From NCBI RefSeq assembly GCF_004210375.1, contig NC_134831.1, positions 44,922,035 to 44,986,034 of the forward strand: 64,000 nucleotides of DNA, written 5' to 3'. A program made the position numbers and the translations under genes. The notes below the pieces were generated by a model, which did no database searches, was not told the origin of the DNA, and was given only the letters and a program-made list of their open reading frames with translations. Source of the DNA: Tachypleus tridentatus. Its lineage: Eukaryota; Arthropoda; Merostomata; Xiphosura; Limulidae. The stretch's first letter is position 1. Each line of letters starts with the position of its first letter. Shown one piece after another: positions 1-64,000 of the stretch.

Positions 1-477
1 CAAGTTTTTATCAAATTTGATTTTAATTTATGAGAGTTAAAATTAGAAGAAACAACTTGCGTGACAAATGTTTATAGAAAACAGACACTAAGCTGTCATA
101 TAATTATTGTTCTCGCCTGTTATGAGTTTTACACCTGGCAAAACAATATAATCTAAACATTATTCGCAAATCCCCAATATTTTAGTATTCAAGTATTGTG
201 CATTTAAACCGGAAGTACCAAAAATGATAAGATGTATCATAATACTAACTTAGGTTCGGTACAAGTCTCATTCTATGTTAATTCTCGCTCTGTGTTTGTT
301 AATTTTCTTACATGAATTATTGCCACACCTCTGGAACTATCAGAGCCAAACTTGTCAGGCTGAACCGGGAAGGGATCTTTTTTTCTTAATCTATCTATGA
401 CTTATCCCTCCCTAACAAGAGGATATCAAGGGAAGTTAAAACGCCCCAGTATGTCATTCAGAAATGAAAAGGTTTAG
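1..477. other. Intergenic DNA, no gene seen
   Basis: AT-rich sequence with frequent stops in all frames. I see no repeat family member or coding exon before the PLE remnant begins near 478. Confidence 0.6.
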
Positions 478-655
478 GAATGCGTCTCAGAATGGCTGGT
501 ATGAGTATTAACACTTTTACTGATAAAGAGAGAACAACGTTTCGACCTTCCTAGGTCATCTTTAGGTTTTGAAAGATAGAGTTTGCAAGTGACCGTAGCC
601 TGACACGTCTTAGGAACGAGAGTATAAACGGTTACGAGATTGTAGGCAGTGTTGC
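478..655 (-). mobile_element. Penelope-like element 3' terminus, minus copy
   Basis: Reverse-complement copy of the PLE terminal region that also occurs on the + strand at 690-866 and 49.2 kb. It holds the conserved block GGTCGAAACGTTGTTC followed by TCAGTAAAAGTGTTAATA. No protein-coding part survives. With the next entry it forms a tail-outward inverted pair whose centre lies around 655-690. It is assigned to PLE because the same terminal block follows a recognisable PLE endonuclease ORF at 53-54 kb. Confidence 0.6.
532..566 (-). ncRNA. Hammerhead-ribozyme-like hairpin (PLE), decayed
   Basis: Read on the minus strand: CTAAAGA, then a hairpin with GACC/GGTC stem and TAGGAA loop, then GAAAC. 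This matches the pattern CTGANGA-hairpin-GAAA except for a G-to-A change in the first box, so it would be catalytically dead. One unpaired T sits between the first box and the stem in every copy. Confidence 0.4.
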
Positions 656-689
656 ACTTGTACAATCCCGTACCCGTTTATTCTTTCGT

Positions 690-866
690 CCCTAAAACAT
701 ATGTCCGGCAACGGTCACTTGCAAACTATCTCTCTATTAACCTGAAGATGAGTTAGAAAGGTCGAAACGTTGTTCTCTGCTTTATCAGTAAAAGTGTTAA
801 TACCCATATCACCCGTTCTGAGATACATTTTTATTTCAAGTGGGTTTCTCGTGGTGAAGAAAAGAT
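690..866 (+). mobile_element. Penelope-like element 3' terminus, plus copy
   Basis: Mirror partner of 478-655. It shares GGCAACGGTCACTTGCAAACT upstream (with substitutions), the hammerhead-like block, and the downstream part TTCTGAGA. It continues into CAAGTGGGTTTCTCG, which corresponds to the extreme 3' end seen at 46.5 and 53.05 kb. Non-coding remnant. Confidence 0.6.
741..775 (+). ncRNA. Hammerhead-ribozyme-like hairpin (PLE)
   Basis: CTGAAGA (742-748) and GAAA (764-767) flank a short stem-loop that is less well paired here (GAGTT against GGTC) than in the 54.09-kb copy. The CTGANGA and GAAA boxes are intact. Confidence 0.4.
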
Positions 867-877
867 CTAGGAATATA

Positions 878-1151
878 CGGCCCGGCATAGCCAGGTCGTT
901 AAGACGATTAACTCGCAATTTGAGAGTTGCGGGTTGAATTCCCCGTTATACCAAACATGCTCGCCCTTTCAACCATGGTATCGTTATTATGCATCGGTCA
1001 ATCACTCTATTTGTTGGTAAAGATGTCGCCCCAGAGTTGGCGGTGATGACTAGCTTCCTCCCTTGTAGTCTTACACTGGCAAATTAGTGATGGCTAGCAC
1101 AGATAGCCCTCGTGTAGCTTTGTGCGAAATTCGAGAAACAAACAAACAAAA
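878..1151 (+). mobile_element. SINE-A copy, full length with target duplication
   Basis: Full-length tRNA-derived SINE beginning at GGCCCGGCAT and ending in an ACAAACAAAC tail. It is flanked by a 10-bp target duplication TAGGAATATA at 868-877 and 1152-1161. The B-box region GGGTTGAATTCC is mutated. It sits directly beside the PLE terminus. Confidence 0.85.
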
Positions 1152-1558
1152 TAGGAATATATACATGATTGTTGAAATCGAATCTGTCATGGAATGTTGT
1201 GGTTATGGTACCATTTCTGAAGTTGTTTTCTTACCTCTATCTACAAGCTAACAGAAACAAACTTAAAACACGCTCTCATGTACCACAGGAGGTTGTTCTC
1301 CAGTGTTTTGTCTTCCATTTTTCCGGTCTTTTGAAATAGATATAGAAGGAGATGAGAATAACAGAGAAACTTGAACAGTGCAGTGGAGCCTCTGTTAATT
1401 GGAAAAACACGGGTATTTTGTGTTAGAAATACTCACTTACATTATTAGAAAGATACCTTATAACATTTCGAAAGTGCAGTACGCCATCAAGAATATTCAC
1501 ATACGTTGCAACATAATTTTTAAGTTAATAAATTGATATAATATCATAGTGACGGCTT

Positions 1559-1831
1559 GGTTTATTTTGAATTTCGTGCAAAACTACACAAGAGCTATCT
1601 GAGCTAGCAGTCCCTAATTTAGCAGTGAAAAACTAGAAGGAAGGCAGCTAGTCATCACCAACCATCGCCAATTCTTGGGCATCTCTTTTATCAACGAATA
1701 GTGAGATTGACCATCACATTATAACACCCCCACGGCTGAAAGGACGAGCATGGTTGGTGTGACGGAGATTCGAACCCAAGACCCTCAGACTACAAATCGA
1801 GCGCCTTAACCACCTGGTCATGCGTGGCCCG
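1559..1831 (-). mobile_element. SINE-A copy
   Basis: Reverse-strand full-length copy: the tail side starts with a TTTGAATTTCGTGCAAAAC block and the tRNA-like head ends near GGTCATGCGTGGCCC. B box, minus strand, reads GGGTTCGAATC. Confidence 0.85.
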
Positions 1832-3240
1832 AAAAAGAAGAGAAACAGACTTAATTATAAATAATTAGAAACTAGTTTCTGATAATCAAATTTACTCTTT
1901 ATAGCACTGGACGTAAACATAATTACAACAAATAAGACACAAAAGGAAAAATATATAGATTAATTAATGGTTTCTGTAAGCATTGTATGTCGACATTTCA
2001 TTCAATTAAAAGTAACTGAAATCAAAGTAAACAAATCTAAAAATGTGTAAATGTATTTCTGTGGAAAAAATTGCGAGTCGAGTGCCCTAACTGCCTGGCT
2101 ATGCAGTGACGAATAAACTACTGCATACACGAGTCGCACAATAGTAGAATATACAACAGCAACCATATATTACTCCAAATACAATGTATGAATTCGCAGC
2201 TTTATACTTTCGAAAATAATTTATTTGATTATGATTTGTTTTTTGTTAAACATTCTTGATTTGCTCGTGGATTATTAATACTGATTCTGGTGTCTTCTTT
2301 GTTAGTTTAAAATTTCTCAATAAAGTCGTACATTTTATTTTTGTTTGAACTTGAAAAAAAATACACCATCCTTATATTTACCGTGTTTGACATAACAATC
2401 ACAAGGAAGTCAGTGTTTCTGTTGTTGTTTTTCGTTTAATGTGCCCCTATAAGTCTACGAATTTACAATGGTAAAATAAGAGGCTTGATTCCCTCAGTGA
2501 ACGTAGCAGATCGCCCGCTGTAACTTTGCTATAAAAAAACACACACAGTTTTTTAATTATCAAATAGAAGGTTTTGTTTACAGTATATGTGTATGTGATT
2601 AAGTGTAACTTAGACCGATAAGGCCGAGTAATTGCTTACGTAAAGAAGGCCTAATACAGCAGCCTTGCTGGCGAAACGAAACTTAATACAATCCAATGCA
2701 CACTGATTTAACATAAAATAGCAAAATAATCACTTTAATTTTACTTATCATTGCGTCAGCTGCATATTGCTGATCGACATAGACAAACAGCTGCCAGTGA
2801 TGACCATTTAAGGTCAGTTAAATTAGTGACTAGAGCCCAAAGGCTGACGCAGACTGAATGGTTCCCTGTTCTCGTGCATGTTGATCCAGCATCAGTTCGT
2901 TCTGGGCAGAGCATTATCAAGGAGTATGACCGATATGAAGAAAATATTGCGATCCCAATCAATGAGAACTACCAGATCCCGGTTCAAATATTGCCGACCT
3001 TACTGGTTCATTGTCAGAATCTTTTCGTCTAGGGGTCAGTAGCATTACAAACAGACGTTTTATCCAACTTTGTCTCGTGACCTAGCTTATTAAAACTGGA
3101 TGCATAGTTTTCATTCACTGGTTGGGTCACGAGATTACAAATCACGTAATTGTAATTTACATAATCCTGTGCAAAGTATCTGTACATAATATACTCTTCA
3201 GCAATATTAATAATATATAAACATCACCGCTAGAGAAAAT
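1832..3240. other. Intergenic DNA with two SINE scraps
   Basis: No gene recognised. A SINE-A head scrap (minus, about 2068-2110) and a SINE-C 3' scrap (plus, 2483-2552, ending in CACACACAG) are the only identifiable elements. An open frame at 2751-3032 has no recognisable motif and overlaps an open frame on the other strand, so I do not call it a gene. Confidence 0.5.
2483..2552 (+). mobile_element. SINE-C 3' fragment
   Basis: Retains only the half after the B box: GTAGCAGATCGCCCGCTG, CTTTGCTATAA and a CA-repeat tail. Confidence 0.6.
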
Positions 3241-3594
3241 AGATATCAGTCTCATAATAGACTGCTGGCCAAAATCTTAAGGCTAATGAACATAAAGAAA
3301 AAATACGCATTTTGCGTTGTTAGACTCAACCACTTATTTTAGTGGAGCTTCAAAAGATGAAAATAAGAAAAGGGAAAATAAAAATAAAAAACTTTTTGAG
3401 CATTTAATAGGGAAAATAGATATCAGTCTCATAATAGACTGCTGGCCAAAATCTTAAGGCTAATGAACATAAAGAAAAAATACGCATTTTGGTTTGTTAG
3501 ACTCAACCACTTATTTTAGTTGAGCTTCGAAAGATGAAAATAAGAAAAGGGAAAATAAAAATAAAAAAACTTTTGAGCATTTAATAGGGAAAAT
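3241..3594 (-). repeat. Tandem duplication (2 x 177 bp) of a Tc1-like terminal region
   Basis: Two near-identical 177-bp units, 3241-3417 and 3418-3594, each containing GACTGCTGGCCAAAATCTTA, a motif typical of Tc1-like inverted termini. They differ by a few substitutions and indels. The unit adjoins the Tc1-like transposase remnant on its 3' side, so it is the 3' terminal region of that transposon, duplicated in place. A diverged relative lies at 49803-49972. Confidence 0.75.
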
Positions 3595-3694
3595 GTGAAC
3601 ACTATGAAAATAGCTTAAATACTAGCTGGTCAAAAGTTTGAGACCATACCAAAAAGAAGTCCTAAACACGGTGGGAAATGCCCAACAAGAGGTC

Positions 3695-4296
3695 TCAGTA
3701 GTGAATTGCACGGCCGTCATTGTGAATAACTTCAAACATTCGCTTTGGTATAGTCGATATAAGCGTTTGCTAAAGGCTGTCTGGAATGTTATTTCAAGTG
3801 GTGAAGAAGGCTTCACGAAGATCATCCACTGTTTGGAATTGACGTTCATGTCTATAGACTTCCCTTGCCATCCACCCCCAAACATTTTCAATGGGGTTCA
3901 GTTCGGGGGAACACGCTGGATGATCCAAAAGAATCACGTTTTTCGCCATGAAAAAGTCCTTTGTCCTTTTGGCGTTGTGGATTGCAGCGTTGTCCTGCTA
4001 AAATATCCAGTCACTTCCATACAAGCGAGGGCCTTCAGTCAATAAGGATGCTCTCTCTAACATGCCAATGTAGCCAGCTGCTGTTTGACGTCCCTGTATA
4101 ACCTGAAGCTCCATTATTCCATGGAAGGAGAAAGCACCCAGATCATGATGGAACCTCTTCCACTGTGCCGTGTAGAAAATGTCTCCGGTGGGGTATCCTT
4201 ATCGTGCCAGTATCGTTGGAAGCCATCTGAACAATCCAGGTTAAATTTTTTCTCATTATGGATGTAAAGTATAACAGTAGAAGTATTTACTGACAT
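3695..4296 (-). pseudogene. Tc1-like DD34E transposase, broken and 5' truncated
   Basis: Minus-strand remnant of the catalytic half of a Tc1/mariner transposase, which cuts and pastes its element into TA sites. Visible in order: DEKK-like and GFQRYWHDKDTP region, GSIMIW, then QDNAAIHNAK with a catalytic Asp, and CSPELNPIENVWGWM with the catalytic Glu. There are 34 residues between the Asp of QDNA and the Glu of PIEN, the Tc1 DD34E spacing. The natural stop (TGA) lies at 3695-3697. Breaks: a one-base frameshift in the IWGAFS motif near 4137 and an in-frame TAG just before QDNA. The N-terminal DNA-binding half is absent; a 47-bp minisatellite begins at the truncation edge. Confidence 0.85.
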
Positions 4297-5095
4297 AAAA
4301 CTACATGATTGTAAAGTATAGCAGTAGAAGCATTTACTGACATAAAACTATATGGATATAAAGTATAGCAGTAGAAGTATTTACTGACATAAAACTACAT
4401 GATTGTAAAGTATAGCAGTAGAAGTATTTACTGGTATAAAACTATATGAATGTAAAGTATAGCAGTAGGAGTATTTAGTAACATAAAACTACATGAATGT
4501 ATAAAACTATATGAATGTAAAGTATAGCAGTAGGAGTATTTACTAACCTAAAACTACATGAATGTAAAGAATAGAAGTAGAAGTATTTACTGACATAAAA
4601 CTATATGGATATAAAGTATAGCAGTAGAAGTATTTACTGATGTAAAACTATATGGATGTAAAGTATAGCAGTAGAAGTATTTACTGACATAAAACTACAT
4701 GATTGTAAAGTATAGCAGTAGAAGTATTTACTGACATAAAACTATATGGATATAAAGTATAGCAGTAGAAGTATTTACTTGTATAAAACTATATCGATGT
4801 AAAGTATAGCAGTAGGAGTATTTAGTAACATAAAACTACATGAATGTAAAGTATAGCAGCAGGAGTATTTACTCTCATAAAACTACATGATTGTAAAGTA
4901 TAGCAGTAGAAGTATTTACTGGTATAAAACTATATGGATGTAAGGTATAGCAGTAGGAGTATTTACTATCATAAAACTATATCGATGTAAAGTATAGCAG
5001 TAGGAGTATTTAGTAACATAAAACTACATGAATGTAAAGTATAGCTGTAAAAGTATTTACTAATATAAAACTATATGGATGAAACAATATGGTAA
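4250..5095. repeat. 47-bp minisatellite, about 18 copies
   Basis: Direct tandem units of 47 bp containing GTAAAGTATAGCAGTAGAAG and ATTTACTGACATAAAACTA. The first two unit starts lie at 4264 and 4311. Variants alternate between ACATGATT, ATATGGAT and ATATCGAT ends, indicating higher-order or patchy homogenisation; one shortened unit occurs near 4490-4515. Units decay toward 5095. Confidence 0.9.
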
Positions 5096-7289
5096 TGGAT
5101 TATTTTTATCAATATAAAACTATTTGGATTATACAATGTAGCAGCAGAAGAATATACCAACATTGAATATACTCATGTATCAGTGAAAGATTTTATTAGT
5201 ACATAACTATAGAGAGGTAACATGTGGACGAATATACCAATAAAGAAATGTGTGAATATAACAAAAAGTACGGCAGTGAAAGAATGATCCGTCCACCAGA
5301 TGAAAGAAAATCCAACATCAAGTGTTACATGTCTTCAGTTAGCCCCTGAACCGGTGGAGTAGAGCATATTTATAAATCAAAAATGCTAATTAGTATTCTT
5401 TAAAAAGCATTTTACATTTGTTGAAATACTCTATTATATTTTATACATAGGAACAACCAGAATGATTCTAGGAGAAATATTACAAATAAATTAACTCCTC
5501 CGTCAACGCAATTTTTAAAAATGGCGATTCGTTTTCGTCTAAAATTAGGCTTTAGAATACAAGATGCAAACAAAGTTTTCTCCAAGATGTTTTCTGATTA
5601 ACTTTCAATGATGTTCATATTTAGTATTACTTGTCAGTTACACCATGTGTAAGCACGTGTCAAAATATGAACAAATATGAAACCTATAATATAACAATAT
5701 GCAAGATATTTCGTAGGCATACCGTCGTCGTACCGGGAAATCCGCCATCAACGTATATACGGAAATGCCTTTATCTGATACACTTTACGTAACTTATAGC
5801 CAATTAGTACATTTAGTGCATGTGTATCTTGGATTTACTTAATGACTGTGACAGGAAGTGCCCAACTACAATTCTGTCCTCTTTTACTTCCAACAGCCAA
5901 AAAACTCGTTTGACCGAAGTTCTGAAAACTTCGTGTAAATCGTTTATACAATTTGTTGCATGTTATCAACTTTTGTTACAATAAGGAACAATTTCCGATT
6001 TGTTCATAGTGGTCTGTTGTAGTATATAAACCTCTTTACAATGTTAACACAAACAATCCATTGAATAATATGTCGTACGAGTTTGTTTCCTCTCGTTGTG
6101 TTCTCGATAGCATAGTCCTCCATACAAAACAAACAAAACAACAGCGGTGTTGTTGAAAGCCATTTCATTGTGATACATTCAACCTTGTACGTCTAGTACA
6201 TTGCACGAAATATTTCAAGTATTTCATGTCTTTTTTAAAAAGATACGCCTTTTATTTTCATTAATTATTTTCTCAAAAAACAAAAAACACCCACTTCAAA
6301 AATATTTGAGGTATATTGTTTAGTATAAGTTTCCATTCGTTTGTAATAATTACTTTTCAATTATCGGGAATGAGAATACCCTTCACTCTAATTTTTCATT
6401 GTTAAAACAGTTCAACCACTTCGGTTTGAGAGTACAGTCTATTGGCCTTTTTCAGCTAATTATGAACACCAAGTTACAAAACTCTCCATGTTTAAAATTA
6501 TTCCTTGTATATTTTTCAAGATATTTATGAATAAATATATAAAATCACTCATTTTCAGATTATTTTTCAATATAACTATACAGTCATTAAAGGTTGATTT
6601 CGTAAAATATAATTTAAATGTTTAAATTATGTTGTTAATTTTGCCTAATTTTACACAACTTACAGAGCGCAGACTTGTCTTCTTTTATTCTTAACCCTAA
6701 AATTACTGTATGGACGTTATCCACTTTCCATGAAAAATATTTCTACCAAAAACGTATGATACAATCGTTCAATATGATTTATAATGTACACCTCATCGGT
6801 TACGGACAATGTAAGAATAAGTTGAAAGTTAAACCATAATGTACAAATGAATAATATTTTAAACTTGTTTTCTAACTGCTGTAAAGTAAAATTTAAATTA
6901 TTTTTAATGTTAATGTGTTTGTTACCGTAAATTAATTTAAATAGTCCATGTTATCTTCTATGAAAGCTCTCATTCCATTCTCTGCATTTATCCGTTGAAG
7001 TCGAGAATTTAGTAGTGTCAATGTAAACGGGAGTTTAGAGTTAATAGGGGCTTTGGCCGACAATTTTCTATACACCCTTGTTCACACTCCATCATGAACG
7101 ACCATATTTGGCGAGCATTCGTTTGTTAGAAACGCCTTAGTCTCACGCCTCAGATGTCGATAACTTGAACAGTTAATATTTTCGCATCAATTAAAATCAA
7201 TAAAGTGTTATAATTATGACAGAAAAGCTAGCGAGTGGAAATTTACGTAACAATAACTGGGTTTGATCACCATATATTTTTAAAAATAA
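5096..7289. other. AT-rich intergenic DNA, no gene seen
   Basis: About 2.2 kb with no open frame of interest, no SINE and no tandem array. This is one of the longest repeat-poor non-coding stretches of the window. Confidence 0.5.
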
Positions 7290-7392
7290 GTGATCAGTGT
7301 GTATGTTTCCATATAGCAAAGCCACATGGGGCTATTTGCTGAGCCCACCGCGGAGAATCGAACCCCTGATTTTAGCGTTGTAAATCCGTAAA
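7290..7392 (-). mobile_element. SINE-C copy
   Basis: Reverse-strand copy: ATATAGCAAAGCCACATGGGG followed by CGAACCCCTGATTTTAGCG and GTAAATCCG. The 5' tip is missing. Confidence 0.7.
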
Positions 7393-7746
7393 TATTAACA
7401 AGGAGCATAAGTGATCATAATAATACAAAATTACTTTGTTTTTGATAGAATGAAAGATTTTGGTATTTGGCACTTCACCACGAACGGTATCACATAAAGC
7501 GAAGAATCTAAACAGCCAGATTTAGAATCTCCAAAGGCTCAGTTATAATCATTCGTAACTTATAACAACTTGACGGAGAAGAATAACAAGTCAGCAAACT
7601 ATTCGTCGATATGGCTACTGCTACCTAAATAATTTAGCAGGTTTGACTATCGCTGTCATAACATTCTCACATATTGTGTTTATCGGCATAACGCGTTTCA
7701 AACATTGGACCTTTTCTTTATGCAATCAACCATGTTAATCATTAGG

Positions 7747-7876
7747 TTAGCCCCCAGAGACACAGTGATATACCTACGGACTCTCACCACTAGAAACCGG
7801 GTTTCGATACCCTTGGTGGGCAAAGGTCAGGTAGCCTATTGTATAGCCTTTTGCTTAATTTCAAACAAACAAACCG
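7747..7876 (+). mobile_element. SINE-B copy
   Basis: Contains ACTAGAAACCGGGTTTCGAT, the B-box region, GGTGGGCAAAG, and an ACAAACAAAC tail. The open reading frame over 7705-8115 is created by this SINE and is not a gene. Confidence 0.75.
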
Positions 7877-8570
7877 TTAGGTTATGCCCGGCAAAAATAA
7901 ATAGATATATAGAAAAAGGAATGGAAAAAAATAGTTCATTGAATGAACCATTCTTACAGTTATGTATTGATATGTTTTGTAGAATCATATTTGTACATTT
8001 CAGTGTTATTACATTTCTGTATTACAAATTTTATCATTATTTCTGTTTTGAAACGCGTATTTCAGATTTTTCGCTTACATACGAATGTATGTTTTATGAG
8101 TTAATGCCAACTTAAATGGTAAGTTTGAAGGTTCAAAACAAAAACTTTGTAACCATTAAATAACAACTTCAAATCACGTAAGTCTTAACATTGTTGATTT
8201 TTCATTTTTCCCCTGTATTTATTGCGTAAATACATATTCTAAGGGCAGCACACCATTCAGTAATAACAGAAATATTCTGTTAGAGATATCGTGATTCGAA
8301 GTCTGGTATCTAAGTTGGCAGATAAATTTCTCAGCAATCAAAGTCGCTGATTCAAATATTCTCTGGCCTCGATTTGAAATTTTGAAGTAAAATTAGGTCA
8401 CGCGACAACACTTTTTAATGTGACATCAACTGTAGTCCTGGTACATCAGTATTTGTAATTAGCTGTAGCCCAGGGATTGATATATGATTGTTTTCGGGTT
8501 TCCTATCGATGGCTTGTATGTATATAAATACAATATTTGTAAAGTGCACATAAAGTATATTTATAGCGAA
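7877..8570. other. Intergenic DNA, no gene seen
   Basis: AT-rich DNA without recognisable coding or repeat content. Confidence 0.5.
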
Positions 8571-8836
8571 GGCCTGGCATGGCCAGGTGGTTAGGGGCCC
8601 TTGACTCGTAAGCTGCGGGTCGCGGGTTCGAATCTATATCATACCAAACATGTTCGCCTTTTCAGCCTTGGAGCGTTATAATGTGCGGTCAATCTCTTTA
8701 TTCGTTGGTAAAAGAGTAGCAGTTGGCGGTGGGTGGTAATGACTAGCTGCCTTCCCTCTAGTCTTACACTATTAAATTAGGGACGCATAGCAAAGATAGC
8801 CCTCGTGTAGCTTTGCGCGAAATTCAAACAAACAAC
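8571..8836 (+). mobile_element. SINE-A copy
   Basis: Full-length copy starting GGCCTGGCATGGCC with the intact B box GGTTCGAATC and ending in a short CAAA tail. Confidence 0.85.
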
Positions 8837-8904
8837 ATTTATAATGCTTTTCTTTTAACAATAATGGCATTAGTTTCGTTTTGTTTCTATGCGCAAGATG
8901 TTAC

Positions 8905-9105
8905 AAAAGAGGGAAAGTAACTGGTCATCACCGCCCACCGACAACTCGCGAGCTACTCAATTCGAATAGTGGATTTGATCATTCACTTTTATAATTCATT
9001 CCACGACTCAATGTGCCGAGCACAGTTTTGTTTTACGGTAACTTGGAGCGAGCTACAAAATCTCGGATTAACAGACCGGCAAGTTAAACACTGACCCATG
9101 CTCAG
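8905..9105 (-). mobile_element. SINE-D (diverged SINE-A-like) copy
   Basis: Reverse-strand, heavily diverged. The shared centre is visible as AACTGGTCATCACCGCCCAC and CGAATAGTGGATTTGATC, but the tRNA-like head is barely recognisable. Confidence 0.5.
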
Positions 9106-9589
9106 TCCATCTTTAAAATGAAAATAATTTCTTTTTCAACCTTTATTTCGTAATAGGCTCAGCTCATGGACTTATAACTTATATGTCGTAAAAACATTGA
9201 TTGTTTATTTTCTAAGCACGAGTGTCACAAGTGTACTTTGTGCACAGATCAAACCCCTGATCGTGGAGTTACAAAACTTCAAGCTTACCTCAAAGCCACA
9301 TATAAATAGCCACAATTCAATGAATACATGTGAGCAGGTAAATTAACCACATAAATTGTGTTTGTAACATTCTAATTATATGTTTTTATTATTGGGTTCT
9401 GAAATATCTTTTCTCGAAACCATCTTGAAATGTTTCTTAAAGATATTGTAAAGCATAATGTAATCTAGTTGTAGACACATCAAGTGAAGTGAGTGGTTCG
9501 TAGCAGCTGAACATAGAATGTCGTAATCAGAGGTACTTCATGTCCTAAAATCTACAAAAACCACCATTCATCTCCACATGATCAATTTC

Positions 9590-11575
9590 TTTCAACCCAG
9601 TACGGGTCTGTGTATCTAATGATCGATTTCTGCCTACAGAGTACAGATCTGTATATGTCATAGTTAATTTCTGTCTGCACACTGTCAATCTGTGTATGTC
9701 ATAGTTAATTTCTGTCTACACACTGTCAATCTGTGTACGTCATAGTTAATTTCTGTCTACACACTGTCAATCTGTGTATGTCATAGTTAATTTCTGTCTA
9801 CACACTGTCAATCTGTGTATGTCATAGTTAATTTCTGTCTACACACTGTCAATCTGTGTATGTCATAGTTAATTTCTGTCTACACACTGTCAATCTGTGT
9901 ATGTCATAGTTAATTTCTGTCTACACACTGTCAATCTGTGTATGTCATAGTTAATTTCTGTCTACACACTGTCAATCTGTGTATGTCATAGTTAATTTCT
10001 GTCTACACACTGTCAATCTGTGTATGTCATAGTTAATTTCTGTCTACTCACTGTCAATCTGTGTATGTCATAGTTAATTTCTGTCTACACACTGTCAATC
10101 TGTGTATGTCATAGTTAATTTCTGTCTACACACTGTCAATCTGTATACGTCATAGTTAATTTCTGTCTACACACTGTCAATCTGTGTATGTCATAGTTAA
10201 TTTCTGTCTACACACTGTCAATCTGTGTATGTCATAGTTAATTTCTGTCTACACACTGTCAATCTGTGTATGTCATAGTTAATTTCTGTCTACACACTGT
10301 CAATCTGTGTATGTCATAGTTAATTTCTGTCTACACACTGTCAATCTGTGTATGTCATAGTTAATTTCTGTCTACACACTGTCAATCTGTGTATGTCATA
10401 GTTAATTTCTGTCTACACACTGTCAATCTGTGTATGTCACAGTTAATTTCTGTCTACACACTGTCAATCTGTATATGTCATAGTTAATTTCTGTCTACAC
10501 ACTGTCAATTTGTGTATGTCATAGTTAATTTCTGTCTACACACTGTCAATCTGTGTATGTCATAGTTAATTTCTGTCTACACACTGTCAATCTGTGTATG
10601 GCTCAGCGGTATGTCTGCGGACTTACAACGCAAAAAACCGGGTTTCAATACCTGTGGTGGGCAAAGCACAGATAGCCCACTGTGTATCTTTGTGCGAATT
10701 CAAAACAACAACAATATAGTTAACTTCTGTCTACACATTACGGATCTGCGTATGTCATAATTAATTTCTGTCTACATAGTACCAATCTGTGTATGCCATA
10801 GTTAATTTCTGTTTACATAATACCAATCTGTGTATGTGATCGGTAATTTCTGTCTACATAATACCAATCTGTGTATGTCATAGTTAATTTCTGTTTACAC
10901 GGTACCAATCTGTTTATGTCACAGTTAATGTTTGATAAAAGTTTATATTTGCTTGATTGAGTAATGAAAAAAACTCTGTTATAAACGCACGACACGATTT
11001 TGTCATCCTCTTGATTTTTGTCTACCCAGTATGAATCTGTGTACTTCATGACTGATTTCTCCCTATATTGTACGGATCTGTGTACTTCATGACTGATTTC
11101 TCCCTATATTGTACGGATCTGTGTATTTCATGACTGATTTCTCCCTATGTTGTACGGATCTGTGCATTTCATGACTGATTTCTCCCTATATTGTACGGAT
11201 CTGTGTATTTCATGACTGATTTCTCCCTATATTGTACGGATCTGTGTATTTCATGACTGATTTCTCTCTACTCGGTACAGTTGTCTGTATCTCATGATTG
11301 ATTTCTGCCTTCACAATACAGATCTATGTATTTCACGATTATTTTTTGCCTACACAGTAAAGATCAGTGTATCTCATGATCGATTACTGTATACACAATA
11401 CGCATTTATGTTTCTCATGATTTATTTCTTCCTACACAGTAAGGATCTATCTACTTCACAATTGATTTCTGCTTACACAATACACATCTGTGTATTTTAC
11501 GATTGATTTCTGTTTACACGTTCGGATATCTGTATCTACAAATCGATATCTGCTTATACAGTCAGTCAGAGTTAA
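9590..11575. repeat. 41-bp satellite array with homogenised core
   Basis: Tandem 41-bp units built on TAGTTAATTTCTGTCTACAC and ACTGTCAATCTGTGTATGTC. From about 9660 to 10600 some 23 units are nearly identical. On both sides, units diverge (for example CATGACTGATTTCTCCCTA at 11.04-11.27 kb, still with a 41-bp period). A SINE-B copy splits the array at 10598-10712. Confidence 0.95.
10598..10712 (+). mobile_element. SINE-B copy inside the 41-bp satellite
   Basis: GGCTCAGCGGTATGTCTGCG through GGGTTTCAATACC to a CAACAACAAT tail. The head lacks its first few bases at the join with the satellite unit. It marks the boundary between the homogenised core and the diverged right flank. Confidence 0.8.
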
Positions 11576-11585
11576 CAAATATAGT

Positions 11586-11706
11586 CCCCCACTGGTACAG
11601 CGGTAAGTCTACGGACTTACAACACTAAAATCATATGTTCGATTCTCTCCTGTGGACTTAGCAGATAGCTCAATGTGGCTTTGCTATAAGAAAACACACA
11701 CACGTA
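11586..11706 (+). mobile_element. SINE-C copy
   Basis: GTCCCCCACTGGTACAGCGG head, TGTTCGATTCTC B-box region, CTTTGCTATAAG and a CACACACAC tail. It inserted at the right edge of the satellite array. Confidence 0.8.
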
Positions 11707-12769
11707 CAATAAACATAGACAAAGAGAGAGAAAGTTATTGTCGAATAATATTAACATTTTTTCGAGGTATCTGTACATAAGTGTTTCAAGAGATATTGTT
11801 GTTGCAATACGAATTCTAAAAGTATGAATACGTCCTGATCTTTTAACTTGGGGTGCATTTACACCCACCCAAATGTATATTTGACAGCACAGATTGACCT
11901 AAACCAGCTTTGGCATATTCCTCGTTATTATAACTCTTTAAAAACACAAGTTCTCAATGTTCCAACTCTACGTGGTTTGTAGTGGGAAAGTCTAGATTCC
12001 TGTGTATACTTATATCACCTGATACGTGCCCCATCTCATTTAAACTCTAATTTCTAGACATTCTAGAAGCAATTTGAAAGCCATTATAAACTAACAGCAA
12101 ACTCAGTTACTATTATCTACCGTGTAGTTAATTAAAAACTATACTAACTTTGATTCTATTATACGTAACGCTCCAAACTTGAGAGTAGAGACAGAAGGTG
12201 TCATGTAGAGTCACTACGCAAGAGTGAAATAAAGTAGTGGATCAGAATGCAAAGATAATGTTTATGAAGTTCACGAACAGTCAGAGAAAGAAAGCGACTA
12301 TTCGTCTGAACCAGTTTAAGAAAAGTGTGAAGATAAAATGCCACCAAGAGGACGATGACCAAGAGTTGACCAAACTAAGACAGCTTTGATTCCACGACTT
12401 CTGTAACAATCTGTTGAAATGAAATTTGTTTTGTGGATATTTAGAGGCTCTTGTTGTCATTTGCCTAAATATAACACAACACTTTTACTCCTCTGACTAC
12501 CATCTGGGCCCAAAGATTGGCACTGTTAAGTTGTTATGGAAACAAATATTGTGAAAAGTCACAAAATTTTATGACTTATGCAACCTTACTGGCATGTTTG
12601 AGTTTTACTGTTCTAGATTTTAATAAAAATAAGAACTAACACCATATAACATATGAGCCCAATGGGCACAAATGTTTATATAAAATAAACGTTGTGACAA
12701 GTATTCAATTACGCCTTTGTGCACTATTTACGAATCTAAAACACGTTTACTGGTTAAATGATACTGACA

Positions 12770-13125
12770 GAAATTTATAAATCGAAAGAGGTTTACTGGT
12801 TTAGTAATACTGCTAGGGATCTAAAAAGGTTTACTGGTTTAGTAACACTGCTAGGGATCTAAAAAGGTTTACTGGTTTAGTGATACTGCTAGGGATCTAA
12901 AAAGGTTTACTGGTTTAGTAATACTGCTAGAGATCTAAAAAGGTTTACTGGTTTAGTAATACTGCTAGGGATCTAAAAAGGTTTACTGGTTTAGTAATAC
13001 TGCTAGGGATCTAAAAAGGTTTACTGGTTTAGTAATACTGCTAGGGATCTAAAAAGGTTTACTGGTTTAGTAATACTGCTGGGGATCTAAAAAGGTTTAC
13101 TGCTTTAGTAATACTGATGGGGATT
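12770..13125. repeat. 38-bp minisatellite inside the piggyBac remnant
   Basis: About nine tandem units of 38 bp containing AAGGTTTACTGGTTTAGTAA and TACTGCTAGGGATCT. Unit starts lie at 12791, 12829 and so on. Units are almost identical in the centre and decayed at both edges, so expansion is recent relative to the host element. Confidence 0.92.
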
Positions 13126-13876
13126 TATAAATCTAAAAATAAAAATGTTTCACAGTATGGAACAGGCAAGATTGTTGACTACATATTGTGAGCCACCAAA
13201 GACATCAACAGATTCTCAGAGTTTTACGCGTTGATGATACAACAGCAACAGGAAGAATTGCAAATAAATTACAACCCATCCGCGACTTTTGTGAAACTTA
13301 GAATCAATACTTACAAGACTCCTACATGCCTGGAGCTCGCATGACCGTAGATGAGCAATTCTACTAGTCCATACCATCGAAACTGAGAATATATGAAATG
13401 AAGATTTAGGTTATTTGCGGTATTGAGACATCCTGTGCTTGGAAAATGCGAGTGTATACAGGAAAACATCCAGAGGAATGAAGGAGTTCCATCATAGTTG
13501 TTATGGACATGGTCAGAGAAATTGTAAATACAGATAGAACTTTATTTCTCACAATTTTTAATGAGTCAGTTATTTTCGTAGCACTTACTTGCAAAGCGGT
13601 TGACAACTGTGAATAAAATTACGGAGAAGAAATATAGGCTTTACAAGCCTGAAAGAAAGAACACCAGCAGCTAATATTTTTTAGTTCTAAGGTGACTCAA
13701 TGCTTATTTATATTTTCCTAAAAATCGTAGATTCTAAGTCTCCGAAATACATTACACTATCAACCAATAATTGTAACAACTAAAAAAAAAAAAAAAACCA
13801 AAAGAAAGCAACTTCTTTTTACAACACCAAAAGTTACGTGGATATACCATGATGGTACGATGCCACAGTTCCAGAA

Positions 13877-14134
13877 TATTTCGCAAATATATACGAGGAC
13901 TAGCTGCACTAGTCGTCCCTAATTTAGCAGTGTAAGAATAAAGGAAAAGCAGTTAGTCATCACCACCCACCGCCAACTCTTGAGCTACTTTTTTACCAAC
14001 GAATAGTGAGAATAAACGTCACATTATAATGCCCCCACGGCTTAAAGGGCGAGCATGTTCAGTGTGATAGGGATTCGAACCTACGACTCTAAGATTACGA
14101 GTCAAGCGCTCTAATCACCTAACTATGCCAGGCC
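13877..14134 (-). mobile_element. SINE-A copy inserted in piggyBac, with 9-bp target duplication
   Basis: Reverse-strand copy flanked by GTTCCAGAA at 13868-13876 and 14135-14143. Removing it rejoins the transposase reading, so the SINE inserted after piggyBac did. The poly-CAAA tail side is shortened. Confidence 0.9.
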
Positions 14135-14652
14135 GTTCCAGAAGAATGACCCGAAAATGGCCTGTGATTATCTTCTGCAATATTATTGACGTTGGTTTAG
14201 TAATATGGTTGAAGTTGAAACCTCAATATCTACAAAGAAAAGTGCACAAGCACCGATACTTCTCATTCAACTTGAGAAGATGCTTTCTGGATTAGAAGGT
14301 CAACAAGACAATCCAGAAAATCTCATACAACTAATGGAAGCCGAAGGAGAAACAGTCAGGGAAAAAGGAAGATAGTTCATTTGTGAATGTAATTAAAAGA
14401 CTGCACAACACTCACAGTATGCAAAAGTCGTGGAAGTAATATGTAACTCGTTTTATTGTATTATGCTTTATAAAGACAAAAATCAGGGAATGTGTTTATT
14501 ATAAATATTTACATTACTTCTATTTTAACTGAAATATATGCACTACCTCTTTTCCAATAATAAGATGAAGTTTTAGACTTTTCTTTTTAAATGGGTCCAC
14601 TGGATCATGTTGACTTCTTATGTAATTTGTTTTCGTAACAGTCCTATGGTTG

Positions 14653-14745
14653 TCCCCCATTGGAACAGTGGTAAGTCTAGAAACTTACAGATTAAAATCA
14701 GGGGTACGATTTCCCGTGGTGGCCACAACGTGCCTTTGTTCTCAA
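14653..14745 (+). mobile_element. SINE-C copy, 3' truncated
   Basis: GTCCCCCATTGGAACAGTGG head and CAGGGGTACGATTTCC B-box region; the CA tail is missing. Confidence 0.65.
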
Positions 14746-15568
14746 ACAGGCAATTGGTATTCGTAATATGAACCATCTTTGTTAACTCTGTTCAAACATT
14801 CATAAATAGTATTTTTCAAATTATTAGCATGATTTCTCCTATTGTATATAACATGTGTGAAAGTGTACAATAAACTCTGTAGTTGCTGTAGGTAATTAAA
14901 GTGTGACAACACACTTGCCAAGTCTCTGTTGCAGCTTTAACGGGCATTATGAAAGATGACGTCCATGTATGGTAGAAGATCTGAGAAAAGACTGTCAAGA
15001 TGTACTTCTAAGATTAAACTCTCTTTGCAGAAATTTGTCACAAGAGAATTACCATATAAGGTAAGTGTCCTTAATGATGACATTTAGACTTAGCTCGAAG
15101 GACGACAGAGCAAGTAGTTCCAAGGGCAGAACGAGAAGTAGAACATAGTTCTTATGAAGTGCGGTCAACCCTCAAGACATATGTTACATGAATTATTTAA
15201 AATACTGATAAGTGCATCGTGGTACGAAATAACGAAGTGAACGTTGTGGAAACAAAGACTTTACGCCTAATTATTCGGATTCTTCGAGCTTTCACTGCAT
15301 ATATTTGTTTATGATAACCAACAACTAATGTTTTATTATAATTTACGGTATGGAATTTATACTGATTTGCCATTCGTTTTTTGTTTATTCTTTTTATCGC
15401 TATGTGGTAACAGGATACAAAAAGTTCATGAAAAGAAAATATCGATTCATGTTATAATTAATTACAGCAGTAGAAAACAAGTAACTCTGTAGTCACCATA
15501 TAGAGAGTGATTGTGCAAGTTCATAAGATTTCAATGGGCTGGAACTCAACTTAAGACCAGTATTTCGG
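14746..15568. other. Intergenic DNA, no gene seen
   Basis: AT-rich, no recognised feature. Confidence 0.5.
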
Positions 15569-15648
15569 GCTCCCAGTGGCTCAGCAGTATATCTGCAGCT
15601 CGGATATAGCCTATTGTATAGTTTTGCGCTTAACAACAATAAAAATGA
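15569..15648 (+). mobile_element. SINE-B copy, internally deleted
   Basis: Head GGGCTCCCAGTGGCTCAGCA and 3' part GCCTATTGTATAGTTTTGCG are joined with the B-box region missing. The open frame that starts here is not a gene. Confidence 0.65.
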
Positions 15649-16330
15649 ACCAAATTACATTTGTATTACTGTCGTATAGTTCAGATAATGCTATGGACAG
15701 CTACGTAGGTTTTCGAAAAAGTTTCGCATTTTTGTTGTACCATTTACGTTTTAAGGCCCTAAATGGATTAATATGGAATACGGTACACATGAAAACACTA
15801 CGGAAACTGCTAAGTCTATATATAGTCAAACGTCTCTTAAAGGAAGAGCTAAAGGTGTGGGTGAGCATTTGTGCTGAGTCAAGCAATGTGTACATTTAGA
15901 ATACTAAATAGACACTCTTTGAGAGGAATTAGTCTGTGCAGATGAGGAGGGCGTTTGTTAAACGCTGTAATTTTTCTACAGCTTGTTAACCCTTCTTTCA
16001 TTGAGGATTAACTTATTAAAGCAAGTAAAATCCACCAAAGATCAGTTTGCTGGGAGCCCATGAAGGGTCACATGGTTAGAATCCCATAAAGGATTAGCTG
16101 ATCAAAATAGGGTTAATAAAAACAATATCTAGCTCCTTCATCGCCAGCTGCTTCCCTTGAAGTTAGCCCAGTTAGCTCCATCCTTATTGTGAGAGGTTTA
16201 ATGTTTTCTATGTCAGAATTTAGCCTTAATCTAATAAAATCACTATTTTCACTGTTTACTGTGAACGATAGAGTAGCTATGTCACAGCCTGACGTGAGAA
16301 ATTCAGTCAATAAGGTCACAGTTTGATGTA
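15649..16330. other. Intergenic DNA, no gene seen
   Basis: Unique AT-rich sequence; short open frames on both strands overlap and lack recognisable motifs. Confidence 0.5.
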
Positions 16331-16557
16331 CACGGCTTAATAACTATAATCACAGTCTGTTGTGGGTCATACAGTCATTATTGCCATGGCCTGTTGTAAG
16401 TGGTACAGTTACTACTGTAACAGCCTATTGTGAATGATACAGTCATTACTGTCACAGACTGTTCTAAGTGGTACAATCACTACGACCACATTGCCTTTCG
16501 TGAGAGATCTTGTTATTTTAAGGTCACAACCTGTTGAGAGAGTTTTTATCGCTAAAT
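16330..16557. repeat. 34-bp degenerate minisatellite
   Basis: About six diverged units built on CAGTCTGTTGTGGGTCATAC. CTGTTGT-like anchors fall at 16356, 16391, 16425, 16459 and about 16493. Confidence 0.75.
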
Positions 16558-16566
16558 TCTGTTGTG

Positions 16567-16805
16567 TTTGTTTGTTTCAAATTTCGCTAGTCATCCCTAA
16601 TTTAGCAGTATAAGACTAGAGGGAAGGCAGCTATTCATCACCATCCACTGCCAAATTTTGGGCTACTCTTTAACCAACGAATAGTAGGATTTGTCGAAAC
16701 ATTATAACCCTCTCAGGGCGAGCATGTTTGGAGTGATGGAAATTCGAACCCGCCACCCTCTGATAACAAGTCGAGCGCCTTAACCACCTGGTCATGCAGG
16801 GCAAG
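16567..16805 (-). mobile_element. SINE-A copy with 9-bp target duplication
   Basis: Flanked by TCTGTTGTG at 16558-16566 and 16806-16814, inside the 34-bp minisatellite. About 30 bases between the tail and the GTCATCCCTAATTTAGC block are deleted. Confidence 0.85.
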
Positions 16806-17224
16806 TCTGTTGTGACGGATTCATTTATTGAGCCTACAGTTCAAACTTGAGTTTATAAGCGCCAGATCTATGTGTCTTACAGAGAAACAGCAATAGTTTA
16901 TTTTAATTGTTGTAAGAGATTCTTCATCAATATCACAATCTGTTATAAGATATTCAAATGGTGAATTCTCAAACTGCTCAATAAGGATCGTTCAGTTGTA
17001 CGAAGTTTAGCGTAGGTTAGATTTAACTACAATTTTTCATTTTACGTCAATTTCAAATAACTTTTAAAATATTTGTTCCCTCGTATATTGGGCTTTTGAA
17101 GCATTTGGAATTCTAAGCAGTATGAAAACGAAAACAGAGAAAAAAATATTCTGTTGACTGCATGTCTGAAACTTTGTTTCCTTTGTTAGATTTCACACAA
17201 AGAAACTTGGAAGCTACTGAGTTG

Positions 17225-17398
17225 ACTGCCTGTAATTATGAACTACAAACCAAAGGGAAGGCAGCTAGTCAACGACATACACTGACAATTCTTGGGCTTC
17301 TCTGATCGAACTGAATATTGGAATTTCCCTTATTTTTGTTTGGCGGAACTTTAGTTCGATTGTCTGGTACGCTAACCACTGGGCTATACTCGGCCATT
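17225..17398 (-). mobile_element. SINE-D copy
   Basis: Diverged reverse-strand element: GGGAAGGCAGCTAGTCAACG, then ATTCTTGGGCTTCTCTGATC, then a poorly conserved head ending GGGCTATACTCGGCC. Confidence 0.5.
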
Positions 17399-17399
17399 A

Positions 17400-18636
17400 A
17401 AACCTTGTTAGCGAAGGAAATCCTTTAAATGCGTACCGGCAATTAATGATTCTTTATTCAGTAAAATGGAGTTGAATTAACTGTTCTAAACGTGACACAT
17501 ATAAAAATCAAAGTTTTAAACCACTTGTTAAATGTATTATTGATATACGTTCGAAGCCATAGAAAGTGCCAAATTATTTCAACAGATTCCTAGAGTGCTC
17601 TTTACACTATATTAAAAATATTATCACTAAAAAAAATTATTACTTTTTGGTTAACTCAAATCGAAATGAAAAACACACTCAGAAGATGACGTCTGTTATG
17701 TCAGGCTTCTTTCCCAGCTGTGAATTTAGGACACTTCCTTATCAGGTTCTCCTTGTCTCTCACCTCGTGTTTAAGATGTTATCTGTTGTTGGTTGTTTCT
17801 GAGATATAAAAAATAACTATGATGCAGTCTTGTTAAAACAAAAAAATCATTCGATGTTTTATTATGACCAACTTCACAGGAGAAACAAGCTTATATCCCA
17901 GCATTCAACTCGTTTCAAAAAATCTCTCAAAGCTAAATAAAAATCTTAGCCGTCTCTGTCTGAGATAGATCAGACGGACGGTAGCTCGTGAGCAGCATCT
18001 GTTGAGCTAATCTAATCGAACAGTGAAATTATTCCACTGTCACTATTAAAACACACTCATAACTCCAAAGTGTGGAGCGCATTTGTGATCCGTGGACTCA
18101 CAGATTCACAGGCACGTTGAACAATAATAGACCATGTCCATTCTCACTCATCTCTGGTTTGGGTTAGAACACCCCTAAATACAGTAGTTATCGTAATTAT
18201 TTTCATATAAAATCAATTACCTCAGTTATTTCCAATGCTGTAAAATTCTTCATCAAATCACGTTTATACACACACATAATAATATCTTAACGAGTTTTGC
18301 AGTGGAAAAATTATTATGCAAAAACATAACTTTTAAGGAAGTTCTTACTTTACCTACTCGTTCATTACCTAGTTTCATAATGTGGTTCACAAATACTAGA
18401 AAATCCAAGAGTACTGTGTTATGTTAGATGTTGTTGTCTAGTAAGTAAGTACGCCCCATTCTTGGAGAACCTGTTTATTATGACGTTGTTTTAGTTCAAC
18501 TGGAAATCCAGTAAGTTGTGTGTATGAAGAAGGAAGCACAGAATCAACAAGTAATAAGAGCTCAAGCCTCGGTTGTTTGGTATATTTCGCACATAACTGA
18601 CACAAGGGTTACCTGTCATAGTTCCTAGTTGTTAGA
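17400..18636. other. Intergenic DNA, no gene seen
   Basis: AT-rich, no recognised repeat or exon. Confidence 0.5.
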
Positions 18637-18914
18637 TTGTTTGTTTGTTTGTTTTTGGATTTCGCGCAAAGCTACACAAGGTCTATCTGTGCTAGTCGTT
18701 CCTAATTTAGTAGTGTAAGACTAGAGGAAAAGCAGCTAGTCATTACCACCCATCGCCACTCTTGGGATAGTCTTTTATCAACGAATAGTGGTGTTGACCA
18801 TCACTTTATAAAGCCCCATGGCTGAAAGGACGAGCATGTTTGGTGTGACGGGGATTCGAACCTGCGACCCTCAGATTATGAGTCGAGCGCCTTAACCACT
18901 TCGTCATGTCAGAC
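18637..18914 (-). mobile_element. SINE-A copy
   Basis: Full-length reverse-strand copy with a TGTTTGTTTGTTTGTTT tail and an intact minus-strand B box (GGTTCGAATCC). Confidence 0.88.
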
Positions 18915-19299
18915 CAACTAACTGAGAGAAGAGAGTGAAGAAAGCTGGTTAACAGTGCATACTGTCAAGTTGGATTTGACTGTTACTCATATGTCATACC
19001 ATCGACCACGAAATGAGTTAAAATTAGTGTCCATAGCATCAATTTCTTTCCTCTTTCTTGATTTTTTTTTTGGGGGGGGCATTGGCTAACAGTCTGAAGT
19101 TTAAACCAGAGTGCAAGCTCGTAGAACACCTGTTAGTGTAAATCGTTGAGTAAAGGAACATTTCAAAAACACATTTTGGATAAGATTGATGCGACACCCC
19201 TGAACTTAGAGTATACGAAAATAGCTCAAATTAAGAGACAAAAATTAGCCAAGAGGAAATCAAAATGTGTTTAGTCGCGTTTTTAGTTTGAATCTGTAT

Positions 19300-19530
19300 G
19301 TTCTATAGGTGTTGCTGCTGTAGAGCACCAAAAACACCAAACTTTAAACCGTGTGTTTTATAGTTGTGATTATGTTATAGCACAGAAAACACTGTACCTT
19401 AAACAACATATTTTATAGGTGCTATTATATTACAACATTAGAAACACCTAACCTCAAACTGTGTCTTTTAGAGCTGGTATTATATTATAGCACGGAAAAT
19501 ACCCAATCTTAAACTGAATATTTTATAGTT
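19300..19530. repeat. 55-bp degenerate minisatellite, about 4 copies
   Basis: TTTTATAG anchors at 19304, 19359, 19414, 19469 and 19524 give an exact 55-bp period; each unit carries an AACACC-AAACT block. Confidence 0.8.
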
Positions 19531-19828
19531 AGTATTACATGTGAATATTGATGTGTATAAAACGATACACAGAAATGGCAGTTAAACATATCTCTTTATT
19601 TCAATAAAGTAAAGCTAGATAATGATATTACCATGACACTAAATAAAAAAGTTCTGCTGTATTTAAAAACAACATATTTAAAACTTTGTAGTTTAAAAAT
19701 TTGTTTACACTTATGGTCAAATCGTATTTTCTTCAGAAGTTTTCAAGTGCCGTATATCTTTTCTCTAAATCAAGAAAGGAATGTATAACATAACATCCTG
19801 TTACCATTTTTCAATAACGATGTTTCAG

Positions 19829-20067
19829 ACCTTCGTGCTTGTAAACCCATCGCGAATGTGTATGTAAGGAGTGGAAGCAAAAGCAAACCACCCCGTCAGA
19901 CCTCATTCATCAAGGACAGTATTAACGTTGGAAAAAAACACCATGATTTCATCCCACCCATAAAGCAGGTGGAGGAGGAACGCAAGTCACCGATGAATCA
20001 GTTTATCTCTATCATTACCCATATATATATACATATATGGAGAGAGATATATTTAAAGTTGACTTAA
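19829..20067 (+). CDS. Possible terminal or internal exon of an unidentified gene
   Basis: An acceptor (TGTTTCAG, ending 19828) is followed by an open frame of well-mixed composition: LRACKPIANVYV, SGSKSKPPRQTSFIKD, HHDFIPPIKQVEEERKSPMN, then a low-complexity tail over an ATATAT microsatellite to a TAA at 20065-20067. The first 60 or so residues look like real protein (lysine- and proline-rich, charged, no repeat bias), unlike the surrounding DNA. No good GT donor closes it, which would make it a last exon if real; a weak donor GTGGAG exists after the KQ codons. I do not recognise the family. The complementary strand also has an open frame here, which lowers confidence. Confidence 0.35.
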
Positions 20068-20715
20068 TATTCGTTGTCTAACAATACCTGCGCGTTAAGA
20101 CAAAAACTTAGGCCTAGCATACTTCGAGTATAAATGTTTTACGATAGTTACTCAGTATTGGTTCAAGAATTGTTTTTAGCCTAAAATAGTTTAGAAGTGT
20201 CCAATGTAGTGACAAAAAAAAAAAAGATTAGAAGCATTCAAGATGCGCTAATATAGTTCACTGAAACATCCTGCTGGATTGTAAAATTGTGGGTTCGAAT
20301 CTTTCTCCATTTCGATTTTTACTTCATCAAAAACTAAAAAATTAGGTTGACCTCGCAATATTATTCTCCAATAGAAAAGATGGGTCTTATTTTCCAGGAA
20401 TGTTGATTAATCTCTATATCTTATTTTTTTTCCTTTGTAAAGGACTTCCTAGTTTTACATGATTTAGAAAGGTTGAAAATTATTTGACATTTTTTGAAAC
20501 ATGACCTGCCTATGAAGAAACTATGAAGTTGCGGGTTCTCTCTGTGTCTCGTGCGCCTCACAACTTGATAGTTATTTTCACTGAAACACTAGCTCGTACA
20601 CAAGTTCATGTTTCTGTAACGCTCGAATTGCATTCTTCGTGGGTGTCCTTTGTTGTAACTGTAAGAAGTACATAAACTGATATGGAACTGTTCATTATAT
20701 TGGTTAAGTGTTGTC
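20068..20715. other. Intergenic DNA, no gene seen
   Basis: AT-rich. A SINE-A head scrap (GGGCCCGGCATGCCC) follows at about 20717-20752, joined to the short palindrome GGGGCCTAATAGGCCCC at about 20759-20775. Confidence 0.45.
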
Positions 20716-21005
20716 ATGGGCCCGGCATGCCCAAGCACGTTAACACTCCTACGAAAATTGGGGCCTAATAGGCCCCAGAGCAACTTGAAAGGTTATTAAT
20801 ATTAGGCTAATAATTTTGTATTTAAATGAAATTGCCATTAACTGACCCTATCCCTTTATATTTTAAGGAGCAATAATATTTTGACTTTTCAGACATTTGC
20901 GAAATAATATTTAAATTTTTTTTTAAACATCCACTAAGGGTATTTTGGGGCCTATTAGGCTCAGATCAAAAAACATAAATATGACTTTATTTATTTCCTG
21001 AATAA

Positions 21006-21168
21006 TTCTAGAACAGGCCTGGGCAACCGAAAAAAGCAAATTATAGTAAAAATATATTAATTTTACATCTTCTTTTCAAAAGATGGATATTTAGGATAAA
21101 AACTCTACTCCAACAATAATTTTAAACAGTCCTGATTATTGCCTAGTTTGCCCACGCCTGTTCTAGAA
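21006..21168. mobile_element. Non-autonomous hAT-type MITE, 147 bp, with 8-bp target duplication
   Basis: The element spans 21014-21160. Its ends CAGGCCTGGGCAA and TTGCCCACGCCTG are inverted repeats matching at 12 of 13 positions. It is flanked by TTCTAGAA at 21006-21013 and 21161-21168. An 8-bp duplication and CAG-GGGCAA ends are hallmarks of the hAT superfamily. The interior is non-coding and AT-rich. Confidence 0.88.
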
Positions 21169-21749
21169 CATTCTAGAAACTTTACAGAAGTATTTAGAAT
21201 AATCTAGAATATTCTTGATTAACATATGCTACATAATGTTAATTTTTATTTTAAAATATTCCTAATGCTTCTGTAACTTTGTTGTCGGTTAGGTGTTGTC
21301 ATATGTTAAATAATATTAATTTTTATTTAAAATAATTCCTAACGTTCTGTTATTTTGTTGTTGTTTGTCTAAATTTACTTTAAAAATTTAGTTGCAAATT
21401 GAAAACAAAAGTTGAAAGCCCAAGATACATGAACAAAGAATCACAGTCCAGAAAAATACAATTCATGTTTACACAATCTGTAAAAAAACATAGTTCACAA
21501 AGGGTTAAATTCATTATGTTAAAACGATTTTGGAGTCTCACTACGACGTAACAATCCATGTCACTACGTTAGATTAAAATGAAACTATGAATAAGCGACT
21601 TAGGCATCGACGAGAGGTTTAGTAGTCGGGAACGTTCAAATTGCCTCAAGTATAAACAGAAATCCGTGGTCGCTACATCCGGCAACTTGTCCGGTATATC
21701 ATCGTTTGTAAACAGCATGGACACTCACTTAATTCTCCAGCTGTTTGAA

Positions 21750-22134
21750 CAATTGAATAAGTAATTTGATTTGAAGCCTTATTTTGGTAAACTCATACCT
21801 TGTTTGTCTCGTCTCAATACGGGGATACTGCTTGATGGTATTGCTTATTGTTGCCTGAGACACGTGAACGACTTCAGACAATAATCTTTGTGTTTAAGGA
21901 TTTTCATCTGCTACAAGCAAGACGTTGCTCATTGCTTACCACGGCTGAGGGACGACTTGTTGCAGTAATTTTTTTTCTGGAGTCTTGGTACCCTAAGTTG
22001 ACCCATTTTATTATGTTTCCAATTAGATTAAGTATAATTCTAAACACTTCTGGGCAATTATAAACCACCGATTTAGACACTTCTTTATGATTTGAATGTG
22101 TGAATATTTTGAAGTGGTTAGGGCTGTTATACAC
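21750..22134 (-). pseudogene. Degraded N-terminal (helix-turn-helix) part of a Tc1/mariner-like transposase
   Basis: On the minus strand a frame with SRKKITATSRPSAVVSNEQR is followed, after a shift, by VADENP, a TAA, and TQRLLSEVVHVSQATISNTI. The order basic linker, RPS, then a second helix-turn-helix with VSxxTIxNxI is that of the paired-like DNA-binding region of Tc1-type transposases. No catalytic DDE part follows, and at least one stop and one shift interrupt it. The assignment rests on motif pattern only. Confidence 0.4.
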
Positions 22135-22185
22135 CTTATCTTAAAAGCTATCAATTTTCGGTGTCATCATACTACCTACAATACA

Positions 22186-22447
22186 CCCACTCGATTCATA
22201 ATCAGAGGGTCGCAGGTTCGAATCCCCGTCACACCAAACATGCTTTTCCTTTCAGCCGTGGGCGTTATAATGTGACAGTAAATCCCACTATTCGTTGGTA
22301 AAAAAGTAGCCCAAGAATTGGCGGTGGATGGTGATGACTAGCTGCCTTCCTTCTAGTTTTACACTGCTAAATTAGGGATGACTAGAGCAGATAGCCCTCG
22401 AGTAGCTTTGTGCGAAATTCAAAAAATAAACAAAAACAAACAAACAG
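22186..22447 (+). mobile_element. SINE-A copy, 5' truncated
   Basis: Starts inside the tRNA-like head at ACTCGATTCATAATC; intact B box GGTTCGAATCCCC and a CAAACAAACAG tail. Confidence 0.85.
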
Positions 22448-22479
22448 TCCAGAAAAGCACATTTTCGTTAGACACGTGT

Positions 22480-22875
22480 GTTTCATTATATAGCGTTTTA
22501 CGTGCATGTCTGGTTTATGGACACAGTATGTCCAGTGTATTTGATAGGCATGTCTGGTTTGTGGACTTTGTATGTTCAGTGTGTTTCATTGACATGTTCG
22601 GTTTACGCACATTGTGGGTCCAGCGAATTAACAAGTATGTCCGGTTTGTAAAAATTGCATGTCCAGTGTATTTGACGTGCTTGCCCGGTTTATAGAAATA
22701 TTTTGTCTAATGTATTTAACAAGCGTGTCTGATCTGTGAACATTATATTGACCAGTGCGAGTTTCATGTTATGTACGATTTGTGGACAATGTGAGTCCAG
22801 TATACTTAATAGGTATGTCCGGTTTGTGAACACTGTATGTCCAATGAATTTCGAGTTTATTTCAGGTTGTAAAAA
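22480..22875. repeat. 44-bp degenerate minisatellite, about 9 copies
   Basis: Units carry CATGTCTGGTTTGTGGAC and CAGTGTATTTGA. Anchors fall at about 22506, 22550, 22594, 22637, 22681 and 22725. Open frames on both strands here are products of the repeat. Confidence 0.85.
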
Positions 22876-24151
22876 CACTGTATTGTCTGTAGACATCAAG
22901 TTTTTAAGCTCTGTAAGTTCTGGGTTAGCGAGTGTTCTGTGCGCACTTAAAAATATATAAACTATTTGTAGGTACTCTTAAGAAACAACAAATTATGAGT
23001 TCTATTAATATTGTTACATCATATTATTATATAGATGTAATAAAATGAATCATTAAATATTGTGTAACAAAACAGCAGTAATAATGTTGTGGGCGCCAAA
23101 AGAAAAAGTCTGTGTTATGTAACCTTTCGAACAATGGAGGACTACTTAGAATGTTTCGTTTCACGAACAGAGAAAATTAACACACTGATACCTCGTTACC
23201 AGTCACGAAAAGTTTATTAGTGTAAACGGTGTTGTTGTTTAAGTCACCAAACTCCTACACTTTGATTTACTTCGTGTTATGAAGTACTACACCATAGTAC
23301 AATCAGAACGTTCTTCTACTGTCCAGTCTATGAAAGTTTACTATAATCCTTACACTTCTGTAAACGATGTAAGATTTATAACTTTTTCTTTTCACATTTC
23401 AAACTAACTAACCTAATTCTGCAGCTGCATTTAATCCTGTTCCCCGCTAGTTCGGCGATAAGCTCAGAGGGCTTATAGAGCTAAAACTGTGGTGTTAGAT
23501 CCCCGTGGCGTTAATATCGCTACAAACAAATAAACTAATATTCATTCGGGTTTTGCTCAGCCTGAAGGGGTATAGACGAAGCATTGAATAACAAACCTGA
23601 GCGCCACAGTTCCTAGCTTAATCAGCAAAATAACAACTGCATAGTGGTTACACACAGCATCCACGTCATCTTTCAAAAGTACTCAACAAACAAGAGAAAG
23701 TGGTAGAATGCTAACGTACAAAAGTATACATTTTAACAAAATTCACGCTATCTTATTAGAATGTTTCAATAAGAAGGAAATGCTTGTTTGGTAACATATT
23801 AACAATGTCTTTATTTTTCTGATAAATCAGATTTGTCACAATAAATTGAAATTGCAAATTCCATTTTTTACATTTTTTTTCCCGGAGAGGCTACAGCTTT
23901 GCTACACAAAATTGTTCCTAGTAACTGTTTTAGTTTGTTTCTTTTTAGTCCCGGTGTATAAAACTATTCAATTAAGGGTATGTCTATCTGGTAGCAACGT
24001 TTTTATTAATAACTTTCTTTGCATGATGGGAAATTACTTTAGTATTTCAAGTGTTTGTTACACATTTGAAAAAGACATTTTTCAGTGGTTTAATCAATTT
24101 TTCCTTAAAAAGACTAACAAACAAAGCCTCCCCAACCTGGGTTTATGACGT
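22876..24151. other. Intergenic DNA with a SINE-C-like scrap
   Basis: A diverged tRNA-like stretch at about 23450-23530 (GATAAGCTCAGAGGG, then TTAGATCCCCGTGG) is probably an old SINE. Nothing else recognised; the open frame at 23846-24148 has no motif. Confidence 0.45.
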
Positions 24152-24273
24152 CATAAGACATACTTGTGTAAATGTAACGCTATGGCTCTTTTGCTGTTAC
24201 TGTAAGTATCAACATAAGACATACTTGTGTAAATGTAACGCTATGGCTCTTTTGCTGTTACTGTAAGTATCAA
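24152..24273. repeat. 61-bp perfect tandem duplication
   Basis: CATAAGACATACTTGTGTAA and the following bases repeat exactly at 24152 and 24213; two copies only. Confidence 0.9.
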
Positions 24274-25488
24274 CATAATTGATTACTCAAATGCTCAACA
24301 TCTGTTATAAAGGTAGCCGTATTTAAATTCCTGTGGATCATTGTTAAGTGTGACCGGCATAATGGGAATCCAAAGGTTCTTGGTTCGCGTCCCGTTGTTG
24401 TAAATACTCGATTCGAACTTTGGAGTCACGAGCATATTATAAGAGTAGTGGTCAAATCCAACTATTAATTTATGAAGTGAAATCCAATAGTTGGCAACGG
24501 GATATTTTGACTATATGATAAATGTAATACATTTAGTAATAAATGTAATACTATTTAGTGCCTTCTGTGAATCACACTTTTCCAAAACAGGTGAAGACAC
24601 TCGCTGGTTGTCGATTCTTACTGGTCAATTTAATGTAAGACAATCGGAGAGAAGGAAGCGAACGCTTAGATCAGGAAGTGGAACGAGCCATCACTATGAG
24701 TGAGAACTATAACCAATTGAAAGTAAAGTATGTTTTGGTCTCTAGAACACACAATATAAACACTTTATATTACTCGCAGGTAGCCCTCGTGTAGGTTTGC
24801 GCAAATATCCTAAACAAATAAATTTATATTATTCTAGTGATGTTTTTTAACTGCTTCTATGTGCATATTTTTTAGAATGCATATACTTTTATAACGTTAA
24901 TCTGAGATAATATGTGGTGAGATCGTAAAAGCACTTGAGTTTCAAACATTAAGGTTGCAAGCGTTGTCACCATGGAAGAATGAGTTACCATAATAACACT
25001 TGACGTCACTAGGGCCCATGAGTATATTTTTTGTTTCATTTTCTCCCGAAAAAAAAAAGAAGTATATTCTTACTAAAGCGCTTGCGTTTTATTTTCATAA
25101 ACTTAACAAAGGACTAGTATTAGAGCTCTAGTCCTCAGAAGTAATATGTAGCTAATTTGAAGTCACGTGCCTCGTGTTACAAACCACTGCGTGAAAGTAA
25201 CTGATTACTCAATTTGCCTGGGAGGCTATAGAACTGCAAGCACGCTCTCGTAATAAAGTTAGGGGGCGTGCATCGACATTTTTCATACAATTGGTAAATA
25301 AGACTTCAAGGGCAACAGAGCGAAGAAATCATCTTAAAAAGACGTTTTTCTCGCTCCTATAGAAAAAATCACTGTTGTAACGCCCTCTGTGCATAAACAC
25401 ATGTGGGTGTGTTAGCATTTCCATATATCACTACGAAAATAGTATACTATAAGATATCAAAACAAATAAGGTGGAAAACCTTGATGCT
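24274..25488. other. Intergenic DNA with old SINE-D remnants
   Basis: Around 24360-24480 a diverged SINE centre (TATTATAAGAGTAGTGGTCA) is visible, and a SINE-A tail scrap occurs near 24778-24815. No gene. Confidence 0.4.
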
Positions 25489-25608
25489 AACTGATGGGAC
25501 AGCGGTAAGTCTGCGAACTTATAACGCTAAAATTAGGGTTTCGATTTCCCTCGGTAGACACAGCAGATAGCCCGATGTGGCTGTGCAATAAAAACACACA
25601 CACACATG
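25489..25608 (+). mobile_element. SINE-C copy
   Basis: GGGACAGCGGTAAGTCTGCG through GGGTTTCGATTTCCC to a CACACACACACA tail. Confidence 0.85.
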
Positions 25609-25677
25609 CTCATTGGTGGGTGGGTTACATTGCTTAATAAATAAAGCTTCGTTAGATATTAACATAGGTAGAGAGAG

Positions 25678-25958
25678 TTGTTTTTCTTGTTTTTGAATTT
25701 CGCACAAAGCAACTCGAGGGCTATCTGTGCTAGCCGTCCCTAATTTAGCAGTGTAAGACTAGAGGGAAGGCAACTAGTCATCACCATCCACCGCCAACTC
25801 TTGGGCTACTCTTTTACCAACGAATAGTGGGATTGACCGTCACATTATAACGCCCCCACGGCTGAAAGGGCGAGCATGTTTGGCGCGATGGGGATGCGAA
25901 CCCGCGACCCTCAGATTACGAGTCGCACGCCTTAACACGCTTGGCCATGCCGGGCCGT
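25678..25958 (-). mobile_element. SINE-A copy with 11-bp target duplication
   Basis: Nearly consensus copy flanked by GGTAGAGAGAG at 25667-25677 and 25959-25969. The high identity to the copies at 46.2 and 59.7 kb suggests a young subfamily with GCGATGGGGATGCGAAC in the B-box region. Confidence 0.92.
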
Positions 25959-25969
25959 GGTAGAGAGAG

Positions 25970-26699
25970 AGAACAGGAGAAGGTAGAGAGATGAGTACAG
26001 ACAGTTAGATAAATAAGGAGATGGATACAGATAAGGAAACATATGTTATAGAGCACGTAAACTTGTAGTAACATGTTTGTAAGTGTGCTCCTGAATGGAG
26101 TGCACGAAGTATTTAATTGAACTGTTATCGTTTCGTAACATTGAGGTCAAAGTGCTTATATAAAAATGTGTGGACCAAATACTTCAACTTTAAATGAGGA
26201 CTAATCGGTCACAGAAGGTAGAAAACATTTTTCATGGATAGGACAAATTTAAGTTGACGCTCCTAGCCCGAAGTAGTTCTTCCTTTGGAGTATGATGCTA
26301 ATTTGCAAACACTTCTGTGTGTTACTTCCCACTGGCAGTAAATCACTTCTTCCCTTGACTTTGGGTTCCTTCCTTCTGCTTTATGTCACGTGATCATTTC
26401 TTCTTTTCAACTCTTGTTTTGTAAGTTTATTTTTCAAGGCCAGCTAACAAATCCATTTCTGACCGACTTGCACTCCTGTTGTCAGTAATTTGGATTGGGA
26501 TTATAACGCTCGTAATCATAGGGGAATTACGAAAAGGATTTAACCACTTTTGTAATCTACTAATCCCTTAGAAACTGATCGAGCGCTGGAATATTTTTCC
26601 CCTTGTCAATCCCAACCGATCCATACACCGAACTTATTATCATTTTGTTGTAACAAGCAACAGGGAGCTACCACAAATTATCTTTCTGAGGCTGAATGT
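25970..26699. other. Intergenic DNA, no gene seen
   Basis: A short GA-rich stretch follows the SINE; no coding exon or repeat recognised. Confidence 0.5.
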
Positions 26700-26925
26700 A
26701 GCCCTTTAATTAATGTGCTCGGTATGTGAATCCGAGGATTCGAAGATCAAAGCCTATTGTCTCAAAAACGTGCTCCATGGGACTGGAGATGTGCTACAAC
26801 ATTGAAGTACAAATCCCATTATTCGGTCAGAAGAAGAGTAGCCCAAAAAGATGGCGCTGGAAGCCACAGGATAGCTGCCGTCCGTCTGGACTATCTGCTC
26901 AAACTTAAAGGTAGTGTTGTGCGCA
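26700..26925 (+). mobile_element. SINE-D copy
   Basis: Old element with GAGGATTCGAAGATCAAAGC, CCCATTATTCGGTCAGAAGA, GAGTAGCCCAAAAAGATGGC and GATAGCTGCCGTCC. The centre follows SINE-A, with GTCAGAAGAAGAG replacing GTTGGTAAAAGAG. Two overlapping open frames here are artefacts of the SINE. Confidence 0.6.
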
Positions 26926-27129
26926 GATATCTCTTATGTATATCTTTACGTGAGAATTCTAAAACAAGCATCATACTATTGGCAATGTGCATGCGCATTA
27001 TGTAAACGACACAAAAACTATTTCTTGTTCCAAAATAATTAAAACAGTTAAGCCTTATATTAAGGCATGTAATCTTTTCTTTTGGGAAGAATAGTAACGT
27101 GTGTATATAATGTCATCTTTCACTGTTCG

Positions 27130-27258
27130 TTAGAGAGGCTCCCACTGGCTCAGGAGTAAGTCAGTCCGAAGGAATACAAGTTTAAAAGTCGTGTTGCGAT
27201 ATTCGTGGTGGGCACGGCACAGGTAGCCCATTGCATAGCTTTCTGCTTTACAACAGTC
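27130..27258 (+). mobile_element. SINE-B copy, diverged
   Basis: GAGGCTCCCACTGGCTCAGG head, GTGGTGGGCACGGCACAGGT and GCCCATTGCATAGCTTTCTG. Confidence 0.65.
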
Positions 27259-27397
27259 AAGTAAGTGTTCTTTAGGAATAAGAACAGTGGTAAGATTAGG
27301 CGCTGAAGGCACAATATTAGAAAAATAATTCCGAACCAAATTACTTCATACTTTGGCAATATTTTTCTGAGATTAGTCCAGCATGTTGAAAAACTGC

Positions 27398-27456
27398 TGT
27401 TCCCTAGTGGCACAGCGGCATTTCTGCGGACTTACATCGCCAGAAACCGGTTTCTA
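27398..27456 (+). mobile_element. SINE-B 5' fragment
   Basis: CCCTAGTGGCACAGCGGC, GCGGACTTACATCGCCAG; ends just after the AAACCGG of the B-box region. Confidence 0.65.
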
Positions 27457-27989
27457 GCATTATAAGTTCGCAGGCGTACTGCAAATTTTAGCACTAACAG
27501 TCGTAATGTGTTTAAAATAGACGCAATAAACGCTACTAGGGTCAAATCTTTTTCTTTCATAGGTATATAATATTTTTCGAATAGGTTTCACGTATTTTCA
27601 TGTCTAAATAGAATAATGTGCAAGTATAATAATTAATGTTTTCATGTTGTTTCGCACTTATTACGATAGTAATAGGCAACTTTTTCATTGAATACGGGCC
27701 TCAGCTTTTACAGTTACAATATCTTGTGCGTGACAAATATTTCTCTGTGCTTTCCCACGGTTGGCTCTGTCATGACCTCTCTCACAACAATAGCTCTATA
27801 AAAAAGATCGTGAATAGCCTGTCCATTACTCGACAACAATGCATGATTACGTAATTAAACACGAGCAGGAGACTTTTTCTCGTTCTTTCTCTCTCGTATG
27901 GCGCACTTCTGTGACCAGAAGTTCATGTCCGAACCAGTAAGGTTTTAGGAGTTATGAGATACTTAGCTGTGAGGAGTAAGCAACTGATT
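27457..27989. other. Intergenic DNA, no gene seen
   Basis: No recognised feature. Confidence 0.5.
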
Positions 27990-28266
27990 TGGTTTGGTTT
28001 GTTTTGAATTTCGCGCAAAACTACTCGAGGACTATCTGTGTTAGTCGTCCCTAATTTTGCAGTGTAAAACTAGAGGAAAGGCAGCTAGTCATCATCACCT
28101 ACCACCAACTCTTGGGCTACTATTTTACTAACGAATAGTGGGATTGACCGTCATATTATAACGCTCCCAAAGCTGAAAGAGCGAGCATGTTTGGTATGAC
28201 GGGGATTCGAACCTGCCACCCTCTGATTACGAATCGAGTGACTTAATCCCCTGGCCATACAGGGAC
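27990..28266 (-). mobile_element. SINE-A copy
   Basis: Full-length reverse-strand copy; minus-strand B box GGTTCGAATCCCC intact; head ends GGCCATACAGGG. Confidence 0.88.
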
Positions 28267-30489
28267 CTGTTCAGAAGAAATCTTTAATCAAAGCAAAGCA
28301 GAAATCGTGGCAGGAATTTTGGTTTAAAATTTAAGCCGAAGCTTAGGGGCAAATATAACAGCGGGCGTTCAAAAACTTTCGTTTCTCTTCGCTCCGCTTG
28401 CGATTTGAATGTCCTGGTGGGCTTAATGTTCAGAAACAACACGAAAAAATAATAATATTTAGAGGAGTAAAAAGGGGATAAAAATATAAGGAAGTTGACA
28501 ACTGGGATGAAACAAAGGTGGTGAAAACAACAACAGGCAGTATGAAATCGAAATCAACGGCCGATAAGGATTTTGGGCTCTTCACAACGCACGCGCGCGT
28601 GCATGTGAGAGACAGCTTAAGTGGGAAGAACAAGATTTTATTTCCATAAAAGAATAACTTTATCCACTGTGAACAGGGGTTTCTATAGGCGTGTGAAGAT
28701 TTTAAGAAAAATAGAACCTTCTCGGTGAAAATTAGCATTGCACAAGCCATGATCATCAGCTATTCAAGCTTCACGAACATATGTCTTTTTTTTTTGTGTG
28801 TGACATATCACCCAAAATCAGTTTGTGGTACAAGATAAACAATTCGCATTTCATCTCAATGTGTTTCGCTCTATAACTAACCAAAACGGTCAAATTGTTG
28901 TAAGGGTAAACAACGTAATTAACTTTTAAAACTACCCATTGCTAAATGCTACTAAACTATTCTAGACAAGTCATAGTTCAATTCAAACTAAAGCTCAAAT
29001 GTCATAACCACAAAAGAAAAAAATATTCATACGAAGGTCAAGTGGCTATCGTACTCTGATTGTAAATAAGAGGGATTACGTTTAGTGGTCTGTTGCCCTC
29101 TGAGGACAAGACTGTGTTATAAGAGTGACGACCAAATTCCTTTATTTGATCAGAATAATCAGAACGTTGCTTGGTTATGTAACTAAACACATTGTATACT
29201 ACATGGCTGGAGCCAGGGTAGGGAGGGCTAGACACAAGCGTGCTATAGGATAACGGTCAAATCTTACTATTTAATTAGAGTAACATAAAAGCTGGCGATG
29301 GGTGCTGTTAATAATTCTACCACTTGGAAGTAGTTATGAGTAGGTAAATAGGTATTGTGCAACTTTGAATGAATATATGAAACAAAAAGAGAGCTTTAAA
29401 CCACCCTTCTGGATTGTTATCTTCTCATTACAATGTATTCTCAAGATACCTCTAAAAGAATCAAATACATTATCTGTATATTTGTATGTTTGTATTTTCT
29501 ACTCCGACTTCAGATTTATATATATATATATGTATATATATGCTCATCTTTGAACAATACAGGTCGCTTAAATCACACATTAAAAATGGATTCCAATAGG
29601 AGGGTTGGTTTGCTTCTTTGTTTGTAGTTAAGTACAAAACTACACAATGGGTTATAAGTGCTCTGCCCCCCTGTTGTGCCACTGTGGGGAAGGGGTAATG
29701 GAAGGTTTCGTTTACAAAAAATATAAATGTATAATATTTAAAATATTGAAAAAACGAAAGAAAAATCATAAATGTGAAATAAGTTACATGTGTTGTTTCA
29801 GTGTTGTTTTTCAGGGGGAAACTTTTGTAATTCCATTTGTAGCAGCAGTTTCTGTGTGTCGCATACCAAGACAATAAAACGTTGATTGAAATTATTACGT
29901 AAGAGACAAATTCGGGCTTATTTGTATAAACTTTCTTCTTTGCCCACACCCACTCGCAAGTTACACAATCCCCTAAAGAGCACTTAGAAGGAATTACACA
30001 ATCACTCCTTAGCTTCCCACGGAAAAGTATGGAACACCGATTGACTCATTTTAAATAAAGAATAAGTATACCCTTATTTAGGAGCCTTTATCTTTCCCAT
30101 GTAAAGAACAACTTTTATAATTGTTGCCGTGAAAATACAAGCTGTAAAATTTAACACCCACAACTCACGGTTACTGACCTATCGACAAGAGATTTCGTAT
30201 GAAACCGTAGCTATAAGAATTATTCTGGTTGGTGTTTGTTAAAACACAGTATTAAAAAGGATATATTATGTTTCGTACTAAGTATATGATCCGTTGGAGT
30301 ATTTTACCCGTTTAACGATTTCACTCCTGGTTGTTTTGCTCACCACTCAAAGCAGTGACGCAAACGAATTTAATTTTCAAAGTGAAAAACGATCCCTTCT
30401 CCAACAGAATTAGATCTCTGAAAGGTTGCATTTGCTATTTACTGATAAACACGTTAAATCGAAAGCTTTGTTTATTTGACGTATTTTGT
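28267..30489. other. Intergenic DNA, no gene seen
   Basis: Old SINE-D-like scraps at about 29070-29310 (GTGTTATAAGAGTGACGACC) and a SINE-B-like reverse scrap at about 29608-29700. A TATATATA microsatellite lies at 29518-29541. The long minus-strand open frame at 29470-29949 runs through these and has no family motif. Confidence 0.45.
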
Positions 30490-30610
30490 GGAGAAGTACG
30501 CCAGGACTATCTATGTTAGTCGTTCTCAATTTTGACAGAAGGTAGATAGTCAATATCCCCCACCGCTAATTCTTGGGCTACTCTAGTCAGGCTGAACAGT
30601 GGGATTTTGT
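30490..30610 (-). mobile_element. SINE-A/D fragment
   Basis: AGTACGCCAGGACTATCTAT, GATAGTCAATATCCCCCACC and CTCTAGTCAGGCTGAACAG; a degraded reverse-strand 3' half. Confidence 0.5.
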
Positions 30611-31079
30611 TGTCGTTCTTATAACCCATAACTACAAAGTGCAAAGCGGGTTTTTATTTCTTTACTTCTTCGACAATAACAGAATGCATACCATGGAACT
30701 ATGGCACGGTGTTATTTCTGCGCAGAGATTGTCCATTGTGTTACTTTGTGCTTAACTAGAAACAAACTGGACTGTTAATAAGACTATCCGAAGACCCAGA
30801 GATAATCGAGTAGGGCCAATATTATCGCAAGTATTAATATAATCTACAAGATGAAATATAGAATGACGTTCAAGTATATTAGTAACAAATAAACCCAGAG
30901 ACAAACGGCAAAATTCCAGATTTGTTACTTAATACTTCTAATGCATTTTATTTTATTTCTATAAATAATTTCACTTTGAGTGCATTAGCTGTTAGATTTA
31001 AAAAAATAAATTTTCTCAAATGAATTTTTAATAAAGCATATCCATTATCATCCTCTTATCAAGACAAACATGTAATCGA

Positions 31080-31520
31080 TTACATTTCGCAAAAATCAAA
31101 CGAATGGTGTAGAGGTTTAGATAAATTCATTACACCTGACCGGAGAACAAAGTGCTCGCACAAAGATTAAAAAAAAAAATCTGGTTTCTTCTTGCAGGGA
31201 TCAAATCAATAATGTCGAAGTTTATGGAAAACTGGTTACGTTTTATTAGCAATAAAGATAACTCTTTTGAAACCTGATTAAACTGGTTATGTTTGTCCAG
31301 AGATCAAAACAATCATACCAATATTTAGAAAAACTTGATAAATCTGAGGAGATATAAAAATAATCGCATCAAATTCGAGGGAAACTGGTTACGTTCAGAA
31401 ATTTAAGGAAACTAGATACATCTGATTAGAGATGTATCTGTAACAAAAATGTAGAGAAAACTAGTTACTCCTGACCGGAGATTAAAATTATCGTATCGAA
31501 GAGAAAACTTGTTACATTTG
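31080..31520. repeat. Irregular degenerate repeats
   Basis: The phrases AAACTGGTTACGTT, GACCGGAGA-CAAA and AATAATCGTATC recur at uneven 60-85 bp spacing. This is an old, decayed minisatellite. Confidence 0.5.
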
Positions 31521-31748
31521 ACAAGCCAAACTTTATGGTTTCCATCTAATTAAAAGAAAAATTATATTGTAGTTTAAGAAATAACAGGTTGCAAGTACAA
31601 GTTTGTTTTATTTAACAATAGAACTGTCATTATTATAAATTCTAAAATCTCTTAAGATAACCGTATATCTTCTCATATAGTTAGTTTAAACATGCGTTGG
31701 TCATTAGTTTGACTGAACGACTAGAAATTGTATACCTGAAGATGATAA

Positions 31749-32022
31749 TGTTTGTTTTATTTATTTCTCGCAGAGCTACACGAGGGCTATCTGCGCTAGC
31801 CGTCCCTAATATAGCAGTGTAAGACTAGAGGAACGACAGCTAGTCATTAACCCCTACCGCCACCTTTTGGAGCACTCTTTTTACCAACAAATAGTGGATT
31901 GACCGTCACGGTATAACGCCTCCACGTCGGAAAGGACAAGCATCTTTGGTGTGATTAGGATTCGAACCTACGGCACGCAGATTGCGGGTCGACTGTCTTA
32001 ACTACCTGGCCATACAGGGCCA
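31749..32022 (-). mobile_element. SINE-A copy with imperfect 11-bp target duplication
   Basis: Flanked by GAAGATGATAA (31738-31748) and GAAGCTGATAA (32023-32033), one mismatch. Otherwise a full-length reverse-strand copy. Confidence 0.85.
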
Positions 32023-32540
32023 GAAGCTGATAAATCTCCTGAGTATATGTTTGTTAATTAGCAATTCCTTCTAACGAGGTTTTCATAATTATTGTTCTAA
32101 TAATAATAACAAACCTTTGTGTTGTTTTTCAATTCTGATTACGAAAGGAGATGTAACATTAACCCATTTATTTGTGTGAATTGCCAAATACCCTGGTCGT
32201 TCACTCTGATGTCACTCATGCATATAAGTCTGTTTCTTTGTTATTTCTATTCATACAACAGTAAAGGAATGAAAAAGTTCGAATTTCGTTTGCAGTAAGT
32301 ACAGATTTAGGTCTTAATACTTTGGTAAGTTTTTCGTTCACAGCTAACGTTATTTCTCAGACAGAATCTATTTCAATGACAATTTCGAAAGAAGATTACA
32401 GCTTGCTTCGAAACAGAGACACGTACATTGAAAACTGGAAAAAAATTAATGCATGACTGTATGCCTTGCTTTCGTGTCACCTGCAAATAAGTACCGTTCT
32501 GCATGAGAGGAACAATGCTTGTACCATTTGAAAAGATGAG

Positions 32541-32572
32541 CCTTAAATAAATCCTCGCGACACGGCGCAGTC
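32541..32572 (+). promoter_or_regulatory. Possible core promoter (TATA-like plus initiator)
   Basis: TTAAATAAAT at 32543-32552 is followed about 26 bp later by GCAGTCC, resembling the arthropod TCAGT initiator. It lies directly upstream of the signal-peptide-like ATG at 32583. Inference from spacing only. Confidence 0.25.
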
Positions 32573-32582
32573 CTCCATTCAG

Positions 32583-32619
32583 ATGTTTTTCTCAACGTTA
32601 TTCATTCTAACATTCAGTG
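32583..32619 (+). CDS. Possible first exon encoding a signal peptide
   Basis: ATG at 32583 opens MFFSTLFILTFSG, a short hydrophobic stretch typical of a secretory signal, followed exactly by a consensus donor GTAAGT at 32620. The exon would end in phase 1 after 37 coding bases. Many secreted arthropod proteins begin with such a mini-exon. No matching second exon was recognised in the following 4.7 kb before the CLIP gene, and thirteen codons are easily found by chance, so this is only a candidate. If real, the gene either runs into or is nested beside the CLIP locus on the same strand. Confidence 0.25.
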
Positions 32620-34344
32620 GTAAGTAAATGTACAGCTTCGATGAGTGGAATTTTAACAAATGTTAGAATGTTAACGAACTGGAACTTACAAAGGTATCCC
32701 ACAAACACGTTTTTATTTCCTGGATCTTTAGGTTATATTTTAATGTTGTCACTCTGAGCAAGGCTTAGCTGCCTAACATAACACGCTGGGCTTGTTATTA
32801 ACGTAGATGGAAATATACATACATGTAAGTCATATTTACACGTAAATATTTGTATCATTTTGTATACATTCTTATTTTCTTTGATTGGTTGAAAGGTTCT
32901 GGCTTAATAGACACGCATCTGTAACAATAAACGTTTCTTAGCTTGGATAGGTATTGGAAATAACATGCCTCAACGTTGACCTTGGCAACCCTACTGCCTC
33001 GGTGTAAACTCAGCCAAGCCCGCGGGCACAACAGTGAAAATACGATTTATGACTGGCTGTTCTTTTTCACTGCTTGGTAAACTCACGTTAAAAGTTGTAT
33101 AACTAAATCGACTTTTAAAGTGTACGTAGTTGTATTTACAGATCGACAGTCATGTAAGACCATGTGATATTACATTAAGCACGATAATAAATCTGTTGAG
33201 TTAAAATTCTGTTTCATTGTTGTTCTTGTCCATATATTGAGAGCTTCCTGAAGACTCAGAATGGGTTGACTTTACGGTTTATGGTAAATAATTCGAAAGT
33301 TTAGAAACATTTAAGTATACTTGCACAAGTCAAACAAGTTTTACAAGTGAGCGAGTCATACTTCCCATTCGCTGTGTTCTATCTAACCTTAAGGAACAAG
33401 TGTGACACGAGTGGTGAGAACATGCGGTGATATTAGATAACTTGATTTCTTATTTTATTCACTCTCATAAATCGCAACCAGAGTATTTTGAGGAGGCTTC
33501 AAAGCAAGGAGCAACGGTGGATTTTCTGTGCCATTTCGATTTCCATCTAAGCGTTGACTGCCCAGTATCAAACTGCAAAGCCCGACAAATTATATTTACT
33601 ACGGGTTAACCTCTTGAACAGCGTGTACCCTTTTAAGATTTTCTTTGCTACGTTACTTATATTTAGAATGAAAAAAAAACGCATTTATTTCAGAACATTG
33701 AATTTTGTACAGTTTAATTGTATATAAGACAGATACGTAACATACATCAGGTTTCTTCACGCCAGCTGTATAGTGAGATTTTGATAGCCATTAATATTAT
33801 TCCATAAACATAGAATTTTGGAAGAGTTGTGTATTACGTAACATTCCCTATATCAAGTGCTTCATTAAACCTATGACATTATCTGTAACCCTTTCCTTAC
33901 GCCTAATGCTTCGTGAGAATTAAATATTGCAACATTACTTGGTAGATTTATTTGATTGTGTTACTAATTTCTTTGGTATTGTGATAATAGGCTGGTAAAT
34001 AACTGCTTATAAGCAGAAGGAAAGGTTTTATTTATTGTTGAACGTGCTACGTGTTACCTTACGCTTGTAATCGTCGTAGGCCTACTTATGCTATAATATA
34101 ACGTCCTTCTTTATTCGAATATTGTTAGGCTTTATTTATCTTTTTTTTTTTTGTACTGTACTGAATTGGTAATATTTTCGTTCCTTTGCATCAAGTCTGT
34201 TATAGTTGTTGTAAAACTGAATTCTGCACATTCATCTACTGATTAAAACTTCTGATAGCATGAGTTTTCAGTTTCTTTACCAGTAATTTATTATCAGTCC
34301 AGACCTTACGTAGGTTCTAAATGTGATCAAACATGGCAGTTTTT
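32620..34344. other. Intergenic DNA, no repeat recognised
   Basis: No SINE or tandem array in this stretch. An open frame at 33427-33609 has mixed composition but no motif or convincing splice borders. Confidence 0.4.
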
Positions 34345-34573
34345 TTGTAATTGTATATTGACCGTAATTTGAAATCAAAACGACAGTGTTATGAATTCCT
34401 TTTATCAGTGTATTTAAATATTTTAAAAATAATAAAACCAGAATATTTAACAATGAAATCATTGAAGTACACTGACTGTAATTTGAAACCAAAACTACTG
34501 AATTATGAAAGCCTTTTGTTAGTGTGTTTAAATATTATATTTAAAATTAGAAAAAAACAACAGAATATATATC
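34345..34573. repeat. Diverged direct duplication, 114-bp period
   Basis: GACCGTAATTTGAAATC at 34360 recurs as GACTGTAATTTGAAACC at 34474, with matching downstream CTTTT-TTAGTGTG-TTAAATAT blocks. The open frames over it are repeat artefacts. Confidence 0.7.
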
Positions 34574-34705
34574 GACAAATATCGAAGTAATTTTCGAATT
34601 GTATAGCTCAAAACACGTGTAAAACAGTTAGTATTTGGTTTTCGCTTAAACAAATGATGCATGGTACTGTCTGTGGTTGTTATTTTGAGTGATTAAAGCT
34701 ACAAA

Positions 34706-34806
34706 ATGAGATATCTGCTCTCTGTCCACCGTAGGGAATCGAGCCCTGGATTTTAGCTTTGTACCTCCTGAAAATTTATCGCTGACTTACCGGGAATCTC
34801 CCTAGT
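34706..34806 (-). mobile_element. SINE-C copy
   Basis: Reverse strand: GATATCTGCTCTCTGTCCAC, GGGAATCGAGCCCTGG and the head scrap CGCTGACTTACCGGGA. Confidence 0.65.
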
Positions 34807-36999
34807 AATAATATGACAAAAGTAGGATAAGATAATTCAAATAATTAATGTATCGAAGTGGAATAGGCGCTTAATGACAGACCAAAAAGAAACATGCGTC
34901 ACTTCACTCTGAATAATTTTTGTCAAAAACTATTATTGCTCCCACCCTTCGCTAATTTTCAGACGAATGTTAAAATGAAAAGAACTCACGCTTTGTGTTT
35001 CGGCAAGTGTTTTCACAGTCAGACAAATAAACAATTTTGTACTGTTGCTAAGATACCAATGTACCTTTGTATTGGAGCTTTCTCTATGCACTATGTTACT
35101 AAGGTACCATCACTTGTGTGATCGAACCCGTCTTTATATTCATGGATTACCAATGTTTTCACTGTACTTAAGGCGCTATAAGATGCTCTTACGTAAACCT
35201 TTACTGTTCCTTAATTACCACTTCATTTGAAAGAATATGAATGAAAAATACTTCCGGCAGCTAAGTAACATAAATATCACAAACTGACAAATACAAACCT
35301 ACGTTAGTCTTTGTTCCTCATGTATTTTGTTGTTGTTTTGTATCTCTTGCTCTGAACTAAGAAGTACAGGAATAACGATATTCTGATAAACTAATAAGTT
35401 AAATATTAATAGAATAATTTTGTAAGCACTCGTCTTGAGCAGAAGACATTATTAATTCAATCTTCTTGAATTCAAGAAAATCCATGTCCACCATTTACGA
35501 AACCACCATTCCAGAAGAATCTCGAAGACAAAGTTGGAAAATTATCAGTAAACACAACATTGTTTTTATGTAATAATTTCTAACAGGAAATAGAAAAGGC
35601 TTTGCCACTTCCACCCTCCTGTCGTTGCGACTACTGTTTTCTGTATACTTACATAACAGGTTTATAGAAGTATATCGTCAGAAGCACGGATATCTTTGAG
35701 AAACCTTCGCCACCAGTACTGATTAAGCATTTCACTTAACCAGCTTGGTTATATAACCGCAGTCATCAGCCGATTTCACCTATCCTAGGAGATATCCCCG
35801 TTAAAAAAAAATAAAAAAATGTGTGAAGTAATATGAGATGCATGTGGAGTCATACAAACAAGGGCTGTTTGAAAGCAACGGCGCCTATTACATAATGCAA
35901 CGACTAGAGGCTCTTACTTTGCTTCATCTGACCTTTGTCCTATCTTTCCCATAAATACAGAAACAAATTAATATGATGTTTTACACATTTAGATTTACAG
36001 TAATAAATTAGACTACACAATTTAAATTTATGTCACAAAGATGTCACGACATATCCCATTTATTACACGTAATTTTAACAGGGATATATACAAAAGGCGA
36101 ACACGATATTTAAAACTCAAAGGCATGAGGCATGGTTTTCTTACACTTGATATGTATGCTTGAAGAACGAAGCATACTATAGAAAATGTAAAGATATGTC
36201 TAACGAACGACACGTGATATTCAAGACTTTGAAGGTAAACCTAACACGTGAAATATTACAATCTACACTAACATGTAGGCTTAAAAGTTGAAACATTATT
36301 TTCATTACTTAATGGTATATTTAACGTATGAAACATAGTATCTCACAATGGATTTTAAGTTTAAAAGTGAAACACAACGTTTCGGTTGGAAAACAAAACA
36401 TATATCTAAATGAGTAGAAACACAATTCTGGATTGCATATGTTATCAAACCACTGTTTTATAAAAGTTGGCACTGTATTGAAGTTTGATTTGTGTACATG
36501 TTGTTAGTTTAGATACATTCACAAGCCCAAATTTATGCCCTAAAAACACAAATTTTCACATTAGAAAAACGAAAACACGCATGCTTTTATTGCACACTGA
36601 TTATGTAGCTTCTTAAATTTTCGTTCTGGCTTGTTTGTTTTTCAAGTGACCTATACTTGCTATACCTGATGACTCAATGCTTACACGTGGTGTGTTTACT
36701 CAAGGCATAGGAAAAACATCTCTGAATCTGTTATTACCTCCCTTACAAGGGATTTCTGATGGTGACGCCCTTCACATCACTGTCCAAGCACATTCCTCTT
36801 AAGAAAGAAGACAAACTATGCATGCTGGCCCCAGGGAAACAACCACTACCACGTGGGAGGAACCTTCCTTCCTTAACAGTGAGTTGATTGGGTGGTCTAG
36901 TTAGGACTGGTGACGCTAAATGACGTTTTACCCATGTTAGGTAACATTGTAACAAAACGTACAGTTTCTAGCAGGTTCTATTCTGACAGTTTTCTCCAT
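34807..36999. other. Intergenic DNA upstream of CLIP, no gene seen
   Basis: Unique sequence with weakly repeated phrases (CTAACACGTGAAA, TTTAACGTATGAAAC) at 36.0-36.4 kb that suggest a very old tandem repeat. GC content rises from about 36.75 kb toward the CLIP promoter. Confidence 0.45.
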
Positions 37000-37224
37000 T
37001 TGTGACAAGCAGGGGATTCTGGGACTAGCTGGCGGGTCAGTTGAAATTCGTTGTGATTTCGTCACTCCCCCCCCTACGCCATCGCAGGTTGCGTATGTCT
37101 GAGGCGCCTATATTTATTGCGACAACGGCCTCTAACAACTATAGAGCGTATCTTGTTGATGTTATTCAGCTGCAAATATTTCTGGTGATAAGTGTACAGC
37201 GACAAATTCCAATAAGCTACCGAA

Positions 37225-37310
37225 ACACAGAACTTCGTCCAATCAGTGCTATTAAATAATTTCGTTCTCAGTTTTCGTCGCACACTCGTGACTTGTGCTG
37301 CAGATCTGCA
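37225..37310 (+). promoter_or_regulatory. Putative CLIP promoter and 5' UTR
   Basis: GC-richer DNA with a CCAAT box (TCCAATCAG at about 37238), a TATA-like ATTAAATAA at 37251-37259, and a TCAGT initiator at 37268-37272. An in-frame TAA at 37257-37259 closes the reading frame upstream of the ATG. The exact transcription start cannot be told from sequence. Confidence 0.35.
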
Positions 37311-37356
37311 ATGCCTGCTTACACAGAAGGCTCAACTGGAGCGTCCAAACTAATAG
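37311..37356 (+). CDS. CLIP-170 family protein, exon 1 (initiator)
   Basis: First coding exon of the microtubule plus-end linker gene. The ATG at 37311 has a purine at -3 and is the first ATG after an in-frame stop at 37257. It encodes MPAYTEGSTGASKLI and one base of codon 16, ending at a GTTAGT donor (phase 1). A short basic or Ser/Thr leader before CAP-Gly 1 is usual for CLIPs. The phase matches the acceptor at 42515 exactly, which is the main reason to accept it. It is short, so an alternative or additional first exon elsewhere remains possible. Confidence 0.55.
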
Positions 37357-37794
37357 GTTAGTTCTCACTGGCCGTAAAACCTCGTGTTTTTATTGTTGTT
37401 TTTCCTCGCCGAATTAATTAATTCAGTTTTTAAGTTTTTGTTTTCTATTGCCAAAACAACGTAATAAATACTATAAATACTACATTGAAACTAACAGTTA
37501 ATTTGACGGTTAAAGCTTCTTTTCTGAAACCTAAATGACATTTGGAGAACATAAAACTTGTGTCTCAAACACGTTTTCCTTTCTTTTTTGTTATCAAACA
37601 TTTTTTAAGAACCGTTTGTAAATGGTATAAAATTGTTTTTCATGTTGATGTTCTCACTTAACTGAAAATCTGTTTCTGTAGGGTTTATTTACTTTAGAGG
37701 AGCATGCAGAAATTGAAATAATTCTTTCTTAATTGGACCTTTTATATATATATATATAGTAGAAAACAATTATAAGCATAATTTTTTACTTGTC

Positions 37795-38075
37795 TCGACT
37801 CGCATTTAGCCTAATGATTAGCCTGTTCAGATTGAGAATATGTGTATTCCATGTTCGCATCCCGCTTCTTCAAGTATGTGCTCCGTACTTATGGGGTGTG
37901 GATGCGTTATACGAATGACTATTGAATTCCACTTGTACAGTCAGACAAGAGTAGCTCGAGATTTGTTTGTGGGTGCTGTTAACTAGCCAACTGCCTTCCC
38001 TCTAGTCTGTCGCTCAAGAATTGGCTATGTGCAGTTCGCCTGTGTGTATCTGTGCGAAAAACTGAAAGCCAACAA
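37795..38075 (+). mobile_element. SINE-D copy
   Basis: GACTCGCATTTAGCCTAATG head, GTTCGCATCCC B-box, GTCAGACAAGAGTAGC centre, CTGCCTTCCCTCTAGTCTG and GTGTGTATCTGTGCGAAAA end. Confidence 0.7.
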
Positions 38076-38184
38076 ATGATTTGTTTCAAATCTCACGTGC
38101 ACAGTTTGAAAGGAAATAAATACAAGAACAAATGTATAATAAAGGTACACAACCAAAACGTTGCAGATACGAGCTACAGTTCTC

Positions 38185-38440
38185 TGATTTTTAGCTCTGT
38201 GGTGGAGCTCTGGTTTTAGGAGCTGGCGATCTGGGTTCGAAACCGTGCACTAATACTAAATATTTTCCGTACGTGTAAACTAGGTGTATTATAATATTAA
38301 CACTCAATCCCTTAGCATTGGTAGTGATTGGCAGAATGTTGCCTACTGATTGCCTTTCCCTGTAGTCAGTAGTTCACAATTTCTGATGGCTGGAACAGGT
38401 ATCCTTCAAGTAGCTCTGTTCTGTGTGAAATCTAACAGAC
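38185..38440 (+). mobile_element. SINE-D copy, diverged
   Basis: GATCTGGGTTCGAAACCGTG B-box region and GATTGCCTTTCCCTGTAGTC, ending in CTGTGTGAAATCTAACAG. Confidence 0.55.
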
Positions 38441-38599
38441 GAAACATACACGTGTAGTCACAGAAGGTCCGAGTGTTTTGTATGTCCAATATACGATAAA
38501 GTTAATATATTTAAAAATTATTTGTAATTTCTGTAAAATGAAAACTTACTAGTTAAATCTAGTTTGTTATAGACTTCATACAACTGTCTGTGACCTTTA

Positions 38600-38706
38600 C
38601 GGATTTACAATGCTAAAATCAGGGTTCGATTCCCCTCGATGGACACGGCAGATAGCCCAATGTGACTTTGCTATAAGAACACGCACACACACATACACAC
38701 ACTCAA
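38600..38706 (+). mobile_element. SINE-C copy
   Basis: CGGATTTACAATGCTAAAAT, GGGTTCGATTCCCCTCG, CTTTGCTATAAG and a CA-rich tail; head start missing. Confidence 0.8.
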
Positions 38707-39477
38707 ATACAAGTTCGAATATTTCTGTAAACAAACAGTTCGTTTCGCACATAAGACTGCTTTTCAATCATGAAAAGGCACTAGTGTTGAAAACGTCACA
38801 TCTAATTTGTGTTTGTGTTATTTCGTATATCCCACTGGGAAACCAAACCTTCTCCTTTCGACACGGGAAGGATGAATACTTTTTCTTTTTTGGACACATA
38901 ATACGAAAGTGAGTTGTCAGATCTCACAAAATACTTAATTGTATGCACATTTATTCTGATTACAGAAATCGGAAACTTTTTACAGGTTTCCTGCTTTTAT
39001 TTGGTGTATTTCTTCATTGATTTAAAAATAATTTTGCTGAGCCTAATATCAAATTGCTGTTTAAAAGACTCGTTGGTAAACAAAGAACAAAGTACTTATA
39101 TCTGAATATTATATTTTTAATTAAGTGATAAATTTCAATACTATATTTTAATTAAATCTGAATAATGTATTTTTATCAATTAAGTATCTAAACATGTTTG
39201 TTTAATTTGCAAAATGTTTATTTTCCAAAATCCTGTGGGAGAGTTCAGAATCATCAACAAATGACACCTTTTAATATATAACTAATTATTTAAGTAATTA
39301 TATTACCATTAAATCTTTACTGTTTTACTGGGAAACTGCTTTAGTTTGTTTCTACTCATTTAAATTTGCAAAAACAAATCTACCCTTCACTGAAAAGGAA
39401 GAAACTCTTTTTTTTTTAATTGATTTTCTTTAGAAACTGAAATCAATTTTCTGTCCTTTCGTGTCCGCTAGAGGGAT

Positions 39478-39592
39478 TTGTTTGTTATTAACCACAAAGC
39501 TACACCGTGAGCTACCTATGCTTTGCCCACCACGGGTATCGAAACTAAGTTTTTAGCGTTCGAAACTTTTACGTGTTCTGTTACCGCAAAAT
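39478..39592 (-). mobile_element. SINE-B copy
   Basis: Reverse strand: TTTGTTATTAACCACAAAGC, TTTGCCCACCACGGGTATCG, TTTTTAGCGTT; the head is degraded. Confidence 0.7.
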
Positions 39593-40090
39593 TATGCTCC
39601 CTCTATTCTATCAGTTCAAAATTAGGAACGGCTTAGGCAGGTGGCCATTCTGTAGCTAAGCGCAAATATTCCACACAATCATGTCATTTACAGTACATCA
39701 TATCTAACATCATCCAAGCTATAATTAAATTATTTTCAATACTTGGACGTTATCTCCAAATTAATTACAGAAAGTCCACCTGTTATTAACCACTTCATGT
39801 AAAGAACATCAGTTAGTTATATAAATTATGTCTAACAAATCAACTTTTCACTTACTATGTATACTAAATATCCATCACCTATATTTTATATATACGAACT
39901 GTAGGCTATACAATTAATGCAACGTATTTACGATTCCTATTTCTATTGTACTTCCATAACAAGTTATTTTTTTAAAGTTTAATTTATCCGTAACTACGTC
40001 TTGTAAAAATGTATTTCTTCAAACATCTTTTAAGTTAGTTTTAGTGTACGTCACCTTCTGTATAAGCAAATTTGTGGTACAAAATGTATG

Positions 40091-40209
40091 TCCCCCGCTG
40101 GGACAACAGTAAGTCTTTGGATTTACAACGCTAAAATCAGGAGTTCGATACCCCTCCGTGGACATAGCAGTTAGCTTGATGTGGCTTTGCTATAAACACA
40201 CACACACAA
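40091..40209 (+). mobile_element. SINE-C copy
   Basis: GTCCCCCGCTGGGACAACAG head, GAGTTCGATACCCCTCCG, CTTTGCTATAAACACACACA. Confidence 0.85.
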
Positions 40210-40327
40210 GTGTGCTTTTGGATATATATAGTCATGCCTATTGCAACATTAAGAAAACTTAACAGCAAAGGCAGCGCCATCTGGTGGTAGGGATTCGTTG
40301 TAACACCTCAATACAAAATTTGGACTA

Positions 40328-40432
40328 GAGATCCCCAGTGGCTCAGCGGTTAATTTACAGACTTAATGCTAAACTCTGTGCTCGATCCCAATGAGTAGAC
40401 TGAATATAAGCAGTTCTTTGCTTAGTTTTCCA
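40328..40432 (+). mobile_element. SINE-B copy
   Basis: CCCCAGTGGCTCAGCGGTTA head and GTGCTCGATCCCAATG B-box region; the 3' part is diverged. Confidence 0.65.
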
Positions 40433-41034
40433 CTAGAACAATAGCAACAGTTGGACTAGAGATCAAAAACACATTAAACATTATGCTTAAATAAAATCCA
40501 AACTTGTTCATGGCTACCAAGAAAAAACCTCCTATAACTTCGACTCATTGTCATTCGCCCTGTTCACATGGTTAATTGGGGTTATTCTGTACTCGTAAAT
40601 CTTTCCAGAGCTGCTATGATGTAAAAAGTAGAACATCTCAATGTTTTACGCGCATTCCTGACAGTAGCGCTCAGCTGTACTATATGTATGATGCACTGAT
40701 ACATGGGAAGAGAGCATATTTCGAATTACATTAAATCAATGAAACGGAATGGACTTGTTATGGCTTTGCAACTGACCTTTGCTCTTTGCTTGTAACAAAT
40801 AAAACATTTCTAGCATTCGTTTAAACCTGGTAATAAACAGTGATTATTTATTCTTTTGTTCTAGTTGCCTAAAACAAACGGCATTTAGTTAACAAATATT
40901 TAATTAGTTTTACTTGTTGGAAATTTACTTGATGGTAATTTATTTTTCCTTGTTCAATTGTTTTCATCTTTTAATTATGTAAGTAATTTTACTTTTATAA
41001 ATTTATTTTTACTTATGTGATTGTTTGAAATTTA

Positions 41035-41146
41035 GCGCATAAAGCTTAATAACAGGTTATCTGTCCTATGCTCACCACGGGTATCGAAACACTGTTTTTA
41101 GTTTTATAAGTCACTAACCTTACCGCTGAACCATTGGGGGAAAGGT
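41035..41146 (-). mobile_element. SINE-B copy
   Basis: Reverse strand: TATGCTCACCACGGGTATCG, AAACACTGTTTTTAG, TTACCGCTGAACCATTGGGG. Confidence 0.75.
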
Positions 41147-41204
41147 TTTTTTTATCATTTTTACTTATTCTTATTTATTGAGAAATTATATTTAGCTGTT
41201 TAAT

Positions 41205-41328
41205 AATCTCCCAGTGGGTAAGTACTAATTTTATGGACTCGCAAGACTAAAATCCGGGATTCTATTTCCCACAATGGACATAGAGAAATAATCCATTGTG
41301 TATCTTCTCCTTATAAGCAGCAACCTGT
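41205..41328 (+). mobile_element. SINE-B/C copy
   Basis: CTCCCAGTGGGTAAGTACTA, CCGGGATTCTATTTCCCAC, ATAATCCATTGTGTATCTTC. It lies about 60 bp from the inverted copy at 41035-41146. Confidence 0.6.
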
Positions 41329-41609
41329 TTAATTAAGATTTTTTTAACCTTCTCGTACTTGGTTGAGAGTTTTTATTACGTGTGTTTGAGAGTTTGTGTT
41401 TTTCTTGATTCTATTTTCTAAATTTATATCATTTGAAAAAAAAAATCATCATATAACTGTTTCACAGGTGGTACAATGATTCTGACAACAAATTTATAAT
41501 ACGTTTCTGCGAACATGGAATTGAAACATATCTCGTGATCCAGTTCGAAAACAAAAAATCTTCACTTCATAATAAAGTAAGAGAGACATACCTGCAAGCG
41601 AGAAGAGGT

Positions 41610-41738
41610 TTATCTGTTTTTAATCAAGCAGAAAACTCCACAATAAACTACCTGTGCTTTGCCCACTACGAGTATCGAAACCCAATTTCTAACGTTGTAG
41701 GTCCGCAGACCATATCGCTGTGACACTGGGGAGGGGCG
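41610..41738 (-). mobile_element. SINE-B copy
   Basis: Reverse strand: CTACCTGTGCTTTGCCCACT, GAGTATCGAAACCCAATTTC, CGCTGTGACACTGGGGA. Confidence 0.75.
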
Positions 41739-42515
41739 TGAGAAGGGGTGTTGGAAGGGTTAATAAATCTATTAACGTACGTTTCAGTTCAAAGTAAGAA
41801 ACCATGGTTGATAACTTCAGAAGATTTTGGTTAAATAAAAATGTTCATTTTTTAAAAATATTTTTCCAACCTTTTAATCAGGAACATAGTATAGTGTCCA
41901 TGCCAGAAAAAGTGTACCAAATGTAACTGTTATTTGCTCTGAAAGCAGTTATCAGTCATTTATTTAATAAGCTTTAAATTTTTACGTACAAACAATTTTG
42001 GGGCGAGAACTGAAAACACATTTTTTTTTTTGCTGCATTTGCACATGTGTAAATAGCAAATCACATAAAAGAAGTTTTTCTATACCTCAAGAGTTTCAAT
42101 TGTGTTCTGGGCAAATATAATACAATTTGTTAATATTCTAATGCAGTTTGTTTAGGGACCATCCACAAATTTCATAAAATATAGACATAACAATCGCGCC
42201 GAAAATTCCTAAATAAGCGATACATCATTGCCTGTTTTAAACTTATAAGATTCAATTTTATGATGCCATTTTATTATTCAGAACTATCCTAATGTTGCTA
42301 AAACAATAAAAAAAAAAGTTAAGCCCTGAATATAAAATTCGATTCCATTTTTGTTAACCCTTATTTCTGAAAAAGTGCTCTATTCCAAGAAAAAAAAAAG
42401 TTTTATCGCTCAGAACGTATTAACATTAAGGGTTTTGCTTGAACTCGAATTTGAAACCCTCAATTCGGTGAATTAATTATCATATTACGATTTTTTTTTT
42501 GTTTATATTCCTTAG

Positions 42516-43074
42516 CAGAAAACGGTTCACTATCGACCGAGGACTTCATCATAGGCGATCGAGTATGGGTGAATGGCACAAAATCTGGATACATCCAATA
42601 TATCGGGGAAACGCAGTTCTCCCACGGAGACTGGGCAGGCGTGGTGCTGGACGATCCAGTAGGAAAGCATGACGGTTGTGTTGGGGGTGTTCGATACTTC
42701 CAGTGTGATCCTACGAAAGGAATCTTTGTTCGTCCTTATAAACTCACTCGTTTCCCGACGTCCCCTAGCACCAACGGTTGCAAAAAAACCAAGTCCACCT
42801 CTTCTTCTCCTGAAATGAAAGTGACCAAATCCCGCGTACTCCCTTCCCCTGGGAAGGGAGGATCACCCGGTAATTGTTCAATCACCACCACCACCACATG
42901 CGGTGGTAACGGATTTCTTAGGGTCGGTGACCGGGTTGTTGTCAACTCTCTCAATGGAACCAAGACGGGCACATTGCGTTATCTTGGCAGCACTGATTTC
43001 GCTACTGGACAGTGGGCTGGGGTAGAACTAGATGAGCCCACAGGACGGAACGATGGATCCGTGGCAGGAAAACG
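42516..43074 (+). CDS. CLIP-170 family protein, exon 2 (CAP-Gly 1 and most of CAP-Gly 2)
   Basis: Encodes residues 16-202. CLIPs track growing microtubule plus ends, and their CAP-Gly domains bind the C-terminal EEY/F of tubulin and EB proteins. CAP-Gly 1 spans about residues 27-95: IIGDRVWVNGTKSGYIQYIG, GDWAGVVLDDP, GKHDG (65-69), GVRYFQC, KGIFVRPYKLTR. The usual signature is GKNDG, so Asn is His here. A Ser/Thr/Lys-rich linker (96-148) follows, then CAP-Gly 2 from 149 (FLRVGDRVVV, GQWAGVELDEP, GRNDG at 192-196, VAGKR). The exon ends after AAACG at a GTAGGT donor (phase 2). The acceptor is a tandem TAG-CAG; either site keeps the frame. This two-domain layout is that of CLIP1/CLIP2 or fly CLIP-190, not of ankyrin-containing CLIP3/4. 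Confidence 0.92.
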
Positions 43075-43928
43075 GTAGGTTACTCAATTCTAATACGAAG
43101 AATCCGCGTTATTCAGTTCTAGCTTATATTGTAAAATATTTAGTTTGAATTTATTCACTATTGTTGCCACATGCCTTCTACTCGGACCTTTGAGTTTGTT
43201 TATTATTGTTGCTACATAAGTTTTACTCTTTCCAAATGACAGGTAATTGCCAGAAGGAAAACCTCGTTAAAAACAAACACAATTCTTTGAGATTATTTCG
43301 AGGACTGAATGAATTTTTTATCAGCATATCTTTTCCCAATGCTTTATCTTCAAATATGGAACGGAAATATGGATTAAGTCGTACATAGACGTTTTTATGT
43401 TATGGAAAAGAAACTTCCATTGTCATGGAAGAACATTACTACAAGCTTCCCGATTAGGAGAAATATCTCCCCAGGTGGGGTTGTTACCTTATAGGGAATA
43501 TCTGCAACAAATACTTTATTTAAGGGCTTAATCTTGATCACACAGCATGGCCAAGGTCAGAAGGGTGGAGTACCCGTTCTCTCCCTTTCCCCACCTATTT
43601 CGTGACGTGTAGACAAGGCTCAGAATTCTTAAACCGTTGCTAGTGTTTATCAAGTGGATTTTCCTTCCTACTAACGCCCAAAACATGACCATACTTCTTG
43701 CCAAGTTGACACCCGAAAAATGATAGTTCCAACATGTCATATTTGAGCGTTGTGTGCAAATACAGGTCTTCCCACACTCGCACACTTTGTCCACGCAGAA
43801 TATTAACCCACGTTTTTAAATGCATTTAATTAAAAAGTCAGATACTTATCTATGATGGCCACCTGTTGGCAATTAATCAATCAATTGACATAGTTAATAA
43901 ATTTCTAGGACGTATTTATATAAATAGT

Positions 43929-44191
43929 CCGAGCGCGTTAAGGCATGCGCTCGTAGTCTGAGGGTCGCGGGTTTGCATCCGAGTCGCGCTAAACATACTC
44001 GCCCTCCCAGCCGTGGGGGCGTTATAATGTGACAGTCAATCCCACTTTTCGTTGGTAAAAGAGTAGCCCAAGAGTTGGCGGTGGGTGGTGATGACTAGCT
44101 GCCTTCCTTCTAGTCTTGCACTGCAAAATTATGGACGGCTAGCACAGATAGCCCTCGAGTAGCTTTTTGCGAAAATTCAAAAAACAAAAAC
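43929..44191 (+). mobile_element. SINE-A copy with 11-bp target duplication
   Basis: Flanked by ATATAAATAGT at 43918-43928 and 44192-44202. The 5' end starts inside the head (CCGAGCGCGTTAAGG). Confidence 0.9.
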
Positions 44192-45311
44192 ATATAAATA
44201 GTGCGTAGCAAATGAAGTCCATTGAAAGATATTTTTCAACACGTGTGCTATTTAGGCCAAGTTCTCTTAATGTATTTAATTAACTGATAAAAAAACTACG
44301 AATTAATTAATTACTTGGCTAGTTCTGTGACAAGTGACGCATGACAACTTACTACTATCGAAACTTACGAATTTTACGTCACAAGTATGATGTACATCAA
44401 CATAAATATTATCATAAAGTAGCCCGTATGAGTAAGCAACATATCACCTACGCAAAAGACACCAATGGAACTGAATGGTACAAGATAAAATGACGTTTTC
44501 CGTGACCTGAAGTACCCGGATCTCTGTAAACTGTTGAGGTCTTTCCGTGACTAATAGTTTGGTATATTGTTCTCGGAATGGACTGCTTCAATAAAGGCCG
44601 AACTTGAACGACATGTTGGTCTCGAACTGTGATTGGGGAATAACCACGCTGTAGATTCTTTGAATGGAGCTTTTGACTATATATGGTTTGGCTCAGAGGA
44701 ACTATTTAATGGTTTTTATCCAGTTCTTATATACTTGTTGAAACAAGTAGATAGCAATCAGTCTGTTATTCACTTGTTACACCATTCAGTGGGTAGCAGT
44801 CTCTAACACGTTAATTATTGTTTTAAGATATATTTTCAATGTTGTAACTTTCATATCAGACAGACTTAACGTCAACATCGAAAAGTTCATTAAAGTAAGC
44901 CTAGAATTCTGGAATGTTCAAGATGGCGTCGATAAAGTAAAGTAATTTCGATAAATACCTAGAAGTGAAACATCACATACAAATACAAGTAAGCCAGTCT
45001 ATTAAAAAATCTAGTACTGAAGGCCGTTGTTAAACTTCAATAAAATATTTCTTTTAGAGCAGTATTTGGATCGCTCATGTTCAGTTATTCAATCGATTAA
45101 CCTTAAAATTGTACAAACACGTTTACATTTCTGAGTGATATTTGTGATCTCAAATCTACAAGTTATAAGTGTACAAAATAAACATTTAAGGAAGAAATAA
45201 ACTAACTTCTGTCATTGTGTAGACTAGACTTGGAATTGTTTTCGCCAGATAATTTAAAAGAACCCGCCTACTGAAAGAACAAGGTCACGACGTTAAATTA
45301 CTTAGTGAATA

Positions 45312-45573
45312 GTTTGTTTAGTTTTGAATTTCGCGCAAAGGTACACGAGAGCTATCTGCGTTAACTATCTCTAATTTAGCAGTGTAAGCCTAAAGGGAAG
45401 GCAACTAGGCATCACCACACACCGCCAACTTTTTGCTAGTATTTTACCAACGAACAGTGGAATTCACCGTAACATCATAACGTACTCCCGGGAGTATGTT
45501 TGGAGTGACGACGATTCGAACCCGCAACCTTCAGATTAGGAGTTGGGTGCCCCAACCACTTGGCCATGCCGGA
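45312..45573 (-). mobile_element. SINE-A copy, diverged
   Basis: Reverse strand; a small deletion around GTACTCCCGGGAGTATG removes part of the GCCCCCACGGCTGAAAGGG block. Minus-strand B box GGGTTCGAATC present. Confidence 0.85.
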
Positions 45574-46172
45574 CGTACGCATATTGTAATTAGGTGTCTA
45601 TAAGACGATTTTTACCACATCCAATAGATAACAACCTATTACACTTATTATAATACCTGATGGACATTAATCTGGTGGTCATTGTAGGGATATCCTGTTT
45701 AACGTGCTAATGCTAAAACTAGACACTGCTATACTAGAATTGAAACTATACGTCGACGACCACATAACCAGTGTTTCCTTTTCTTGAAGAAACACAGAAA
45801 CATAAAATACTTTAACCTTGAATTTGTTTAGACATGATTTTATGCTAATATGTGCGAAGGGCGTCATTTATCCGATTGCAACTTTTCTACGTGTATTTTG
45901 TTCTTAAATAATAATATATTATAGATGTGTGCAGAAAGAGTGTTTTAAAATAAAACTAATCGCAGAAAACAATCTGGAAAAGTTGCATCGTGCTGAAACT
46001 GAAAAACAACAAATAGCTAGCGCTCCTAATATGGCAATATTCTTGTGTAACTTTCAATCACGTCATTGTTTGACGTCATCATTTACTATTTTGCGGTCAT
46101 TAATAATTTCAATTATGGTTATCATTAAGTTCCCATTTTTCAACATAGTGTGCGACAGGAAAAGAAGTGAAG

Positions 46173-46455
46173 CTTGTTTGTTTGTTTGTTTTTGAATTTC
46201 GCACAAAGCTACTCGAGGGTTATCTGTGGTAGCCGTCCCTAATTTAGTAGTGTAAGACTAGAGGGAAAGCAGCTAGTCATCACCACCCACCGCCAACTCT
46301 TGGGCTACTCTTTTACCAACGAATAGTGGGATTGACCGTCACATTATAACATCCCCACGGCTAAAAGAGCGAGCATGTTTGGCGCGACGGGGATGCGAAC
46401 TCGCGACCCTCAGATTACGAGTCGCACGCCTTAACACGCTTGGCCATGCCGGGCC
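46173..46455 (-). mobile_element. SINE-A copy, near consensus
   Basis: Reverse strand, close to the young copies at 25.7 and 59.7 kb (GACGGGGATGCGAACTC). No clear target duplication. Confidence 0.92.
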
Positions 46456-46479
46456 TAAAATACTTTTTTATGTTTTCAG

Positions 46480-46562
46480 TGATGTCGAGAAAACCCACTT
46501 GTAGAGAAATATATATGTAAAAACGGCTCGTTTGGGTTGAGAAAATTTTTTTATGTAGAGGA
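46480..46562 (-). mobile_element. Penelope-like element 3'-end fragment
   Basis: CAGTGATGTCGAGAAAACCC, then ACGGCTCGTTTGGGTTGAGA match the left terminus of the PLE dimer at 53047-53130. Only the extreme 3' end is present; a SINE-B scrap (about 46562-46600, ACCGCTTAGCCACTGGGGG) follows. Confidence 0.75.
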
Positions 46563-47703
46563 GGTCACAGACATACCGCTTAGCCACTGGGGGGCAGTAG
46601 TGAAGCAGTTGTTGATATTACCTACATGCCACACGCGTAATGCTCTAGCCCTAATACTGTAACAAAAGTAAAGGTAACAAGCCTTAATGACAACTGAACA
46701 ATAGCGAAAAAATTCATCAAAAAGATGTGAATAAAGATGAGCGAAAGAAATTAAATTAAATCGCTACGTGATAAATACGAACAAAATGACAGTACAATAT
46801 CATAAAGCTCAACGAACAAAATCGAAAAGACAACAGATTGAAGTGAACGAAAGCAGGACAACAATAAAGGTGGGCAAAATAAAAGAAAATCGTTAGACGC
46901 TTGAAAATATACATACATATATATATATACCCGTAGAAACAAGCACTCTATACGATAAATATAGTGATTGGAGTATTAGTGTTATATATTCATCTTGTAA
47001 TAGATTAGATAAAGAATGTAGTATTTAGTATTTATAAGTAATTTCTTATGGTAAATATTAAAATTATGACCACATTCAAGTTTTCGAAAGTTAAAAAATT
47101 AATTTTTTATGATCAGAAAGGTTCATAAAATTATTTTTACAATATTGTTTTAGATTCAGTTAAACTACTGTAAGTCTTATAATACTTAGAATAGTTAAAA
47201 TTAAATAAACAATTACCAGCTTAATAGTTGTCCGAATCGTGGATGAATGAACTTTGACGTAAATATGTTCTTTAAATTTCTTGGGTTAACACTGTCTACT
47301 TAAATATAAGATTTAAAAGTGCGGCGAAATCGTACTAAGACAAACGATAGCTTAAAAGATGATTACAGATTGTTAATTTAGTTATAATTTAAAGTTATTT
47401 ATCTATTACATCATTAAACGTATTCCTCTTTCAAGCCTGGTAAGAAAAAATCACTGACGTAACGAAGTACGTTGTTCTTCCGGTTTTTGACTAACATTAT
47501 GTAAGCCTAAATATGAGACTTGAAAACAACTGAATTGAACGAGGTGTGGTGTTTTATGACGTGAGGAAAATCAGTGTTCGGAATTCTTATCAAATAACAT
47601 ACTTTATTGTAAGACTATCTTCAGCATTGTAGATTTACTACATAGGTCATTACGAATCACACTGTATTCGAGCTTACATTATGCAATTTTGATCATTATT
47701 TAG

Positions 47704-47878
47704 GTACTTCAGTTGTAAGATGGATTTTGGTCTGTTTGCCCCAGTGCACAAGGTAGCCCGAGTTGCCAGGACTTCAACTACAAAGGTTACCCGAGTCACC
47801 ACTCTTGAACCAGTCTTTTCACCAGTAGTTCGTCAGTCACTGAGCCCGGACTCTTTAAACAACTCTTTTAATGAGAAG
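47704..47878 (+). CDS. CLIP-170 family protein, exon 3 (end of CAP-Gly 2)
   Basis: Begins with the single G that completes Arg-202 and continues YFSCKMDFGLFAPVHKV, the canonical C-terminal strand of CAP-Gly 2 (human-type consensus YFQC-PKYGLFAPVHKV). A basic Ser/Thr-rich segment follows (VARTSTTKVTRVTT, then RQSLSPDSLNNSFNEK, to residue 260), the region that links the head to the coiled coil in CLIPs. The exon ends at a GTATGT donor in phase 0. Acceptor TTATTTAG. The coiled coil and zinc knuckles that complete a CLIP were not found downstream in this window. Confidence 0.9.
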
Positions 47879-48309
47879 GTATGTAAAGGAACGAACTTTT
47901 CTTTTTTTACAGACCTAAAATAACTTTGAGAAAACATATCTAACAACGCTGAATTTGACCAAAACTAGAGTCTTCTGCTGCTTATTTCTTCATTGTTTAC
48001 TTTTCTCGGTAGGTTTGCGTTTATTGTTTAGTTTCTATCTCTTTTTCCTAGATGGCTCATTTTATTCATTAGTATATATCATCATCACTAGGTAGCGAAA
48101 CAAGACATACTTCGTCATTGCAAATGAAGTTGCAAAATGTTATTAGCTGTAGTTTAGTATCTGTAGCTATTAAACCTAAAGTTTAAAACTTCAGTCAAGT
48201 AGGACTTTAAGCCATATTCATGTTTGAAACGCACTTGGATTTGTTTTCTGATGAATCAATTTAAATGACTACCAAAACAAAAAGATAGATAGAATTTCTT
48301 AACATATCA

Positions 48310-48402
48310 AACATCTGCTGACTTACAACACTAGAATCTGGGTGATAGGCAAAGTACAGATAGCCCATTGTGTAACTTTGTGCTTAATTATATACAACTG
48401 AA
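48310..48402 (+). mobile_element. SINE-B copy, 5' truncated
   Basis: CTGCTGACTTACAACACTAG, GATAGCCCATTGTGTAAC, TTTGTGCTTAATT. Confidence 0.7.
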
Positions 48403-48868
48403 TAGGATACACAATTTCGCTGTGGTTCCGTTAAAAAAAAATTAGTCAAGAATAGCGCGCAGACAACAAAGGATGCTATTACAAGGGACAGCTGTGCTTG
48501 ACCGTTGGTGTCACTTATTTTGTCATTTTATAGACGTGTGTCACATGACGTACTCTTTGGGTTGAAAATATCAAATACCGAAATGCATCTAATGCTGTTA
48601 AGGTTGTTTTTAACTATACGTTGATATCTAACATGTTAATGGGATGAGACAGAGACTGGGCGAGATATTATCCTTTTGAAGAATTATGAAAAGTCTTCTG
48701 GTGTTCCTCGTTAGTACGTTTTTTTGTGTGTTTTTTTGGCTAACTGGTTAATGACACTTGTTTCTTATGCTGTGCTTTGCACTTCAGTTTTAACAATAAA
48801 AATGAAAAGTAGAGTTAAACGAACTTAAATAGTTCCATTCTTCCTGGTTGGCTTCAACGCCAAGGGAA

Positions 48869-49140
48869 CCCGGCATGGCCCGGTGGTTAGGGCGTTCGAC
48901 TCTCAGTCTGAGGGCTGCGGGTTCCAATTCCTATCTCACCAAACATGCTCGCCCCTATCAGTCGTGGACGCGTTATAATGTGACGGTCAATCCCATTATT
49001 CGTTCGTAAAAACAGTAGCCCAAGAGTTGGCAATGGGTGGTGATGACTAGTTGCCTTCCCTCTAGTTTTAAGCTACTAAACTAAGGACGGCTAGCGCTGA
49101 TAGCCTTTGTGTAGCTTTGCACGAACTTCAAACCAAAACC
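48869..49140 (+). mobile_element. SINE-A copy
   Basis: CCCGGCATGGCCCGGTGGTT head, mutated B box GGGTTCCAATTCC, end TTTGCACGAACTTCAAAC. Confidence 0.88.
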
Positions 49141-49149
49141 ACTCCACTG

Positions 49150-49375
49150 AGATTGTGCCGTTATTTTATAGCCTGTAAGCTATCTTACAAGCACGAGGTG
49201 TTAACTGCGCGATTACTTTCCTTCGACAATATTAAATAAACTGTAAGTACTTTTGCAACCGTCAGCCACACTCTCTCTCTTTTTAACCTGAAGATAACTA
49301 AGAAGGTCGAAACGTTGTTCTGTATTTTATTTTAATTAAAGTTTTAATTCTCATACCAGCTGCCTTTATAATAAA
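49150..49375 (+). mobile_element. Penelope-like element 3'-end fragment
   Basis: Carries the hammerhead-like block and the downstream TTAATTCTCATACCAGCTGC that matches the reverse of 495-520. The coding part is missing. Confidence 0.6.
49287..49320 (+). ncRNA. Hammerhead-ribozyme-like hairpin (PLE)
   Basis: CTGAAGA (49288-49294), then a hairpin with weakened stem (AACT-AAGAAG-GTC), then GAAAC. Core boxes intact. Confidence 0.4.
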
Positions 49376-49700
49376 CTGTAAGTTTAGTCAGGGTATGTGA
49401 ACTCTCTTTTCACAATTGGTTTTCTGGGAGAATTTAAGTTTCCTATTCATTGTAATATTACCGCCACTTGCAAAAGATAAACCTATTTAACCATGTACAG
49501 CAGGAAGGTTAGCATTATGAGTAACAATTTTACATAACTGACAAAATCGACAAATAAGGAAACTCCATCAAAACGTGGTTATTTAACCTGGCGTTTCGGA
49601 TTATCATTTTTTTTTTTAGTGTATGATGTTCAAAGACCCCAAAAGTAAAGACTCGGTCTGAAACCCCGGGTTGAATAAAAATACTTAACCACAATCATAG

Positions 49701-49792
49701 GGTCCGGCATGGCCCAGTGTGTTAAGGTGTTCGATTCCTATTCCGAAGGTCGCGGGTTCGAATCCCGTTCGCACCAAACATGCCCAGCCTCT
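49701..49792 (+). mobile_element. SINE-A head fragment
   Basis: Only the tRNA-like head: GGTCCGGCATGGCCCAGTGT to GGTTCGAATCCCGTTCGC and CAAACATGCC. The break point abuts the Tc1-like fragment. Confidence 0.8.
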
Positions 49793-49802
49793 AGTATTTA
49801 GG

Positions 49803-49972
49803 CTAATTTCATAGTGTTCACATTTTTCCTATTAAATGCTAAAAGAGTTTTTTTTATTTCTTTTCTTATTTTCATCTTTGGAAGCTCTACTCAAATAAGT
49901 GGTTGTGTATAACAACGCAAAATGCATATTTCTTCTTTATGTTCATTGGTCTTAAGATTTTGGCCAGCAGTG
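49803..49972 (+). mobile_element. Tc1-like terminal region, inverted relative of 3241-3594
   Basis: AATTTCATAGTGTTCACATT, AACGCAAAATGCATATTTC and TCTTAAGATTTTGGCCAGCA are the reverse complement of the 177-bp unit next to the transposase remnant. No transposase is nearby, so this is a solo terminus or MITE-like derivative. Confidence 0.75.
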
Positions 49973-50269
49973 TATCTGTTTCAGAGCTGTCCAACTGGTG
50001 GCCCACGACAACTTTTTATCAGACTCCCCAGGATTGGAAAGATCCTTTGGTTAAATTTTGAGTTTGTAAATTAAAAAACAAACACAAACTTGTTTTGATA
50101 TTTTAGGGTTTTGTTTCTGTTTATTACAATGCAGGAAAAATAATTTTAGAATCTAATTCTTCACTGATTGAAAGATGAACGTTTGCGACCTATCGTATCT
50201 TATGAACTTCAGCGTTTAACGTATTTTCTTTAGGAAGCTATACATACTCGTACAAATACTTGTTTGTGT

Positions 50270-50380
50270 TTGTGATTTTCTTATAGCAAAGCCACAAAGG
50301 GCTATCTACTCAGCCCGCCGAGGGGAATCGAACCCCTGATTTTAGCGTTGTAAATCCGGAGACATACCGCTGCGTACAAA
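50270..50380 (-). mobile_element. SINE-C copy
   Basis: Reverse strand: TATAGCAAAGCCACAAAGGG, GGGAATCGAACCCCTG, GTAAATCCGGAGACATACCG. Confidence 0.85.
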
Positions 50381-50436
50381 TACATTTTACATCAAAATTG
50401 TGCTTAATAAAAATGATATATTAACATTTTCAGTCT

Positions 50437-50525
50437 TACGCTGATACAACGGTAAGTCTACGTATTTACAACTCTAAAATTAGGGGTTCGATAGCCCGAT
50501 GTGGCTTTGCTATAAGGAAAACTCA
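50437..50525 (+). mobile_element. SINE-C copy, internally deleted
   Basis: GATACAACGGTAAGTCTACG, AGGGGTTCGATAGCCCGA: the bases between the B box and the GATAGCCC block are missing, apparently by recombination at the short word GAT. Confidence 0.75.
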
Positions 50526-50617
50526 AATTAATATTTTACTCCAAATAGACAAGCAACTTGGACAGTACTTAAATATATTTTATTTTATTTTACGCAATTT
50601 AATTGTGTGTCTGTTTC

Positions 50618-50668
50618 TCGAGTAGCTTTGTGCGAAATTCCAAAACAAACAAACAAACAAACAAACAA
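50618..50668 (+). mobile_element. SINE-A 3' tail fragment
   Basis: CTCGAGTAGCTTTGTGCGAA followed by a run of CAAA units; the rest is absent. Confidence 0.75.
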
Positions 50669-50687
50669 ATCTTTTTGTTAGAAATAT

Positions 50688-50780
50688 TATTGTTTAGTGC
50701 AAAGTTGCATAATGGACTATCTTTGTTCTAGACACCGCCGAGTATTGAACCACGGATTTTAAAATTTTAGGTCTCTAAAT
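50688..50780 (-). mobile_element. SINE-B-like fragment
   Basis: Reverse strand: TTAGTGCAAAGTTGCATAAT, GAGTATTGAACCACGGA, GGTCTCTAAATT. Confidence 0.5.
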
Positions 50781-51052
50781 TTAGCATGGCCAGGTGATTA
50801 AAGCTGTCGACTCGTCATCCGAAGATCACGGGTTCGAATCGCCGTCACACTAAATATGCTCGCCTTTTCAGCCGTGGGGTCATTATAATGTTACGGTCAA
50901 TCCCACTATTTGTTGGTAAAAGAGTAACCCAAGAGTTGGCGGTGGGTGGTAGCGGCTAACTGCATTTCCTCTAGTGTTACACTGCTAAATTATAGACAGC
51001 TAGCGTAAATAGCCCTCGTGTAATTTTGCGCGAAATTCAAAAACAAACCAAC
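50781..51052 (+). mobile_element. SINE-A copy
   Basis: TTAGCATGGCCAGGTGATTA head, GGTTCGAATCGCC B box, CGCGAAATTCAAAAAC tail. CTCTAAATTTA before it and CCCTAAACTTA after it may be a decayed target duplication. Confidence 0.88.
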
Positions 51053-53033
51053 CCTAAACTTAACGCCGAGTCGCCGAGGGACTTTACCGATTCTACAGGT
51101 GCTCTTTTATATGTATTTGCGTTTTGTTTTCTAGTGTGAAAGCTTTTCAATGTATGTTTTACTACTTCTTGAATTTATTTCATTTTAGACTTTCCGAAAC
51201 TTTATTTTTCAGATTCTCAAGATTTGAGGAAACTGTACAAAGGAACAAAAAGTTGAACCTCATTCCAGAGTTCTAATTGGATGATATGATATAAAACCTC
51301 TACAATACAAGTCGTCCTATTGGAAAATAAACAACACAAAATTGAAGATACGTAAATTAATGTTTTTATCTAATGGATTTAGTGAAACAAAGTAGCTTCC
51401 TGTTTTAAAGAAGCTTAGTCAGAAATATTACCTAAATTCAGCTAATTTTAATGTTTCAGCTGCCACATCGTTAGAAGCTGTACGTAGTCTTGAAGTTTTT
51501 ACGTAGCATGTTTCGTTGGCATGACTAACTAAAAGTACCAATTATAAGCCTTACTTCACTGCTCTGTATTATATAATAGCGATACATACAGAAAGTATAA
51601 ACATTTGAAAAATGTTTTAAAGCACACTAGGATCCAGCTATCAACATATCGTGTTCGTGAACTTTATATGTTTACTATATTTTGTTTATTACTTCATTTC
51701 TTGTGTTTGGTTTTAATTTTGGTGTAGGGACTTTTGAAGATGTCTAGGTTTTAAAATGGATAAGTTATTGCAGTTATTAAATGTATCAGTTGTTTCTGTG
51801 TGAAATTTATATATCTTTGTATCATTCTTATAACGTAATGTTTTAACGTTAGTTGTACTTTACTTTAATCATGGTAGTTTTAATACTATAGTGTGTGTGT
51901 ACAGCTTACTGCCTAGACACTCGTCTTTCTAATAACTTGCACAGACGTTGCTAGAAGTCAGATATGTATAGACTGTGTAGAGTGTGATATGTAATCAATG
52001 TTTACGGAATAAAACAAAACTGTAAATAACTTCCATATATCTTGTTTAAAGTCATATTGAATTATCTTCTACGAATCTATTTTATTATAGCTGTATGTAA
52101 TTTTTTTTATTGACCATCTTGTTTCTTACTTTTTACATTTATTTATTTATTTTTCTGGGGAAAGCTACAAAATAAACTATCTACGTATTAAAATAATGTT
52201 TTGGCTTTTTTTCTTTTTTCTTGAAATATATAAATAACGCACAGTAAAAGAATACTCTTCCATTCGCTGCTAAAAGCTTTGCCAAACCGACCCCGATTAT
52301 GGTATGGCTAAAATAAAGAAATTCTAAAGTGAATTTTTAAATATACTTTTGAGAAAACCATCTTTATTCTAAATATGTTAAAAACTGAAAAAATATACAC
52401 GTTATAAGATAAAAAATTTACAAACATATCTTGTAGGCAAGCAAAAACGAAAAATAATCTTACTTCAAATGGACGTACTGTGTAACCAAAATTACGAAAA
52501 CATCTTTAAATTTCATGATATTTATACAGAGAGAAAATGTTTATTGTTTAAATACTTCGCTGTTTTCTTATCGTATGATTTTAACTTACAAGAAAAGGAG
52601 CCGAAAGAAATATTGCGCTGGAAAATAGTTATTGAGGCTTATTGAATTTAGCGCCATCTAGTGAATAGTACCACAAACGCAAATCTATAAAGAAATTCAC
52701 TCTTTCGATATTTGAGATTCAGACAATTTGGAATATAACAATGATTATTTCTTTACTGCAGAATAACATTTTAAATAAGTAGTATCGAAACATGGCTTTT
52801 ACTGGGGTTCTACGTGAGTTTCTTTATATATTTATTGATGAAATTTGTAAACGTAGAACTAAAAACCTGTAATTCTTTAAAAAACAACTTTTTTTTTTCA
52901 AAAAACGAGAGCACTTTTAATACATAAAAATAATATAGTTTATATTAGCAAACTTTATGAAAAGCTTGGTCTGTACATTGAATCATTTTAATGTAATAAG
53001 TTGTGTGTGACTAAGAAACACAATTCAAAGAAT
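51053..53033. other. Repeat-poor stretch; possible terminal exon and 3' UTR
   Basis: Nearly 2 kb free of SINEs, unusual here. Two strong acceptor-like sites (TTTTGTTTTCTAG ending near 51135, TTTATTTTTCAG ending near 51213) and an AATAAA at 52008-52013 would fit a last exon with a long 3' UTR, possibly of a short CLIP isoform. No conserved protein sequence supports it. Confidence 0.2.
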
Positions 53034-53133
53034 TTTCTCGTACAATCAGTGATGTCAAGAAAACCCACTTGTAGAAAAATACATATGCAAAAACAGCTCG
53101 TTTGGGTTGAGAAAATATTTTACATAGAAGAGC

Positions 53134-53168
53134 GAACAACGTTTCGACCTCCTTCGGTCATCGTCAGG
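53134..53168 (-). ncRNA. Hammerhead-ribozyme-like hairpin, left arm
   Basis: Exact mirror of 54089-54123: CTGACGA, TGACC stem, GAAGGA loop, GGTC, GAAAC. Confidence 0.45.
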
Positions 53169-53296
53169 TTCACAAAGAAAGAGGTAACTGACCGGAAGCT
53201 GACCACATGTTTGAAAGGGGTTGTGTAACTGAGTGTCGGAATGTAGAGGGCGATGTTAGATGTTTGAATATATAGTTTATTTATTTTATTATATTA

Positions 53297-53715
53297 ATAT
53301 AGGTATAAAGGCGTTCCTTTATATTGGTTTATTTTGGGTTTAAGTTGTTGTATAAGTAAGGCTTCTTTAATTTTGCGTTTGTTTATGTTTGTTTCTTTAT
53401 TTAGTATTTGAGTGTTTTCTATGGTTATGTTGTGTTTATTTGACTTGCAGTGTTCGAAAACGTGTGAAGGTGACTTTTTTTATGTTCTTTGAATCTGGTT
53501 TCCATTTTTCTACTTGTTTCTCCAATATAGAAGTCGTGGCAGTTATCACATTGTATTTTATAAATAATGTTGGTGTGGTGTTTGTCAGTGTAGTTTTTAC
53601 ATAGTATAGACCTCAGTTTTGTGCCTGGTTTTTGAATAAATTTGGTATTAACTGGAATGTCATATTTTGTTACTAGTTTTTGCCAAATGTTGGTTATTTT
53701 TCTGCTGATGTCAGG
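53297..53715 (-). pseudogene. PLE GIY-YIG endonuclease, minus copy
   Basis: C-terminal part of a Penelope-like polyprotein. Upstream region KLVTKYDIPVNTKFIQKPGT and KLRSILCKNYTDKHH leads to IIYKIQCDNCHDFYIGETSR, the IYK...YIG signature with the Cys-x2-Cys-His knuckle typical of PLE nucleases, then METRFKEHKK with the expected Arg and His. A homopolymer-A indel after KEHK shifts the frame, and the rest (to the stop near 53297) must be read in another frame. It would nick target DNA to prime reverse transcription; here it is dead. Confidence 0.85.
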
Positions 53716-53962
53716 AACTGCCACGACTTCTATATTGGAGAAACAAGAAGAAAAATGGAAACCAGATTCAAAGAACATAAAGTCACCTTCACACGTTTTC
53801 GAACACTGCAAGTCAAGTAAACACAACATAACCATAGAAAACACTCAAATACTAAATAAAGAAACAAACATAAACAAACGCAAAATTAAAGAAGCCTTAC
53901 TTATACAACAACTTAAACCCAAAAGAAACCAATATAAAGGAACGCCTTTATACCCATATTAA
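53715..53962 (+). pseudogene. PLE GIY-YIG endonuclease C-terminus, plus copy
   Basis: Starts within the knuckle at NCHDFYIGETRRK and, after a one-base shift in KEHK, continues SHVFEHCKSSKHNITIENTQ, then NKRKIKEALLIQQLKP and NQYKGTPLYPY with a natural TAA at 53960-53962. The EHC...HNI...IKEALLI order is the conserved PLE C-terminus. The shift differs from that of the minus copy, so the two copies decayed independently or came from different templates. Confidence 0.85.
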
Positions 53963-54088
53963 TATAATAAAATAAATAAAACTATATATTCAAACATCTA
54001 ACATCGCCCTCTACATTCCGACACTCAGTTACACAACCCCTTTCAAACATGTGGTCAGCTTCCGGTCAGTTACCTCTTTCTTTGTGAA

Positions 54089-54123
54089 CCTGACGATGAC
54101 CGAAGGAGGTCGAAACGTTGTTC
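54089..54123 (+). ncRNA. Hammerhead-ribozyme-like hairpin, right arm
   Basis: CTGACGA (54090-54096), T, stem GACC/GGTC with GAAGGA loop, GAAA (54112-54115), then CGTTGTTC. It lies about 127 bases after the PLE stop codon, in the 3' UTR. One extra T between core and stem II departs from the standard hammerhead. Confidence 0.45.
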
Positions 54124-54190
54124 GCACTTCTATGTAAAATATTTTCTCAACCCAAACGAGCCGTTTTTGCATATGTATTTCTCGTACAAT

Positions 54191-56357
54191 ACTTTCCACA
54201 ACGTGTTTTATTTTTAAATATTCACTATTTAGCTAATTAATTTCAGTTTTTTTTATGAAAGTTAGGGACTAAATCACTGCCCTTTAAAACCCCTTTTCTT
54301 AATAAATATCTGTTGGTGACACCTTCATTTTCAGAAACTGGCCAATTTTCAGAATTTCTTTTCTCATTTCAGTAATATACACAGTAGCATAATGTTCACT
54401 TATGGAATTCTTACGTGTAAATGATTTTCAATCTGTCAACTGATAGAATATTTTAATTATCCAAACAAGTAAAGTGTTGATATAATAGGTACAACTGAAC
54501 TGCCAAAATTTCCTCTTGTCACCAGTCTACTCTAGATGGGGTAATAATCTTTTACTTATTAATATTCAGTTGATAATGTTATTCGAAGGGTGTATCCGCG
54601 AACACAGTTATGTAAACCTGAGTATTGCTACGGGTTCGAGACTGACGCTATCTTTAGCTAGATCCCGACTTTACAATCAAGCGTAGTTTATATATTTACT
54701 TGTTTTAGCGAGGCTGCTTTCGTTTTATTCGAAGAAAACCGTTGTCTGTACTTAAAGAACATGCTAATATAATACTTCCCATTAAGTCGTAAGAGAATAT
54801 GACGTTGTTGTATTTTGAAAACGATAACATGAACATTAAACTAAACTATTATCTATGAAAAACGCAACTTTGAACTGACAGGGTAAAGGGAAGACAGCTA
54901 GACTACAACACCCATTGCATCTTTTTTTTTGGTCTCTCTCGTCTGACCAAATAGTGGGATATGACCATCATTCTTATAGTATAGCTTCGCTTCCAACGTG
55001 CAGAACTTATTTTAGGAAAGAACATGTATTACGTGAACTATTGGACTTGCAGTCGAAGCGCGCTAATTAATCACAAGGCTAATATGCAGGTTATAATACT
55101 GTCAACAAATATTCCAAGTTATTTGCCCACGTTTATTCAATATTTAGCAATACAAATGGGGAAACTACAAATAAGCCGTTTTTTCACGCCTTTAGCTTAT
55201 TTATAATCAGTATAATTTTTACTAGATTTATTGTTAGAAATTTTTATTTCGGAGGTAATTCTTATTTTAAATACTTTTGCATTTGCTATTTTATTTTTAT
55301 ACTCAACACATTACGAAAGTGTTTCATTAAGAAAAACAAGTAAAAAAAACTTTATTTATAAAATTAATTTTCCTTTTCAAACTTTTCAGTAAAATGTTTA
55401 TTTTTAAAACACAAAACCAGAAACATTGAAAACTTAAACAATACAATGAAATGTTTGAGGTTTTAACAAATCAACACAGAAGTTAAGGTGTTAATGTTAC
55501 GGTTTACTTACGTAAGTAGCGTTCCAAACACATTTTTGTCTTTCATCACATTTAACACTATAAGCCTACAGGTTTACTGTTGAGTTACCGAACTTTGAAA
55601 GTTAAATGGTCTATATTATAACGCATGATTTCGTGCCACAAGTATTAGCAGATTCAAACAAAGCAAAAACATGCTTTTAGAACTTTGTTAGAGCAACAGT
55701 TTTAAAAGCATAGCTGTTGACGTTTCGTAGTTGTTTCTGTCTTTATCGTAAAACATATACTTTATGCAATTCTCAACAATTAATTAAAACAAATTTAAGA
55801 AAACATTTTATATTGTTGTCAAAATTATCTGTGTTGAAGTAAAAAAGTATGTTTTATGACTTGCTCCAAAAACTCTGCTTTTGAAGAAGCTTAAAGTTCA
55901 TTTTGTGGCCTGTATTTGATGTTTAACAGTCAAAACGTTAGGGTTACTTGAAACTTCTCCTAGTAACAGTTCAGCAAATTAAAATTTAATAAATGATGTT
56001 GAGTTTATTTATAAGCAAGCCTTTCATCTCGAAATTAGTGAAAGAGTTTATAGACTATCTAACTTCATGTCCAGGAGGTAGGCATACCTCGTAACATGTA
56101 ACAAAAGCTTTTGAACAAAATATACGTCAACTTCCGCTACCCCAAACAAACACAAACAAGTCCGCTTGATTAATTCATATTGCCGGCCCAGTCGGGCTGG
56201 ACAGATCTGATATAATTCGAAAATAGGACTTCTTACTAGTTAGTCACTCCCAGAATTTCTTATCCTCATGTTTAATATTACGCAAATGAGTTTTTTACAG
56301 GTGCGAGCACTGTTCTGGTAAAATATTATCCTCTCGTGCAGTAACTTTGAAAGTATT
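54191..56357. other. AT-rich DNA, no gene seen
   Basis: A SINE-D remnant on the minus strand at about 54880-55080 (GGGAAGACAGCTAGACTACA, CTGACCAAATAGTGGGAT) is the only recognised item. Confidence 0.45.
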
Positions 56358-56524
56358 GTTTGTTTTTGAATTTCGTACAAAGCTACACGAAAGCTATCTG
56401 CGCTAGCTGTCCCTAATTTAGCAGTTTAGAGTAATTTAGAGAAGCATGTTTGGTGGGAGAGGGATTCGAACATACGACCCTAAAATTGAGAGTCGAGCGC
56501 CTTAACCACCCGGCCATGCCGGGT
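56358..56524 (-). mobile_element. SINE-A copy with large internal deletion
   Basis: Tail and CTGTCCCTAATTTAGCAG block join directly to AAGCATGTTTGGTGGGAGAG; about 100 bases of centre are missing, replaced by a short AGAGTAATTTAGAG repeat. Confidence 0.85.
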
Positions 56525-56582
56525 TTCCTAAGCAAGGAAGCAAACAAGAAAAAAATGAAACCATTTAAGTTAACTTACCGCT

Positions 56583-56856
56583 GGCCCGACATGGCCAAGC
56601 GTGTTAAGGCGTGCGACTCGTAATCTGAGGGTCGCGGGTTCGCATCCCCATCGCGTCAAACATGCTCACCCTTTCAGTCGTGGGGGCGTTATAATGTTGC
56701 GGTCAATCCACTATTCGTTGGTAAAAGAGTAGCCCAAGAGTTGGCGGTGGATGGTGATGACTAACTGCATTCCCTCTAGTCTTACACTGCTAAATTAGAG
56801 ATGGATAGTACAGATAGCCCTCGAGTAACTTTGCGCGAAATTAAAAAGTAAATAAT
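56583..56856 (+). mobile_element. SINE-A copy with 9-bp target duplication
   Basis: Begins GGCCCGACATGGCCAAGCGT; flanked by CTTACCGCT at 56574-56582 and 56857-56865. Confidence 0.92.
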
Positions 56857-57407
56857 CTTACCGCTACTTTTCATTTTGATTGCGTAAGATGCAAGCGTCA
56901 AAGTTCAAAAACAACAACGATTTAAGTGAAAGACATCATATCAAAATTATAATTAATATCTATTCAATACTGGAAAAAAAAAAGCAAAAGATAAAACACT
57001 TTGATACGAAGAGTGCAACCTCCACATTTGTTTTTCTATAATTTTGCATGTGCGTATGTATATATTGTGTTTTAAACAACAAAATATACATAGTAATTGT
57101 TAATTAGGCTATAAGTTATAACATTTTAAGGCCGTAATATTTCACACATTTTTCTTCCTAAAACTAAATCTTAAGACAAAAAAAAATTTGCGCATGCATT
57201 TCTGTCAATACATAAAAGTTATATAAACATACCGTGATCGAGGAAAGAAGATTAATTATTAAGAGCAACTCATCAAACTCTGGTTGTTGGTTCCTCAACT
57301 AAAGCACGTGGAAATAGATCTTTATTTGAAAATAATTTCATCAAAGTTTCAAAATTTACTTGAACCTACAAAAATGAGAACTAGTTCGTTGTTTAGTTTT
57401 ATTTTAC

Positions 57408-57740
57408 TCAAAGATATCTGCGCTAGCCGTCCCTAATTTAGTAGTAATAGACTAGAAAGAAGGCAGCTATTCGACACCACTCAGCACCAACTCTTACCCT
57501 GCTCTTTTACCAACGAAAAGTCGAAATGACCGCCATATAATAACTTACCCACACCTGAAAAGACAGATTTAGTAACGGGATTCGATCTCGCAACGTAACC
57601 ACAAAAGACTATATCGTAAGTATAGTCGTCCATAAAATAAAACATTAAACCAGGGAGAAGACTACTAGTCAATGGTGCCAACTTTTAACTCTTGTATTTT
57701 AGAAATAATTGGATTGTACTGCTACTCTTATAATGCACCA
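57408..57740 (-). mobile_element. Degraded SINE-A/D copies
   Basis: ATCTGCGCTAGCCGTCCCTA and GAAGGCAGCTATTCGACACC start one reverse-strand copy to about 57600. A second scrap (CCAACTTTTAACTCTTGTAT, TACTCTTATAATGCACC) follows to 57740. The Ser/Thr-rich open frame beginning at 57743 starts inside this SINE sequence and is not called. Confidence 0.6.
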
Positions 57741-58985
57741 ACATGTCTGCTTCGTCCACAACTTCCTCTTCTACACGAGATAAAGCAACAAAAATCAATA
57801 ATTCATTTCCTACCGAAAACAATAGTTTAATATTTCCTGCAGTATTATTTCAGAAAAATATTAAATTGGTTAGGAAAAAAAAAATTCTCAGTGTTGTAAA
57901 ACAGTTAAAAACTGGTTTTAGTTAGCATATTTGATTATTTATAAATAGCTCATGTTTTTTCTTTGTTTGTATGTTTTTACAATAAAGCTCTTCATATTTT
58001 AATTAACACGTTACTAAAGATACTGTTCTATCAAATAGAATTATTCGTATTAATATTTTCATATGTGAAGGCTTATTTAACGTTTGTTCCAAAACTGATA
58101 CTCTCACAAGTTCCATTCGTTCGCGAAGCTTGTGATCGATTTGGTTTGTTTGTTAAGCACAAAGGTACACAAGCCATATAACCTTAGATTGCGAGGCCGA
58201 ACAACTGGTTTCGCCTACACTAATTAAAGATAATGTTGATACTAATTGTGTTTGTTTTGAAAACAGGTTATTACCTTGTTAGAAAAATGTGTTCCTTTTT
58301 GCTGTTTTTTTTTAAATACATTTCCAACCAGTTTCACTATAGATAACACATTACGCAGCTTTGCACTTGAAAAAATTAACCACTCTAAATCACTTCAAGA
58401 TTTACTAATTACTGCTATTCGAGCCTTTGAAAGAACATTCAATGCATTTCTATGTAAGTTATAGAAATATATGAATGACTCGTTGTCATTGTATTTACAG
58501 AAAGTTTTATGAAAATCGCAGGGAATATAACATTACTTCATTTTTTTCGGTAACCCCTGACGTAGAAGGGTACCTACCGTGACAGTGGCTTGTCCTAGAT
58601 TAAATTTTGTTCATCCGACAAAGCTACGTGCCCATCTAAAAAGGCCGGTACTTTAACAATAATATAACAGCTGATTTTTTGAGTGCATTGAAATCATTGA
58701 GATTATAATACATAATTCACCTGTACTTACAAATGAAAGCAACTTAAATTGTCATGGTCCCTCAGATGTAAAGTTCTGGCAAGCGGTCATTAACTGATTA
58801 AAGGTGAATTTTACAGAAAAAGAAAACTTTGCAGTCAAAAGAACTACTCATACTGATTAATTTTGCAGGTTCACATTTTTTATAAAAAATATGTGCTAAT
58901 AAATGAAACATAGAACTTGGTGCAGAAAGAGCCCTTTCCGAGCGGCAATCCGAACGTTTTAGTTTTTTACGTTTGCCGCAAGGAA
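57741..58985. other. Intergenic DNA, no gene seen
   Basis: AT-rich; GC content rises after 58.9 kb toward the exon at 59050. Confidence 0.45.
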
Positions 58986-58989
58986 AAGT

Positions 58990-59049
58990 ACTGTGACGTA
59001 ATAGTTGCCAAACAAACCGCCAACGCCAGAGCGTTGAATGTAAATAAAC
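58990..59049 (+). promoter_or_regulatory. Putative promoter with CRE-like site
   Basis: TGTGACGTAATAG at about 58992-59004 contains a CREB/ATF-type TGACGTAA. It lies in a GC-richer region immediately upstream of a strong-context ATG (AAACATGG) at 59050. Confidence 0.35.
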
Positions 59050-59291
59050 ATGGCCGGTGCATACGGAGAAACAGAGGCGGAGTCTGTTTTGACTTTGTGT
59101 TCTGAACAGTGTCGAGTAGCACCATATCAATTCAAACCTACTCTGAACGAACCTAGAACAGTTACTTTTGACACAGATCTGAAAAGTTCTAGTGATGAGG
59201 ACAGTTCCACGAACGAGAGTAGCGGAGCTGTGAGTGATACTGATAGCGCCCAGGCCGGTTGCGAGTCGGTCATACCTCCAGTGGAAGAATG
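59050..59291 (+). CDS. First exon of a possible P2X7-like (cysteine-rich domain) protein
   Basis: ATG in ideal context (A at -3, G at +4) opens MAGAYGETEAESVLTLCSEQ, then CRVAPYQFKPTLNEP, an acidic Ser-rich stretch (SSSDEDSSTNESSGAVSDTD) and IPPVEEW. The frame ends at TG|GTAAGC, a good donor splitting the Trp codon; unspliced, it would stop at once (TAA at 59293) giving 81 residues. The order PYxFxP, acidic linker, EW before a splice is what I recall from animal proteins annotated as P2X purinoceptor 7-like, where W is followed by a CxCGxC zinc-binding domain. The next exon would have to start with G; none was found before 64 kb. Good evidence for an exon, weak evidence for the family. Confidence 0.5.
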
Positions 59292-59729
59292 GTAAGCGTA
59301 AGACATGACAACAAATATGGTCTGTATTATTTCACGTGCAATTTTAAGCGTCTCGAAACCTGTCTGGTGTTTATAAATTATTCGTATCACAGACGTGGTT
59401 TTATTTGTTTATACTTTGCCGACTATGGTAACTAAACTTGGCCCTTCCACAATCATTATACCGGGTATTTATGACTCGTAACAAAATGGATTTCAATTAT
59501 ACGTCATAATTCTGTCTATAAAATCAAACTAGATATAGCAGTCTGAATAGTCTGAATAACTATGACACTATTACGTCATAGTTGTAAAACGTCACGGAAA
59601 CAGCCGAACGACCGAGAAGAAATTGATTTCGAAGACCCGCATATTTTGTTTCATTTTTTACCCAAAAACTAAAGTGTTTAAAATTATGGCAACCACACAG
59701 GAATTATACCTAACCAAAGTGCAGTTTCT
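59292..59729. other. Probable intron start, no other feature
   Basis: Sequence after the donor at 59292; nothing recognised before the SINE. Confidence 0.4.
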
Positions 59730-60011
59730 TTTGTTTGTTTGTTTGTTTTGGAATTTTGCACAAAGCTACTCGAGGGCTATCTGTGCTAGCCGTCCCTAAT
59801 TTAGCAGTGTAAGACTAGAGGGAAGGCAGCTAGTCATCACCACCCACCGCCAACTCTTGGGCTACTCTTTTACCAACGAATAGTGGGATTGACCGTAACA
59901 TTATACGCCCCCACGGCTGGGAGGGCGAGCATGTTTAGCGCGACGCGGGCGCGAACCCGCGACCCTCAGATTACGAGTCGCACGCCTTACGCGCTTGGCC
60001 ATGCCAGGCCT
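59730..60011 (-). mobile_element. SINE-A copy, young, with 11-bp target duplication
   Basis: Flanked by GTGCAGTTTCT at 59719-59729 and 60012-60022. Reverse strand, close to the copies at 25.7 and 46.2 kb, with the longest tail (TTTGTTTGTTTGTTTG). Confidence 0.93.
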
Positions 60012-60204
60012 GTGCAGTTTCTAAGGCAATTATTAAATTTGTTGAAAATTCACCTTCAAAATAATTAGTAGATGGCTATAATTGAACAGTATGAATACAG
60101 CTTGCATTTTTCTAAAGAAAATTCCTAATTTTAATTTCTCTGTCATTTGGATTTTTTTTTCTCTGACAGTAAGAGACAAAAACACTGAACAGAACAAACA
60201 AAAT

Positions 60205-60335
60205 TTGTTTATTTTATTGAGAAGCATGGAGTTACGCAATGGACTGTCTGTGCTCTTTCGCCTCTCCGGGTAACGAAACCCAAATTTTAGCGTTATAACC
60301 CCACAGATTTACTTACAACTGAGCCACCGTGAAGT
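60205..60335 (-). mobile_element. SINE-B copy, diverged
   Basis: Reverse strand: TACGCAATGGACTGTCTGTG, GGGTAACGAAACCCAAATTT, ACAACTGAGCCACCGTG. Confidence 0.65.
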
Positions 60336-60687
60336 GGAAGATGTTAAGGGCACTTATAATCATCTCATTCTAAACATTAAATATTTACGGTAGTTTAAAC
60401 TAACCCAATACAAGCAATCATAACATGGAACAGTCTACAGACTGTTACACTTAGCAGAAATTACCATTTTAGTTGTAAACTGAATTTTCTTATTAATTCA
60501 ATATTAGACACTTTTTATCAGTTTCATATTGGTCAGTTAATTGCGTTATTTTAATTACTCTTTCCCTAATTTATTCATGGTATTATTGCTTGTAATATCT
60601 ATATGTTAATTTTAACGTTTATGAATTATGCATAATAATATTGTGCAATTTCAATACATATATTCTTTTGTCGTATTCTAAGTCTCT

Positions 60688-60931
60688 TGACGTATCGTTC
60701 GACTCGTAATCTTAGGGTCGCGGGTTCGAATCTCCGTCGCACCAAACATGTTCGCCCCTTCAGCCGTGGGAGCGTTATAATGTGACGGTTATTCCACTAA
60801 TCGTTGGTAAAAGAGCAGTCCAAGAGTTGGCGGTGAGTGGTGATGACTAGTTGCCTTCCCTCTAGTATTACACTGCTATGTTAAGGACGGTTAGCACAGA
60901 TAGCCCTCGTGTAGTTTTGCGCAAAATTCAA
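60688..60931 (+). mobile_element. SINE-A copy, 5' truncated
   Basis: Starts TTGACGTATCGTTCGACTCG; intact B box GGTTCGAATC; ends AGTTTTGCGCAAAATTCAA without a long tail. Confidence 0.88.
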
Positions 60932-60960
60932 GCCTTAACACGGTTGGCCATGCCGAGCCT
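60932..60960 (-). mobile_element. SINE-A head fragment in opposite orientation
   Basis: GCCTTAACACGGTTGGCCAT and GCCGAGCCT are a reverse-strand SINE head fused directly to the 3' end of the + copy. Confidence 0.75.
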
Positions 60961-62529
60961 ATATCGATTAGTTTAGCACAAAAACTTATCTTCTATAGAT
61001 AAATTTATTTACAGAAAACTTTGAACTTTTGTCAAGTTCTTGAAAAAAATAAGAAACTGCTTTTCAAATGAATATTTCTCTGTAATAGGTGACCCATTAA
61101 GCACAGTTTTATCGTTAAAAAGCTCTAATATTCCATTATCGTTGAAAGGCAACTACTGTGTTGTTTTTATTGAGTTTTTCGTTTGTCGAATACTGTGATA
61201 ACCAAACCAGACATTAATTTACATGTGATCGATTCTGTATTACTTCCCTTGTAAAATACTAATTATTTTTTAAAAATTGTACAGAGTAAACTACAAAGGA
61301 CGAAGCAAGTGGATACTGTAATGTTAGAAATTTTGAAAAGAAAGGTAATTTACTTTACGTTTTACTTTTACGTAACGTAATTTCCATTTACATACAAAAT
61401 TTATTTCATTTACTGAATTGTATTAAGCTGTCCAACTCGTAGCAATTTTGTACACGTTTACTATTCTGCCTAAAACTACTTGAGGGCTGATCCCTCTATT
61501 CATTCATTCACTGAATTTCAAATCCACATTTCAGCACTCAGCTACACCTAGTCCCCACAGTATGGAAACATAGCTTCTAGAATCGTAAATTTGAAGAAAT
61601 TTCTCTGTACCATTGGAAGGAATGTACAAGTAGGTACAATACAGTATGTTTTATTGAATATACACGTATATTAGCTACTACAAAGCACAAACATAAACAT
61701 TTTATTTATCTATAGTTCTATGTGTGTATCTTTCATATACTTGATTCGGTTAACATCAAGGATAGGGCGTTTAATCTTGATTGAAACATGTAACTTTGGA
61801 GTTAGTTCTTAATAAGTTTTATCTTTTACAAAGATTTGTCACCTTTGCAGTTTGTGACCAGCATTGGTAGGAATACTCGCAATATTTAATGTTAGGAAAT
61901 GTTGCTTTCAATTTGTCGTGTTTTAACATTGCATAAATAGTAGAAAATAATTTATCTTCTTCCTTTTATTTGTAATGTTAACAGATATAAATTTATTCTT
62001 TCTCTAAATATCTCTTAAAAATGAAGGCATACCTTTGATAATTCTCAGTAGTTAGAGTAGAGTCCATATCATTAAGTTTCAGAATCCAAAATGATTATTG
62101 ACTTATATGTATGCTTCAGTTCGTTTTTCTAAATTATAAATTAATGAGTCAATGACTGGTAAGCATCGTGAACTTAAGACTACCTTGAGGAACGCTGTCA
62201 CTGACAGCACCGTCAAAATAACTAATGTGGTAACTCATTTTTCTCGGAGGTGGGGGCTATTAATGTTATTAATGTTATTTCAACAACCGTTGGAACATTT
62301 TGTTTTCTTTTTTATTCATATTCTTAAAATTACCTTCTCAGTTTCTGTGTATATGAAAATAATGACTGAACAACGAGGACAGCAACAGATAAGTTTAAAT
62401 CATCTTCCTGCAGGATTTAATTTGTTTCATTAAAACCGGTAAGAATATCTTTCACTAATGTTATCAAGAAAACTATCACAAACTTTTTCGTCTTCTTATT
62501 GAAATTTTCAACATTACGTGTTATCTTGT
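60961..62529. other. AT-rich DNA, no gene seen
   Basis: An exon-like interval at about 61285-61344 (after TTGTACAG, before GTAATT) would put a stop in phase after the 59.05-kb exon, so it is not joined. The open frame at 62152-62433 has no motif. Confidence 0.45.
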
Positions 62530-62960
62530 TTGAATGTTATCACTGATCAAAGTATCACGTGTTGTGCCTTGTTTGACTAGTATCATCGATCAAAGAAAGC
62601 ATAATATATTGCCTTTTGTTCCACTGGCACCATTGATCAAATAAAGCATTATGTAGTCTATCTTGCTTTACAACTATCGTTGATCATAGAAAGATCGTAT
62701 TTCAATAGTATCACTAGTCAAAGAAAGTATAATGTATTATCTCTCGTTTGACTAGTATCATTGATCAAACAAAGCATCTTGTATTGTCTTTCTTGTTTGA
62801 CTAGTATCGCTGATCAGAAAAAGCATCGTGTATTATTTCTTGTTTGACTAATATCACTGATTAAAGTAAACATCATATATTTTCTCTTGATTAAGTAGTA
62901 TCACTGATATAAGAAATCATCTTGTATTGCCTCTCTTGTTTAATTGGTATCACTGATAAA
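62530..62960. repeat. 47-bp degenerate minisatellite, about 9 copies
   Basis: Units carry GTTTGACTAGTATCACTGAT, CAAAGAAAGCAT and TGTATTG. GATCA-type anchors lie at about 62545, 62588, 62635, 62682, 62763, 62812 and 62859 (mostly 47-49 apart). Confidence 0.85.
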
Positions 62961-63790
62961 TGATTTAAGAGTTATTTGAGTCCCATCATGAATATAATTC
63001 AAAGCTGTGATAGCATCGGCGCGTGCAAACCATTGTTTTCTAGATAGTAATTGTACAATTGTATGATCATGTCTGTTGAAGAAGACAATATTCACCAACG
63101 ATGAGTTGATGCAGAAAAAGTAAAACGTATAATAACACAAAATCAGAATATGAAACTTCTTATAAAATTCATACCTTTTTATTGTCTACAACAATATTTA
63201 AGGTGTGTTCAAGGCAGGAAACAAGAACTTTGATTCTTGTCTGCAAACCGAGTACCACCCAGCCAATTTTGAGGAAGATAATGAAATTATTTTCCTTTGA
63301 AAGTAGCTTAATATAACATCATCTAATTATTCTGTTCTTTGACGGTAACTTGGGATAAATTGCAGAAATATCGCAATTGGAACTTGATATTCATCATATT
63401 GAATTATAAAGGTTAATTGATTGAATACCATGTCGAAGTTGAGTCAACACTCACTAAATAGTACTTCGTGTTTCTTTTTTTACTTTCAAAATGATTTCAG
63501 ATGATACTTTATAACTCATGAGGCTGATAAATTCATCACAAATGTTGGCAGGAAGACATGAGGAATTTTCTTTACTAGCATTTTTATGATTTTCAATGTT
63601 GTCTTTGAGGAATAGATCAAACTCGCTCAGCAAATCTAATGCTCCTGAATAATAACCATTGTTCTGTGAACTAATGGCTTCATGACTTCTACGGAATGCC
63701 AAACATCTTGTTGCCAAAAATGTCAAAGCAACAGTGACGTTTTTTAGAACATTTTGCCAGTAAAGTTGCTCTTTGTTAAATCATTTAAAT
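62940..63790 (-). pseudogene. ZMYM1-like / DUF4371 hAT-derived transposase remnant
   Basis: Minus-strand fragments in the order expected for the DUF4371-hAT proteins often annotated as zinc finger MYM-type protein 1-like. EQLYWQNVLKNV and TFLATRCLAFRRSHE are followed by SSQNNGYYSGALDLLSEFD, ICDEFISLMSYKV and, after a one-base shift, KYYLVSVDST (63480-63770). A gap of decayed sequence follows, then KQWFARADAITALNY (about 63000-63060), matching the later TRWSARADA segment. A one-base shift after the KKETR stretch, a stop upstream of FNKEQ and loss of the middle show that it is dead. It lies beside the 47-bp array. Confidence 0.7.
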
Positions 63791-63957
63791 AACGCTTGGT
63801 CCATTTGGCCAAGTTTCTTTTGACGATTACAGTAAAATGAGCATACAATGTTCATGTTCAGGGCCATTTTATTGTTCAGAAATTCGATTTACAATCATCG
63901 AGTCTTTATAGAAAAAAGTTGAAATTGTACTATTAAGTAATTTGCACACAAAACAGT

Positions 63958-64000
63958 ACGTCCCCAGTAGCACAGTGGCATGTCTGCAGACTTATACTGC
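63958..64000 (+). mobile_element. SINE-B head, cut by the window end
   Basis: GTCCCCAGTAGCACAGTGGC and GTCTGCAGACTTATACTGC; only the first 43 bases are in view. Confidence 0.75.

Follow-up and report, generated by a model that had tools for sequence, protein, structure and literature searches.

Inverted pseudo-LTRs (pLTRs) of Penelope-like elements (PLEs) have been described within one target-site duplication (TSD), with a 31-bp tail that is optional on one of them, and the head-to-head order is given there as the most frequently observed inverted arrangement, for which self-priming was suggested (PMC3846280). Inverted pLTRs and short 3′ extensions are also listed among the peculiarities of PLEs (PMC8969392). 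A purified PLE is reported to cut and extend both target strands, and two adjacent internal start sites on the RNA bound the tail (PMC11167929). The locus described here, at positions 53034-54190 of the window (a stretch of 64,000 nucleotides, C7:44922035-44986034, of a 2.17-Gb genome), is an ordinary PLE insertion of this known layout. The initial annotation had taken it for a clear structural record of how PLE termini join; the layout is usual for PLEs as described in PMC3846280, and not exceptional. What it adds, and what makes it worth following, is the recurrence of one tail, one duplication, and one haplotype.

Anatomy of the insertion and its element family

The locus consists of two 5′-truncated 3′ parts of a GIY-YIG PLE placed head to head, with their sense 3′ ends facing outward and their truncated ends meeting at 53716/53717, where about 2 nt (AA) are common to both arms. 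The left arm lies on the minus strand (674 nt including an overlap into the flanking 13-mer, limits 53044/53047-53717), and the right arm, a plus-strand copy of the same 3′ part, is shorter at its 5′ end (462 nt, 53716-54177). Inverted stretches of 214, 202, and 66 nt are 97 to 99% complementary, and the arm-to-arm alignment proposed in the initial annotation gave 97.3% identity over 478 columns, which bears out its description of two outward-facing, 5′-truncated copies. The single 13-mer that it placed around the whole unit, TTTCTCGTACAAT, is indeed identical at 53034-53046 and 54178-54190. Within the locus it occurs only at these two outer edges, and a second duplication at one arm, named beforehand as a sign of separate insertions, is absent. 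Up to 3 nt at either end of the 13-mer (the last 3 nt of the left copy, the first 3 nt of the right copy) also match the element's own continuation, which puts the duplication proper at 7 to 13 nt as judged from these matches.

Read in the sense direction, each arm contains the end of the GIY-YIG coding region, then noncoding DNA that includes a hammerhead-like core, and the terminal sequence GCATATGTA. In the left arm, GCATATGTA is followed by a 33-nt tail that ends in CACTG (53047-53079, minus strand); the right arm has no tail. The earlier statement that the right arm lacks 34 terminal bases thus holds for the unequal ends, but not for a loss or damage: the difference corresponds to a discrete tail of 33 nt on the left arm, lying between two adjacent reverse transcription (RT) starts of the kind described in PMC11167929. 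In the same way, the coding frame is shifted in both arms, but not at different sites as had been claimed; the shift falls on one A-run at the same place, with 7 A in the left arm and 3 A in the right, and the length of this run varies in other copies of the family too.

By its predicted domains the element is a canonical GIY-YIG PLE, the RT domain being seen in a related copy only (L111; RVT_1, E 4e-12) and absent from the truncated arms of the window in the Pfam search. The endonuclease fragment of the left arm (53455-53568, minus strand), whose frame is broken at the A-run, matched PF01541 with an E value of 6.8e-4, its 20.3 bits falling short of the Pfam threshold of 22.6. Its counterpart in the right arm (53716-53781, plus strand) was recognized by its match to the left arm, and its 34 residues alone gave no Pfam GIY-YIG match. 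Other properties of PLEs were also found, namely a target duplication with 5′ truncation and a tail within the expected 30 to 40 bp (33 nt), with the 3′ ends of the family falling into two classes. Tandem units (pLTRs) were observed in other copies, the window arms being too short to display them: head-to-tail units on one strand have a spacing of about 2.84 kb at C4:49.20 Mb (G000:C4:49199865-49208909), and multiples of it occur at C3:56.31 Mb (C3:56310068-56330469). The pLTR, tail included, runs straight into the unit in L110 and L111, so that the tail lies inside the transcribed unit and both 3′ ends of the insertion are internal unit positions. The 3′ ends of Anolis Poseidon are likewise reported to be internal RT starts (PMC11167929).

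The predicted hammerhead-like core of the pLTR (CTGANGA...GAAAC) lies at 53132-53167 on the minus strand of the left arm and at 54090-54125 on the plus strand of the right arm, both exact matches to a pattern derived from the window. This pattern had 12,720 matches in the genome at no more than 2 mismatches, and its reversed control had 0. Pairs 1 to 6 of stem I were kept in 79 to 82 of 83 cores and pair 7 in 2 of 83, the fold of the core had a z score of -2.4, and a search of the window locus with Rfam at E values up to 1 gave no hammerhead match, which, together with the subthreshold and missing GIY-YIG matches, tells against an unqualified family label. Minimal PLE hammerheads without helix III have been described (PMC6155905). 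The same Rfam search matched MIR2646 and MIR8007 at 53452-53804 below their gathering scores, which we took as an effect of the palindrome; such low-E, subthreshold miRNA matches are a possible trap for automatic annotation.

On its left side, the insertion lies within an old repeat of about 70% identity; this dispersed repeat (52623-53043, 67 to 77% identity at the places scored) extends up to the PLE insertion point, where the query ended. The right flank is nearly unique, and a right-flank query does not recover the repeat. The joined flanks found no empty site at up to 3 mismatches in the one genome assembly, a search for which one repeat flank and one unique flank give no paralogous test. 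Elsewhere in the window there is a very short second tailed PLE 3′ end (46476-46563, minus strand), 95% identical to reference positions 1921-2007 and with no inverted partner seen nearby, and older PLE 3′-end remnants with 71 to 83% identity to the reference lie at 526-580, 731-851, and 49271-49320. The window also carries 41-bp units in a minisatellite at 9647-10600 (23 copies, 98% matches) and in additional arrays within 10716-11537, as well as a 47-bp tandem array at 4257-5081 (17 copies, 80% matches).

Recurrence of the one-tail pattern

We scanned 84 sequences, which are samples of the family and not a census, against one real copy, L013, as the reference. An end at reference positions 1963-1986 was scored as tail-less and one at 1999-2022 as tailed, and two arms were called a pair when the inner gap was no more than 60 nt, with the limit raised to 1000 nt where the reference itself came to an end. 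Before the scan, L001 and L009 (same place as L039) were dropped, L016, L017, L026, L033, L060, and L091-L095 were replaced by five joined stretches, and the end pieces L069-L074 and L077-L084 were replaced by the whole pairs L085-L090, with L071/L072 omitted as a duplicate of L069/L070; L106-L114 lay outside the scanned set. The scan gave 54 head-to-head junctions, or 52 after removal of L005 and L044, the duplicates of L004 and L041. The insertions at L069/L070 and L071/L072 (C1, 0.61 and 1.38 Mb), L041/L044, and L004/L005 each appear twice together with their flanks or target duplication, as segmental or assembly duplications.

The search for other outward-facing pairs within one target duplication, which the initial annotation had suggested, was productive. 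One tailed and one tail-less arm were found in 41 of the 52 distinct junctions, and 39 of these 41 had a target match of at least 8 nt, with a mode of 13 nt (15 of 41). The other 11 junctions comprised five with an internal and a tailed end, two with a tail-less and an odd end, two with a tailed and an odd end, one with two odd ends, and one that is apparently two-tailed; a match of at least 8 nt was present in only one of them (Fisher p 4e-8), L048, in which one end is tailed, the other is shorter, and 12 nt match at the target. When the left flank was compared with the right flank of another locus, at least 8 nt matched in 48 of 2450 comparisons (2%), versus 42 of 50 for the true flanks, with two duplicated loci still included.

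Because the sample collected by the tail pattern is blind to tail-less pairs, and one further query contained the tail, pairs from tail-free queries were counted apart: all 22 with a target match of at least 8 nt were one-tailed (2e-7 if the ends were independent at one half). Among the 69 one-mismatch hammerhead matches listed on C1, nine pairs (8 distinct loci) had their two members within 6 kb of each other, and all nine faced outward as judged by eye. Eight of the nine were one-tailed with matching flanks, two of these eight being one duplicated locus; the flank match of L083/L084 is short, and the ninth pair is L076, which joins two subfamilies. Among the odd junctions checked by hand, L099 and L045 continue into the next unit of the element itself, so their ends are not true ends, and L012 has no target match. 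L062 reads as one-tailed with a matching duplication and is not counted in the 52, since its inner gap exceeds what the pair filter allows. Single-armed copies were tail-ended in 15 cases and tail-less in 9, with a flank match of at least 8 nt in 6 of 15 and 0 of 9, respectively; five of these six belong to the sample that was selected by the tail, and L086 and L089, although listed as single, are parts of pairs.

Template haplotype, joining, and origin of the arms

Partner arms carry the same haplotype. At sites that are polymorphic in the family (common SNPs), they agreed in 456 of 475 comparisons, versus 60% for mismatched arms, and 0 of 2000 permutations reached the observed value. To allow for possible differences between subfamilies in their period of activity, we chose the nearest copies as a control. 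In the same 27 pairs, partners were discordant at 11 of 391 polymorphic and 258 of 11716 other sites (ratio 1.3), compared with 81 of 1129 and 539 of 33532 for the three nearest nonpartners (ratio 4.5; nominal p 7e-4) and 35 of 389 and 193 of 11714 for the single nearest nonpartner (ratio 5.5; nominal p 2e-4); the p values are nominal because the SNP sites are linked. Unequal sets (41 pairs for partners, fewer for the nearest copies) had the same outcome, with 13 of 422 versus 82 of 1129 and, for the remaining copies, 6475 of 17667. In the window, each arm ranks first of 64 as the match to the other, and the two have 3 rare alleles in common against a control mean of 0.03; among the other copies, rare alleles that they share occur in 1 of 66 and 1 of 75. 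Of 25 pairs, only 8 had the partner as the best match, and several pairs (e.g., L010 and X026) have no rare alleles in common; we read the pairs without a best-matching partner as old arms that have drifted or as near-identical young copies. The template for both arms was probably either a single RNA or sister RNAs from the same locus, two sources that are equally compatible with the haplotype data.

At the inner junctions, the BLAST hits of the two arms overlapped by at least 3 nt in 18 of 37 pairs, more often than in 480 simulated joints (23%, p 7e-4), and microhomology therefore seems to help in joining the arms. The arms differ in 5′ extent by 14 to 1821 nt. The tailed arm extended further toward the 5′ end in 23 of 41 pairs and the tail-less arm in 18 of 41 (p 0.53), so that 5′ extents carry no readable order of synthesis. 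Of 41 pairs, 38 have an A immediately beyond the tailed end, and the two following positions hold a T in 25 and 26 pairs, respectively. An ATT target preference is reported in PMC11167929, and the unit's own continuation is ATTATTG; the A-T-T flank fits both, which makes a cleavage preference and primer annealing inseparable here.

We consider it very likely that the locus arose by one dual-primed retrotransposition of a canonical GIY-YIG PLE into both cut strands, with the arms joined through microhomology. The two target strands would be cut by the endonuclease at positions up to 13 nt apart, presumably leaving 3′ overhangs, and each overhang would prime RT inside the PLE RNA. A start at the downstream site would give the tailed left arm, and a start 33 nt upstream would give the tail-less right arm. 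Both cDNAs would stop short of the 5′ end of the RNA and be joined via a short microhomology, and fill-in would then make the target duplication. The order of events and the source in one RNA or sister RNAs are what we infer; the tail anatomy, the one target duplication, and the recurrence at unrelated sites support a single integration with both nicked strands priming RT, as the initial annotation had proposed.

Among the other explanations, dual priming on two unrelated RNAs from different loci keeps the most weight, although it is improbable: the arms are no closer than random copies in some pairs (L010, L051, and X026), but this origin does not fit the ratio of polymorphic to other discordance, which sets partners apart from their three nearest nonpartners. 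A single cDNA that folds back and is copied into a second arm seems quite unlikely. It would account for the head-to-head layout and for the same haplotype in both arms, and self-priming on an antisense template was proposed for palindromic head-to-head PLE junctions by Arkhipova in 2013 (PMC3846280); a small loop would also account for the 9 of 41 pairs whose arms have 5′ ends less than 80 nt apart. However, in 32 of 41 pairs this distance exceeds 100 nt and reaches up to 1821 nt. A foldback copy should also end at the start of its template, whereas the two arms end at different, defined 3′ positions in 41 of 52 junctions.

Two independent insertions that came to lie head to head by chance are very improbable, in agreement with the earlier judgment of the locus. 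PLEs are very abundant, as the pattern matches indicate, and their targets are AT-rich; 12 of 52 junctions, two of them one-tailed, have no target match of at least 8 nt, and L076 joins two different subfamilies without a target duplication. On the other hand, a second insertion would bring its own duplication to the inner junction, whereas the 13-mer stands at the outer edges only, the haplotype sharing of the arms exceeds that with the nearest other copies, and the nine close pairs among the 69 C1 matches listed all faced outward. We give equally little credence to a later inverted duplication of one copy, which the initial annotation had also argued against, and to the insertion of preformed palindromic DNA, which it had still entertained. 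Either would explain a common source haplotype. Against both stand a right flank of nearly unique sequence that carries the matching 13-mer, arms that terminate at two distinct, defined 3′ positions, and the single occurrence of the window junction among the best 40 of 900 candidates.

Within the preferred dual-primed integration, a narrower version is conceivable, though we hold it only tentatively and think it rather less likely than not to be correct: a coupled RT pair may work on one RNA molecule, with one enzyme per start site and the second copying behind the first. Each event would then leave a single tail and two arms of matching haplotype, and the start sites, instead of being sloppy alternatives, would form a dedicated mechanism for two-strand integration.

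Comparison with known systems

In LINE-1 twin priming, the two target strands prime on the element RNA and the cDNAs join in inverted orientation, and the inverted piece starts inside the RNA, without the 3′ end of the element. Unlike this, both arms of the window end at the element's own 3′ initiation sites, and LINE-1-style twin priming was rejected as a description of the locus since both arms carry 3′ ends.

As described in PMC3846280, the Penelope element Pen2a_Av of Adineta vaga resembles the window locus in having an inverted pLTR beside the main copy, a single TSD around the insert, and a tail on one arm. Its TSD is 9 bp (13 bp in the window), its tail is 31 bp, and its inverted pLTR is 37 bp shorter; direct pLTRs flank the open reading frame of its main copy on either side (PMC3846280), whereas the window arms are both 5′ truncated. 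The literature covered here gave no statement that the arms of two-armed insertions use one start site each or share a haplotype, which is no proof of absence. The recurring one-tail, same-haplotype pattern favors coordinated two-strand priming over the self-priming that was proposed in 2013 (PMC3846280).

Poseidon PAc of Anolis carolinensis, as presented in PMC11167929, is similar to the window element in its GIY-YIG/RT architecture, tail between adjacent starts, and ATT-type target, and its hammerhead motif has a putative counterpart in the hammerhead-like core of the window arms. Both strands are cut and extended by it in an in vitro system that covers the first steps only, and no strand difference in the start site was seen there (PMC11167929), whereas the locus in the window has one arm per site.
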